64,000 bases of DNA from Ilyobacter polytropus (GCA_003246855.1 QKCP01000025.1:34959-98958); one strand, 5' to 3'; positions 1 to 64,000 are shown, numbered from the stretch's first letter. Notes: generated from the letters alone by a model not told the origin. A program made the numbers and translations.

Positions 1-767
1 AATATCTTGACTACGATTTCCCAGCTATTATACTTTCTGGGGTGGAGGAGATACCTGATTATTTCCTAAAAGAGGTGGAAGGAAAAAACAAGATTCTGCT
101 ATCTACCACATGCAACATAACCGAACTTATAGCTGACGTAAACGAATTTTTAGAGATATACTTTGCCCCTTCTTTAACCATGCACGGTGTTTATGTAGAA
201 CTTTTCGGATTTGGGGTACTCTTAACCGGTAAAAGTGGTATCGGTAAGAGTGAAACCGCCCTTGAACTTATACACCGTGGTCATAGATTGATTGCTGATG
301 ATATGGTTAAATTCACACGTCACCCAAACCACCAGGTTATAGGTTCGGCAGAAAAACTGCCTTACTTTATGGAGATTAGAGGGCTCGGCATAATAGATGT
401 AAAAGCCCTTTACGGTCTTGGTGCGGTAAGGATGATGAAGCAGCTAGACTTCATCATCGAGATGAAAGAGCTAGTGGAAGACGACTATCTTACACAAACC
501 AACTACCTGGAAACAGATATAGACATCTTAGGAATTCCTGTGAAAAAAGCTGAACTCTACATCTCTTCAGGAAGAAATGCGGCGGCAATGGTAGAGGTTA
601 TAACTATGAGCTTGAGGTCTAAAAAGATAGGGTATGACCCAGACTTTGAGTATAAGCAAAAAAGCAAAGCCCTGCAAGAAATAGAGGATTTGATACAGGA
701 AAAAAATATAGAAAAAGAAAAAATTATGCAGGAAATTAAATGCCTTGTCAACGGTAACTGTGATTAG
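1..767 (+). CDS. hprK: HPr kinase/phosphorylase, 5'-truncated by the window edge
   Basis: Frame is open to the window start (YLDYDFPAIILSGVEEIPDYF...). Walker A GKSGIGKSETALELIHRGHRLIADD and the HprK signature IRGLGIIDV are present. The ORF-track start at 42 is an internal GTG. Confidence 0.93.
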   Translation, partial: YLDYDFPAIILSGVEEIPDYFLKEVEGKNKILLSTTCNITELIADVNEFLEIYFAPSLTMHGVYVELFGFGVLLTGKSGIGKSETALELIHRGHRLIADDMVKFTRHPNHQVIGSAEKLPYFMEIRGLGIIDVKALYGLGAVRMMKQLDFIIEMKELVEDDYLTQTNYLETDIDILGIPVKKAELYISSGRNAAAMVEVITMSLRSKKIGYDPDFEYKQKSKALQEIEDLIQEKNIEKEKIMQEIKCLVNGNCD

Positions 768-775
768 GGGGAACT

Positions 776-1657
776 ATGTCCAAAAAATACAGAAACTTAC
801 TGCTTGACTACATAATAATAAATTTAGGTGCCCTTGTTGCAGCTGTGGGTATTGGACTTTTCCTAGCACCTTCTAAAATAGCTGCCGGGGGCGTATCTGG
901 TATTGCCATAATACTTTACCATCTCTTTGGTTTCAATATAGGGATTAGCATGCTGTTTTTGAATATCCCAATATATCTTGCCGGCATAAGGACTTTTGGA
1001 AAGTCATACGGGTTCAAAACATTTTTTGGAACAGTTATGCTCTCATTCTATATAGACCTATTGAGAGGCATAGTCCCAAATGCAGATAATTTGATAGATT
1101 TTTCCACTGGCGGAAACATGATACTAGGGGCTATGTTCGGCGGTGTTATTGCAGGTGTAGGACTTGGGTTTATAATGAAATTTGGTGGCAGTACTGGCGG
1201 CACCGACATACTAGCTCAGATTCTGCATAAATATGCTAAAATTCCAGTTGGTTATGCCCTTATGACGGTGGATACCCTGGTTTTAATAAGTGCTGCTGCT
1301 ATATTTGGACTTGAAAAAGGACTCTATGCCATATTAACTCTATATACAACCGGCATCCTGATAAACAAAGTTTTTGAGGGTGTGAGCTACGCTAAGATGG
1401 TATATGTAATAAGCGACAGGCACGAAGAAGTCAAGGATATAATAATATCTAAAATAAACAGGGGTGGGACCTGCCTTGCTGGCAAAGGGCTCTATACCGA
1501 CATTGACCGAAAAATAATCATCACGGTGCTTAAAACAAAAGAGATTTACGAGCTTAAAAGGTGGATAAAGGACATAGATCCAAACGCCTTTGTGATAATT
1601 TCAGAAGCTTATGAGGTCCTGGGTGAAGGCTTTTCCCCATTTAACAAGCAGTCTTAG
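776..1657 (+). CDS. YitT family membrane protein (DUF161/DUF2179)
   Basis: Multi-TM N-terminus with GGVSGIAIILYH and GGSTGGTDILAQ motifs. C-terminal DUF2179-like region. RBS ggggggaa upstream. Confidence 0.88.
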   Translation: MSKKYRNLLLDYIIINLGALVAAVGIGLFLAPSKIAAGGVSGIAIILYHLFGFNIGISMLFLNIPIYLAGIRTFGKSYGFKTFFGTVMLSFYIDLLRGIVPNADNLIDFSTGGNMILGAMFGGVIAGVGLGFIMKFGGSTGGTDILAQILHKYAKIPVGYALMTVDTLVLISAAAIFGLEKGLYAILTLYTTGILINKVFEGVSYAKMVYVISDRHEEVKDIIISKINRGGTCLAGKGLYTDIDRKIIITVLKTKEIYELKRWIKDIDPNAFVIISEAYEVLGEGFSPFNKQS

Positions 1658-1682
1658 TGATTTCTAGAAAGGATATACACAT

Positions 1683-2051
1683 ATGGATAAAATTGTATTG
1701 AGAAATATAAAATTCTACGCTTATCACGGGGTTCTTCCTGAAGAAAATAAGCTAGGTCAGAACTTTTACATAGATTTAGACATCTACAAAAACCTCTACG
1801 AGGCCGGTGAGAGCGATGAGTTAGACAAAAGTATAAATTATGCTGAAGTCTACAAGATCGTAGAAAGTATTACAACCGGCAACGTGTACAAACTCATTGA
1901 AAAATTAGCAAGCGAAATCGCAAAAGCTCTGCTTTTCTCCTATGATATAGATAAGGTATGGATAAGAATAAAAAAACCGGAAGCCCCTATAGATGGACAC
2001 TATGATTTTGTAGGGGTGGAGATATCTAGAAAGAGGTCAGACTATGAGTAA
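1683..2051 (+). CDS. folB: dihydroneopterin aldolase
   Basis: MDKIVLRNIKFYAYHGVLPEENKLGQNFYIDLD is FolB-like. Overlaps folK by 8 nt. Confidence 0.93.
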   Translation: MDKIVLRNIKFYAYHGVLPEENKLGQNFYIDLDIYKNLYEAGESDELDKSINYAEVYKIVESITTGNVYKLIEKLASEIAKALLFSYDIDKVWIRIKKPEAPIDGHYDFVGVEISRKRSDYE

Positions 2052-2919
2052 CTCCGTCTACCTCAGCCTGGGGTCAAACATAGGGGATAGATTTTACAAC
2101 CTTTTAGCTGCAATAGCAGAACTTGATAAACTGCCCAAAACAAAGGTCGCCAAGGTTTCAAAGTTTTACGAGACTGAACCTTGGGGGTACCAGGAGCAGG
2201 AGTATTTTATTAATTGTGCTGTTGAGTTAAGAACAGATCTGCTGCCTTACGAACTCCTTAAAAGCATAAACCACATAGAAGACTTCTTGAAAAGAAGAAG
2301 AATGGTGAAATGGGGGCCTAGAACCATAGACATAGACATAATCTTCTACTCCAACCTAAATATCAACACAGCTGAGCTCTGCATACCCCATCCTATGTAC
2401 ACAAAAAGGAACTTTGTTCTCTTGCCACTTATGGACATCTACTATGACAAAAAACAGATAGCAAGATACCTTAACGTAGACTTAAGCTCGTTAAAAGAGT
2501 ACAGCTACAACAAACCTATTCTCGTAAGCTCCTGCCTAATGGGTGTCCCTTGCAACTACATGGGTAAAAGCAAGCAAAGTTGTCTATTCTCAAAGGTTTT
2601 GAAGAACCTGCAGTATGTGCAGGTATGCCCGGAGGTGCTCGGTGGTCTGTCCACTCCTAGGCCGCCTGCAGAAAGGATCGGCAAAAGGGTCGTGACGGCA
2701 AAAGGGTGTGACGTCACTAACAGCTTTATTGCCGGGGCCAATAAGACTCTGGAAATAGCAAAAAAAAATAGGATAGAGATAGCCGTCCTAAAAGAAAAAA
2801 GTCCATCTTGTGGCTACGGAAGAATCTATGATGGTAGCTTCACATCCATATTGGTTGATGGAAACGGGGTTACAGTTGATTTATTACTTGAAAATGGGAT
2901 CAACATAATATCTATTTAA
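2044..2919 (+). CDS. folK: Fusion: HPPK (FolK) N-terminal domain with DUF523 (TudS-like) C-terminal domain
   Basis: N-terminus SLGSNIGDR...FYETEPWG...KWGPRTIDIDIIFY (HPPK). C-terminus VSSCLMGVPCNY...CPEVLGGLSTPRPPAE...KSPSCG (DUF523). Confidence 0.9.
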   Translation: MSNSVYLSLGSNIGDRFYNLLAAIAELDKLPKTKVAKVSKFYETEPWGYQEQEYFINCAVELRTDLLPYELLKSINHIEDFLKRRRMVKWGPRTIDIDIIFYSNLNINTAELCIPHPMYTKRNFVLLPLMDIYYDKKQIARYLNVDLSSLKEYSYNKPILVSSCLMGVPCNYMGKSKQSCLFSKVLKNLQYVQVCPEVLGGLSTPRPPAERIGKRVVTAKGCDVTNSFIAGANKTLEIAKKNRIEIAVLKEKSPSCGYGRIYDGSFTSILVDGNGVTVDLLLENGINIISI

Positions 2920-2935
2920 CGGAGGAATTTTTTTA

Positions 2936-3904
2936 ATGAATAATTTTTTGGAAATAATCGAAGAAATAAAAAATGCAAACAGTATAGTAATCAGCTCACA
3001 TGTCAACCCAGATGGAGATGCAATTGGTGGCGGACTTTCTCTTATGCTTGCCATTAAAAAATTAAAGGATAAGGATGGCGATAGCGGTAATAAAGAGGTA
3101 AGATTCATCTTAGAGGAGTCCGTCCCTAAAAATCTAAAATTTTTAAAACTTAGTGACATGGTAGAAATCTACGATTCTTCAAAAAATTATGATTTCGACC
3201 TTTTCATAGCAGTTGACTGTGCTACAAAAGAAAGGCTTGGGAAAGTAAACAGCCTATTGTCTTCGGAGAAAAAAATAATAAACATAGACCACCATACCAG
3301 CAACTCGCTCTTCGGACACCTTAACTACGTGCACGAGATATCTTCAACATCTGAGATAATATTCAATTTTATTGAAGAACTGGGGATCTGTATGGACCTG
3401 GATATGGCAGAAACCATCTATACCGGTATAGTGAACGACACCGGAAATTTCGCCCACGACAATGTTAGTTCCGATACTTTTAGAGTGGCTGCTAAACTTA
3501 AAAATATCGGCGTAGACACCAGTAAGGTGGTAAGAGAATTTTTCCAGACAAAATCTATGCCTACATTAAAGCTTATGGGGCTGACTTTGAGCGGCTTCAG
3601 GTTCATAGACGAAAAGAAGCTTTCATACTTTTTCCTGACTCAGGAAGCTTTAAAAAGTGTAGGCGGCACAAAAGATGAAACCGAGGGCCTAGTAGAGATA
3701 CTTAGATCATATGAAGGCACAGAAGTCGCTCTATTCCTAAGGGAAGAGGAGGATGGAAAGATAAAGGGAAGTCTTAGGTCAAAAAGTACTGATGTGAATA
3801 AAATAGCCTCTATTTTTGGTGGCGGAGGACATGTAAAAGCTGCTGGCTTCAATACTAAACTAGGGCATGAAGACATCGTAAAACAGGTTTTAGAAAAACT
3901 TTAG
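2936..3904 (+). CDS. DHH/DHHA1 phosphoesterase, NrnA-like nanoRNase
   Basis: SSHVNPDGDAIGGGL, AVDCAT, NIDHHTSN and C-terminal FGGGGHVKAAG motifs. Confidence 0.9.
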   Translation: MNNFLEIIEEIKNANSIVISSHVNPDGDAIGGGLSLMLAIKKLKDKDGDSGNKEVRFILEESVPKNLKFLKLSDMVEIYDSSKNYDFDLFIAVDCATKERLGKVNSLLSSEKKIINIDHHTSNSLFGHLNYVHEISSTSEIIFNFIEELGICMDLDMAETIYTGIVNDTGNFAHDNVSSDTFRVAAKLKNIGVDTSKVVREFFQTKSMPTLKLMGLTLSGFRFIDEKKLSYFFLTQEALKSVGGTKDETEGLVEILRSYEGTEVALFLREEEDGKIKGSLRSKSTDVNKIASIFGGGGHVKAAGFNTKLGHEDIVKQVLEKL

Positions 3905-3945
3905 TACCGGCATTTTTTACCGGTTAAAATCTGGGGGAGGTTTAC

Positions 3946-4866
3946 ATGGTCAAAGTAAAAAGCTTCATATTGGGGTTACTGGTTATTTTTCTACTTTCTG
4001 CTTGCGGGGAGACAACTAGTAAAGTTAGAAAAGATGAAAAAATAGCAAAACTAAGAGATTATGAGACAGAAAAGACATTTATGGGGCCAAAACGCAGGAT
4101 TGCTGTGGCCAGCTTTAAAAATGAAACTAGATTCGGTGACAGGCGGCTTGGAAACTCTGTTACAGATGTTTTCGTAACTGAACTTTCAAAAACCGGAAGG
4201 TTTACCATACTTGAACGTGAATCCGTGGATAAGCTGCTTCAGGAAACTAACTTCTCTAGCACCCTTGGTCAAGGTACCGTGGCGGCTGAGCAGCAGTTCC
4301 TAGATGCAGACTATATAATAACCGGCGCAGTGACAAAATACGGTGTAAACACTGTTGGTAAGAAAAAGTTGATCTCATCGTCAAAAGAACAGAAAGCTGA
4401 AGTTTCAGTGGACGTTAAGATGGTGGACGTTAGGACTGGAGAGGTCTTGTTCAGCGAAACTGGAGAGGGTGTGTCTACTATAAAATATGGTACTACCCTA
4501 GGTGTCGGCACCAGCGGCGGGTATGATGAAAGCCTTGAGCAAGAAGCTTTTAGGGCCTCTGCCATAAAAGTTATGGACAACATAATTGAAACCGTGGACA
4601 AAAGACCTTGGTCTGCAGCGGTTGTGAAATTTTCCGGGGATAAAATTTATATAAATTCCGGCATGAAAAGCAACTTGAAAATAGGAGCAAAGCTAAACGT
4701 ATACAGGTTTGGGGATAAAATCGAGTACAAAGGCCAGTTTTTAGGCTATGAGGAAGAAAAAGTGGGAACAGCCATAATCGTAGACTACCTAGGGGAAGAT
4801 GCGTCTATAGCAGCCTATAATGGGAAAAGTTTCAGGGCTCCTGGGATAGTGAAATTAGAAGATTGA
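3946..4866 (+). CDS. CsgG/HfaB family curli-assembly-type lipoprotein
   Basis: Lipobox LLSACG. RRIAVASFKNETRFGDRRLGNSVTDVFVTELSKTGRFTILERE...ADYIITGAVTKY. Confidence 0.82.
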   Translation: MVKVKSFILGLLVIFLLSACGETTSKVRKDEKIAKLRDYETEKTFMGPKRRIAVASFKNETRFGDRRLGNSVTDVFVTELSKTGRFTILERESVDKLLQETNFSSTLGQGTVAAEQQFLDADYIITGAVTKYGVNTVGKKKLISSSKEQKAEVSVDVKMVDVRTGEVLFSETGEGVSTIKYGTTLGVGTSGGYDESLEQEAFRASAIKVMDNIIETVDKRPWSAAVVKFSGDKIYINSGMKSNLKIGAKLNVYRFGDKIEYKGQFLGYEEEKVGTAIIVDYLGEDASIAAYNGKSFRAPGIVKLED

Positions 4867-4881
4867 TAGGGGTTTGTACCT

Positions 4882-5688
4882 ATGAAAAAACTTTATGTAC
4901 TTTGCAAAATAATGTTTTTTGGTCTGATGCTCTTTGGCTGTATTCGCCAAGAAAAGGTGTTGAGGGTCAGCCCAGGCATTGCTCCAGTTACACTTGCAGT
5001 ACTTCCTGTAAACAACCTTTCAAATGATGTGCACGGAGCCCAGGTATTCCGCGACCTCCTCTACAAAAGACTGGCGCAATACCAAAAGGGATACAGGATA
5101 ATGGATATCGAGGAAACTGACAGAATACTAAATGAAGCTGGAATAACAGATGGAGGACAGCTTTCGGCTATTATGCCGATAGAACTCTGTGAGCTCCTGA
5201 GCGTCGATGGTCTTTTATACACTGATTTAAAAAATCTGGAACTCCTAACCCTGCCTTTTTACCATACTAGAAAGGTGGAAGCACAGTTCAGACTGTATAA
5301 CTTTAACCAGTTAATCTGGTTAAAATCCATAAATACAAACAACAGATATATAGAGATAGAAAATATGCTTAAGGCTATTGATGATCCCGAAGAGGGATTC
5401 AAAAGAGCCGGCGAATCAATGCTTGTTCACCAGGGAATAAAGTTTTCCACCATAGCCCTTTTTGGTCATGAACTTAGGCCGGAGATGGAGATGACCTTGG
5501 ATAATTTGCTGATAAACATCCCACACGGGAGCTCTGAGAACTCCAATTATTTAGACGTAGTTTCAAGCAGGCTCGAATGGCTGCATAGGAATATAGAGGA
5601 GGGCAAGTCTATTGTCAGTGAAGAGATGCACATGCAGGAAACTGATCTGGAAAACGTTTATGACGACGGTATAATAATATTAAATTAA
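4882..5688 (+). CDS. GNA1162/DUF799-family lipoprotein
   Basis: Lipobox MLFGC. VLPVNNLSNDVHGAQVFRDLLYKRLAQ...YRIMDIEETDRILNEAGITDGGQL is DUF799-like. Sits directly after the CsgG-family gene. Confidence 0.7.
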   Translation: MKKLYVLCKIMFFGLMLFGCIRQEKVLRVSPGIAPVTLAVLPVNNLSNDVHGAQVFRDLLYKRLAQYQKGYRIMDIEETDRILNEAGITDGGQLSAIMPIELCELLSVDGLLYTDLKNLELLTLPFYHTRKVEAQFRLYNFNQLIWLKSINTNNRYIEIENMLKAIDDPEEGFKRAGESMLVHQGIKFSTIALFGHELRPEMEMTLDNLLINIPHGSSENSNYLDVVSSRLEWLHRNIEEGKSIVSEEMHMQETDLENVYDDGIIILN

Positions 5689-5704
5689 AAAGGGGTAGAG
5701 GGAT

Positions 5705-6034
5705 ATGTACGAATTAATCTTTTTAAGACCGAACAAATTAGACGACTGTAGAAAAATTGTAACCTACATAAAAGACGGAAAAATAGTGCACATTAACTTA
5801 GAGGATCTAGATGCAAGGATGAGCCAGAGAGTTCTTGACTTCATAAGTGGCGCAATCTACATTAAAGAAGCACAATTTATAAATCCTACTAAAAATATCT
5901 TTGTTTCTATTCCAAAAGGGAGGACTTTTTACCAAGATGAAAGTGTAAAAATTTCTCATAAAGACCAGGTCTCAGAGATACTGGACCTAAGATATGATGA
6001 AGAAGAGGCTATAAAGCCAAAGTTTAATAAGTAG
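5705..6034 (+). CDS. sepF: SepF-like cell division protein
   Basis: I.HINLEDLDARMSQRVLDFISGAIYIKEAQFINPTKNIFVSIPKG is the SepF core. Confidence 0.85.
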   Translation: MYELIFLRPNKLDDCRKIVTYIKDGKIVHINLEDLDARMSQRVLDFISGAIYIKEAQFINPTKNIFVSIPKGRTFYQDESVKISHKDQVSEILDLRYDEEEAIKPKFNK

Positions 6035-6048
6035 TGGCTGAGTTTGCG

Positions 6049-6630
6049 ATGAATTATTTAGTTCACAGCATCCTGTCTAACGGAGAAGATGAACATCTAG
6101 GAAATTTAATAGGTGATTTTGTCCGTGGGAACATAAAAACCCTTAAGTTTTCCGATGGTATAAAAGAGGGAATAATCCTGCACAGGAAAATAGACAGTTT
6201 TTCAAACTCTAATTGTTTTTTTATGAAAAGTCGTAGAAAATTGAAAAAATATGGACACTACTCCGGGGTAATTATTGATATCTTTTATGACCACATTTTA
6301 GCGAAAAACTGGGAAAAGTTTTCAAAAACAGACTTATATTCCTACACTCAGAATATTTATTTTCTCCTTGAAAAAAATAGGGAGATTCTCCCTGAGCGTT
6401 TTCTTCCGGCTTTCCGGTATATGAAGTCTAGAAATTCACTTTACAATTACCAAAATATTGATTTCATAGAAGATGTACTGCACGGGGTGAGCTCTAGATT
6501 CAAGAGGAAAAACAACATATACGAATCTGTAGAAGAATTAGAAAAATACTATTATTGTTTTGAAAGTGATTTTTTTTGTTTTTTTAAGGATATGCAAGTT
6601 TATTTAAATAGAAAAATGGAGGCCGAATAG
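6049..6630 (+). CDS. ACP phosphodiesterase family protein (AcpH/DUF479)
   Basis: MNYLVHSILSNGEDEHLGNLIGDFVRG...GIILHRKIDSFSNSN...YSGVIIDIFYDHILAKNW. ATG at 6049 preferred over the GTG at 6034. Confidence 0.82.
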   Translation: MNYLVHSILSNGEDEHLGNLIGDFVRGNIKTLKFSDGIKEGIILHRKIDSFSNSNCFFMKSRRKLKKYGHYSGVIIDIFYDHILAKNWEKFSKTDLYSYTQNIYFLLEKNREILPERFLPAFRYMKSRNSLYNYQNIDFIEDVLHGVSSRFKRKNNIYESVEELEKYYYCFESDFFCFFKDMQVYLNRKMEAE

Positions 6631-6650
6631 CCTCCATTTTTCTATTTAAA
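6603..6650. terminator. Bidirectional terminator hairpin shared by convergent genes
   Basis: Perfect 21-bp inverted repeat TTTAAATAGAAAAATGGAGGC / GCCTCCATTTTTCTATTTAAA around a 6-nt CGAATA loop. Confidence 0.85.
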
Positions 6651-8814
6651 ACAATTCGTTAAATATATCGTCTACTTCTAAGTTTTTCTCGTTTTGCTGA
6701 ATATCCTCTGTCCTATCTTCTAACTCATTTTCTAACTCATTTTCAAGATCATCTGCGCCATCTTCAGCATCCCTTTTAAAAAACTTGTCCAGTCCCATTT
6801 TAAACTTGGATGAGTTTTCTACAGGTTCATATCCTCTTTCGAAAAGAGCCCACCTCTTATTAGGAGAACTTTCATCCGCCAATAGCCCATTTTTAGAGTC
6901 TATCAGCTTATACACAAGTTCACCATTTTTAACAGCATCATCTAAAAACTCAAATTTTCCAGGTGTGTATACTCCTCTGTACACCATATTTTGGTAGTAA
7001 GCCCCCCAAAGTGGTGCAGCTACTCCTCCTCCAGTAAATCCTTTCCCAGTAGCACGGTTATCGTCGTATCCAAGGTACAATACTGTTACAAGTTCAGGGG
7101 TTATGCCTGCAAACCACGCTGATCTACCCTCATTTGTAGTACCTGTTTTACCACCTTGAGCTATGCCCTCACCATCAATACCCTTTACCCTTGCACCCCT
7201 ACCGGAACCGTTATTAACTACATTTTCAAGCATATGTACAATAAGGGCCACTTTATTTGTGTCAAATACCTTCTCTTTTTCTATTTCGTTTTCATATATT
7301 ACTCTGCCATCTCTGTCCTCTATCTTAGTTATGAAGATAGGCTTTACGCTGTACCCGCCGTTTGAAAAAGGCAGGTAGGCTTTTGCAAGTTCAAATGGGC
7401 TTGTGCTCATTGTACCCAGTGCGGCACTAAGGTCATCCGGTATATCTGATTCTATTCCGGCTTCCCTTGCTGTTTTTATGACATTTTTTATACCTATTTT
7501 TTGCAGAAGTTTTATCGCTATGATGTTGACGGATTTTTCCATCCCTTCCAGAATAGTCATATTCCCCTCAAAAGTTTCACTGTAGTTTTGAGGTTCCCAA
7601 CTTCCAAACTTTACCTCGGAATCTTCTAGGACCTCATTCATTTGGTACCCCTTATTCAGAGCCGTAAAGTATACAAACGGCTTGAAGGCCGATCCAGGCT
7701 GTCTCTTTGACATGGTAGCCCTGTTAAAGTTTCCGCTGGTAAAATCCTTCCCGCCTATTATACTTTTAACATAACCGTTGCTGGAATCTATTGTCACCAT
7801 TCCGGCTTGCATATCCTTAGTGTTTTGCAGGTAGGAGTAGCCTTTAAAGGTTTCCTCAGCCAATTTTTGCATCTTCAGATCCAAGGTGGTGTATATCTTC
7901 ATCCCGCCTTCGTAGATCTCTTCTTCACTGTACATTTTGAAAAGCTCTGCACTCACTATACTTGTGAAGTCAGGTGCCTTATACTCTTTATTCGTATTCT
8001 CGGTATTCACCACTATTGTTTTAGGGGATATCTTTTGCCCCCTTTTAAGGTCGCTGTCTAAAACAAATTCATAGCTCATAGCATCTTCATATTCATCTTT
8101 TTCTATGAAACCAAACTTACGCATCTGCTTTAACACCAGGTGTCCACGGTCAACTGCATTTTTCAGGTTGGTTTTCGGGTTATACTTATTCGGCCTGTTT
8201 GGCATACCGGCAAGCACCGCTGATTCTGCCAGGGTAAGCTTGCTTACATCTTTTTTGAAAAAAATTCTGGCGGCGGTTTTTATTCCGTAAGCCCCGGAAC
8301 CAAAATATATCTCGTTTAAGTACTTATTAAGAATTTCATCTTTTGTATATTTCTTTTCTATCTCAAGAGTTATTATAGCTTCTTTTACCTTTCTAAGCAC
8401 GCTTTTTTCGTGGGTTAGGAAAGCATTTTTTGCAAGCTGCTGTGTTATGGTGCTTCCGCCCTGGGCTTTCCTCATTGTAGCTATATTTACCATCATGGCC
8501 TTGGTAAATCTTATAGGATCTATCCCGAAGTGTTTTCTAAACCTTTTGTCTTCTATGGCTAAAAAAGCATTCTGAGTGTACACAGGTATCTCGTCAACCC
8601 CAGCAAGCTCTCTTCTCTCCCTATATATCATATCAACTACGTCGCCGTTGCTATCGTAAATTATGCTAGGGACAGCTGGATTATAATCTTCAACTAGGTT
8701 GCTTATATCTGGTAGCCCCTTGTATGCCTTGACTATTAAATAGCTCGACATTCCAACTACTAAGATTGTTAAAATTAACCCTGTAAATAAAACTGTTCTC
8801 AAAAACTTCTTCAT
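6646..8814 (-). CDS. Penicillin-binding protein 1A-type transglycosylase/transpeptidase
   Basis: GT51 motifs [12 protein letters not shown] and [16 protein letters not shown]. Transpeptidase [30 protein letters not shown]. Confidence 0.93.
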
Positions 8815-9869
8815 TCTTTACTACTCCCTTTGATACTTTTTGATTTCTGCCTAAGTTGGCCACAGGCTCCGCCTATGTCGCTGCCTTTTTCTCGCCTTAT
8901 TGTAACATTTACTTTTCTTACATCCTTTAGATGGCTGTAGAACCTGTCTATTTTCTTTTCACTTGGTCTATCGAACTCGCTACCCTCAACTGAGTTATAT
9001 GGTATAAGGTTTAATACATGGTCGAATTCGTGCATAAAATCTGCCAAAACTTCTGCATCCCACTGGCTGACATTAAAATCCTTTATTAGTATGTACTCAA
9101 AGCTTATTCTCCTGTTTGTTACTTTTTGGTACTCTTTTAAAGTTGTGTAAAGGTCCTCTAATGGATATTTTTTATTTATCGGTATAAGATGATTCCTTTT
9201 CTCATCTGTTATAGCGTGCAGAGATATTGCTAACTCTACAGGCAGTTTCTCTTCCATCAGAGCCTCTATTCCAGGTATCACTCCCGAAGTTGATACTGTT
9301 ATTCTCCTCATAGATATGTTCTGCCCTTTTTCGTCAGAGAGTATCTTTATGCTTTTTATGAGGTTTGACATGTTTAAAAGCGGTTCGCCCATACCCATAA
9401 ATACTATGTTATTTACTTTCTCTCCTTTTTTTAGGATCCTTCTGCTTATTGTATAGACCTGGTTCAATATTTCATTTACATTTAAGTTTCTCTCAAAACC
9501 ATCCTGACCTGTTGCACAAAATACGCACTTTACAGGACATCCAACCTGTGTTGATATGCATAGTGTATTCCTATCCCTGTGCTTTAGCAGAACAGTCTCG
9601 ATAGTGTGCCCGTCCTCTAGACCGAATAAAAACTTTTCAGTCCCGTCCTGCTTAGACACCTGGTGCTTTAATATGTTCAAGTACGGTATGTAGCTTTTCT
9701 CTTTCAAGATATCTCTGTGCGTTTTGGATATGTTTGTCATATCGTCTATATTCCTTATCATTTTTTCATGCAGCCAAGCATACACCTGCTTTGAGTTGAA
9801 TTTTTTCATGCCAAATTCAACCAAAAATGATTCCAATTCGCTGTAGTTCAAATTAAGTAAATTTATCAT
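8811..9869 (-). CDS. rlmN: 23S rRNA (adenine2503-C2)-methyltransferase
   Basis: Radical [31 protein letters not shown]-terminal [11 protein letters not shown]. Confidence 0.95.
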
Positions 9870-9954
9870 ATTTAATCCTCCTGTTTCCGATTTTCATTCC
9901 CCTAATTCTATCATAAAATTCAAAATCTTACAAGCTGGCCTATTTAAAATTTAA

Positions 9955-9987
9955 TTGTTGAAACCCAGGCGGAAACTATAGTAAAAT
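9955..9987 (+). promoter_or_regulatory. Possible promoter of the PatB/MalY-type gene
   Basis: TTGTTG (9955-9960), then TATAGT (9977-9982), spacer 16. Confidence 0.35.
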
Positions 9988-10071
9988 TAATATAAACGCT
10001 GCTCTGCCTTTGGATGGTTCCACCGCAAGCTTATTGTTCGCAAATTAGATTAACTTATGAGGAGGTTATTA

Positions 10072-11259
10072 ATGGTTGTTGATTTTGATAAAATCGTAAA
10101 TAGAATAGGTACCAATGCAACAAAACTTGAATTTTTAGAGGAGTATTTCGGGCAGGAAGGCCTCATCCCGCTTTGGGTGGCAGACATGGATTTCGAAAGC
10201 CCAGAGGAGATAAAAAAAGCTGTGGTATCAAGAGCTGAACACGGAGTATACGGGTATACGATGCACGACGATGCCTACTACAACTCTATTATTAACTGGA
10301 ACTTGAGAAGAAATGGGTGGCGGGTAGAAAAGGATTGGATTTTACCTTCTCTTGGCGTAGTTACTTCCATAGCTTTCATAATAAACTCACTAACTTCTGA
10401 AGGGGATGAGATAATTGTACAGACACCGGTATACTACCCGTTTTTTAAAACCATCCAGTCTCTCGGAAGAAAAGTGGTGTACAACCCTCTAAAATATAAA
10501 AACGGGAAGTACTCTATGGATTATGAAGACCTGAAGAATAAGATCAATCCTCGTACAAGGCTAATGGTTCTCTGCAGCCCGCACAACCCTGTTGGGAGGG
10601 TATGGACTAAACAGGAGCTGGAGAAATTAGCAACCATCTGCATAGATAACGGGATTTTGATTATATCCGACGAGATCCATTCCGACCTCATATACCAAGG
10701 CTACGTTCACACACCACTTGCGGGGATATCAAACAAGATATCAGAGTCTACTATAACTCTTATGTCACCTAGCAAAACCTTCAACCTAGCTGGTTTTTTT
10801 ACCTCATATATACTTGTTCAAAATGAGCAGATAAGAAAAAAAATCAAAAACGCTCTTAACAGTTTTTCAATACATCAAAATATTTTCGGTATCTCTGCTT
10901 TAAACGCCGCATACTCCAACTGCGAATACTGGCTGGAAGAGCTCATTGACTACATAAATAACAACAAACTGTATGTACAGAACTTTTTAGAAAAACACAT
11001 GCCGGATATTAGGCTTGTAGAGCCAGAAGGAACTTATCTTTTATGGATTGATTTCAATGGATTAAATTTAAAGAAAGAAGATCTTGATAATCTGATTTTA
11101 AAGCGGGCTAAACTTGGTATGAGTGACGGGGCGACTTTTGGAGAAGAGGGGGAGGGGTTCAAGAGAATGAACATCGCTTGCCCGAAGGCTGTTTTAGAAG
11201 AGGCTATGGAGAGGTTGCTTGTTGCGTATAAAACAATGAATAACTGCCCTCAAAAATGA
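10072..11259 (+). CDS. MalY/PatB family aminotransferase (C-S beta-lyase type)
   Basis: IPLWVADMDFESPEEI, CSPHNPVGRVW, SDEIHSDL, SPSKTFNLAG. RBS gaggagg precedes ATG 10072, so the 10057 start is unlikely. Confidence 0.9.
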   Translation: MVVDFDKIVNRIGTNATKLEFLEEYFGQEGLIPLWVADMDFESPEEIKKAVVSRAEHGVYGYTMHDDAYYNSIINWNLRRNGWRVEKDWILPSLGVVTSIAFIINSLTSEGDEIIVQTPVYYPFFKTIQSLGRKVVYNPLKYKNGKYSMDYEDLKNKINPRTRLMVLCSPHNPVGRVWTKQELEKLATICIDNGILIISDEIHSDLIYQGYVHTPLAGISNKISESTITLMSPSKTFNLAGFFTSYILVQNEQIRKKIKNALNSFSIHQNIFGISALNAAYSNCEYWLEELIDYINNNKLYVQNFLEKHMPDIRLVEPEGTYLLWIDFNGLNLKKEDLDNLILKRAKLGMSDGATFGEEGEGFKRMNIACPKAVLEEAMERLLVAYKTMNNCPQK

Positions 11260-11368
11260 TTTTTTAAATAATGACTACTTTTAATTTAAAATTAATCCTT
11301 TAAGCGTAATATAATATATATGCATGTTTTTATTTGTGCTTGACGTCTCCAAGAAGGGAGGGATTATT

Positions 11369-12360
11369 TTGAAAAAATATTAATCGGATTATTTGTACTG
11401 TCCGTAGTGGTCACTGCCCAAATGCCCAGTGATTTCGACATAACTCTAAAAGCCGGACTTGATATCGAACCAGAATACAGCTCTTTTGTTATAAGCGAAC
11501 AAGAGGGCTCTGAAGAAGTAAAATATGAGTTAATCCGTGAGGATTCCAGTAAAAATGGATTTGAGGTATCATTAGAGGTTACAACTCCTATATATTCTAA
11601 CTTTGATTTTGGATTTGGTATAGCTTATCAAAGGCATGGGAAACTAGTTAGTGCAGATAAAGAATTTAGCGGTTATACGTCTTCTAACGTAGATGGCTAT
11701 ATAGAAATTGAAAATGAGGGTTCCACTATTTATGAATACTATAGCTATTATGTACAAATCCCCTATGATTTAGGAATTCAACAACTACTCGAAGAGGATA
11801 CCCCTTATGACTCATTACCACTCTATCTGACTGCTAGATACAATTTTATGAGCTACAAAAATATAAAGTTTTACCTAAAGGGAAATTTTGGATATTCACT
11901 CAATGTTAACGAACCAGACCGTTTAACTCTTGACCCAAATGCTGAATTTGAAGAGTATATTAACGATGCTTCTGAACTCATTGGTTTAGACTTAGCTGAA
12001 TACCTAGCTGATTCAACGGGGATCCCTTTAAGTGATGTAATTGCATCTCCAGAATATTCAGCAGAATTAGAAAAAATTAGGGCTGGCGTGGCAGACGATA
12101 TATCTCGTGGTTTCTCAAAATATGTAGATGTTGATGTAGAGAACGGATTATATTGGGGTGCGGGTTTTGGATTTGAATATAGTAACTGGATTGCAGAACT
12201 TATGTACCAAGTAAACTATGCTGAAGTAGAATTTACAGTCAATCAGCCAATTGATCCAGATTTAGGTGTAGATATAGATGTGACAAGAAATTTCAAAGAT
12301 GATTTAGACTACTCTAGAGTTACGCTATCACTTGGTTACACATTTAACTTAAGTTACTAA
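11369..12360 (+). CDS. Outer-membrane beta-barrel-like protein; start and signal peptide offset by an apparent -1 frameshift at an A6 tract
   Basis: Body frame 11407-12360 has alternating beta-strand pattern, ending SRVTLSLGYTFNLSY. Upstream, that frame reads KILIGLFVLSVVVTAQ (signal-peptide-like). AAGGGAGGG RBS plus TTG at 11369 is one base out of frame. Confidence 0.65.
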
Positions 12361-12387
12361 AAGTCATAATTATTGGATAACAAACAT

Positions 12388-12416
12388 AAAAAAGGCGCTG
12401 CTAACAGCGCCTTTTT
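12388..12416. terminator. Bidirectional rho-independent terminator between the convergent OMP gene and pyrG
   Basis: AAAAAAGGCGCTG-CTAA-CAGCGCCTTTTT. Confidence 0.9.
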
Positions 12417-12437
12417 AGCAATCTCTATTTTTATTCC

Positions 12438-14075
<1,638 letters not shown>

Positions 14076-14105
14076 CTAATAATAGAAAAAATCTCATAAA
14101 AAAAA

Positions 14106-14127
14106 GACGAAAAAAAAAACTTTCGTC
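14106..14127 (-). terminator. Second hairpin downstream of fba
   Basis: GACGAAA/TTTCGTC stem followed on the minus strand by a T-run. Confidence 0.55.
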
Positions 14128-14135
14128 CTAAGTTT

Positions 14136-14167
14136 TTTTTTTGGGGACCTTGAGGTCCCCAAAAAAA
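14136..14167 (-). terminator. Rho-independent terminator downstream of fba
   Basis: TTTTTTTGGGGACCT-TG-AGGTCCCCAAAAAAA. Confidence 0.88.
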
Positions 14168-14228
14168 TATTCAGCTTTTCAGTAATTTACCTATTAATTA
14201 TATCAAATTTTTTCTATTTGTCAAGAGA

Positions 14229-15206
14229 TTATTTCCCTTTTGTGTAAGCTCCTTCAGAACCGAAAACATCTGCAAGCTTAGTTTTGTAGTATGCCTTCAT
14301 TAGTTCTTTTGCTGGCCCTAAGTATTTTCTTGGGTCAAATTCAGCAGGTTTGTCTCCGAATGTTTTTCTTATACCTGCAGTAAATGCTAGTCTTCCGTCT
14401 GTATCTACGTTAATTTTAGCTACAGCAGATTTAGAAGCTAATCTTAATTGCTCATCAGGAATACCGATGGCATCTTTTAACTCTCCACCATATTTTTTGA
14501 TCATTTCTACATATTCTTGAGGAACTGAAGATGATCCGTGTAATACGATTGGGAATCCAGGTATTTTCTTTTCTATTTCTTTTAATATGTCTAGTCTTAA
14601 TTTAGGGTCATCACCTGGCTTGAATTTGTGAGCTCCATGAGAAGTCCCTATTGCGATTGCTAATGAGTCTACTCCTGATTTAGCTACGAATTCTTCTACT
14701 TCTTCAGGCTTTGTGTATATTGTTTCTTCTGCTACTACGTCATCCTCTACCCCTGCTAATACACCTAACTCAGCCTCTACGCTTACATCGAATTGGTGTG
14801 CATATTCCGCAACCTCTTTAGACATAGCTATGTTCTCTTCGAAAGTATAGTGAGAACCATCGATCATAACAGATGAGAATCCGTATTCGATACAGTCTTT
14901 GATTGTGTCAAAGTCTGGACCGTGGTCCAAGTTTAATGCAACAGGTATGTCTGATCCTTTTGCTCTAGCGATTTCAACTGCAGCCTTAGCTAACAAAGGT
15001 ACTACTTCTTTACCCATATAATTTCTAGCACCTGTTGAACATTGCAGTATTACTGGAGATCCCATTTCAGCACAAGCTTCAATTATGGCTTGCATTTGTT
15101 CCATGTTGTTGAAGTTGAATGCAGGAACTGAATATCCGTTTTCGTTAGCTTTTTTAAACATCTCTTTAGTGTTTACTAAACCTAAATCTTTGTAATTGTA
15201 TTTCAT
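14229..15206 (-). CDS. fba: Class II fructose-1,6-bisphosphate aldolase
   Basis: VPAFNFNNMEQMQAI, ALNLDHGPDF, SVMIDGSH, AIAIGTSHGAHKF, VLHGSSS. Confidence 0.93.
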   Translation of the reverse strand: MKYNYKDLGLVNTKEMFKKANENGYSVPAFNFNNMEQMQAIIEACAEMGSPVILQCSTGARNYMGKEVVPLLAKAAVEIARAKGSDIPVALNLDHGPDFDTIKDCIEYGFSSVMIDGSHYTFEENIAMSKEVAEYAHQFDVSVEAELGVLAGVEDDVVAEETIYTKPEEVEEFVAKSGVDSLAIAIGTSHGAHKFKPGDDPKLRLDILKEIEKKIPGFPIVLHGSSSVPQEYVEMIKKYGGELKDAIGIPDEQLRLASKSAVAKINVDTDGRLAFTAGIRKTFGDKPAEFDPRKYLGPAKELMKAYYKTKLADVFGSEGAYTKGK

Positions 15207-15234
15207 ATACCCCTCCTAGATATTGTTCGTTATC

Positions 15235-15252
15235 TCGTTAATATATTAACAA
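15235..15252 (-). promoter_or_regulatory. Candidate Rex (redox repressor) operator upstream of fba
   Basis: Minus strand TTGTTAATATATTAACGA versus consensus TTGTTAANNNNTTAACAA: one mismatch at defined positions. Confidence 0.55.
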
Positions 15253-15288
15253 ATTTTTTAATTAAAATCAAGCATTTTCGTCTTTTTT

Positions 15289-17640
<2,352 letters not shown>

Positions 17641-17652
17641 CTTCTCTCCAAT

Positions 17653-19071
17653 CTAGGGTGCCTTATCTGTATCTATTATTATTTTTTTGCTTATATTCTT
17701 ATCAAACTGCACGTAATTTCCCATGGGTATCTTAACCCGTGCCAATATATCCCCATCCGAATTTTTTAACAGCACCAGAATTTCGTCAGCCTTCACCTGT
17801 TCTTTAAAACTATCTTTAAATTCATTGAAGTTTTTAAAAACTTCAGATTTTTCTTCCTCCTTGACCAAGTCCAGATATAGTTCCCCTACCTGGAGTTTCT
17901 TGGGCAGACTGAATTTAAACTGCTTGCTTGCGAAACCTTTTTGATGCTGTAGGTAGTTTATCTTTAAGGATACTTCATTCCCTGGACGATACACGCTTTT
18001 ATCTAAAAATGCATCGGAAACATATATAAGTTTTTTGTCCCTATAGGTATCTATTCCTATCTCTATTTTACCAAAATCTAAAAAATTAAACCTGTTGTCA
18101 ACAAGGCTTAAAATTTCATCCGAGAGGTTCCCTACTAGTATTTCCAGTGCGTTGGTATCGTCTAGAAAGAAGTTTTCAAACTCAAGTATTTTTTCATTTC
18201 CTTCATTGTAGATTGTGCAGTTGAACACCGCTGTCTGGCAGTCATCCGTAGTATAGTTCCTTAAAATAGACTTTTGGAGTGCCGCGTTTAGATAAGTTCT
18301 AAAGGTATTCTTATTTTTAGGCATCTCAAAATTTATCTTTTTACCGCTGTCTAATCTTACCTCAAATTTATAGGTATCTATCTTATCGCTAAGTATTCCT
18401 AAAAGGCCGTTTATATCATCCCTTTCAACGAGCCCAACAGTCTCCGTAGAACTCCCAATCTTAAAGGAATTTTTTGTGCTTACCGTGTAGTCTATATTCG
18501 CTTTGTTCAAAAAATAATATATATCCCCTTTATTGCTGAGAGGATGTCCATATACCAAGACTTTTTCCCCATAAACCATAGAAAGGGTGCCCAGATTTTC
18601 AAGGTAGATATCTCCTCTTACAGGACTTATAGAGACAGCCATACCAGGCCTAATATCGCCTATATTGAAATCTGGATTTTCTGGGTTTAACTCGTATCCA
18701 TCTATGGGTTTTATGAGTGCTATATTGGAATTTATGTCGTTTGCTGAATAAGCTACAGCGCCTAATAATCTTGAATTCACAAAAACAGGAGAACCGCTCA
18801 TTCCTTCTGAAATACCTCCATGCTTTTCTAGTGGATCACCGCTTACCTTTGCCAATACCATTTTCGATGCGCTGTTCTCGTCATCTACTACGGCAAGCAC
18901 TTCCACACTAAAAGTTTCTATCTTATTGCCATTAAATACCGTATACGCTTTTCCAAGCATTCCTTTTTTTATTTCATTCAGTTTCACATATTCAAAGGAA
19001 AAAGCCCGTAAAAAGATAAACAAAAAGCTCAAAATAATTAATTTTGTCATAAAACACTTCCTTTGAAACAA
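17653..19071 (-). CDS. SpoIVB-type peptidase S55 domain protein
   Basis: KKGMLGKAYTVFNGNKIETFSVEVLAV...GGISEGMSGSPVFVNSRLLGAVAYS...VYGHPLSNKGD. N-terminal signal sequence. Confidence 0.8.
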   Translation of the reverse strand: MFQRKCFMTKLIILSFLFIFLRAFSFEYVKLNEIKKGMLGKAYTVFNGNKIETFSVEVLAVVDDENSASKMVLAKVSGDPLEKHGGISEGMSGSPVFVNSRLLGAVAYSANDINSNIALIKPIDGYELNPENPDFNIGDIRPGMAVSISPVRGDIYLENLGTLSMVYGEKVLVYGHPLSNKGDIYYFLNKANIDYTVSTKNSFKIGSSTETVGLVERDDINGLLGILSDKIDTYKFEVRLDSGKKINFEMPKNKNTFRTYLNAALQKSILRNYTTDDCQTAVFNCTIYNEGNEKILEFENFFLDDTNALEILVGNLSDEILSLVDNRFNFLDFGKIEIGIDTYRDKKLIYVSDAFLDKSVYRPGNEVSLKINYLQHQKGFASKQFKFSLPKKLQVGELYLDLVKEEEKSEVFKNFNEFKDSFKEQVKADEILVLLKNSDGDILARVKIPMGNYVQFDKNISKKIIIDTDKAP

Positions 19072-19178
19072 ACAATATCCCCGCTAATCAAGACTCATTC
19101 TACCATATTCCATTTAGGATTTCAATTTATTTACTGCCCGAAAAATGATTTAGATTTTATATTTCTTGCGTGCAAGAC

Positions 19179-19682
19179 TCAGTACAATCCCTCGCCGGAT
19201 ATGTCCATATAAGTCAGGTATAACCTCAGGTCAAACTCCACCTGATGGTAATTTTTTTCCATGTTCAAGCAGAGTTTATAAAATGCCCTGTCGTGTTCTT
19301 TTTCCTTTAAGTGTGCTAGTTCATGCACCACTATATTCCTCAGAAATTCCTCTGGCATATTTTTAAATTGGCTCGCTATCTTGATCTCATTCTTGACCTT
19401 TATCTTGCTTCCCTGCTTCCTAGGTATGTATGAATGCAGACCCAGAGCCTGGTGACTAAACTCTATTTTAGGATCGTAAACTACCTTGCTTAATGGTGCG
19501 CTCTTTTTGAGGTATCTATTTTTTATATCCATTGCATAGGAGTAGAGAGCTTTGTCCGAACTTATGCTGTGCTTGCTAGGATATCTGCTGAGTATGATCT
19601 CCCCTAGACGTTTTTCGCCTATGGCCCTCTCCACTTTTTCCAAAATTTCTTCAGAATATCCTTTCAAATATTTTAAATCCAT
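19179..19682 (-). CDS. YgjP-like (DUF45) metal-dependent hydrolase
   Basis: NIVVHELAHLKEKEHDRAFYKL zinc motif. Confidence 0.75.
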   Translation of the reverse strand: MDLKYLKGYSEEILEKVERAIGEKRLGEIILSRYPSKHSISSDKALYSYAMDIKNRYLKKSAPLSKVVYDPKIEFSHQALGLHSYIPRKQGSKIKVKNEIKIASQFKNMPEEFLRNIVVHELAHLKEKEHDRAFYKLCLNMEKNYHQVEFDLRLYLTYMDISGEGLY

Positions 19683-19692
19683 ATATCTTTTA

Positions 19693-20109
19693 TCATCCCT
19701 TCAAAATACTAAAAATTATTCCAGTGAGTATGTAAAAATCAGCTAGGTTAAAAACCGGGCTATTTTTAAAATTCGGTTTTATGAAATCCACCACATATCC
19801 CCTGTGTATTCTATCGATTGTATTTCCTATACCACCTGCAAAAATAAAGCTTATATAGGATCTATAGTAGCTTTCCTTGAAAAACAGGTATGCTAGAAAA
19901 AAAAGAAGAGATATTCCCATGAAGAGTATAAGCTTTTTCCTATCGTGAAGCTTATTGAAGGCTATACCCCTGTTTTCTACATATATTAGCTCAACTCTGC
20001 CGTTTAAAATATATTTTCTCTTACCCGATTCCAAATTTTCTTTAGCCCATTTTTTTGTATAGAGGTCTAGACTACCTAGAGCAAAAATTAAAATTATGTA
20101 GTACACCAT
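19693..20109 (-). CDS. lspA: Signal peptidase II (copy 1)
   Basis: [37 protein letters not shown]. Confidence 0.88.
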   Translation of the reverse strand: MVYYIILIFALGSLDLYTKKWAKENLESGKRKYILNGRVELIYVENRGIAFNKLHDRKKLILFMGISLLFFLAYLFFKESYYRSYISFIFAGGIGNTIDRIHRGYVVDFIKPNFKNSPVFNLADFYILTGIIFSILKG

Positions 20110-20157
20110 AACTTCCCACCTCAGCTTCTAAAAACTTTCAAAATTTATAAGAATCGT

Positions 20158-21846
20158 TTAATCCAATTTTCCCAATTCTTTCGCCACAAATTTTACAATC
20201 TCACTTATGTATGATTCAGAAAAATCAAATCTTATCCCAGCTGTTTTATATATCTCCTCTATTGGTTTTGAATACCCTAAATTAAGAAATTTCTCATAAT
20301 TCTCCAGTGCTTTGCCTTTGTCCTCTTTATAATTTTTGTAAAGAGCTATTGCTCCCAGTTGGCTCATTGCGTATTCTATATAGTAAAAAGGAACCTCAAA
20401 TATGTGCAACTGCTTTAACCAGCTTCTACCCTTTTCTTCTTCTAATCCGTCCCAGTCTATGCCGGTGTTAAACCTGTCCATGAGCTCGTTAAACTTTGAG
20501 TCCCTCTCTGAAGCCACGTGTTCTGGATTCAAGTACAGCCAATGCTGAAATGCGTCTATTATCATTACCCATGCTAAGGTTTCCAAACTTTTTATGTACT
20601 GCTCCCTTTTTGCTTTTTTCAAATCTTCATCGTCCGTATAAAACTGGTCCCAGTAATCCATGCTCATAAATTCCATTGACATAGATGCCAACTCCGCCAC
20701 CTCGCTGGGTTCTTCTTTGTATGTCATTATCCTTTCATCTGCAGTGGCGAATGAATGCAGGGCATGTCCCGATTCATGAAAAAAGGTCACCAGATCTGTG
20801 TGTATTCCAACTGCATTCATAAATATAAAGGCGGCTCCTGTTTCGTGCAGCGGATAGTTGTAGCCTCCCGGCGCTTTCCCTTTCCTGTTCTCTAGGTCTA
20901 AGTAGCCGGATTTCTCCATTTTTCTAAGTTTTTCAGAAAATTCAGGTTTTATTTTATGGAGTGCCTCACTGCTTTTCCTGAAAAACTCCTCCACTTTATT
21001 AAAAGGTTTAAGTATCCTCCCGTCTTCACTCGCATCTACATCCCAAGGCCTTAAGCTTTCTAGACCAAGTTTTTTTCTTTTCGTCTCATTTACACTTCTC
21101 AAAAATGGTACCACTACTTTTTCTACAGATTCATGAAATTTGTAGAGATCTTTTGGTGTATATGAGAATCTCCCTTTAAGTTTATGCATATAGTCTCGAT
21201 AGCTCTCAAATCCTTTATTTTTGGCCATCTCTACCCTGATATCCTTCAGTTCGTTAAAAAGGTTGTTGAGATTTTCAGACTCAACCGCCATACTTTCATT
21301 TATGGCTCTCCATGCGCGCTCTCTCAATTCCCTTTCGTTTTCCCTTAGGTATTTTCTCATCTGTGTAAGTGTGTGCTCTTCACCTTGAAATTGAACAGTT
21401 ATCCCAGAATATATCTCTGCGTATCTGTTTGAGAGTTCACTCTCTCTTACTTGAAGGGGTATGTTTTTTTCCTCAAACATCTCTATATCGTTGGCTAATA
21501 TACGTTTAAAATTTCCGTATTTTTCATCTGATAAGCCAGAAAAACAGGTGCTATCATATATTTTTTTGTTTATATCAAAGGAAGCTTTTTCATATTTAGA
21601 GATTATTTTAGAGTAAAACTCATTAAATATTTTAGAGTACTCCTCATTGTCAGCATTGCAAGTCATTTTTATATATTTCCATGCTAGCTCTTCACTTATT
21701 ATCATAGAAAGTTCGCTGTATTTCTCTATTAGCTCTACGAGCTCTCCTATCGTCCCCACAGGGGTATTCAAGATTTTAGAAACCGCTTCTTGCAGCACTT
21801 TTTCATCTGCAACTTCAAAACCTTTAGAAAAGTATTTCCTATCCAT
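20158..21846 (-). CDS. M3 family oligoendopeptidase (cytoplasmic type)
   Basis: LVTFFHESGHALHSF zinc motif, M3-type C-terminus. No signal peptide. Confidence 0.88.
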   Translation of the reverse strand: MDRKYFSKGFEVADEKVLQEAVSKILNTPVGTIGELVELIEKYSELSMIISEELAWKYIKMTCNADNEEYSKIFNEFYSKIISKYEKASFDINKKIYDSTCFSGLSDEKYGNFKRILANDIEMFEEKNIPLQVRESELSNRYAEIYSGITVQFQGEEHTLTQMRKYLRENERELRERAWRAINESMAVESENLNNLFNELKDIRVEMAKNKGFESYRDYMHKLKGRFSYTPKDLYKFHESVEKVVVPFLRSVNETKRKKLGLESLRPWDVDASEDGRILKPFNKVEEFFRKSSEALHKIKPEFSEKLRKMEKSGYLDLENRKGKAPGGYNYPLHETGAAFIFMNAVGIHTDLVTFFHESGHALHSFATADERIMTYKEEPSEVAELASMSMEFMSMDYWDQFYTDDEDLKKAKREQYIKSLETLAWVMIIDAFQHWLYLNPEHVASERDSKFNELMDRFNTGIDWDGLEEEKGRSWLKQLHIFEVPFYYIEYAMSQLGAIALYKNYKEDKGKALENYEKFLNLGYSKPIEEIYKTAGIRFDFSESYISEIVKFVAKELGKLD

Positions 21847-21858
21847 CCTGCCTCATTC

Positions 21859-22716
21859 CTATCTTTTTAAAGTATATTTATCATAACTGTCCAAGTTATT
21901 TTCAGATATTATCTTGTTTAACCTCACAACATACTCTTGTTTTAATTCAGAATAGTTTTCCAAATGCTTCGTCAATTCTACATAATTTTCCGTTTTATAT
22001 GCATACTCTCTAAACTTCTTATAATAGCTTAGTACCGCTATTTTATAAAAATAATCCTCCAGACACTCCTTAAGGCTGTTGTACTTCTTCAGGTACACCT
22101 TATATCCATTTCTATATCCAAATTTTGAAGGTACTCTTGGTTCAGTTTCATCAAAAGACCATATCCCAAAAACGTTGTTTGCTTCTTTGAAAAATCTTGA
22201 GGTACCCCATCCACTCTCAATTATCGCTTGTCCTAATACAATTGCTGGTGGAGGTGGGCTAAGTTTTACAAGGAGCTCCTCTATACTCTCATCCTCGACC
22301 TTATATTCAGACAGCAGCCTTTCTAAAAACTCATTTTCGCTCTTCTTGAGTTTTTTCCCTGACTTCATCTTGGCATATATCTTTTCTGTTTTTCTCTTTT
22401 TCTCTAATATTTCCTCTTTTACAATTAAAATTGTCGGCAGCATCAACTGTACAAATTTCTCTTTTTTTTCATTCACGTCCAGCTCAGCCAAATCGTAATT
22501 ATTCACGTCATAGACTATTGGTTTTACTTCTTCATCTTTAAAACTAACTATACTGTCTTTATTGTATACTGTTTTTTCCTGGAAGCTTTCATCGGCCACC
22601 ACCTCTTCTAAAGTGAAAATAGGGTCTACCTTTTTCTGAAAGCTTGATGTGACTTTAAAATAAAAAAGTTCAAAAGCCAAGAAAAAAATCAGCACCTGAA
22701 TTAATCCTCTTCTCAT
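21859..22716 (-). CDS. Bax-like glucosaminidase-domain protein
   Basis: PPPPAIVLGQAIIESGWGTSRFFKEANNVFGIWSF. N-terminal TM. Start moved to MRRGLIQ at 22716 behind a GGGGAT RBS. Confidence 0.82.
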   Translation of the reverse strand: MRRGLIQVLIFFLAFELFYFKVTSSFQKKVDPIFTLEEVVADESFQEKTVYNKDSIVSFKDEEVKPIVYDVNNYDLAELDVNEKKEKFVQLMLPTILIVKEEILEKKRKTEKIYAKMKSGKKLKKSENEFLERLLSEYKVEDESIEELLVKLSPPPPAIVLGQAIIESGWGTSRFFKEANNVFGIWSFDETEPRVPSKFGYRNGYKVYLKKYNSLKECLEDYFYKIAVLSYYKKFREYAYKTENYVELTKHLENYSELKQEYVVRLNKIISENNLDSYDKYTLKR

Positions 22717-22717
22717 A

Positions 22718-23377
22718 TCATCCCCTTTTTTGAAACACAATTATATTCTTATCGTTATTCTTAACTATATCAAATTGAAGCTTGCCAGCTATCCATTCAA
22801 ACGTCTTTGGGCTATAAAAAGATATGTGAGTAGGGTCCTGGATGTACCACCACCTTGCAAACTCAAACTTTTTCGCAGTATGAAAGTTTGTCATTATTGC
22901 CAAGTATCCTTTTTCTCCTATATGCTTTTCAAGCTCAATTAAAACCGGCATTGGATCCCATATGTGCTCAAATACCTCTGTAGACAATATCATATCATAA
23001 GTTTTGCCAGTATATATCTTTTCTGGAGAAAAATACTTGTCGTAAATATCAACTTTATACCCTTGTTTCTTCAAAACCGTTGCGAGTACAGGTTCTGGAC
23101 CAGATCCATAGTCCAAAAAATATTCCGGTTTTTTTATTCCATCTAAGGTATAGGCTATGAATTTATCAAAATAGGCTGTATACACAGGATCATCTGCGCT
23201 ATTATTATGATTCTCATACCTCTTAAACTCTTCACCTGACTCCAATATATGTGATTTATCCATAAAAATAAAATCACAATTGGAACAATGATGGTAAAGT
23301 TTTTCCCAGCTCTTATTAGCTACCTCTATCTTTTTGTATACATTTTCCCCGCATACATTACAAATCATATCTACCAC
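22718..23377 (-). CDS. Class I SAM-dependent methyltransferase with N-terminal zinc ribbon
   Basis: CNVCGE...CSNCDF. FLDYGSGPEPVLATVLKKQGYKVDIYDKYF. STEVFEHIWDP. Confidence 0.82.
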   Translation of the reverse strand: MVDMICNVCGENVYKKIEVANKSWEKLYHHCSNCDFIFMDKSHILESGEEFKRYENHNNSADDPVYTAYFDKFIAYTLDGIKKPEYFLDYGSGPEPVLATVLKKQGYKVDIYDKYFSPEKIYTGKTYDMILSTEVFEHIWDPMPVLIELEKHIGEKGYLAIMTNFHTAKKFEFARWWYIQDPTHISFYSPKTFEWIAGKLQFDIVKNNDKNIIVFQKRG

Positions 23378-23429
23378 TCCTAATTAACTTTCAGGACCTA
23401 TATTATACTTTGAAGCCTCCATTTTGTCA

Positions 23430-23457
23430 AAAAAAGGCCGCTAAAATTTTAGCAGCC
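23430..23457 (-). terminator. Terminator downstream of lpxD
   Basis: Minus strand GGCTGCTAAAATTTTAGCGGCCTTTTTTT. Confidence 0.7.
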
Positions 23458-24473
23458 TATTTATCCTCTTCTAAATTTTTTAATCTTTTTTCGAATAATT
23501 TAACTTTTTTTACAAGTTCAGGGAGTCTTTTTAGCGATATCATTACTTTTAAGTTCTCTTTGTGGTCAATTAACGGGTATCCAGATACAAATGAGTTTGC
23601 CTCTACATCATTTGTAACCCCTGATTTAGGCCCTATTGTCACATTATCACCTATCTTCAGATGTCCTGACACTCCAACCTGCCCCGCCAAAGTTACGTTA
23701 TCCCCTATCTCTGTACTGCCGGATATCCCTACCTGAGCTACCATCAGACAGTTTTCTCCTATTATATCATTATGCCCAACATGCACTAGGTTGTCAAACT
23801 TGGTATAGTTCTTTATAATTGTATCCCCAATAGCACCCCTGTCTATTGTTGTGTTTGCCCCTATTTCCACGTTGTTTCCTACTATTACCCTTCCTATCTG
23901 GTCTATCTTGGTGTTGTTACCATTCACCTTGACGAATCCAAACCCATCAGACCCGACTACTGCGCCAGGTTGTACTATGCAGTTATCCCCTAGCTCACAG
24001 AACTCCCTTATAGATACATTGGAGTAGATGGTACAGTTTTTACCTATCTTTACCCCTTGAGATATAGTAACATTTGGGTATATTACAGTACCTTCTCCTA
24101 TATGAACATCATGCCCTATATAGCAGTGTGGCCCTACCTCTACCCCCTCTGCAAGTTCTGCGCTGTCTTCTATGGATTTCACCATTTTTTTCAGTTTGGG
24201 CTTGAAATATGAAAGTAGTATAGGCATAACTTCCCTCGGGTTTCTAGTGACTTTTATGTAGGTCTTCCCCTCTGGCAAATTTTCTATCGGAGGCACTATA
24301 ACTGCTCCCGCTCTTGTTCTTAGTATTTGTTTTATAAATTTCTCGTCAGCTGCAAATGTAAGATCCCCCTCTTGGGCTTGAAAAAAGGGAGAAAGACCTT
24401 TTACCTCAAGATCTTTATCCCCCTCTATTTCTCCCCCTAGAAGAGAAGCTATCTCTGAAATTTTATATTTCAT
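23457..24473 (-). CDS. lpxD: UDP-3-O-acylglucosamine N-acyltransferase
   Basis: Left-handed beta-helix hexapeptide repeats, GSDGFGFV, HVGHNDIIGENCLMVAQVGISGSTEIGDNVTLAGQVGVSGH. Confidence 0.94.
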   Translation of the reverse strand: MKYKISEIASLLGGEIEGDKDLEVKGLSPFFQAQEGDLTFAADEKFIKQILRTRAGAVIVPPIENLPEGKTYIKVTRNPREVMPILLSYFKPKLKKMVKSIEDSAELAEGVEVGPHCYIGHDVHIGEGTVIYPNVTISQGVKIGKNCTIYSNVSIREFCELGDNCIVQPGAVVGSDGFGFVKVNGNNTKIDQIGRVIVGNNVEIGANTTIDRGAIGDTIIKNYTKFDNLVHVGHNDIIGENCLMVAQVGISGSTEIGDNVTLAGQVGVSGHLKIGDNVTIGPKSGVTNDVEANSFVSGYPLIDHKENLKVMISLKRLPELVKKVKLFEKRLKNLEEDK

Positions 24474-24498
24474 CAGCTCTCCTCCAGTCAGTTTATTT

Positions 24499-24987
24499 TT
24501 ATAAGTCTATTTTTTCAGATTTTTCCAAGAATTTCAACACCTTTTCGGTTATATCCTCTCCACCGAATTTTACTGCACCGGCTTCAAAGACATATTCATA
24601 CTTTTCTTTTTTGGCAACTTGTTTTATAGCTGTGTCTATGTCACTAGATACTTTAGAATATTCCTTATATTTAAGCTGCTCCAAATTTTGTTGCAGCATC
24701 TGATAATACTGTTTAAACGCCTTTTCTTGTTTTGCATAATTTTCTTTATCTTCTTTGCTTATCTTATCCCCTTTAGCTTGAAGGTCCTTAGATAATTTTT
24801 CAAGTTCCTTGGCTTTTACATCTACATCTTTTTGCATTTTATCCTTTTCATTATTCAGAAGTTTGGTAGCATTTTGAGTACCAGAATACTTTTGCATTAT
24901 TAGTTGAGTGTCTACTGTACCTAGCTTTAAAGCAAATGAAAATACCGACATCGACATTAAAAGTGCAATAATTAAGATTTTCTTCAT
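24499..24987 (-). CDS. OmpH/Skp-like periplasmic chaperone
   Basis: Signal peptide, LGTVDTQLIMQKYSGTQ, central coiled coil, KYEYVFEAGAVKFGGEDITEKVLKFL. Confidence 0.85.
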   Translation of the reverse strand: MKKILIIALLMSMSVFSFALKLGTVDTQLIMQKYSGTQNATKLLNNEKDKMQKDVDVKAKELEKLSKDLQAKGDKISKEDKENYAKQEKAFKQYYQMLQQNLEQLKYKEYSKVSSDIDTAIKQVAKKEKYEYVFEAGAVKFGGEDITEKVLKFLEKSEKIDL

Positions 24988-25060
24988 TATTTTACCCCCT
25001 GAAATTTATTTTTAATTTTTTTTGACTGTTTCTATTATTTAAAGCTGTATCGTATAAAAT

Positions 25061-27076
25061 CTAGAATGTCTGACCTATGTTAAAGTAAAATTTACCACCG
25101 GTTTTGTCTGAATCCCCTATAGGCCATCCGTAGTCAAATCTAAGCGGACCAAGAGGTGTATTCAGCCTGAATCCTAAACCATAGGACTGTTTGATATCGT
25201 TAGGGAAATCTTCATTGTACTCTAGCTTTTCCCCATCACTGTCCCATGCCCTACCAAAATCATAGAATAGTACAAACTGGGTCATGTCGTTTAATTTTGT
25301 CCTGTTTTCTATGTTTCCATAGAGCTCTTCTACCCCTCTGTATTCACCGTAGTCATATCCCCTAAGTGAGTTTGCTCCCCCCACTCTAAATTTCTGAGAA
25401 TCTTTTATGCTATCCGTAGCTATACCGCCGACTACCCTGTACGCCATCACGTTGTTATCGAATAGTCCCCTGTGGTATTTTCTGAGCTCCAGTTCTGTAT
25501 CGTAGAAATCGCTGCCGTCTAGAACCTTACCTAGTTCTATTGTATACCTAGCATACTCCCCTTCTGTCGGGTTGAATATACTATCTCTCGTATCGTATAT
25601 TATCGAAGGATAGACGCTGACTACTTCGTACTCATCGTTAAGTTCATCGTCTACGTCGTACTCCTGTACAAACTCAACCTTACTGCCTAACTTTACCCTA
25701 ACGTTTTCTGTGAGACCTTTACCTACAGATGCTTTAAAACCTACCTTTTTAATCTCATTGGCAAGTATACTGTCGCTATCCGTGTACTCGGTCCTGTAAA
25801 TTCCCCATCCCCAAGAAACCCTGTCTGTATCCTTTATCCATGGGTCTGAAAAACTAAGTTCATACATTATCCTGTCCTCAGAGGTTGCTTCGTAAGATAG
25901 TTTTACTGTCTGGCCTTTACCCTTGAAGTTGGTATCCTGCAAAGATAGGGTCCCGACAAGGCCAACTGCAGACCCGTAGGAAATTGCACCATTTATGGAT
26001 CCGGTCCTGTTCTCATCAAAAAGCATCACCAGTATTTTGCTGTTCGGATCGTCCGGTATTGATTTAAACTCGTATTTTATATTCTTAAAAAGTCCTATTC
26101 TAAAGAGGTTCCTAATAGATTTTTGAAGTTTATTCCGGTCGAACACTTCACCCTCTTTGAGTACTATCTCCCTATCTATGACAAAGTTTTCTGTTTTGAG
26201 GGATGATTTTTCAGGGCTCCTTCTTTCGCCACTTTCTTTTTTAATCATTTTTTTGTAGATTATCTCTTTTATCACGCCTTCTGTAACTGTTATTTCCAGC
26301 TCCATTTCAGGTGTGAGTCTCAGGTTGGAGAAGTTTGCAAGTGTATAGCCTGCTTCATGGTATTTATTCAGTATCCTGTCCTTATCCTCTCTGAGTGTGT
26401 TTATATTGTATACCTCTCCTGATTTGGTTTCCATCACTCCTAAAAGCTCTTCTTCTGTAAACAGTGTATTTCCGGTTATTTTTATTCCGGTTATTACCTG
26501 ATTTTCTAGCACATTGTACTTTACGTATATGCCATCTTCATATTTTAAAACTTCCGGACTTACGTCCCTAAAGTATCCCGTTTCTAGTATCTTTCTCTGC
26601 CCTTCGAGTATCGCGCTTTTGGAGAAATAGGCCCCCACTTTTGCCGGTATTTTAGCCAAAATCTCTTCGTTGGATAAAGTCATGTTACCGTATATCTCTA
26701 CGCTTTTAATTATGAGAGACTTGTCCACTGTTTCTTGCTCTGAAAGTGGTAATATCCCCTGTTCTCTCAATAAATCCTTTGCGTTTTCGCTTTCTTTAAT
26801 TTCTATTACAAGCCTCACTCCGGCATCGTATAGCTGCGGGTACATCGACAAATCTTCTATATACGCCTTTTTTTTCAGCTTGAGGTAGTCATTCAGCATC
26901 TGAGTAGTGCTGTATTCCTCACCCATTTTAGATTCCATGTCGTTTAAAATTACTTCTACCGGTATCTCCTTATTGTTCACAATTTGGATGTCGGTTATTT
27001 TTATGCTTTCATCCATCTCTGAAAATGCGGAGAAACTAATTAAAAGCATCATAACATATACAACATATTTTTTCAT
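25061..27076 (-). CDS. bamA: BamA/Omp85 outer-membrane assembly factor
   Basis: Tandem POTRA domains, SFSDPWI, FRVGGANSLRGYDYGEYRG, RFDYGWPIG, C-terminal F. Start moved to MKKYVVYV at 27076. Confidence 0.93.
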   Translation of the reverse strand: MKKYVVYVMMLLISFSAFSEMDESIKITDIQIVNNKEIPVEVILNDMESKMGEEYSTTQMLNDYLKLKKKAYIEDLSMYPQLYDAGVRLVIEIKESENAKDLLREQGILPLSEQETVDKSLIIKSVEIYGNMTLSNEEILAKIPAKVGAYFSKSAILEGQRKILETGYFRDVSPEVLKYEDGIYVKYNVLENQVITGIKITGNTLFTEEELLGVMETKSGEVYNINTLREDKDRILNKYHEAGYTLANFSNLRLTPEMELEITVTEGVIKEIIYKKMIKKESGERRSPEKSSLKTENFVIDREIVLKEGEVFDRNKLQKSIRNLFRIGLFKNIKYEFKSIPDDPNSKILVMLFDENRTGSINGAISYGSAVGLVGTLSLQDTNFKGKGQTVKLSYEATSEDRIMYELSFSDPWIKDTDRVSWGWGIYRTEYTDSDSILANEIKKVGFKASVGKGLTENVRVKLGSKVEFVQEYDVDDELNDEYEVVSVYPSIIYDTRDSIFNPTEGEYARYTIELGKVLDGSDFYDTELELRKYHRGLFDNNVMAYRVVGGIATDSIKDSQKFRVGGANSLRGYDYGEYRGVEELYGNIENRTKLNDMTQFVLFYDFGRAWDSDGEKLEYNEDFPNDIKQSYGLGFRLNTPLGPLRFDYGWPIGDSDKTGGKFYFNIGQTF

Positions 27077-27098
27077 CTGCAACCCTTCCCTCCATCTG

Positions 27099-30000
27099 CT
27101 ACTTGAATTTAAATATATCAAATATCGAATCTAGCCTTTTTTTAAAGTTTAGATTGATATGGTAGTTTAGTTGGTTTTCTCTATCACCTGAAAGGTCAGA
27201 TGATAGTTTTTGTGCACCTATCCCCCAAGATATATTCTCCTTTATTTTGTAGTCAAGCCACAAATCATAGGTGTCTATTGTATCTGTGTTCTGTGTATCT
27301 GACAAGCTGGCCTTTGCATTCCAGTTTATAACATCTTTGTAAAGAGGGTTTTGTAGTTCTATCGCTGCCCCTAATCTAAGTGTCTCCGAGTCTACATACT
27401 GACCCTCCTGATATTGATAAGCCACTATATCCGATGAGATTTTTATACTCTCTATACCAAATATCCTTTCGAGTTCACTGGAAATTGGTCTGAATAGCTG
27501 CTCACTTATCTGCTTGTCTAAAATGTCTTTTACCACTGCGTTGGCCGACGACTCGTCAAGTGTATTGTGAAATATGAGCAGTGACCCTATATCCTCTTGT
27601 GAAAGCCCTGAGCTTGAGGTGAGCTGAAGCTCAAGATTGTCGTACTCCCCGTTTATATTCACGTAAACTTCTTCGTTTGCAATTTCAGATCTAGCAGTTA
27701 TAGATATGCTAGGGTTTATGTCTGGAAAATAATCATTTTCGTCGCTAAAAATAAGTACACCATTCTGTATTTCAAACAGGTTGTTATTGAATGTTATTAC
27801 TCCGTCTTCTGTAAATATCCTACCCAGAAAATTGAATTTACTGTTTCTATATCTTAGCTTACCTGCACCTTCTATGTTTGCTTCAAAGTCCTCCACCAAA
27901 GGCATCTTTTCTATCCTGAACTTAATTGGCTCAGCTATCATGAGGTCTATATCCATCTTAAAACCATTTTGAGCTTGCTTTTCTGGCTCTATGGCTAATA
28001 AGTTGGTATCTATATCCCTTCTGAAGTTAAATACATCCTTTTTAAAGAACTCTTTTAAGAAACCCAGCTTTGGCTTAACCTCTGTATCTTTTTTTGCAGT
28101 TTTCTCAAATACCGGTATCCCTAGTATCTCCCCTTTTTCAACAACTATATCTCCTGTGACTGCATTTTTCTGCAGTTTAAGATCGGAGCTAAGTATGAGG
28201 TCTATAACTTTTAGATAGTTGTAGGATATACTGTCTAGCTTGAGGTTCAGGTAGTAGTCGTTTAGGTCTATTTTTTTCTCTTCTAAATTTTTCAGCGACA
28301 ACTCAGGAAGTCTCAAGTAACCTTCCATATCGATATCCCCATTATTTACTTTACCATCAAACTTAGCTATTTTAACCTCTTTTTTATCCAGATTTATATC
28401 TGTAGATATTCCACTGAAGTCAAGTTTTTTATCCTCTATGCTAAAACCGAGGTCTCCTATACTCAGCTTTCCCTGGTTTCCTTCATCGCTTATGTACAAG
28501 TCCATCGTGGCCGCTCCAACTAGATTCGATACATTTTTTTTGTACAAGAATATGTTCAAGAATTTCAAATCGATATCTTCTGATTTTAACCTGAACTTAT
28601 AGTCAAAAGGTTGGTAAGCCATCTCGCCAGTTAAATTCAGATTATTTCCCTCATAGTCGAGGTTCATTTTATTTATCTCAAATCTGTTCGAGTCTCCTAC
28701 CACGTAGGCATCTATATTTTCAATGTCAAACTCTGATACCTTTATATTTCTGCTTCTCAATGCCGCACTATACTTTAGCTCTTTAAATTTACCCTCAAGG
28801 TCCATATCTATGAAAAGTTTCCCTTGAGCAACTTTTTTATTAAAAAGGTAGGACAGTTTTTCAAAATCTAAGCTTTCATTAGGCATAGATATCTTCAAAT
28901 TTTCATTTTCAAAATCTATATAACCCTTGGCTCCTAACAGCTTCTCATCGTTGTTATCTAGCAGTGAAAACTCTTGAAAATTCAAAACGCCGCTGCTTAG
29001 GATTTTTTTGATGTCTCCGCCCCTATAAGTCATTCTCAATTTTGCATCAGGTACCTGTCTACCTCTATAGTACACGTTATCTAGTACTACATCTGAGGCT
29101 GCCTTCACATCATCAAAATTTCCCCAAGCGTTTAATTCGCCTATTACCCTATATCTGAAGTTTTTATCGTTGTAGTAGGAAAAAAGACTGTTCTCAAAAA
29201 TATTGAACTTCAAGTCAAAATTCGAGTTTTTGATGTCCACCTGGCCGTTTACCAGATTCTTATCTATGTATAGATTCTCAAACTTAAGCTGGCCAGCTTT
29301 GTACATGACCTTACCCTTAGTGGCTATATTTTCAAAATTCTTGTAGTTTAGCTTTAGATTTTTTAGGTCAACTGTTACAAGCGGGTCAGATATCCTGCCT
29401 TCCACTTTTCCGCTTATTTCACTCGCTGTCCCACCGAAGCCTTTCTCTTTTAAGAGATGTACTTTTTCAAGGTAAAAATCTTTAAGCTCATACTTGAGGT
29501 CAATATTACTCTCTATTATATTATAGTAACCAGAGATTGTCAAAAGATTGTTAGATATCTCTTGGAAATGCAATTCGTTATTTTCAAAAGAGCTCTTTAC
29601 CAGGATATCATATAATTTTTCCCCGTTATACCCAATATTTCCAAACTTAGTATCTCCGTAAGCTTTTAACTCTTCGTCATAATTTATGAAAATTTTCGTT
29701 TTTAAACCTTCGTATTTAAGATAGTATTTTCCAATTTTACTTTCAGCATCCACGTACGCCTCAAACTTTTTGCCCTTTCCTTTTAGGAGAGCCTTTCCTG
29801 TGAATTCAGCTTCTATATCTTTTTTCAGAAGCTGGCCTACATCTAGGTTTAACTTTTGAAAGTTTACCCTATAGGTCAAGTCATCTAGGTTAGCTATTCC
29901 AATAGCCTCTACATCATAACCCGCCTTTTTGGCGCTGGCATGCTCTAGAGTTACGACGTTGTCCTCCGCAGAAAATTTAAGAGCAAGCTCCTCAAAGTAC

Positions 30001-31574
30001 TTGTCTTTTATGACTATGTCACCTGTGCCCTTTTTAAGCTTCTTAGTCCCGTAATTATAGACTACGTCTAAGTATCCGTCTACTCGGTATTCTCCTCTGT
30101 AGAAAATATTGAAGTCTTCTATTTTTTTGCTGCTTAGCTCAAATTCCTTTTGGGCACTGTCTATCTTCCCAACAAGGTCTATTATGGCGGAGTTTACTGT
30201 AAAATCCCCTTTTTTAGTTTCCACATTATAAGCTACATTACCGTTTAGACTGCCTAAGTTGCTATCAGATATCAGGTTCTCCACCTTATATTCTATATTC
30301 CACTTCTTGTCTTCTATTTTAGCGTCTAAATTTAGCTCTCCTTCTACCGCCGTGTCCAACCTGTCATAAATGAAATTTGTGGACAAGTCCTCCAGACCGA
30401 TTTTTTTATCCTTGTAAGTGAGATTCCCGCTTATTCCGCTTAACTGAAAACCGTTTAACTTTAATTCTCCTAGACTAAAGTATGTGTCAACTGAAAACTT
30501 ACCTTTTTCAATATAGAACTTGGCGTCGACATCCTCTATGTATACATCTTCTTTATAATTTAGGTTCAGGTCTCTTATAAGCTTATACTTCAAAAGGTCT
30601 TTGTAGTTCAAGTCTCCTGACTTGAGGCCCAGAATATACTTCTCCCCATATTTGTCCAGTGAAAACTTTACGCTATTTTCATCCAGGAACATAGATGACG
30701 ATATCTTGATATTTTTGCCGTCTAGCAGCACTTTTGCATTTACAGAATAAAAACTGTCCTCCAGATCCTTGTAGCGCAACGTACCGTTGCTTAGATTGGC
30801 ATAGCCAGTGTAATTTCCCGGCTTTATTGTTATATCAACATCAGCCACGCCACTTTCATACTCGACGTACTTCTCCGTAAAAGCATACTGCATCATCGTA
30901 TCGTCAATCTGGGCATCCTTCACTTTGATATTCATGGAATATCTGTTTTTATTACTAAAAGAATAGTTGTACCAGCCGGTACCCTCATTTCCTGAAAATT
31001 CCAGGCTGATGCCGCTCCTGTCAAAGCGTACGTATCCGTTAACCGCATCCAGATTTTTCTTTATGGGCCTGTCGAAATGGAAATCCTGGTACACCAAACT
31101 TGCATTTTTCACTGTTATGGTTTTTATGGGCACCTTGCTGCCTGCCGGCTCTGATTTTTCCTGTTTTTTCCCATTTGAAAAAAGCTTAGCGAAGTTAACA
31201 TTCCAATCCTTGTCCAGAGTAACATATATAAGTGGATTTTCTGCCCTTATATCTTCTATTATTTTCCCGGTTATAAATCCGATTAACCTATATTCTATAA
31301 CAACTTTATCTGCTTTTACTATTGGTTCTAATTTTTCTTGATTTGGGTTTATCTCCCCGTTCATTGTGAAGTCTAAAACCTCTATGGTCCTGTTTTCCTT
31401 AAACCTTATATCCGAATACTCGACCTCTATCCCTACATACTTTGCCAGAGCCGTCTTCAAAATGTGGTCAAAATTATTTTTAACCCCTACATACAATTTA
31501 TATCCAGCAAAACAAAATGTTAGAAGCAAGAGTATCAATATAAGTTTTCGGTACTTTTTTAGTAATTCCACCAT
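27099..31574 (-). CDS. TamB-like translocation and assembly module protein (1491 aa)
   Basis: N-terminal TM anchor, long beta-rich repeats, C-terminal GRIFTEDGVITFNNNLFEIQNGVLIFSDENDYFPDINPSISITARSEI (DUF490). Confidence 0.88.
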   Translation of the reverse strand: MVELLKKYRKLILILLLLTFCFAGYKLYVGVKNNFDHILKTALAKYVGIEVEYSDIRFKENRTIEVLDFTMNGEINPNQEKLEPIVKADKVVIEYRLIGFITGKIIEDIRAENPLIYVTLDKDWNVNFAKLFSNGKKQEKSEPAGSKVPIKTITVKNASLVYQDFHFDRPIKKNLDAVNGYVRFDRSGISLEFSGNEGTGWYNYSFSNKNRYSMNIKVKDAQIDDTMMQYAFTEKYVEYESGVADVDITIKPGNYTGYANLSNGTLRYKDLEDSFYSVNAKVLLDGKNIKISSSMFLDENSVKFSLDKYGEKYILGLKSGDLNYKDLLKYKLIRDLNLNYKEDVYIEDVDAKFYIEKGKFSVDTYFSLGELKLNGFQLSGISGNLTYKDKKIGLEDLSTNFIYDRLDTAVEGELNLDAKIEDKKWNIEYKVENLISDSNLGSLNGNVAYNVETKKGDFTVNSAIIDLVGKIDSAQKEFELSSKKIEDFNIFYRGEYRVDGYLDVVYNYGTKKLKKGTGDIVIKDKYFEELALKFSAEDNVVTLEHASAKKAGYDVEAIGIANLDDLTYRVNFQKLNLDVGQLLKKDIEAEFTGKALLKGKGKKFEAYVDAESKIGKYYLKYEGLKTKIFINYDEELKAYGDTKFGNIGYNGEKLYDILVKSSFENNELHFQEISNNLLTISGYYNIIESNIDLKYELKDFYLEKVHLLKEKGFGGTASEISGKVEGRISDPLVTVDLKNLKLNYKNFENIATKGKVMYKAGQLKFENLYIDKNLVNGQVDIKNSNFDLKFNIFENSLFSYYNDKNFRYRVIGELNAWGNFDDVKAASDVVLDNVYYRGRQVPDAKLRMTYRGGDIKKILSSGVLNFQEFSLLDNNDEKLLGAKGYIDFENENLKISMPNESLDFEKLSYLFNKKVAQGKLFIDMDLEGKFKELKYSAALRSRNIKVSEFDIENIDAYVVGDSNRFEINKMNLDYEGNNLNLTGEMAYQPFDYKFRLKSEDIDLKFLNIFLYKKNVSNLVGAATMDLYISDEGNQGKLSIGDLGFSIEDKKLDFSGISTDINLDKKEVKIAKFDGKVNNGDIDMEGYLRLPELSLKNLEEKKIDLNDYYLNLKLDSISYNYLKVIDLILSSDLKLQKNAVTGDIVVEKGEILGIPVFEKTAKKDTEVKPKLGFLKEFFKKDVFNFRRDIDTNLLAIEPEKQAQNGFKMDIDLMIAEPIKFRIEKMPLVEDFEANIEGAGKLRYRNSKFNFLGRIFTEDGVITFNNNLFEIQNGVLIFSDENDYFPDINPSISITARSEIANEEVYVNINGEYDNLELQLTSSSGLSQEDIGSLLIFHNTLDESSANAVVKDILDKQISEQLFRPISSELERIFGIESIKISSDIVAYQYQEGQYVDSETLRLGAAIELQNPLYKDVINWNAKASLSDTQNTDTIDTYDLWLDYKIKENISWGIGAQKLSSDLSGDRENQLNYHINLNFKKRLDSIFDIFKFK

Positions 31575-31600
31575 ATTACTGCACCCTGCTTTCTAAAAAT

Positions 31601-32305
31601 TTATAAAGGTCTCTTGGTCGGGATTCCCGTTCTTCTAGGATATTTTTTATCCGTGTTCCCAGTTTTCAAAATTTCAATCACCACTCTGTCATCCTCACAG
31701 AAAGGCAGTTTAGACTTATGAATATTTACTATTTCACTTTTCAGTTCTATTAGAGCATTCTGGGCATCTTCTACTTCACCTTTGTACTCCATTTTTTGTG
31801 CCATGAAATACCCACCTACCTTTAAAAAAGGTATCATATACTCTAGGATAATATTTAATTTAGAAACACCCCTGCAAAATCCCAGGTCGAAACTTTCCCT
31901 TTTCCCGTCTTTCTTTATATAATCTTCTGCCCTAGAGTTCACCACCGTAACGTTGTCTAGAGCTAGCTTCTCAGCTACCATCTCCAAAAAATTGGTCTTT
32001 TTCCCCACCGAATCCATAAGCGTAAACTTTACCTCTGGGTTCATTATGGCAAGTACCATGCCTGGAAACCCGGCGCCGGTACCTATATCTATTGCAGATT
32101 CTATATCATTTTTCATCAAATTCTGAAGTATAGCGGAGTCTAAAAAGTGTTTTTCAATCATGGTCTCTTCATCTCTTATAGCTGTCAAGTTAGTCTCTCT
32201 GTTAGCCTCCATCAATAGTTCTGCATACTTCAAAAGGTTTTCAACTTTTTCTATATCCAACTGAATCCCGAGTTTCTCAAGCCCATTCAGCAAGTATTCT
32301 CTCAT
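31601..32305 (-). CDS. rsmG: 16S rRNA (guanine527-N7)-methyltransferase
   Basis: NRETNLTAIRDEETMIEKHFLDS, AIDIGTGAGFPGMVLAI. Confidence 0.94.
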   Translation of the reverse strand: MREYLLNGLEKLGIQLDIEKVENLLKYAELLMEANRETNLTAIRDEETMIEKHFLDSAILQNLMKNDIESAIDIGTGAGFPGMVLAIMNPEVKFTLMDSVGKKTNFLEMVAEKLALDNVTVVNSRAEDYIKKDGKRESFDLGFCRGVSKLNIILEYMIPFLKVGGYFMAQKMEYKGEVEDAQNALIELKSEIVNIHKSKLPFCEDDRVVIEILKTGNTDKKYPRRTGIPTKRPL

Positions 32306-32330
32306 GTATTCACCTCAAATTTTAATTTGT

Positions 32331-32379
32331 AAAAAGCCGCAGAACCATATAAAATATCATCCTTCAAAATATCTGCGGC
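32331..32379 (-). terminator. Possible terminator/attenuator between mnmG and rsmG
   Basis: GCCGCAGA/TCTGCGGC stem with a long loop, then TTTTT on the minus strand. Confidence 0.55.
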
Positions 32380-32395
32380 AATGTAATATTAATTC

Positions 32396-34279
32396 TTATT
32401 TTCCTCTAAGATACATTAAAAGCACCGATACGTCTGCAGGTGTTATTCCGGATATCCTTGAAGCTTGGCCTATATTTATCGGCTTCGTATTCTTTAGCTT
32501 TTGTTTTGCTTCATTTGTAATCCCACCTATGGCATCATAATCAAAGTTTTCAGGTATATACTTTTCTTCTAGACTCTTGTGTTTTTCTATCATTTTAAGT
32601 GACTTAGCTATATATCCTTCGTACTTTACTTGTATTTCTACCTGATACTCAGTATCATAGTGGTATTCTCCGAGTTCAAATCCATCCATTAATTCCGCTA
32701 TATACTTTATATCTTCATAGTTTACCTTAGGTCTTCTAAGAAGCTCTTTTAGAGTCGTACCTGACTTAAGTTTTGTTTCCCCTATTCTTTCAAGTACTTC
32801 ATTTACTCTTTCATTTGAGCTCCCAACACTCGCCTGTGCTATTTTTTCTATTATTTCACGCACGTCCTCCTCTTTTTTCAAAACCCTTTTATACTGGGAT
32901 TCTGATAAAAGTCCTAATCTGTGCCCTATATGAGAAAGCCTTAGATCAGCATTGTCCTCCCTCAAAATAAGCCTGTACTCCGATCTCGCTGTAAACATCC
33001 TGTAAGGCTCGTTAGTACCTTTTGTTACCAGGTCGTCTATAAGTGTCCCTATGTATGAATCTGCCCTATCCAGTACAAGTCCATGTTCCCCTTTTACCTT
33101 TTGTGCCGCATTTATTCCGGCAATGAGCCCTTGTGCAGCGGCTTCTTCATATCCGGAAGTTCCGTTTATCTGCCCAGCAAGAAAAAGTCCGGATATTTTT
33201 TTTGTCTCAAGGGTATACTTTAACTCTTCAGGAAGTATGTAATCATACTCTATCGCATATGCATACCTCATTATTTTGGCTTCCTCTAGCCCGGGTATCC
33301 TAGACAACATACTATATTGCACGTCTGCAGGCAGACTGCTTGAGAACCCACTTATATATACTTCATTTGTATTGTATCCCTCTATCTCCAAAAACAGGTG
33401 GTGTCTCAGCTTATCCTGGTATCTAAATACCTTGTCTTCTATGGAAGGACAATATCTAGGACCTACCCCCTGTATACTTCCATTAAAAAGAGGAGACCTT
33501 TCCCTGTTGCTTAGTATGACGTCATGTACCTCTTGATTTGTATATGTTATATAGCAAGGTATCTGCTTCCTTTTCTTTATTTCTTCGTCCTGGCTCCTAT
33601 CCGAAAACTTCAGTAGCATTTCAGTCTCACCTGGCTGCTCTTCAAGTTTGGAATAGTCCAAACTTCTGGCATCTATTCTAGGCGGAGTTCCTGTCTTAAA
33701 TCTACCAAGTTTCAAGCCAATCTTTTCAAGTGATTCAGGAAGTTCGTCTGAAGGCAGCTCCCCCATTCTTCCTCCTCTAAACTTTTGTTCACCGATATGA
33801 ATTAAGCCCCTCATGAACGTACCTGTAGCTATGATCACAGTTTTGGTTCTGTACTCCACGCCCTCTTTAGTTCTTATCCCATTTATCTTTCCGTCTTCTA
33901 CTAAAATGTCTGTTACCATCCCCTGTATCGACTCCAGGTTTTCGGTATTCTCTACTGTCTTTTTCATTTCCATATGGTAGAGCTTCTTGTCAGCCTGAGC
34001 TCTTAAAGATCTTACCGCAGGCCCTTTTTTTGTATTCAGAACCCTTATCTGTATAAATGTTTTATCTATATTCCTGCCCATCTCTCCGCCTATGGCGTCT
34101 ATCTCCCTTACCAGGTGACTTTTTGCCGGACCACCTATGGATGGATTACAAGACATCACACCTATATTATCCAAAGTTATTGTAAATATAGCTGTTCTCA
34201 TTCCCATTCTGGCGCTTGCAAGAGCCGCCTCACAGCCAGCGTGCCCCGCACCGACCACTATAACATCAAAGTTATGCAT
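32396..34279 (-). CDS. mnmG: tRNA uridine-5-carboxymethylaminomethyl modification enzyme
   Basis: [43 protein letters not shown]-like region, [15 protein letters not shown]. Start at 34279 (RBS GGAGG). Confidence 0.97.
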
Positions 34280-34305
34280 TACTACCTCCATCTATATGTC
34301 AAATT

Positions 34306-34965
34306 CTATTTTAAATTTTCAAGGGTGTGCGCTGTCTTAGCGTCCGTTACAACTATTAGCACGTCGCCGGATCTTACCACGGTATTTGCGGTAGGATTTG
34401 CATTTAACGTACCATCTTCTCTTTTTACCCCCACAACGTTAACATTATAATTATTCCTTATGTTCAGCTCCAAAAGGCTCTTATTCTCAAAAATAGCCGG
34501 CGCCTTTATCTCCACCAGCAAGAAATCCTTTGAAAATCTGATGTGTTCAATAACGTTGGGTTCCATAGCTGCAAGAGCTATCCTTCTTCCCATATACTCC
34601 TCTGGATATATAACCTCATCAGCACCTATTTTTCTGAGCACCTTTCCGTGAGATTTCTTTATGGCTTTACATATTAGCTTAGGTATACCCATTTCCTTTA
34701 ATAGCAAGGTTATAATTATGCTGGCCTGTATATTAGACCCCATGCAGACAAAAGCCACATCGAAGTGCTCTACTCCTAGCTGAGCCATCGCCTTTTCGTC
34801 AGTAGCGTCTAGGGCCACCGCATTATCCACTATATCGTTATTTATAGCATCTTGTACTATATCCTCATCCATATCTATCGCCAGGACGTCTTCGTCGGCC
34901 TCGTAGAGTGTCTTAGCTATGCTGCTTCCAAACCTTCCCAACCCAACAACAAGATATTGCTTCAT
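34306..34965 (-). CDS. ktrA: K+ uptake regulatory subunit, TrkA_N/TrkA_C (KtrA)
   Basis: YLVVGLGRFGSSIAKTLYEADEDVLAIDMDED. C-terminal RCK_C. Confidence 0.9.
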   Translation of the reverse strand: MKQYLVVGLGRFGSSIAKTLYEADEDVLAIDMDEDIVQDAINNDIVDNAVALDATDEKAMAQLGVEHFDVAFVCMGSNIQASIIITLLLKEMGIPKLICKAIKKSHGKVLRKIGADEVIYPEEYMGRRIALAAMEPNVIEHIRFSKDFLLVEIKAPAIFENKSLLELNIRNNYNVNVVGVKREDGTLNANPTANTVVRSGDVLIVVTDAKTAHTLENLK

Positions 34966-35041
34966 TTTTCCCCCTTTTTAGTAAGGATCAAAACCCTACA
35001 ATAGTTAGTCGAAAATTTCATTATTTTAGTCATTAAATATT

Positions 35042-36379
35042 TTACCCAACAAGAATATTTTCTTTTGGGTATCTGTAAGATTTTACTTTTAGCTTTTCTC
35101 CAAAAGCCAGTGCAAAGGTAAGCGGCCCCACCCTTCCTATCAACATGGTGACTATTATTAATATCCTAGAGAACGTATTCAAAGAACTAGTTATCCCCAT
35201 GGAAAGCCCCACGGTACCAAATGCAGATACCACTTCAAAAATAACCTTCTCAAAATCAAGATTGCTGGTCATAAGTATAAGCAGGATTATAAGACTTATA
35301 TAGGCAAATGATATTACCAATATGGCCACTGCTCTGTTCAGTATTTCCCAGGTTATCCTCCTATTTGTCACCTCAACGTCCTTGTTACCACGGATTATTG
35401 CTACAACATAGAAAATTATAACCCCAAAAGTTGTAGTCTTTATCCCGCCTCCGGTAGATCCTGGGGAAGCTCCTATAAACATAAGAAGCAAAAATATAAA
35501 AACAGTAGCCGGCTCTAATTTTTCCACCGCAACTGTATTAAACCCCGCGGTTCTTGTAGTTACACTCTGAAAAAAAGAAGCCAATACCTTTTCATGAAAC
35601 TTCAATGCTCCTATAGTTTCAGCATTCCCATGCTCCATAAGGAAAAAGGCTATCATTCCAAATATTGTCAAAAATACAGATATTATTATCGCCAACTTTG
35701 AAGTAAGGTTAAACCTCACTACCTTGGTTTTGAAAAATGATAGGGATGAATTTATAACGGAAAAACCTATCCCACCAAATATTATGAGCAAACTTATAGT
35801 TAAGTTTATCAGGTAGTTTCCCTTAAACCCAACTAGGCTATCCGAAAAAAGTGAAAATCCAGCATTACAGAATGCAGATACCGAATGGAATACACCAAAA
35901 TAAAATGCCCTTTTCAAAGGCATTTCCTTTAAAAAACCTATTGTCAAAAATACTACCCCAACAAGCTCTATTGATACTACTATTCTTATAAGCTTCCTTA
36001 TAAATTTTAGTACGTCTCCGGTGTTCTCCCAGTTTACATCCTCTTTAAGTATTTTTCTCTCATGATAGGTTATTTTTTTTCCTATCGCCATCATAAGTAT
36101 AGATGAAAATGTCATTATCCCCAGCCCGCCTAGCTGTATCAAAATTAGTATCACAGCTTTCCCAAAAGGACTAAATGTCTTGCTTACATCCACAACTGAA
36201 AGTCCAGTTACCGACACGGCAGATGTCGCGGTAAACAAAGCTGTTAACACGCTTATCCTTTCAGCAGGCATGACTGCTACGGGAAGGCTTAAAAAAAATG
36301 TGCCTATGCTGATTATTATAATAAATGAAGACACTAGTATTCTAGATGGACTAAGCCTTCTAAAAGATAGCTTTTTCAT
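35042..36379 (-). CDS. ktrB: K+ transporter TrkH/KtrB family
   Basis: SAVSVTGLSVVDV, FHSVSAFCNAGFSLFSDSL, TRTAGFNTV, SAFGTVGLSMGIT selectivity-filter-like repeats. Confidence 0.92.
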   Translation of the reverse strand: MKKLSFRRLSPSRILVSSFIIIISIGTFFLSLPVAVMPAERISVLTALFTATSAVSVTGLSVVDVSKTFSPFGKAVILILIQLGGLGIMTFSSILMMAIGKKITYHERKILKEDVNWENTGDVLKFIRKLIRIVVSIELVGVVFLTIGFLKEMPLKRAFYFGVFHSVSAFCNAGFSLFSDSLVGFKGNYLINLTISLLIIFGGIGFSVINSSLSFFKTKVVRFNLTSKLAIIISVFLTIFGMIAFFLMEHGNAETIGALKFHEKVLASFFQSVTTRTAGFNTVAVEKLEPATVFIFLLLMFIGASPGSTGGGIKTTTFGVIIFYVVAIIRGNKDVEVTNRRITWEILNRAVAILVISFAYISLIILLILMTSNLDFEKVIFEVVSAFGTVGLSMGITSSLNTFSRILIIVTMLIGRVGPLTFALAFGEKLKVKSYRYPKENILVG

Positions 36380-36429
36380 AGTTCATAGTCCTCCACTTTC
36401 AGTTGATTGATCGAAACTAAATCCTGTAT

Positions 36430-36458
36430 ATTATACCCTATTTTTATACCTCTTGCAA
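36430..36458 (-). promoter_or_regulatory. Sigma70-type promoter of the ktrB-ktrA operon
   Basis: Minus strand TTGCAA, 17-nt spacer, TATAAT, about 50 nt upstream of the ktrB start. Confidence 0.7.
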
Positions 36459-36570
36459 GAAATATAAAATGCTGCCTCGCTGCTGAGCAGATTGTGGTAA
36501 AATATTCCATTTTTTAAATAGAAGTTTAATTATACATGCTAAACTGGTAACTTCGCTGGCATAATAAAAA

Positions 36571-36590
36571 ATCTCCGCAAAAGCGGAGAT
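36571..36590 (-). terminator. Hairpin terminator downstream of the TSCPD gene
   Basis: ATCTCCGC-AAAA-GCGGAGAT, then T-rich on the minus strand. Confidence 0.8.
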
Positions 36591-36591
36591 T

Positions 36592-36846
36592 TTAACCTTT
36601 TATATAACTTTTAAGAGCTTTTGACAGTTGATCCGGACAAGATGTTTCCTTAGACCCGCATTTAATCCCAGTTACTTTAGAGATTGCCTCTCCTACTTTC
36701 ATCCCCTTTATAAGGATGCTTATACCTTGAAGGCTTCCATTGCAGCCACCCAAAAATATAACCTCTTCTACTACATCTCCTCTTACCTTTACATCTATTG
36801 CTTTTGAACATACACCCTCTGTCACATATCTTTTCAAACCGCTCAC
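36592..36846 (-). CDS. TSCPD domain protein (TIGR03905 type)
   Basis: GVCSKAIDVKVRGDVVEEVIFLGGCNGSLQGISILIKGM...IKCGSKETSCPDQLSKAL. Confidence 0.83.
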   Translation of the reverse strand: MSGLKRYVTEGVCSKAIDVKVRGDVVEEVIFLGGCNGSLQGISILIKGMKVGEAISKVTGIKCGSKETSCPDQLSKALKSYIKG

Positions 36847-36902
36847 TCCTTGTTTGAATTTTTAAAATACACATGTTATTTTATCACAAAAACATCCTTT
36901 TT

Positions 36903-37610
36903 TCAACAGTGGGTATCTTTTAGTATTTTTTTCATATTCTTTTCAAGACTATCATAGTGACTGCCCTTCCAGTAGATTTTACCGCACTCTTGGCACCTAT
37001 AAAATTCATGATAATATTCTCTTGTTTTTGGCTGTAGATTTTCCCATACATCTTTTTTCCCGACACTTACAACAATCCCATTACATTCCGAACAGCGGGA
37101 AAATAACTTTTCTTTACCTCTAAGGTTATATACCTTGAGCACCTCTTCTAATTGCTCCCATGGCTTAATCCCCCTTACAAGATAGCCATCCTCAACAATT
37201 CTCCTCTTTAGTATCCCCCTGTCTTTAGTGAGAATTATCCTTTTTTCCACTACCGCAACCCGAACTATCTCGCTGTCAGAATAATCATTTCTGTAAATGG
37301 TATCAAACCCCAAAAACCTCAAATATTTAGAAAGTGTCCCCAAATGCACGTCGCATATGAATTTTGCCTTTCCACCAATGGCGCGAGGTACTGGTTCAGG
37401 GTACACGTCTATACGGCAATTAAAATTCACCTTGAAGTTTGCATCAGATTTTGCACCGTCAACCCTTACCTCGCCAAACTCTGTGTGCGGCACTCCTATA
37501 CTCTCTACTATATCCTTTAATGTGTTTGTATCTTCGAAACTTAGAAGGTCAGAAAACTCTCCAACTACCTCTTTTAACTCGCCGTGGAATTTAAGCTCTA
37601 CTAAATACAT
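36903..37610 (-). CDS. Mut7-C RNase/PIN-like domain protein with ubiquitin-like N-terminus and zinc ribbon
   Basis: PRAIGGKAKFICDVHLGTLSKYLRFLGFDTIYRNDYSD...ILTKDRGIL. CSEC...CQECGKIYWKGSHY. Confidence 0.8.
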   Translation of the reverse strand: MYLVELKFHGELKEVVGEFSDLLSFEDTNTLKDIVESIGVPHTEFGEVRVDGAKSDANFKVNFNCRIDVYPEPVPRAIGGKAKFICDVHLGTLSKYLRFLGFDTIYRNDYSDSEIVRVAVVEKRIILTKDRGILKRRIVEDGYLVRGIKPWEQLEEVLKVYNLRGKEKLFSRCSECNGIVVSVGKKDVWENLQPKTREYYHEFYRCQECGKIYWKGSHYDSLEKNMKKILKDTHC

Positions 37611-37622
37611 AGTCTCCCCTCA

Positions 37623-38252
37623 TCATCCCTTAAATTCTGCATCGTCATGTGTACCGTCGCAAAACGGTTTATTCTTTGACTTACCACACCTGCAAAGAGT
37701 ATAGTGTTCCTTGCATTCTGGGATAGAACCCATTTCATCTATAAGTTTTACCCCTCCCTGAACCTCCAAAGGGCCGTTTTTCCTTATTTTTATTTTTGGA
37801 GCCCTGCTATAAAAATCTTGGTATCTTTTCTCGCCTATTGTAAAACTAAGGGCCCCAGACGGACACCTTTCTACAGTTTTTATTATATCCTCTATACTTG
37901 CCGCTTTAGCATCTATCCACGGTCTTTCGCTGGTCTTGAAAACAGACGGCAGGTACTTTACACAAGACCCGTCATGGCTGCATACACCCCTGTTATCATT
38001 TATCGTTATTCCATTACCGGGATAGTCCTTTACCCTATCCTTTATTCTGTCATCCTCTTTTTCTCCTACAAATCCAACCTTCCCGTGCGATCCATCACAG
38101 TATGGTTTGGATTTTGACTCACCACACCTGCAAAGAGAGGTCACTCTCTCCATTTTTACTTTTTTCCCATCGCTGCCCTCTACGTCTTCCACATCCACAA
38201 CCATAAAAGGGTTGTATTTTGTCGTAATTATCATTGGTTTTTTCTTTTCCAT
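37623..38252 (-). CDS. CDGSH - Fer4_19 - CDGSH multi-iron-sulfur protein
   Basis: CRCGESKSKPYCDGSH and CRCGKSKNKPFCDGTH flank a CSHDGSC...CPSGAL segment. Start moved to MEKKKP at 38252. Confidence 0.88.
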   Translation of the reverse strand: MEKKKPMIITTKYNPFMVVDVEDVEGSDGKKVKMERVTSLCRCGESKSKPYCDGSHGKVGFVGEKEDDRIKDRVKDYPGNGITINDNRGVCSHDGSCVKYLPSVFKTSERPWIDAKAASIEDIIKTVERCPSGALSFTIGEKRYQDFYSRAPKIKIRKNGPLEVQGGVKLIDEMGSIPECKEHYTLCRCGKSKNKPFCDGTHDDAEFKG

Positions 38253-38392
38253 TAAAGTCCCCCTTGTATTCAAACGATAAAATCGATACTCTTCAATGGG
38301 ATATATACTATTTTATAAAATATTTTCCTCCTAATCTAAATCTTTTGTAGTAAACTTATAGAGTAGAAGATTGATTTTCAGGAGGAGATTTT

Positions 38393-39067
38393 ATGATAGT
38401 TTTCGCACATAGAGGTGCCAGTGCATATAAAGTAGAAAATACTCTTTCTGCTGTAAAAATGGCTTTGGATATGGGAGCTCAGGCCATTGAGTTTGATATT
38501 CAGATGACGAAGGATAGAAAGATTGTTTTGCATCATGATTTCAATTTGAAAAACTGTAATCTCGCTATAAGAGACTTAAATTTTGAAGATATACCTGCTG
38601 CTACAAAGGGGAGCTATTGTGTGGATAGCTTAGAAACTGTTCTCTCCGCAATACCAAAAGACATACTTGTGAATATAGAGATAAAAAGTCTGTTGATCTC
38701 TAGTCAAGGATTTGAGATGGAGCTGCTTGCAATTCTTGAAAAATACGGTAGGCTTAAAAATACAATTATCTCTTCCTTTGACCACAACTGTATAAAACGA
38801 ATTTACGAGCTGAATAAAAACATTAGTTTAGGGCTTCTATTTCATTTCATCCCCTTAGATATTAAAAACTATATAAAAAAAATTGGCATAACGCCATATT
38901 GTTTGAATTTTTCTATTAAACTGGTAGATAAGGATTTAGTGGAAAGGGTCCACAGTTGCGGTTCTAAAATATTTGTCTACACTGTGAACTGTATATCGAC
39001 AGCAAATGAATTGTTACTTATAGGAGTAGATGGGATATTTTCTGATTATCCAGATCTTCTTAAATAA
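38393..39067 (+). CDS. Glycerophosphodiester phosphodiesterase
   Basis: FAHRGASAYKVENTLSAVKMALDMGAQAIEFDIQMTKDRKIVLHHDFNL. Confidence 0.92.
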   Translation: MIVFAHRGASAYKVENTLSAVKMALDMGAQAIEFDIQMTKDRKIVLHHDFNLKNCNLAIRDLNFEDIPAATKGSYCVDSLETVLSAIPKDILVNIEIKSLLISSQGFEMELLAILEKYGRLKNTIISSFDHNCIKRIYELNKNISLGLLFHFIPLDIKNYIKKIGITPYCLNFSIKLVDKDLVERVHSCGSKIFVYTVNCISTANELLLIGVDGIFSDYPDLLK

Positions 39068-39071
39068 AAAA

Positions 39072-39089
39072 TGGTCAGTGCAATCTGAC
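39072..39089. terminator. Small hairpin between the convergent GDPD and MazG-like genes
   Basis: GGTCAG-TGCAAT-CTGACC flanked by A-rich sequence. Confidence 0.5.
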
Positions 39090-39090
39090 C

Positions 39091-39558
39091 TTAACTTATT
39101 ATATGTATTTCTTCTCTTGCTTCTTTGGCCACCATTTTTTCCCTGTGTTCTTTGAAAAAGTTTTCTATGCTATAACCCTTTTTTTGCAGGGTTAAAATGG
39201 CTCTTAGGGTTCTGCTTATGTACAAGCTTATCAGCTTATCTAAGATGTCAAACCTGTCGAATCCATCTATAAGGTTATTATAAGCAACTTCAAAATCCTG
39301 TATAGCATTTTGTAGTGTTTTATACTTAGCCTTCATCAATATTTGTTTAACATTTATCTTTATGGATAGCTCATTTTTATAAGCTATCGTAAAAGCTATC
39401 TGTATGCAATCACAAAGTTCTGCACCTAATTTTTTATATTCCTTTAACTCAAATTCGGATTTAACCTCGTCTTTTTCCTCGATTATTTTTAAAAGAAGTT
39501 TCTCATAGTCTTCCGCTATGTATTCTTTGACTTTTGGAAAATAGTAACTGATGTCCAT
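39091..39558 (-). CDS. Hypothetical all-alpha protein, possibly MazG-like NTP pyrophosphohydrolase
   Basis: EEKDEVKSEFELKEYKKLGAELCDCIQIAFTIA carries an ExxxE...ExxD spacing like MazG/dUTPase-type folds. Confidence 0.45.
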   Translation of the reverse strand: MDISYYFPKVKEYIAEDYEKLLLKIIEEKDEVKSEFELKEYKKLGAELCDCIQIAFTIAYKNELSIKINVKQILMKAKYKTLQNAIQDFEVAYNNLIDGFDRFDILDKLISLYISRTLRAILTLQKKGYSIENFFKEHREKMVAKEAREEIHIIS

Positions 39559-39673
39559 AACAGTACCTCGCTTTCAACGGAACTATTTTTTTCATTTATA
39601 ATATTATAGCTCCTAAATATGAAATATGGAAATTTTATGTTAAATTTATTCCTGTTTTTTACTGCACTTTAAT

Positions 39674-39700
39674 AGAAAAAAAGCAGGCCTCAGCCTACTT
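39674..39700 (-). terminator. Terminator of the glyQS operon
   Basis: Minus strand AAGTAGGC-TGAG-GCCTGCTTTTTTT. Confidence 0.75.
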
Positions 39701-41773
39701 TTCCTCTATCAATCCTATGTTAGCCACCCTGTTGAATATCTCATCAAGCGATTTCAGAAGGCTTAGCCTATTTTCTTTCACATTTTCATCCTTTACCATT
39801 ACCATTACATTGTCAAAAAATTTATTTATTATCTCTTTTCCTTTTAATATATCCATAAAGAATTTTTTGTAGTCATTTCCTTCTATGCTTACTGCCGTCT
39901 CGTTTTTCAGATCTATGAAAAATTCATACAACCCTTTTTCCTCTTCTTTCTCGAAAAGCTCTGGGTTAATTGCGCACTCGTTTGAAAAATCTTTGGAGAT
40001 ATTTCCAACACGCTTAAGAAGAAGCACTAGATCATTAAAGTCCTGCTCTTTTGAAAATTCTTCCAGGATATCAATTTTGGTCACCGTATCTAACAGGTTG
40101 TCAAAATCTACCTCCACAACAGAAGCAGTTATATCTCTTCTATAACCTTTTTCACCAAGTACATTAATTACCCTCTGCTTAAAGAACTCTTTTACATCTT
40201 GCACAACTTCAACTCTGTCCCTTTTTAATATCCCTTTACTTTCAAAAATCTGAGCAGAGTAGTCTACTAGTTCAAAAAGAGAGATGTCCAGTCTAGAGTT
40301 TAAAATTATATTTACTATTCCCAAGCTCGCCCTTCTAAGTGCAAACGGATCCTTAGATCCGCTAGGAATAAGCCCTATCCCAAAGCATCCCACAAGAGTG
40401 TCTAGCCTGTCGCATATACCTGTAATTATACCCTCTAGTGTTTCAGGTAGTTTGTCTCCAGAGTATCTCGGATAGTAATGCTCTTCTATACCCTTAGATA
40501 CTGACTCTTTCTCCCCGGATTTAAGTGCATATTCAGCACCCATGAAACCTTGAAGTTTTGTGAACTCCTTTTCCCCTATCATATTGGATACAAGATCTGC
40601 TTTTGAAAGGTGTACAGTCCTCAAAATATCTTCGGATTTAGCTTCTATCCCTAGGTCTTTTATAAGTTTTTTCGCAATGGTCTTGCTTCTTTCAACCTTC
40701 TCATAGATTGTCCCTAAATCTTTTTGGAAAACTACTGTTTTAAGATTTTCAACGAAAGTTTCCAAATCTTTCTTCAGATCCTCGTAGTAAAAGAACCTGG
40801 CATCAGAAAGCCTCGCACTAAGTACTTTTTCGTTCCCTTTTTTCACTGCATCTGAATCCGAAATACCATTTCTTATAACTACGAATTTAGGAAGAAGTTT
40901 CCCATTTTCATCTAAGATCGGAAAATATCTTTGATGAACCTGCATTGATATTATAAGTACGTCCTGTGGCACCTCTAAAAATTCTGAATTAAAAGTTCCA
41001 ACTATCGGGTACGGGTGCTCAATTAGGTTTGTAACCTCGTCTAAAAGTTCCTCCTCTATCAATACCTTTTCCCCAGCCTTTGTGCATTTTTGATTTATCA
41101 TATCAACTATCAGCTGTTTTCTTTCTTCTATGTCATAGATTACATTGTTTTCCTTAAGCTTTTGAAAATACTGCCCTATACTTTTTACTTCGAACTCTTT
41201 TTCTCCAAAGAATCTGTGTCCAGTTGACTTAAGCGAACTTTCTAACCCATCGATATTGATTTCTATAAGCTCCTCGTCAGCCATTGCGAGCAACCACTGT
41301 ATAGGTCTTGCAAACCTCATTTTCTTATCTGACCACCTCATAGATTTAGGGAATGAAAGGCTTAAAATAAGCTCTTTTAAAATATTTGGCAGAAGTTTTT
41401 TAGTTTCTTCCCCCTCTATGTATTTTTTTACTGCGACATACTCCCCTTTTGAGGTTTCCACTATCTCCAAGTCTGTAGCCTCTACCCCTTGTGACTTGGC
41501 AAACCCTAATCCGGCTTTTGTAAGCCCTCCATTTGGATCAAAAGCTATGTGTTTGGCCGGCCCCGTATTTATCTCGGTAAGGTCTTCCTGTTTTTCAGAG
41601 ATTCCATTTACGCTCAATATAAGTCTTCTTGGCGTCCCGTAAGTATTTACTTCACCAAACTCTATTCTTTTTTCAGAAAACACGCTTTTTATATACTTCT
41701 CTATATCATTTAAGGCAGGTTTCAAAAACCTAGCTGGTATCTCTTCCATACCTATTTCTAATAAGATTTCCAC
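39695..41773 (-). CDS. glyS: Glycyl-tRNA synthetase beta subunit
   Basis: LLEIGMEEIPARFL, KSMRWSDKKMRFARPIQWLLAM, DPFALRRASLGIVNI. Confidence 0.96.
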   Translation of the reverse strand: MEILLEIGMEEIPARFLKPALNDIEKYIKSVFSEKRIEFGEVNTYGTPRRLILSVNGISEKQEDLTEINTGPAKHIAFDPNGGLTKAGLGFAKSQGVEATDLEIVETSKGEYVAVKKYIEGEETKKLLPNILKELILSLSFPKSMRWSDKKMRFARPIQWLLAMADEELIEINIDGLESSLKSTGHRFFGEKEFEVKSIGQYFQKLKENNVIYDIEERKQLIVDMINQKCTKAGEKVLIEEELLDEVTNLIEHPYPIVGTFNSEFLEVPQDVLIISMQVHQRYFPILDENGKLLPKFVVIRNGISDSDAVKKGNEKVLSARLSDARFFYYEDLKKDLETFVENLKTVVFQKDLGTIYEKVERSKTIAKKLIKDLGIEAKSEDILRTVHLSKADLVSNMIGEKEFTKLQGFMGAEYALKSGEKESVSKGIEEHYYPRYSGDKLPETLEGIITGICDRLDTLVGCFGIGLIPSGSKDPFALRRASLGIVNIILNSRLDISLFELVDYSAQIFESKGILKRDRVEVVQDVKEFFKQRVINVLGEKGYRRDITASVVEVDFDNLLDTVTKIDILEEFSKEQDFNDLVLLLKRVGNISKDFSNECAINPELFEKEEEKGLYEFFIDLKNETAVSIEGNDYKKFFMDILKGKEIINKFFDNVMVMVKDENVKENRLSLLKSLDEIFNRVANIGLIEEK

Positions 41774-41839
41774 TTTAGTTCTCTCCCTCCAATTTTCTGT
41801 TTATGTTGAGGATCTCCCCAGAAAAAAACCAGTATTTTT

Positions 41840-42718
41840 TTAAGCTTCCGCTTTTTTCAGCAGTGGGTATCCTAAGTCTTTTCTGTTTTGTACAAAGACT
41901 TCGGCGCACCTTTTTGCCAAGTTTCTAACTCTCAATATGTAAGACTGTCTTTCAGTTACAGAGATAGCACCTCTAGCATCTAGTACATTGAAAGTATGTG
42001 AACACTTCAGTACATAGTCATATGCAGGCAGCACAAGTCCAGCATCTAATACTCTGTTTGCTTCTTCTTCGTACATGTCAAACCATTTAAAATGCATGTC
42101 TAGATCTGCAAGCTCAAAGGCATATTTTGAGTTCTCAAATTCATATTGAACCCTCATGTCACCATATTTTACACCTTCTGACCATTCCAGGTCATACACG
42201 CTTTCCTTCCCCTGTATATATAATGCCAACCTCTCTAGTCCGTAAGTTATCTCAACTGGCACAATTTCCAGCTCAAGACCTCCAACTTGTTGGAAGTAGG
42301 TAAACTGGGTTATCTCCATTCCGTCAAGCCACACTTCCCAACCTAGTCCCCATGCACCTAAAGTCGGCGATTCCCAGTCATCCTCAACAAATCTTATATC
42401 GTGCTCTTCTGGGATTACACCTATAATCCTCAAGCTTTCCAGGTAAAGTTCCTGTATGTCTTGCGGTGAAGGTTTCATTATAACTTGAAATTGATGGTGT
42501 TGATAAACCCTGTTTGGATTCTCACCGTATCTACCATCTTTAGGTCTCCTTGAAGGTTCAACATAAGCAACATTCCAAGGTTCAGGTCCAAGTGACATTA
42601 AAAAAGTACTCGGATTGAATGTCCCTGCACCCGTCTCTATGTCGTAAGGATTCGTAACTATACATCCTTTAGAATTCCAATATTTTTGAAGCGCCAATAT
42701 CATCTCTTGAAAAGTCAT
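41840..42718 (-). CDS. glyQ: Glycyl-tRNA synthetase alpha subunit
   Basis: [58 protein letters not shown]. Confidence 0.97.
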
Positions 42719-43179
42719 TACTTTTCCTCCCTCTTTTTATCTTCTATCGCATATTGAATCAGCAAAAATACGACCCCCACATTTATCCACACATCTGCGA
42801 TGTTAAATACAAAGGTCCATATCCCCCTGAAATCTATAAAATCCACTACATATCCTCTGTATATCCTGTCCAGTATATTCCCTATAGCTCCGCTCATAAT
42901 AAATATATAGGCTATCCTTGCTACCCACTCCTCTTTTTTTACGCTTTGGAAAACATAGTATCCTATAATACCCACAGCAGCAACCCCTACAAAGGTTATT
43001 AAAAAAAGTTTGTTCTGAAGTACTCCGAAAGCAACCCCTCTATTCTTCACGTATGTAAAATGGAAAAAATTGCCTATAATCGGCAGGCTTTCACCTTCTA
43101 CAAAGTTCTTTACAACGTAGAATTTACTGGCCTGGTCTATAAATATCAAAATCAAGATTGCCAGAATCGAAATTATCAT
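42718..43179 (-). CDS. lspA: Signal peptidase II (copy 2)
   Basis: [39 protein letters not shown]. Confidence 0.93.
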
Positions 43180-43213
43180 AAATTCCCCTTCCTTAGACTT
43201 ATTCAACACAAAG

Positions 43214-43238
43214 TGACGAGCTTAGCACGCTCGTCACC
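43214..43238. other. Intergenic hairpin between ileS and lspA copy 2
   Basis: GTGACGAGC...GCTCGTCAC with a short loop and no clear U-tract. Confidence 0.5.
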
Positions 43239-43244
43239 ATGGTA

Positions 43245-46034
43245 TTATTCAGATATAACCCCTGTACATCTTGGACAGATAGAAGGATGTTCTTCATTTG
43301 TACCAAGTTCTGTTGAATACTTCCAGCATCTCTCACATTTTTCCCCTTCTGCATGAAGAACTTTTATCTCAAGATCTTCTATCAGGTCAGATTTTACAGA
43401 CCCGTCTAAAGAATCTCCCAAGCTCACTTTAGATACAATTAATATATCTTCTAAAAGAGCCTCATTTGTTTTCAAGAATTCCATGTACTCGTCATTTTTT
43501 GAATTCAGATATACATATGCATTTAATGAATGTCCTATAACTTTATCCTGCCTAGCTTTTTCAAGTACCCTGTTTACTTCACCTCTAAGCTCAACTAATT
43601 TTTCCCATTTATCGGCTAACTCTTGGTTTATATACTCAGGGTTTTCAGTATACCATGAAGTTAGAACAACTGATTCAGCATCTTTGGAAACCTCAGGAAG
43701 GCTAGACCATATCTCTTCAGCAGTAAATGAAAGTACTGGGGCGATCATTTTTGTCATGGCCATTAGTACTTCGTACATAACTGTCTGCGCTGATCTTCTT
43801 TCCACAGAGTCACTTTTCTCCGTGTACAATCTGTCTTTTATTATATCTAGATAGAATGCCGACATGTCTATCCCAGCAAAGTAATGTATATCATGGAAAA
43901 GGTTGTAAAACTCATACTTGTCATAGTTGTTGTTTACCGTCTGTTTCAGAGACTCCAGTTTATGAAGTGCCCATCTGTCGATTTCAGGCATTTTATTGTA
44001 CTCAACCTTGTCTTTTGCAGGGTCAAAATCGGATATGTTACCCAATATATATCTTGCGGTATTTCTTATTCTTCTGTAGGCTTCTGCCATCTGTTTTAAT
44101 ATGTTTTCAGAAATTTTCACATCTTCCCTATAGTCAACAGATGCACACCAAAGTCTTAAAATATCTGCTCCATAAGTCTTTATAACTTCATCTGGCGAGA
44201 TAACGTTCCCCAGTGATTTAGACATCTTTCTTCCGTCACCATCATTAACGAATCCGTGCGTCAAAACTTTTTTATAAGGTGCATCATGAGTAGAACCTAT
44301 TGAAGTTAATAGTGAAGTTTGGAACCATCCTCTATGTTGATCAGATCCTTCCAAGTAAAGGTCGGCAGGTCTATGCAACCCTTCTCTTGTCTCAAGTACA
44401 CTTCTGTGCGAAACGCCTGAATCAAACCAAACGTCCATTATATTTGTCTCTTTTCTAAGTTCTATACCATCCAGGTTATATTTTTTAAGAAGTTCTTCCC
44501 CTATTAGTTCTTCAGCAGTGTATTTTACCCATGCAGCAGACCCCTGTTTTGCTACTATACCTATTACTTTGTCTAGTATCTCTCTGTGGAAGATCTCTTC
44601 GCCTGTTTGTTCATTATAGAATATTGGGATAGGAACTCCCCATACCCTTTGTCTAGATATACACCAATCCGGTCTTGATTCCACCATAGATGTTATTCTG
44701 TTTCTACCCCATCCAGGTACAAACTCCACATCTTTAAGAGCATCTAAAGCCTTCTGTCTGATATCAGACCCCTCTACCCTAACAAACCATTGTTCTGTAG
44801 CCCTGAATATAACTGGTGTTTTAGATCTCCAGTCATGCGGATACGAATGCTCTATCTCTTGAAGTTTCAAAAGGTGGCCGGTCTCTGTAAGGTAAGTGCA
44901 TATCTCTTTGTTGGCTTTTTTGTAGAATAGTCCGGCAAACTGTCCTGCCTCTTCTGTTAGATGACCTTTATTGTTTATAGGAGATATCACAGGTAATCCG
45001 TACTTTGTTCCCACAACATAGTCATCTTGACCGTGTCCAGGAGCAGTGTGTACGCATCCTGTACCGGCTTCTAGAGTTACATGCTCGCCCAAAATTATAG
45101 TACCTATTCTATCTAAAAAAGGATGGTTATAAGTCAATCTTTCAAGTTGCTCGCCTTTAAATTCAGCTACTAGTTTGACATCTTCGATCCCCATATCAGC
45201 AAAAGCTTTCTCTGCAAGGGCTGTTGCTAGAACCAAGTTACCTTTTTCAGTTTTGTACACGCCGTAGCTGTATTCTTCGTTTAGACAGATTGCTACGTTC
45301 GCAGGAAGGGTCCAAGGAGTAGTTGTCCATATTACAAAAGATGCTTCGTCCAGACCTAACGCTTCAAGGGTATCCTCTCTTGCCTCCATTTTAACATAGA
45401 TCGAAGGTGATACATGGTTGTGGTATTCTATTTCTGCTTCAGCCAAGGCAGTTTCAGTAGCAGGAGACCAGTATATTGGTTTTAGTCCCTTAAAAATATA
45501 CCCGTTTTCATATAGTTCCCCAAATACCTCCAACTGTTTAGCTTCATATTCAGGCATAAGTGTAAGGTACGGATTCTCCCATTCACCTAAAATTCCCAGC
45601 CTAATAAAATCTTCTTTCTGTTTTTTTACCCACTTCTGAGCATACTTTGTGCACTCTTTTCTAATCTCTTCAGCGCTCATATCTTTTACTTTTTCCCCTA
45701 ACTGCTCAGTTACTTTTAACTCTATTGGAAGACCGTGGGTATCCCAGCCTGGGACATATGGTGCATAAAACCCTTGCAATCTTTTGTATTTCAAAATAAT
45801 GTCTTTTAATATTTTGTTTAGGGCATGTCCTATATGTATCCCGCCGTTTGCGTACGGAGGCCCGTCATGTAGTATGAAATGCTCCCCTTTATTCTGCAGG
45901 CTCTTTTTATAAATATCATTTTTATTCCACGTTTTTAGGATTTCAGGCTCTTTTATAGGTAAGTTTGCCCTCATTTTAAAGTTCGTCTTGGGAAGATTAA
46001 GTGTCGTACCATAATCTTTTTCCATTTCTGCCAT
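43245..46034 (-). CDS. ileS: Isoleucyl-tRNA synthetase
   Basis: [48 protein letters not shown]-terminal zinc site CERCWKY...CPRC. Confidence 0.97.
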
Positions 46035-48533
46035 TTATTTTTCCTCCTTATATGCATTTAAAGTTATTTTAACCTCTGTTCCTTCTCCTGGCTTAGACTC
46101 TATTTTTATTCTTCCGCCATGCTCTTTTATCACCTTATGAGCTATAGGCAGGCCTAACCCCGAGTTACCTTTTTTGTAGCTTACAAATGGATCAAAAATA
46201 TCCTGGAGTTGATCCTCACTGATACCTATCCCATTATCTATTATATCTACGTGTATCTTTTCGTTTTCACGATACAACAGTATATTAATTTTCCCGTATT
46301 CTTTTTCTATAGCCTCAACTGAGTTCTCTACTATAATTCTGAATACTTTTTGGAGTTCTAGTTTGTCTCCTAACACAAGTCCCCTATATTTTGAAAATAT
46401 GGAGATGTTAATCCTTCTACTCTCTAGCTTTTCTTCAAGTTGATCCAGCACATCTCGTATTACCATATTCAAATCCAACTTTTGAAAATTATACTCTTTT
46501 CTATCTGAAAAATCAAATAAAATTAGATTAGACTTGTTAAGCCTCTTAATTCCATCCTCTAGTGCCAACACTTTATCCCTCAAGTTATTATTGCCTTGTT
46601 TAGCGTAACCTATTAGGTCTTCAAATTGATCTAGATACTCTTTCCTATCCTCTAAAATTTGCTGTGCCAGTTTCCCTATGGTAACGGTTTTCTGGGTATC
46701 CATCTTTTCCTTTACCAAGTTCTTATTTTGGAAGTATATTCCTAGATTCAATATCAAAAGGTTTAACAGCTCTACCTCTTGATGGTCTATCTTCCTGTCT
46801 ATAAAATAGTTGTCTATAAGTATGCACCCGTAGATCTTATTTTCGCTGTATAGCGGAAGTATCATGAAGTTATTTATACCTAAACTTGCTAAGAGCTCAT
46901 TGCCTAGATTGTATTTGTATCCCCTGTCGTTATAATATATTATTTTTTTACCCAGCACCGATTTAGACAGTATGTTGTCATGCATCGGGATTTTTAAAAG
47001 TGGAAGTATGCTATGTATACTGTCCTTTTGAAAAGAAAACCCTTTCATAGTCTCCTTAATGTTACCCTTGTTTTCTAGGCTTTTTTTTACGGAAGCCATC
47101 TCGGCCTGTAGGTATTCTTCATATTCATCATATCTAAAAAAAATAGCTCTACCATAGCTTAGTCCTATGTCCGACGTAAAGGCACTCAGCACTATATCTA
47201 TAGTTTTCTTAAATTCATCTTCGCTGTGTATAGCAAGAAGTAGTTTTTCAATGGTGGTTATCCTGTCTATATTGTTTTGCAGCCTTTCATTCTGTTTCCT
47301 AAGAACTTCATCACTCTGCTTTATCTTTTCAAGCATATTTTTATATGACTTAAGGAGGGTTCTTATCTCCCCACTCCCTCTTACTTTAAGTTTTATATCA
47401 TAATTCCCTTCGGATATTTTTTCCGAAACCTGAGCCAACTCCACCAAAGGGGCAATCAAACTTTGAAAAAGGGCACCGAATATAGTACTGCTAACAAGGA
47501 TTAAGATGAACGTTCCAGTTATTATTAGTATAAATGCAAAGGATTTTATTCCTATTAGCTCAGATTTTGAAACCGCTACTCCTAAAAATCCATTTATTGT
47601 GCCATGCTCCCCTAAAAGCGGAACATAGCCTATATAGTATGCCTCTTTTTCTATGTTCTTGTCTTCAAAATAGAAATCCGATTGCTTTTCCAAAAATTTA
47701 GCGTAAGGCTTATCCGAAATAAATTTTTCATTTTTTTCCAAGTCTAATTGTCCAAAAGTATAATTTTGTTCTGTCAATACAAAAATCTTGCTGGATTCCT
47801 TTGAATGCACAGTATCTTTTAAAAAGTTTATAAGCTGCTCCCCTAGTACCTTGCTCAATACTATACCCTTGATTTTAGAGCTAGGAAACATCCCTTCTTC
47901 TACAGGTATCCCAAGCCTCAAAACCAGATTATTTCCTTCACTGCTTACTACATGTTCGTTATACTTGAAACTATATTTTTCAGAGTTGCTTGCTCTTCTT
48001 GATTTGAAATAATCAGAATTTTTCAGGTAATAACCGTTGAAAAATTTTGGGTTAAAGCTTTCTCCAAGGACTTCGCCATTTTCTCCGATTACAGATATTA
48101 TCTCGTCCCCAAATTCACCTGATTCACACAACCCGAAGTACAATGTAGTAGCCAGGACCTCGTAGGGGTTAATAGACCCTTCAACTTGACCTGTATTTTT
48201 TTTAAGACACTCATTATATTTGTCGTAATAACCCTCTTTTTTCAGCCACTCATTCAAATACGTATCCGTTTCGCTTTCCAAATTCACTATTTCAACTACT
48301 CTTTTCTGAGCATCTAAAATTTGTAGAAGTTTTTGCTTCAACAGATCAACCTGTAGATCATAACCGTTTTTTAGAATAGATACCTCTTCCTTAGTTTCTT
48401 GAGGTATCTTCTCATCCAATACCCTAAAAGTAAAAAAAGTAAGTATAGAAACTATAGTAAGAGATGTTATCACTATAGCTATGTCATTGAAAAATATTAT
48501 TCTCAACAGTAACGAGTCTCTTTTTACTTTCAT
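46035..48533 (-). CDS. Membrane histidine-kinase-like protein (extracytoplasmic sensor-HAMP-GAF-HATPase) lacking the phosphoacceptor His
   Basis: Two TMs, HAMP-like region, GAF-like region. HATPase boxes NSVEAIE, DNGIGIS and GLGLPIAHKVIKEHGG. Helix IGKLAQQILEDRKEYL sits where an H-box would be. Confidence 0.82.
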   Translation of the reverse strand: MKVKRDSLLLRIIFFNDIAIVITSLTIVSILTFFTFRVLDEKIPQETKEEVSILKNGYDLQVDLLKQKLLQILDAQKRVVEIVNLESETDTYLNEWLKKEGYYDKYNECLKKNTGQVEGSINPYEVLATTLYFGLCESGEFGDEIISVIGENGEVLGESFNPKFFNGYYLKNSDYFKSRRASNSEKYSFKYNEHVVSSEGNNLVLRLGIPVEEGMFPSSKIKGIVLSKVLGEQLINFLKDTVHSKESSKIFVLTEQNYTFGQLDLEKNEKFISDKPYAKFLEKQSDFYFEDKNIEKEAYYIGYVPLLGEHGTINGFLGVAVSKSELIGIKSFAFILIITGTFILILVSSTIFGALFQSLIAPLVELAQVSEKISEGNYDIKLKVRGSGEIRTLLKSYKNMLEKIKQSDEVLRKQNERLQNNIDRITTIEKLLLAIHSEDEFKKTIDIVLSAFTSDIGLSYGRAIFFRYDEYEEYLQAEMASVKKSLENKGNIKETMKGFSFQKDSIHSILPLLKIPMHDNILSKSVLGKKIIYYNDRGYKYNLGNELLASLGINNFMILPLYSENKIYGCILIDNYFIDRKIDHQEVELLNLLILNLGIYFQNKNLVKEKMDTQKTVTIGKLAQQILEDRKEYLDQFEDLIGYAKQGNNNLRDKVLALEDGIKRLNKSNLILFDFSDRKEYNFQKLDLNMVIRDVLDQLEEKLESRRINISIFSKYRGLVLGDKLELQKVFRIIVENSVEAIEKEYGKINILLYRENEKIHVDIIDNGIGISEDQLQDIFDPFVSYKKGNSGLGLPIAHKVIKEHGGRIKIESKPGEGTEVKITLNAYKEEK

Positions 48534-48537
48534 AAGT

Positions 48538-50694
48538 TTAAATCCCTTTCTTGGTCAAAGCTACCCGTCCTCTTTTTAAATCAATAGATTTAACCTTTAG
48601 TTTCAAAATTTGTCCCACAGCAAGCTCTTTTGATATATCTTGTACCCTTTTATCAAATTCAGAAATATGCAAAAGGGCGTCATTTTTAAGCCCTATGTCT
48701 ATAAAAGCTCCGAAGTTAACAACATTTCTTACTACACCTTCAAGTTCCATTCCCTCTTTGAGGTCTTCTATTTTCAATATATCACTTTTCAAAAGTGGCT
48801 TTGATATGCTGTCTCTCGGGTCCCTTCTCCCCTTTAAAAGGGCTTCATATATGTCTAAAGTCGTCTCTTTACCGACCCCTTCTTTAGAAATAAACCCTTC
48901 TACATCAAAGACCTCGAGATTCTCCCTTACTTTTCCCAAGTTTACGCCCAAGTCTTCTATGTCTAAGCCGGAGCTTTGCAGCACCCTTTCAGCAATGTGG
49001 TATGATTCTGGGTGTACTATGGTGTTGTCTAGATGGTTGCCACTTTCAGGAACGAGTACGAATCCAGCCATCTGTTCATACGCTTTAGCTCCAAGCCCCT
49101 TAACTTTTAACAGTTCCTTCCTGTTTTTAAAGTTTCCATTCTCTTTCCTATAGTCCACTATACTCTTAGCAATATTTTTTTTGATACCAGAAACGTAACT
49201 TAGAAGTGCCCAAGAAGCAGTATTCACGTTTACCCCTACACTGTTTACAACACTTTCTATGACTTCCTGGAGGGATTCATCCAGTTTCTTTTGGTTTATG
49301 TCGTGCTGGTACATCCCTACACCAATAGACTTCGGATCTATTTTTACAAGTTCTGCAAGCGGATCCTGTATCCTTCTGGCTATAGATATCGCTCCCCTAG
49401 CTGTAACATCTAGTTCAGGGAACTCCTCCTTCGCTATTTTAGAGGCCGAGTAAACTGACGCCCCTGCCTCATTTACGATCAAGTAGTATACTTTTTTCTT
49501 TACTTCTTTCAGTGTATCAGCTACAAATGCTTCTGTTTCTCTGGAAGCAGTACCATTTCCTACTGCTATAATATCTATGTCATACTTGTCTATCAGTTCT
49601 TTCACTTGTTTTCTTGCTTTATCTATATTATCCCCTGACATCGCTACATAAATCACCGTATCAGTTTCGTAAAACCCATATTTATTTATAACGACTACCT
49701 TGCATCCAGTCCTATATCCAGGATCTAATCCAAGTACGTTTTTTTCCTTAAGCGGCGGCTGCATAAGCAGGTTCTTCAAGTTTTCTTTGAAAACCTTTAT
49801 GGCATCCATCTCAGACTTTTCTGTCAATATATTTCTTATTTCCCTTTCAATGGATGGCAATATAAGTCTAGAGAGTGCATCTTTTATTATCTCAAGATAG
49901 AATTCCCTTAATCCTGCATTTTGATAATCCTTAAGGGCTTCTCTCTCTACAAACTCCATTGTCTTGTCGTCTAAAGAGACTTTGACTCTGAGTATCTTCT
50001 CTTTCTCTCCTCTGTTTACGGCCATAACTCTGTGGGAAGGTATTTTATCTACCTTCTCGCTGTGATCGTAGTAATCTTCATAGACGCCTTTTTCATCAAG
50101 TGCTTTATTTTTATCTATGACGCTAGAGATTAAAATCCCATATTTCAGCATTCTCTCCCTCAAGGATTCACGAAATTTTGCATTTTCAGAAAGGTTTTGG
50201 GACAAAATGAACTTAGCTCCAGAAACAGCTTCTTCCACACTTAGAACTTCTTCGCTCAGGTAGCTTTCCGCCTTTTTTAGGATTTCATCTATAGAAACAC
50301 CTTTTTTTATCATGAATTCCGATAGTGGCTCAAGTCCCATATCTTTGGCTATGTCGGCCTTTGTTTTTTTCCTTTTTTTGTAAGGCAGGTACAAATCCTC
50401 CACGGCCTGTAGCTTGGTTGCACTTAATATCTGCTTTTTTAATTCCTCAGTTAGACTTCCTTGTTCCTCTATTGAGCTTATTACCTCTTCTTTTCTTTTT
50501 TCGAGGTTTCTTAAGTAGTTTATTCTATCTAAAATATCTCTTATCTGCTCTTCGTCCAGGCTTCCAGTCACTTCTTTTCTGTACCTAGCTATAAAAGGTA
50601 CTGTCGCCCCTTCATCTAGTAGCTTAACCGTATTTTCAATCTGACTCAGCCTAATACCTAGTTCTTTACTTAAAATTTCATTTAAATTTAACAT
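48538..50694 (-). CDS. tex: Tex-type RNA-binding transcription accessory protein (S1 domain)
   Basis: VPFIARYRKEVTGSLDEEQIRDI, LGLDPGYRTGCK, YQHDINQKKLD. C-terminal S1 VVRNVVNFGAFIDIGLKNDALLHISE. Confidence 0.95.
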   Translation of the reverse strand: MLNLNEILSKELGIRLSQIENTVKLLDEGATVPFIARYRKEVTGSLDEEQIRDILDRINYLRNLEKRKEEVISSIEEQGSLTEELKKQILSATKLQAVEDLYLPYKKRKKTKADIAKDMGLEPLSEFMIKKGVSIDEILKKAESYLSEEVLSVEEAVSGAKFILSQNLSENAKFRESLRERMLKYGILISSVIDKNKALDEKGVYEDYYDHSEKVDKIPSHRVMAVNRGEKEKILRVKVSLDDKTMEFVEREALKDYQNAGLREFYLEIIKDALSRLILPSIEREIRNILTEKSEMDAIKVFKENLKNLLMQPPLKEKNVLGLDPGYRTGCKVVVINKYGFYETDTVIYVAMSGDNIDKARKQVKELIDKYDIDIIAVGNGTASRETEAFVADTLKEVKKKVYYLIVNEAGASVYSASKIAKEEFPELDVTARGAISIARRIQDPLAELVKIDPKSIGVGMYQHDINQKKLDESLQEVIESVVNSVGVNVNTASWALLSYVSGIKKNIAKSIVDYRKENGNFKNRKELLKVKGLGAKAYEQMAGFVLVPESGNHLDNTIVHPESYHIAERVLQSSGLDIEDLGVNLGKVRENLEVFDVEGFISKEGVGKETTLDIYEALLKGRRDPRDSISKPLLKSDILKIEDLKEGMELEGVVRNVVNFGAFIDIGLKNDALLHISEFDKRVQDISKELAVGQILKLKVKSIDLKRGRVALTKKGI

Positions 50695-50782
50695 AAAGCC
50701 CCCTAATCCATTAGAATTGCAACGTCAAATATTATAACATAAAGAAACTCATTTGTCTAACAAATTAGGTACTTCCAGGCCG

Positions 50783-51295
50783 TCACAGTTTCAGCAGACC
50801 TCTCTCTCCCAGATCCTTTAAGATCTTTTCAAACATCTCTTCGCTGTCCACCTCTATCGTATGCAAATGTTCTCCATCAGTAAGAGTCGACAGGGCTTCT
50901 GCCCGGTTTTCTTTTATCTGCTCTATGAAGCGTTTGATATCTTTTCTATTCGATATCATCAAATTAGCCTTTATATCTCCGTAAATAGGATGCTCCACTA
51001 TTACATCCAGAACCTTCCCGCCGTTATCGACTATTATTTCAAGCTCTTCCACCATACTTTCAATGCTTTTATGCACCGAGTTAATAACCTTTAGCATCCT
51101 GTTCTCTTTTTTATCTACCTCATACCCCTTCAAGCTACCAATAATTTCGTACCCTTCTGCCCGGAGTATTGCTATATCTTGCACAATAACCTGTCTGCTT
51201 ACTCCATGGTTCTTAGCAAGCTGTGTCCCCTTCACCGGTTTACCCGCATTTTTTAGATCTTTTAAAATATTTTTCCTTCTATCATCAGCGTTCAT
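50783..51295 (-). CDS. niaR: NiaR-type transcriptional regulator (HTH_11 plus 3H domain)
   Basis: RRKNILKDLKNAGKPVKGTQLAKNHGVSRQVIVQDIAILRAEGY. VEHPIYGDI, LTDGEHLHTIE. Confidence 0.85.
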   Translation of the reverse strand: MNADDRRKNILKDLKNAGKPVKGTQLAKNHGVSRQVIVQDIAILRAEGYEIIGSLKGYEVDKKENRMLKVINSVHKSIESMVEELEIIVDNGGKVLDVIVEHPIYGDIKANLMISNRKDIKRFIEQIKENRAEALSTLTDGEHLHTIEVDSEEMFEKILKDLGERGLLKL

Positions 51296-51307
51296 CTATC
51301 CCTCCTT

Positions 51308-51345
51308 ACAAAAAAAGTAACATACTCTAAATAAAGCATGCTACT
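51308..51345 (-). terminator. Terminator downstream of galU
   Basis: Minus strand AGTAGCATGCTTTA...TTAGAGTATGTTACTTTTTTT (stem with G-U pairs). Confidence 0.65.
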
Positions 51346-51362
51346 TCATATGAATCTATTAC

Positions 51363-52250
51363 CTAATCGTTTAATAATTTGGGAAGCTCGTTTTTTAGGT
51401 ACTCTTTCAGTTCATCTTTTATCTCAGAATGTCTCAGTCCAAACTCTATGTTTGCCTTAAGCAATCCGAATTTATTGCCTATATCATATCTTTTCCCTTC
51501 GAAATCATAAGCTAGAACCTTGTCCCCTGCTTTTATCATTTCTAGTATGGAGTCGGTGAGCTGTATTTCCCCACCTTGACCAGGCTTTGCATTTTCAAGG
51601 TAATGGAATATCTGAGGTTCAAGTATATACCTCCCTAAGCAGGCATACTTAGAGGGGGCTTCTTCCACCTCTGGCTTTTCTACAAAATCATTCATTACAA
51701 CTGTTCTATCATCAAGTCTTTTACCAGGTGCTATTATACCATATTTCGACACAGCAGTTTCAGGAACTTCTTGCACACCTATTATACTTCCACCCCTAAA
51801 TTTTTCCCTTGTTTGGAGCATCTGTTTTACAACCGGAACCTCGCTGTCCACTATATCGTCTCCTAAAACAACCACAAAAGGCTCGTCCCCTATATGGTGT
51901 TTGGCTGAAAGTATGGCATGCCCCAAACCAAGAGGCTCTTTCTGTCTTATAAAATATATATTTGCCATCTCTGAGATATCTTTCACCAATTTAAGCATTT
52001 CCATTTTACCTTTTTTTTCCAGAGTATCTTCCAGTTCGTAGGAGTAGTCAAAGTGGTCCTCCAGAGAATACTTGTTCCTACCAGTTATTATTGTTATATT
52101 ATTTATACCTGATTTTACAAGCTCTTCCACCACATACTGAATTGAAGGCTTATCAACAACTGTAAGCATCTCCTTTGGTTGGGCCTTTGTTGCAGGCAAA
52201 ACCCTTGTCCCCATCCCTGCAGCTGGTATTATAGCTTTTCTTATCTTCAA
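51363..52250 (-). CDS. galU: UTP-glucose-1-phosphate uridylyltransferase
   Basis: KAIIPAAGMGTRVLPATKAQPKEMLTVVDKPSIQYVVEE. Confidence 0.96.
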   Translation of the reverse strand: MKIRKAIIPAAGMGTRVLPATKAQPKEMLTVVDKPSIQYVVEELVKSGINNITIITGRNKYSLEDHFDYSYELEDTLEKKGKMEMLKLVKDISEMANIYFIRQKEPLGLGHAILSAKHHIGDEPFVVVLGDDIVDSEVPVVKQMLQTREKFRGGSIIGVQEVPETAVSKYGIIAPGKRLDDRTVVMNDFVEKPEVEEAPSKYACLGRYILEPQIFHYLENAKPGQGGEIQLTDSILEMIKAGDKVLAYDFEGKRYDIGNKFGLLKANIEFGLRHSEIKDELKEYLKNELPKLLND

Positions 52251-52261
52251 TTTTCCACCTC

Positions 52262-54181
52262 CTACTTGACTTGAGTCCCCAGTTTAACGCTTGCGTCTAT
52301 TTCGATCAGCTTAAATTTCTTTTTCTCAGCCGTGGTCAGAAGCATCCCTTGGGAAAGTTCTCCTCTCAGTTTAACTGGTTTTAAGTTAGTTACAGCAAGA
52401 ACCTTCTTTCCAACAAGAGCTTCAGGCTCCTTGTAGTACTTAGCTATCCCTGAAACTATCTGCCTTATCTCTGTTCCTGTATTGACTTTAAACTTAAGGA
52501 GTTTATCTGCTCCTTCCACACCAGAAGCCTCTAATATCTCCACAACTTTTACCTCTACCTTATCGAAATCTTCTATGGAGATAGGATTTTCCACCACTAA
52601 GTCCTCTTTGACTTCGTTCTCTGCTTTTTCTTCCTCTTTCGGCATCTCTATTCTAGGAAATATAGGATGTGCTTCTCCTAATTTGTGCCCCGCTTTAATA
52701 CTTCCCCATTCTCTTATCTCATCAAGTTTTGCCTGGGATATATCCTCTTCTACACCGAGTTGTTCCCACATTTTTGCTGCGGCCTCAGGCATGTAAGGGT
52801 AAATCATTACAGCTATCTTATACAGTGCCTCCACAAGGTTTTGCATAACAACTGCAAGCCTAGGATTTTTCTCTTCGCTCTTTGCAAGCACCCAAGGCAT
52901 AGTTTCGTCAATATACTTATTCATTCTCGATATAAACTTCCATATATTCTCAAGCGCCTTTGAAAACTCTACCTTTTCCATTGCTGCTGCAACTTCCACC
53001 AAGGTGTCTGCCCAAAGTTCTTTTATCTGGTCATCGTATATTTCGTGTCCTTCCCCCTGTACTATCTCAGAGTTGAAGTATTTTTTGCACATACCTAAAG
53101 TCCTATTCAATAGGTTGCCTAAATCGTTTGCCAGGTCTGCATTTATTTTTGATACCATAGATTTTGTGGAGTAGTCGCCGTCATTTCCGAAGTGAACTTC
53201 CTTCATAAGGAAATATCTGAAAGCATCCCTACCATAAATCTCCACCTCTGTTTTAGGGTCTACTACGTTGCCTTTAGATTTCGACATTTTTTCACCTTCT
53301 ACAGTCCACCATCCGTGTGCAACTACCTTATCAGGCAACTTTTCTTCAGCAGCTATTAGCATGCAAGGCCAAATTATTGCATGGAATCTAAGTATGTCTT
53401 TTCCTATGAGGTGCACGACCTCTCCGTTTGTCCAAAACTTCTCAAACATATCCGGGTTGTTTTCATAGCCAATTGCAGTTAGGTAGTTTGTCAATGCATC
53501 AAACCAAACATAAGTAACGTGTCCTTCCTCAAATTCCAAAGGGATTCCCCACGTAAAGGTATTTCTAGAAATTGAAAGATCTTGCAGTCCCTGCTTTATG
53601 AATGAAACTACTTCATTTTTTCTGCTTTCAGGCAATATAAATCCTGGGTTTTTTTCTATATAATCCAAAAGTTCATCTTGGTATTTTGACATCCTAAAAA
53701 AATATGACTCTTCTTTTACTATCCTCAACTCTTTACCGCAATCAGGGCAGTATTTTTCATCTACAGCTTGATTTTTAGGTACAAATGTCTCACATGAAAC
53801 ACAGTACAGACCTTCATATTCTCCTTTGTATATATCACCTTTATCATAAACTTTTTTTAGGATTTTTTTTACAGCGCTTTTATGTCTTTCTTCGGTTGTC
53901 CTTATAAAGTCATTGTTGTCTATATTTAAAATTTCCCACATTTCCTTAAATCTAGGAGCCATCTTATCTGTCCATTCTTGAGGCGTATACCCCATTTCTC
54001 TGGCTTTTTCTTCGACTTTTTGACCGTGCTCATCTGTACCTGTAAGAAAGTAAACTTCATACCCTGCTGTTTTTTTGTATCTAGCCAGTACATCTGCAGC
54101 TATTGTGGTGTAGGCACTCCCAACATGCGGATCGCCATTAACGTAATATATAGGGGTGGTTACATAAAAATTCTTGCTCAA
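52262..54181 (-). CDS. metG: Methionyl-tRNA synthetase with C-terminal tRNA-binding domain
   Basis: TTPIYYVNGDPHVGSAYTTIAAD, CxxC knuckles, GEKMSKSKGNVV. C-terminal EMAP/Arc1-like domain. Confidence 0.97.
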   Translation of the reverse strand: MSKNFYVTTPIYYVNGDPHVGSAYTTIAADVLARYKKTAGYEVYFLTGTDEHGQKVEEKAREMGYTPQEWTDKMAPRFKEMWEILNIDNNDFIRTTEERHKSAVKKILKKVYDKGDIYKGEYEGLYCVSCETFVPKNQAVDEKYCPDCGKELRIVKEESYFFRMSKYQDELLDYIEKNPGFILPESRKNEVVSFIKQGLQDLSISRNTFTWGIPLEFEEGHVTYVWFDALTNYLTAIGYENNPDMFEKFWTNGEVVHLIGKDILRFHAIIWPCMLIAAEEKLPDKVVAHGWWTVEGEKMSKSKGNVVDPKTEVEIYGRDAFRYFLMKEVHFGNDGDYSTKSMVSKINADLANDLGNLLNRTLGMCKKYFNSEIVQGEGHEIYDDQIKELWADTLVEVAAAMEKVEFSKALENIWKFISRMNKYIDETMPWVLAKSEEKNPRLAVVMQNLVEALYKIAVMIYPYMPEAAAKMWEQLGVEEDISQAKLDEIREWGSIKAGHKLGEAHPIFPRIEMPKEEEKAENEVKEDLVVENPISIEDFDKVEVKVVEILEASGVEGADKLLKFKVNTGTEIRQIVSGIAKYYKEPEALVGKKVLAVTNLKPVKLRGELSQGMLLTTAEKKKFKLIEIDASVKLGTQVK

Positions 54182-54249
54182 TTTATTTCTCCTTTCTAAT
54201 ACTGTCTATATGTTAATTCTTAAGTTACAATTAGAAAAATATAAAAAAA

Positions 54250-54273
54250 TAGCCACCGCTCACCTTGTGGCTA
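54250..54273 (-). terminator. Terminator downstream of pdxA
   Basis: TAGCCAC...GTGGCTA stem, U-rich on the minus strand. Confidence 0.75.
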
Positions 54274-54311
54274 CTATTTTTAATTTTAATCCTTTCGAGT
54301 ACAATTGTCAA

Positions 54312-55334
54312 TTAAATTTTGATCGTTCCCCCGTTCAGTGCCCCACGGTTTTCCAGATTTACAATGGCCATTTTCACAGCTTCGAAAAGACTACCTTCGT
54401 CTGCAACTCCTTTTCCGGCTATCTCAAAAGCCGTCCCATGATCCACAGATGTCCTCACGAAAGGAAGCCCTATGGTTATATTGACCCCCATCCCAAAACT
54501 CTCCATTTTCATTGGGATAAGTCCCTGGTCATGATACATTACAACACTTATGGCGTACTCCCCCTTCAATACTTTTACAAACAGAGTGTCTGGCACTACC
54601 GGGCCGACAACTTCTATTCCAAGCATTTTAGCCTCTTCTATTGCAGGCCTTATCTCTTCTATCTCCTCTGTTCCAAAAAGCCCATTTTCCCCGTTATGTG
54701 GGTTCAACCCCGCCACTGCTATAGGCCCCACAAGTCCAAGCTCATCCTTTGCCCTCTGTGCTATTAATATTTTCTTTAGTATATGTTCTTTTTTTACCCT
54801 CTTGACAGCGTCTAATATGGATAGATGCGTGGTATTAAGCAGCACTACTACCTTTTTTCCCTTTAAGACCATTGCAAAATCCATTGTTCCGGTTGAGTGT
54901 GCTAGGAAGGTAGTGTGTCCGCTGTACTTGTACCCAGCAAGATTTATGGCATCCTTACTTATAGGAGCAGTCACCATACCGTCGAAAACCCCATTTTTAC
55001 ATAGCTCAACAGCTTTCTCTAGGTAAAGCATGCTTAACTTCCCGGATTGCTCAGACACCTTTCCAACAACTACCTCTTTGCCTGTATCTATATCTATAAC
55101 TGGGATAACACCGTTTTTATGTGCAAATTCCTCAGCTTCTTCCAGGCTCTCTATTTTCTGGATTTTTATATCCATATCGAACCTATCTATGTACTCTTGG
55201 AGTATCCTAGCAGTCCCAACAGTAACAAGCAAGGCTCCGCCCCTGTCCAACTCTTTTTTTCTACTGTAAAATTTCAAAACTATTTCTGGTCCTATTCCAG
55301 AAGGATCACCCATGGTTATAAGTAATTTCTTCAA
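54312..55334 (-). CDS. pdxA: 4-hydroxythreonine-4-phosphate dehydrogenase
   Basis: ITMGDPSGIGPEIVLK, TAPISKDAINLAGYKYSGHTTFLA, YHDQGLIPMK, RTSVDHGTAFEIAGKG. Confidence 0.95.
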   Translation of the reverse strand: MKKLLITMGDPSGIGPEIVLKFYSRKKELDRGGALLVTVGTARILQEYIDRFDMDIKIQKIESLEEAEEFAHKNGVIPVIDIDTGKEVVVGKVSEQSGKLSMLYLEKAVELCKNGVFDGMVTAPISKDAINLAGYKYSGHTTFLAHSTGTMDFAMVLKGKKVVVLLNTTHLSILDAVKRVKKEHILKKILIAQRAKDELGLVGPIAVAGLNPHNGENGLFGTEEIEEIRPAIEEAKMLGIEVVGPVVPDTLFVKVLKGEYAISVVMYHDQGLIPMKMESFGMGVNITIGLPFVRTSVDHGTAFEIAGKGVADEGSLFEAVKMAIVNLENRGALNGGTIKI

Positions 55335-55340
55335 TGCGCA

Positions 55341-55985
55341 TCACCGTTTCCCATTTAAAATTTCTTCAGCCCTAGTATTAGCCTGAGTTATCTTAATTTT
55401 TATGATTTTAGCATATTCCTCTACATCTCTTTCCTTCTCTAACTCTACTGGGTCGCCCAGTACGCACACCAATTTAGAAAAAGGTTTTGGAAATTCAAAC
55501 CTGTCCCATGCCTTTTCAAAAACCCATTTTCTTGAAAAAGCTCCGCCTACCGGCACCACCTTAGTACCAGATTTTTGTGCCAAATAAAGCATCCCGGGTT
55601 TCACCTCATATATGGGCCCCTTCGGTCCGTCAACTGGTGTCCCTATATTATATCCCTTTTTTAGTCTCTTCAAAAGGCCCACCAGGCCCTTTACAGCCTG
55701 ATTATCTGACGAACCCCTGATTACCTCGTATCCATATCTCTCAAGCACGGTACTCACTATCTCGCCGTCCTTTGAAGGGCTCGCCAATACGGCTGTATCC
55801 TTAAGTTTATTCAAAAATATGCTGGCAATGAGAAGCTTGTTGTGCCAGAATACATATACATAATTTTCGTCTTCTGCCACTTTATCGCTTTTTTCAATCT
55901 CAAATTTGAATGTTTTAGAAAAAATTTTAAGTACCCAATACGCTAATAAGCCGTATCTTTTATACTTTTTATACTCTCTATCCAT
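55341..55985 (-). CDS. DUF374 lysophospholipid acyltransferase family protein
   Basis: YVFWHNKLLIA, SPSKDGEIVSTVLERYGYEVIRGSS, PVDGPKGPIYEVKPGMLYLAQKSGTKVVPVG. Confidence 0.88.
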   Translation of the reverse strand: MDREYKKYKRYGLLAYWVLKIFSKTFKFEIEKSDKVAEDENYVYVFWHNKLLIASIFLNKLKDTAVLASPSKDGEIVSTVLERYGYEVIRGSSDNQAVKGLVGLLKRLKKGYNIGTPVDGPKGPIYEVKPGMLYLAQKSGTKVVPVGGAFSRKWVFEKAWDRFEFPKPFSKLVCVLGDPVELEKERDVEEYAKIIKIKITQANTRAEEILNGKR

Positions 55986-56067
55986 AATCTACCCCTATAC
56001 ATGAAATTTTAAAGAATTATAACACAATCCAAATCTCAAATCAATAAAATAAGGAAGGTTGCCCTTC

Positions 56068-56418
56068 CTAAACTAAACCTGGTATACTCATTCCTCCGGT
56101 TACAGATTCCATCTCTTTTTCAGCAACTTCCTCAGCTTGTCTCATTGCCTCTTTTACTGCTGAAACTATAAGGTCTTCTAACATCTCTTTGTCATTATCT
56201 TCTGCAGCTTCCTTTACTATATCATCAGATAACTTTATTCCTAAAAGCTCTTTTTGGGCATTTACCCTAGCGGTAACCGCTCCTCCACCAACTGATATCT
56301 CTAATTCCTTCTCTTTTAAACCCTCTTGTATCTCAAGCATTTTTTTCTGCATCTCTTGAGCTTGTTTTAGTATGTCATTTTGTCCTTTACCAGACTTTGT
56401 TTTTAGCTTTCTAACCAC
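56068..56418 (-). CDS. YbaB/EbfC nucleoid-associated protein
   Basis: DILKQAQEMQKKMLEIQEGLKEKELEISVGGGAVTARVNAQKELLGIKL. Confidence 0.92.
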   Translation of the reverse strand: MVRKLKTKSGKGQNDILKQAQEMQKKMLEIQEGLKEKELEISVGGGAVTARVNAQKELLGIKLSDDIVKEAAEDNDKEMLEDLIVSAVKEAMRQAEEVAEKEMESVTGGMSIPGLV

Positions 56419-56473
56419 AATTTAGCCTCCTTACCTTATTTAAAGTACTAACCTTAGTATAACATATGGAATT

Positions 56474-58321
56474 CTATTTTTCAACCATTTTTCTCAGCAA
56501 AACCCTAGTGTTTCCAGGGTGTGACAGTTTCAGGTAAGTCTCGTAAAACTTCTCATACTTTTCTTTTTTTACAATCCCGTTTCTGTAATTTATCACATCG
56601 TTTATCATTAAATTTCCGTTTAAAACCTCTACTTTTCTTTGCACGCCAAACACTTTACCATGATACTTTAGGGTCTTTGGCATCAAGAGAAACTGGTAAT
56701 TTTCTGGGCACTTTATCTCGTACTGCCTTCTAAATTTAAAATCCTCTGTGCTTTCAAAATCAAGCTCCCTCTCTCCTGGATCAAGTTCCAAAATATATGG
56801 CGCCAAAGATGCATCTAGGTCGAAATACATGAACTCGCCGTCTGTAGCTGCATAGTTTTCCTGTATGTAATCGTAGGATATAGTAGTGTTTTCTCCTAAT
56901 TCTATTTTTAAATCACTGGTCGGTCTTGCAAAAATGGATATGGCGCTCATTAGCTTTTCATAATCCTTTTTCAAGTCGTATTCAGTCATATACTTGTATT
57001 TTGACCTTATAAGGCTTGCCATGCCGCCGCTGTAATTATTTTCTTTATGTACTGCAGCGTTCCCGTCTTGGTCTATTTTAACTGAATAAAAGATGTCCCT
57101 GGTATTTTTTGTTTTGCAGTTTATCTTTTCAAAACGTACCTTTTCGCCAAGAATCATAGCTATTTTTTTATCAAACTCACTCTCATCCATATTGTAAAAC
57201 TCGTTTAATATATCCACGTAGTAGACCTCTCCTGTAAGGTTTATCTTGGAAATCAAATAGGAAAATGGAAGTATGTTGCCGTTTTTTAAGTCCCTTTTAA
57301 GGTTGTGCTCTTCATCTCCTGCCACCAGGATGCTGCTCTCTATTCCTAGTCTTTTCATCAACCCGTCAAATATCGTGTATGCTTCTACAGGGGTACCGTA
57401 CCCGCTGTCTATTATCTCAGAAAAGTCCCTCGGTTGGAACTTGAATAAATCATCCTGTGGCATATATAGGAACTCCTCAGAAAAATAGCGTTTTATACGA
57501 TTTAAACTCTCCTGCTCGTTCTTAGAGCCCGCCAGCAGTTTGTCACAAAGATTAACTATAGACTGGTGCTCTGAATTTATATTTTTAAAATATTTGGAGT
57601 ATATAGCTTCGCCGTATTTTTCAACCCCTTTATAAGTACTTATGTATACTGTGGGAAATATTCTTTCAGGAAGAGGCATGCTCTGCTCTGGCTTGTAGGG
57701 TAATATCTCCTTGCTGCTGTATGTAAGTATCCACCTATTATCAGGTTTTTCTTTTGTTTTTTTTAATCCTTTTCCAAAATTACTCTCGGATACTTTTAGT
57801 TCCATGCTTTCGGGGTATTCTATTTTATAGATTTTCTCCATTGCCTTTTCTGTACCAGCAAAAACATAGGAATCAAAGATATCCCTTCCACTGCTGTTTT
57901 CCTTTATAAATTCCAAATGCACAGTATCCCCTACCTCCACGCCTAGGAAAGGGATAAGTAGCATTCTACTTACCGCAAACTCCATCATGCCACTTTCATA
58001 AGGTGAGTCCAATTCTTTTATTACATTTTTTCCAGTTCTCACTATACTGCCATCAGGTTTTTCTGTATATGCATCTACTAGTCTCACTTTTTCATATCTG
58101 CTGTCGTAAAAAACCTTAAATTCTGACAACTCTTTTTTCCCCTTGTAACTAAGTATCTTTTTTTCAACAAGTACTCTTTTTGTGTAGGTTTTATCAGGCT
58201 TTATTGTAAGTCCTGTATACTCTTTAGTCGTTAGGTAATCTGCAGTATCACCTGCAAAAACATAAATGCACAAGATAAGCTGCAGTATTATAATTCTGAT
58301 AAAATATCTCAACTCAATCAC
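56474..58321 (-). CDS. DUF3857/transglutaminase-like protein, predicted catalytically inactive paralogue
   Basis: DUF3857-like N-terminus after a signal peptide. TGase region reads SGYGTPVEAYTIF (Cys replaced) and SYLISKINLTGEVYYVD (His position is Tyr). Confidence 0.68.
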   Translation of the reverse strand: MIELRYFIRIIILQLILCIYVFAGDTADYLTTKEYTGLTIKPDKTYTKRVLVEKKILSYKGKKELSEFKVFYDSRYEKVRLVDAYTEKPDGSIVRTGKNVIKELDSPYESGMMEFAVSRMLLIPFLGVEVGDTVHLEFIKENSSGRDIFDSYVFAGTEKAMEKIYKIEYPESMELKVSESNFGKGLKKTKEKPDNRWILTYSSKEILPYKPEQSMPLPERIFPTVYISTYKGVEKYGEAIYSKYFKNINSEHQSIVNLCDKLLAGSKNEQESLNRIKRYFSEEFLYMPQDDLFKFQPRDFSEIIDSGYGTPVEAYTIFDGLMKRLGIESSILVAGDEEHNLKRDLKNGNILPFSYLISKINLTGEVYYVDILNEFYNMDESEFDKKIAMILGEKVRFEKINCKTKNTRDIFYSVKIDQDGNAAVHKENNYSGGMASLIRSKYKYMTEYDLKKDYEKLMSAISIFARPTSDLKIELGENTTISYDYIQENYAATDGEFMYFDLDASLAPYILELDPGERELDFESTEDFKFRRQYEIKCPENYQFLLMPKTLKYHGKVFGVQRKVEVLNGNLMINDVINYRNGIVKKEKYEKFYETYLKLSHPGNTRVLLRKMVEK

Positions 58322-60237
58322 CGCTTTTTCACTATTATATATTTTTTATCGTAATTTTCAATATCCCCCAATACAGCTCTTATGGCGTAATAGTCCTCTA
58401 TACTGTACTCTAATTTTTTTAGACTAAGATTTTTTCTAAAACTCAGCCCATCTTTTGATTCTTTGTATGAAGCTATAAAGTCAAACGAATCGCTGTTCCT
58501 CCTAACATTAGGCGGTAAATTTAAGAATTCCACTCCGTCTATTGCAATGTCCACCTCTTCCTTAACTGAAACTGTTGAGTCCACGATCAGTGGATAGTTT
58601 CTCTCTGAAAGGCTAAACTCTGAAAGAATCCAGTTATGCATCCCAAATACATCCGAAAGCTGCGGCACTCTAAACATTTTATACTCTTCACCAACCACAA
58701 AATCCTCTATGTTATATTGTAAATTTATCTCCATCTTGTCATCTTTGAAGAGGTTTTCGGGGCTTATACTGAAAGATATCAGCTCTGTGTTTGCACTCAA
58801 ACTCTTCAGTAGACTTTTGAAAAATTTCTCTCTTTCGTCATGTTTCAAGCCTATTAAATATTTCCTGTATGCATTGTCGTTTATGCCCTGGAAAATAAGC
58901 CTGCTTTTAATCATAAACTTTCCATCGCTGTAATTAACCTGACTTTTTATGAATAGCTCATTTGATGAAGGTTTTGAAATGGAGTTGAATTTCAAAGTAT
59001 CTCCACCTTTTTTCGCAATTAAATAAGGCTTGCCGTCTAGATACTCTGGCATAAGGGTTTTGGTAGTTTCATCAGTAGGGTCCATTAATATGAGCTTGCC
59101 TTCGAGCTCTACACTTGCAATAGCATGGTTGAAAAAATTGTTTGGGAAATCTGCTTCCATCTGCCTGCTGGCATTCATCAACACCATGTTGGAATTATAG
59201 CCCAAGCTCCTCAGCATGGACACAATAAGAGCAGCCTTATCCCTGCATACGCCTGTCATAGTCTGTAGTGTGTAGTCGGAGTTGTGCGGCTCGAGGCCAG
59301 GCCTGTTATCCTCCTGGTTGATTCCCATATATCTAACATTCCTTGAAACCCAGAAAAATACAGCCTTGATCTTATCTATATCTTCTTGTTGCCCGTTAAT
59401 TATAAGTTCTGCCGCCTTGCTTACTGTGTCGTTCACTACTATTTTTGGCTCTGAGAGCTTATAATACCACTTGGATATCTCTTCCCAAGTGGGTGATGTG
59501 CCTACAGCCCATCTCATAGCTATGTCTATCATATTTGGCATTTGTGGTTCAGCGTTTATCTGCGGTACTTCAAAAACCGTAAACTTTTGCCACTCCTTTT
59601 TCCCAGCCCTGCCAGTTTCCAGGGTATAAGACCCCTGTATGCCGTTGTAAACCTTTGAAGTTCGTAATGGGTTGCTGGATGGTCCTGTTATTGTTGTACT
59701 TGAATAAAGTATGGGATAAAATTCCTGACCGCCTATATAGTCCGTATAGTTTCCGGGCATCCTTGTCTTTTTTGAACTCTCATACTCCTTTATATAAACT
59801 ATATCGCCTACCTTGATATCTGGTATGTTTATTACAATAAGCTTTTTATTCTCGTCATAGATGTTGCTCTCCTGGTCGGAGGGGTTATCCTGAATCTGCA
59901 TGCTGCTTCTAAAATCAAAGTCTAGCTCTTCCCCGTCTCTTATTATCTTTACGTCCACAAATTCTTTATTCGTGTACTCACTGTTGTATGATTCATACAA
60001 CAGTTTACTGTTGTCCCTTCCAAACTGGTCCAATATCTTGAAGTACTCCTCACTGCTCTTCTGGTAGTTCCCATCACTAAAGTACTCTATATCCTCAACT
60101 CTTTTAACTAAAACCCTGTGGGCGTTTGGAAAATTGTTTTTTGTGGCTTTTTCCATCAATTCTTTAAAATTATCTCCTAAAGAAAAAACCGTGATGAAAT
60201 TTATCAAAAAGGTCAAAACAACAAAATACTTTTTCAT
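58318..60237 (-). CDS. DUF3857/transglutaminase-like protein with intact triad
   Basis: Signal peptide, DUF3857-like N-terminus, TGVCRDKAALIVSMLRSLGY, FFNHAIASVELEGKLILMDPTDE. Confidence 0.82.
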   Translation of the reverse strand: MKKYFVVLTFLINFITVFSLGDNFKELMEKATKNNFPNAHRVLVKRVEDIEYFSDGNYQKSSEEYFKILDQFGRDNSKLLYESYNSEYTNKEFVDVKIIRDGEELDFDFRSSMQIQDNPSDQESNIYDENKKLIVINIPDIKVGDIVYIKEYESSKKTRMPGNYTDYIGGQEFYPILYSSTTITGPSSNPLRTSKVYNGIQGSYTLETGRAGKKEWQKFTVFEVPQINAEPQMPNMIDIAMRWAVGTSPTWEEISKWYYKLSEPKIVVNDTVSKAAELIINGQQEDIDKIKAVFFWVSRNVRYMGINQEDNRPGLEPHNSDYTLQTMTGVCRDKAALIVSMLRSLGYNSNMVLMNASRQMEADFPNNFFNHAIASVELEGKLILMDPTDETTKTLMPEYLDGKPYLIAKKGGDTLKFNSISKPSSNELFIKSQVNYSDGKFMIKSRLIFQGINDNAYRKYLIGLKHDEREKFFKSLLKSLSANTELISFSISPENLFKDDKMEINLQYNIEDFVVGEEYKMFRVPQLSDVFGMHNWILSEFSLSERNYPLIVDSTVSVKEEVDIAIDGVEFLNLPPNVRRNSDSFDFIASYKESKDGLSFRKNLSLKKLEYSIEDYYAIRAVLGDIENYDKKYIIVKKR

Positions 60238-60581
60238 AGCCCCCCACCGTCTTTCATAGCCTTTATCTTACTCTTTAGCTCGATATTTTCTCCCTCTAAA
60301 TTTTTGACCCTCATCCTAAGCCTACTGTTTTCCTCAGACAAATTCTTAAGTTCTGCTCCCTTTTTTCTGATGTCATCCTGCAGCCTTTGTATTTTATCTT
60401 TCTGTTCCCACTCTTTTCCCGACAAACTTTTCAGCTTTCTGGCAATTTTTTTATTCTTCTTTTTCTGCTTCTTGTAGTCCTCATATGTTACTTTTTCCCC
60501 TACCTTGAATAAAAATTCAAAGGGCAGTTTTAACAGTTTCATTATGTTTAAAATAAGCCAGTTCTTTTTCGATTTACTCAC
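60234..60581 (-). CDS. Small basic coiled-coil protein of unknown function
   Basis: Lys-rich then heptad-like C-terminus RLQDDIRKKGAELKNLSEENSRLRMRVKNLEGENIELKSKIKAM. 4-nt overlap with the next gene. Confidence 0.65.
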   Translation of the reverse strand: MSKSKKNWLILNIMKLLKLPFEFLFKVGEKVTYEDYKKQKKKNKKIARKLKSLSGKEWEQKDKIQRLQDDIRKKGAELKNLSEENSRLRMRVKNLEGENIELKSKIKAMKDGGGL

Positions 60582-60586
60582 CTCAC

Positions 60587-60612
60587 AAAAAAAGGCAGCC
60601 TTGTGAGCTACC
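60587..60612 (-). terminator. Terminator downstream of the monooxygenase-like gene
   Basis: Minus strand GGTAGC-TCACAAG-GCTGCCTTTTTTT. Confidence 0.6.
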
Positions 60613-60613
60613 T

Positions 60614-60901
60614 CTATTTTAAAAATTTATAGATGTTTACATCCTTAGGTTTTGAACACATTTCATCCATAAGAGGAATATATTTTTTGAAATGCGGTGT
60701 CTCGAAATGTTCTAATAGATCTTCGTTATTTTCCCACTCCTCTATAAAGGTGAATATAGTCTCGTCTTCTACATCCCTATACAGCTCGTATTTTACGTAT
60801 TTGGGTTCTTTTCTAGTTTCCTCAACCATTATAGAAGCGTACTCAACGAATTTCTCTACTTCCGATTTTTTTACATAGCATTTTGCAACTGCTGTTATCA
60901 T
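60614..60901 (-). CDS. Antibiotic biosynthesis monooxygenase (ABM/YgiN-like) domain protein
   Basis: ITAVAKCYVKKSEVEKFVEYASIMVEETRKEPKYVKYELYRDVEDETIFTFIEEWENNEDLLEHFETPHFKKY. Confidence 0.88.
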   Translation of the reverse strand: MITAVAKCYVKKSEVEKFVEYASIMVEETRKEPKYVKYELYRDVEDETIFTFIEEWENNEDLLEHFETPHFKKYIPLMDEMCSKPKDVNIYKFLK

Positions 60902-61030
60902 CTGCTTCCTCCTATCTTATATTGATATAACCATGACTTCTTCTTCACCTATAAATTTCAGTATCAAAGCAATATATGTCTAGGTTAATTTTATTAAAAG
61001 TATAGCACTTTCATTATTCAAACACAAATA

Positions 61031-61068
61031 TATTTTGATTTTATTTAAATATCAAAATATGATATAAT
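61031..61068 (+). promoter_or_regulatory. Promoter overlapped by a palindromic candidate operator
   Basis: TATTTTGAT-11 nt-ATCAAAATA inverted repeat (61031-61059), then TATAAT at 61063-61068. Confidence 0.5.
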
Positions 61069-61085
61069 TTAACTAGGTGATTTAG

Positions 61086-61787
61086 ATGACTGAAAGCCAA
61101 TTTTTAGACTTTTTAAATGTAAAAAAAATCTTTAAAAAAGAAATAGAAAATTTGACACTCGCTACTCCTGACCTCGCTGAAGAAATTTTATCTATCCAGG
61201 ATAAATCTTATGAGATGTTGAATCCTTTGGTATACAATGAAAAGTTTGACGATGTCACCAAAGATTTTAATATAAAGTACATATGGGTTACTGATAATCC
61301 GGGAGTCAAAGAGTGCCAACAAAAACGCTACGGTGTTGGCAGCTCTGGATCTGCTGGAAAAAACTTTATGGAAAGCTACGGCTTGGTCGAAGACTTTGAC
61401 AGGGAAGTGCTCATTTTGAACAAAAGCCCAATCCATACCAGGGTAACTGCAGACCTTGCAAAACTTAAATCCATGGGGCCTGTTTACGGTGATTGCCAAA
61501 AGTTAATGGCTAAGCTGTGCTTTGATCTTCACTCCATACTAGACTGCGAGCTATGGATTTTAGGGACTTCAAACCTCGACAAAATATTCAACCCTTTTAA
61601 AACTGAATTCAATAATTTTTACAAGGCAGGACTCCTTGTAAATAAAGTGTTCTTATATAATCATTTTTCACAGGGTCAGTTTAAAAAAGCATACAATATT
61701 TATAATAAAGAAAACCCTGACCTTAGCCCTAATGAGTTGTGCAGGTTGATCGGTGCTGAAAATCGTAATAAATTATTTAAGGGGTAG
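61086..61787 (+). CDS. Divergent uracil-DNA glycosylase superfamily-like protein
   Basis: VTDNPGVKECQQKRYGVGSSGSAGKNF resembles the UDG motif-1 region (GEAPGxxE..G.PF.G.AG). LNKSPIHT and YNHFSQGQF resemble later UDG motifs. Confidence 0.5.
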   Translation: MTESQFLDFLNVKKIFKKEIENLTLATPDLAEEILSIQDKSYEMLNPLVYNEKFDDVTKDFNIKYIWVTDNPGVKECQQKRYGVGSSGSAGKNFMESYGLVEDFDREVLILNKSPIHTRVTADLAKLKSMGPVYGDCQKLMAKLCFDLHSILDCELWILGTSNLDKIFNPFKTEFNNFYKAGLLVNKVFLYNHFSQGQFKKAYNIYNKENPDLSPNELCRLIGAENRNKLFKG

Positions 61788-61792
61788 AGCTC

Positions 61793-63709
61793 ATGAAAAA
61801 AAAATTGATATTAGGACTTTGTGCCTGTACTTTGTTACTAGGAGGATTCAATATGGAAAAAGTTAATGCTATGAACCAGGAAAATAAAAATATAAAAAGG
61901 GTGGATATCGACCAAAAGTACAAGTGGAAACTATCCGATCTCTACCAAAATTGGGATGAATGGGAAAAAGATTATAAAAAGATGGATCAGATGATAAGCG
62001 AGATTGCATCCTTTAAGGGCAAGCTAAGGGATAACCCTGAAACTTTTGCAAAGGCTGTTCTGCTGAATGAAGAGTTTGATATTCTGTCATATAAAGTTTT
62101 CCGTTATCCTCAATTGATGCTTGACTTAAATTCTAAAGACCAATTTGTGGCTTCTAAATTTCAGAAAGTCCAGATACTTTTCAGCAAATTTTCAATCCAA
62201 AATTCTTGGATTGCACCGGAAATTCTCTCCATCCCTATGGAAACTGTAATCGGTTGGATTGATACAAATCCGGATCTAGAGCCGCACAGATTTAGCATTA
62301 TGAACATGTTTAGACTTCAAAAACACGTCTTAAGCGAGGATAAGGAGAAGCTGCTTTCATTTTATTCGCAGTTTTCTTCAAGCCCAAAATCTATATATTC
62401 TCAGCTTTCAACAGCTGATATAAAATTTAACGAAGTAAAATTGTCGAACGATGAAACCATAAAGATAAGCCCTGCAAATTACTCTAGGATATTGGCAACA
62501 AATAGAAATCAAGATGACAGGAAAAAGACCTTCGAAGCTCTTTACTCAGTATACCAGGACTACCAGAATACATATGCTTCCATCTATAATGCCAGCGTTC
62601 AAGCAGATTGGGCGTCATCTCAAGCGAGAAACTATACTTCCTCTCTTGAAGCAGCCTTAGAGGGAGACAACATACCTACAGAGGTTTACAGAAACCTTGT
62701 GCAGACAGTCGGCGAAAACACAGCCCCACTTAAAAGATATGCAAGGCTCCGTAAAAAGATACTCGGCCTTGAAAAATACCACGTTTATGATGGATCTGTT
62801 GCTATCGTGGATTTTGATAAAAAATACAGCTATGATGACGTCACAAAATGGATCTTAGAGTCTACTGAGCCCCTAGGGGGAGAATACCAGGAAAAACTGA
62901 AAAATGCCCTTAATGGTAAATGGATCGATGTATACGAAACAGAAGGTAAAAGAAGCGGAGCATATTCTGCTGGAGTTTATGGCGTACATCCTTATATGCT
63001 TCTAAACTACAACGAGACATTAGACTCTGTTTTTACCCTTGCACACGAACTTGGGCACACCATGCATACCATGCTTTCTAGCGAGGCTCAGCCTTTCGCT
63101 ACACATGAGTATACTATTTTTATCGCAGAGGTGGCTTCTACTTTTAACGAGAGACTGCTCTTAGACTATCTCTTAAATAGAACAACGGATCCAAAAGAGA
63201 GGATAGCTCTGTTGCAGCAAGAGATAAGAAATCTTACAGGTACCTTCTACTTCCAGGCACTTTTAGCAGATTTTGAGCTTCAAGTTCATGAACTTGCCGA
63301 AAAAGGAGAAGCTATAACTTCTGAGGTGCTAGGAGATACAATGTCAGCAATATATGATAAATACTACGGAGATTCCGTTGAAAAAGAGGATCTACTTCGT
63401 GTGGTATGGGCTAGAGTTCCCCATTTTTTCAACTCACCATTTTACGTTTATCAATATGCTACCTGCTTTGTTTCCTCAGCTGTTTTATACGATAAAATAA
63501 CCAATCCAGAAAACAGCAAGGCAGAAAGAGAGGAAGCCCTCAAAAAATACATATCACTTCTGAAATCAGGCGGAAACGACTACCCTATGGAGCAGCTTAA
63601 AAAAGCGGGGGTAGACCTAACTCAAAAAGAAGTCACTCTAGCCCTTACAAAACAGCTAGACATTATGCTGGATCTTTTGGAAAAAGAGATTGAAAATTTA
63701 GAAAAATAG
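61793..63709 (+). CDS. pepF: Oligoendopeptidase F (M3B) with N-terminal signal sequence
   Basis: MKKKLILGLCACTLLLGGFNMEKVNAM leader. YKWKLSDLYQNWDEWEKD. FTLAHELGHTMHTMLS. Confidence 0.9.
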   Translation: MKKKLILGLCACTLLLGGFNMEKVNAMNQENKNIKRVDIDQKYKWKLSDLYQNWDEWEKDYKKMDQMISEIASFKGKLRDNPETFAKAVLLNEEFDILSYKVFRYPQLMLDLNSKDQFVASKFQKVQILFSKFSIQNSWIAPEILSIPMETVIGWIDTNPDLEPHRFSIMNMFRLQKHVLSEDKEKLLSFYSQFSSSPKSIYSQLSTADIKFNEVKLSNDETIKISPANYSRILATNRNQDDRKKTFEALYSVYQDYQNTYASIYNASVQADWASSQARNYTSSLEAALEGDNIPTEVYRNLVQTVGENTAPLKRYARLRKKILGLEKYHVYDGSVAIVDFDKKYSYDDVTKWILESTEPLGGEYQEKLKNALNGKWIDVYETEGKRSGAYSAGVYGVHPYMLLNYNETLDSVFTLAHELGHTMHTMLSSEAQPFATHEYTIFIAEVASTFNERLLLDYLLNRTTDPKERIALLQQEIRNLTGTFYFQALLADFELQVHELAEKGEAITSEVLGDTMSAIYDKYYGDSVEKEDLLRVVWARVPHFFNSPFYVYQYATCFVSSAVLYDKITNPENSKAEREEALKKYISLLKSGGNDYPMEQLKKAGVDLTQKEVTLALTKQLDIMLDLLEKEIENLEK

Positions 63710-63720
63710 GGGTGTTTTTT

Positions 63721-63804
63721 ATGAAGTTTTTAAAAAAAATATGGTTTGTTCTGGCAGCTTTTATTTTTGGTGTATTATCAAAACAAGTGCACCACTTAAA
63801 ATAA
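63721..63804 (+). pseudogene. Short ORF probably truncated by the IS30-family insertion (MKFLKKIWFVLAAFIFGVLSKQVHHLK*)
   Basis: RBS-like AGGGGTG. Signal-peptide-like start, then runs into IS-like terminal sequence. Confidence 0.45.
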
Positions 63805-64000
63805 AAAGACCTCTCATAGAAAATCCTGTAGAATGTAGTCACCACAAAAACATTTACAAAGGAGTCTTCTATGAAAGATTACAATCATCGTAGCATAAAT
63901 GAAAGAGAAAATATAGCAAAATTACAAGCTAAAGGACTATCTAAAAGAGAAATTTCGAGAAGAATCAACCGCTCTCATTCTACTGTAATTAGAGAGTTAA
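63770..64000 (+). mobile_element. IS30-family insertion sequence, left part (continues past window)
   Basis: IR-like GGTGTATTATCAAAACAAGTGCACC at about 63770-63794, followed by an IS30 transposase N-terminus. Exact boundary uncertain. Confidence 0.7.
63871..64000 (+). CDS. IS30-family transposase, N-terminal fragment
   Basis: MKDYNHRSINERENIAKLQAKGLSKREISRRINRSHSTVIREL (IS30 HTH). GGAG RBS. Frame open at window end. Confidence 0.88.
   Translation, partial: MKDYNHRSINERENIAKLQAKGLSKREISRRINRSHSTVIREL

Follow-up and report, generated by a model that had tools for sequence, protein, structure and literature searches.

The window, a 64,000-nucleotide stretch of DNA from Ilyobacter polytropus, carries on its minus strand two adjacent genes, here called A and B, for related proteins that are predicted to be exported. 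Gene A (58318-60237) encodes a DUF3857-transglutaminase-like protein of 639 residues with an intact catalytic triad. Gene B (56474-58321) encodes a DUF3857-containing paralogue of 615 residues that has lost the catalytic cysteine, a pseudoenzyme. The stop codon of A overlaps the GTG start codon of B by 4 nt (58318-58321), and judged from their sequence the two genes are arranged as one putative transcription unit. A third minus-strand ORF (60234-60581), encoding a coiled-coil protein of 115 residues, overlaps A by 4 nt at the other end (60234-60237). A preliminary description of the locus had the three ORFs, their coordinates and the 4-nt overlaps at both junctions right. The signal sequences of A and B were judged by eye only. 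The B proteins of Psychrilyobacter-type relatives have in addition a lipobox-like FxGC. No further DUF3857 gene was found in the genome (2.5 Mb, 167 contigs).

Pfam searches identified DUF3857 (PF12969; cut-off 24.6 bits) in both proteins, at residues 55-215 of A (59593-60075; 53.5 bits, E 4e-14) and residues 42-208 of B (57698-58198; 73.6 bits, E 2.6e-20). Transglut_core was found at residues 276-387 of A (59077-59412; 42 bits against a cut-off of 23, E 1.2e-10); the Pfam search gave no Transglut_core match in B, so that A has both domains and B has DUF3857 only. DUF3858 (PF12970) remained below its cut-off of 27 in both (A, 16.4 bits; B, 13.6 bits). A thus has the same domain order, DUF3857-Transglut_core plus a weak DUF3858-like end, as the proteins of these Pfam families, and B has DUF3857 plus the weak DUF3858-like end. 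The families were however defined on single proteins, and the pairing of an active with a dead member is in none of the definitions examined. The identity between A and B is so low that BLASTP misses the relation (E 0.4). Pfam and a multiple alignment, in which B can be aligned to A over its full length, show that they are paralogues.

The alignment confirmed the Cys/His/Asp set proposed for A in the preliminary description. The triad consists of Cys331 in GVCRDKA (codon 59245-59247), His371 in FNHAIA (the NHAIAS motif; 59125-59127) and Asp386 in LMDPTDE (59080-59082), and together with the Transglut_core match it places A in the transglutaminase-like superfamily. The corresponding residues of B are Pro311 in GYGTPVEA (57389-57391), Tyr355 (57257-57259) and Asp370 (57212-57214), the last being kept in the window protein and lost in most relatives. 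B therefore lacks both the Cys and the His of an active enzyme. The two proteins share a glycine (G329 of A, G309 of B), and therefore Cys331 pairs with Pro311; Asp333 of A aligns with Glu313 of B. The preliminary reading of B as a dead paralogue, with Cys lost, His replaced by Tyr and Asp kept, holds, except that its register was two residues off and put Gly309 at the cysteine position. That register, in which GVCRDKA was set against GYGTPVEA with Cys facing Gly, is ruled out by the alignment and by the helix starts in the structure models.

An AF2 model of B (pLDDT 86.6, pTM 0.78) has its best fold match, over most of its length, in PDB 3kd4 (TM 0.62/0.74), and a weaker one in 3isr, a putative cysteine protease. 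The match to 3kd4 and the alignment to A place B, by fold, in the transglutaminase-like superfamily. The helix at the catalytic site starts at residue 311 in the B model (311-324). In a model of a natural A-B fusion protein, the equivalent helix of the A half (292-305) starts at the Cys and that of the B half (905-918) starts two residues after Gly 903. These helix starts settle the Pro311 register. A restored Cys-His-Asp triad in B was sought in the alignment and in the models and was absent. The fusion model, made from a shallow alignment of 15 rows, has a pLDDT of 83.5 for the good halves and a pTM of 0.51, and therefore does not place the halves confidently with respect to each other. When the models of B and of the protein at locus L038 were searched with Foldseek, they also resembled ribophorin I/Ost1 of the oligosaccharyltransferase and M1 aminopeptidases (E 1e-4 to 1e-9, low TM-scores), a likeness that probably stems from the DUF3857 part.

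3kd4 was also the only PDB sequence match of a B profile (E 3e-23), and it is the only crystal structure found. It is a structural-genomics entry for BDI_1141 of Parabacteroides distasonis, named "putative protease", and has been given as one of the transglutaminase-like protease fold matches (PMC4866520). Despite the protease label, its site carries the dead motif SAYGTPLEI as in B, and in the alignment its Cys position is not a Cys. The solved structure therefore belongs to the dead (B) type, and by sequence, fold and missing Cys the window's B is a dead DUF3857 protein of the 3kd4 type. The records examined make no mention of an active partner for 3kd4. The genes of its nearest relatives in our sample (61% identity) have directly upstream an A gene with the Cys-His-Asp set. 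The structure of 3kd4 was determined with no A protein present, so B is able to fold without A.

The coiled-coil ORF is a genuine open reading frame. It sits right after a terminator-like hairpin (60591-60615, minus strand), which lies between an ABM-domain gene (60614-60901) and the coiled-coil ORF, immediately before the GTG start codon of the latter. The hairpin comes from a pattern scan that found 5 such elements where 3.4 were expected, and is thus a weak call. The preliminary description had counted the coiled-coil protein as a member of the module. This did not hold up in relatives: at the Fusobacteriota loci with a readable upstream side (L014-L017 and L033), no coiled-coil counterpart overlaps A or lies adjacent upstream of it among ORFs of at least 90-100 residues. 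Because the pair has no such counterpart next to it, the coiled-coil ORF is probably not part of the conserved A-B module, and a three-gene module was rejected.

A DUF3857 search of 98 Fusobacteriota genomes gave eight over the Pfam cut-off. Besides the window's own genome, these comprise five from a single genus (Psychrilyobacter-type, contig L049 being Psychrilyobacter) and one from each of two further families. Far from being absent in related genomes, the pairing was found in all eight. A and B are adjacent and in the order A-B in seven; in the eighth a contig end cuts the pair, leaving B and the tail of A. Among the Psychrilyobacter-type genomes A has a dN/dS of 0.11-0.18 and B one of 0.17-0.22, so that B is evolving under purifying selection.

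When genome contigs were searched with the A alignment as query, 80 loci were obtained, which extended the pair to other phyla. A-B tandems are present in Bacteroidota (L040, L041 and L048) and in one Desulfobacterales MAG (L042). In a Victivallales, an Opitutaceae and several rumen genomes the two are joined in single proteins of about 1250-1300 residues, the A half followed by the B half. Two groups were then surveyed with extended profiles. The 198 Bacteroidales genomes yielded 56 A genes scoring more than about 240 bits; B follows immediately downstream on the same strand in 50 cases, lies on a different contig in four, and gave no match in two. Among 195 genomes of the Verrucomicrobiota type, the phylum of the Victivallales genome, 72 of the 74 A copies above 400 bits lie in open frames of 1196-1507 residues; the exceptions are an A on a 679-residue frame with B on another contig and a frame with stops. 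Forty of the 72 fusions were read, and all 40 have A first and B as the C-terminal half. The order A then B is invariant across tandems and fusions, and about half of the genomes sampled from Bacteroidales and from the Verrucomicrobiota type contain relatives. The enzyme/pseudoenzyme pair of the preliminary description thus has strong support: it is conserved across phyla in A-then-B order and fused in one phylum, and its B member is under selection without the Cys.

The Cys-His-Asp set is present in all 79 A copies at the loci read. Cys is present in none of the 78 B copies in which the site could be aligned; the position is occupied by Ser (25), Asn (11), Lys (7), Ala (6) and ten other residues, 14 types in all. 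The flanking positions are constant in the same 78 copies, with Gly (72) or Ala (6) two residues before and Asp (53) or Glu (25) two residues after. The His and Asp positions of B drift among the copies. More distant active-type relatives have the Cys-His-Asp set in 67 of 67 cases, and therefore the loss of Cys in B is derived. In a tree of 77 pairs all A proteins group in one clade and all B proteins in another (support 0.98). The A and B trees have correlated distance matrices, with r 0.94 overall, 0.83 within the fusions and 0.76 within the Bacteroidales tandems, against permutation maxima of 0.16 (overall) to 0.35. These comparisons point to co-inheritance of A and B from one presumed old duplication. 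Such a mirror-tree correlation is also expected from plain co-inheritance of neighbours and is by itself no proof of contact.

A similar arrangement is seen in Flavobacteriia, Chitinophagia and relatives (loci L051-L115). In 57 of these 66 loci an active GDCK[DG] enzyme is followed at once by a DUF3857-like protein of 650-755 residues without conserved catalytic Cys or His (e.g., L058:7304-9568 and L065:7109-9076). Six of the nine loci without such a partner are on short or truncated contigs. These pairs are like A-B in having an active enzyme and then a dead-type DUF3857-like protein. The partners are however far diverged from B (profile-profile E 2e-12), and may stem from the same or from a second duplication (support 0.32). 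No partner was detected at L050 and L057. A Mucilaginibacter locus (L053) has two dead-type partners in a row (7177-9420 and 9440-11674) behind one active enzyme. Other DUF3857 transglutaminases have no dead partner. In Bacteroidales proteins of about 1250 residues (L201:1541-5284, L202:2429-5998 and L203:2326-6072) the C-terminal half is an active GDCKD DUF3857-transglutaminase and the N-terminal half is unrelated, with no match to any profile used. Verrucomicrobiota-type proteins of about 2000 residues (L204:4594-8001) carry an active GDCKD DUF3857-transglutaminase near the N-terminus.

Across the groups compared, no conserved neighbour genes hinting at a substrate or function were found. 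Neighbours named by eye include recF and gyrB look-alikes in the Psychrilyobacter type, menaquinone genes or nadA/pheT in some Bacteroidales, and a murJ-like gene upstream of the fusions L043 and L044. An M3/PepF-like oligoendopeptidase gene is present near the pair in the window (61793-63709, plus strand) and at L014 (10787-12553) and L015 (548-2314). Its orientation and the intervening genes differ between the window and the Psychrilyobacter type, and the proximity may be due to chance. An anti-phage defence system was considered and rejected, there being no match to PADLOC models.

Recurrence of the active-plus-dead couple in distant diderm groups, as neighbours or in one chain, suggests a role for the dead copy as a working subunit. 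We consider it fairly probable that A and B make up a secreted two-subunit enzyme of diderm bacteria in which the dead subunit is obligatory. A would be the catalytic subunit, a cysteine transglutaminase- or protease-like enzyme acting through Cys331-His371-Asp386. B would be an ancient full-length duplicate that lost the nucleophile but retained the fold and is co-produced with A from the overlapping gene. Most likely it would bind A and position the substrate, or stabilise or gate A, and so be needed for the work of A. We infer a physical association of A and B, activation rather than inhibition, and export to the periplasm. Our guess for the substrate, an envelope protein or peptide, is based on the signal sequences and on the taxonomic distribution. 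The role in envelope modification put forward in the preliminary description is likewise conjectural.

The same genomic evidence would also be produced if B opposed A, as a dedicated inhibitor, chaperone or substrate decoy that keeps A silent or folds it. An exported hydrolase-like enzyme co-made with a bound dead copy suits inhibition, as does a B encoded after A. A removable inhibitor is, however, made less likely by the covalent fusions (72 of 74 cases in one phylum), and B is as large as A with all domains kept, more than an inhibitor needs. We regard such an opposing role as rather unlikely. Another arrangement would have B as a separate binding protein of the same pathway, for instance in substrate or product recognition, that never touches A. 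Adjacency in an operon without a complex is common, 3kd4 was solved alone and the fusion model has no confident interface; the fusion across a whole phylum and the invariant gene order argue against it, and it seems improbable.

Ser is the commonest occupant of the cysteine position in B (25 of 78), as would be expected if B had a different catalysis in the old cleft, such as one with a Ser nucleophile. The position otherwise varies freely among 14 residue types and the His and Asp drift, so that no alternative triad is conserved; Ser as an alternative nucleophile was accordingly discarded, and a different catalysis in B is very unlikely. The loss of catalytic residues in the window's B could also be the mark of a decaying duplicate without function. 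The B clade however spans several phyla, with conserved sequence, dN/dS of about 0.2 and complete reading frames. These exclude a decaying pseudogene, and decay retains hardly any probability.

In enzyme/pseudoenzyme pairs the dead paralogue can serve as a regulatory subunit. In such pairs generally, as here, the inactive paralogue is conserved next to an active relative and retains the fold although the nucleophile is gone. To our knowledge no pair of this kind is known in the bacterial transglutaminase-like superfamily. A literature search on bacterial transglutaminase-like pseudoenzymes or an active/dead pair found nothing; most subscription journals were outside the search, which is thus no proof of novelty. 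With the same coverage, nothing was found on function for DUF3857, DUF3858, 3kd4 or inactive bacterial transglutaminases, DUF3857 being named in one paper and DUF3858 in none. On balance, the DUF3857 transglutaminases of diderms appear to be an undescribed, widespread two-subunit enzyme with an obligatory dead paralogue, in tandem in Fusobacteriota, Bacteroidota and Desulfobacterota and fused in the Verrucomicrobiota type.

The working form of this large and uncharacterised family of exported cysteine enzymes appears to be an active/dead couple. Should this be true, the solved structure of the family is that of the dead half. Assays of single proteins may well fail, and both genes would have to be expressed or deleted together. 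In bacteria of gut, soil and sea the A-B pair provides a defined unit that is open to testing, with a natural fused version for structure work.
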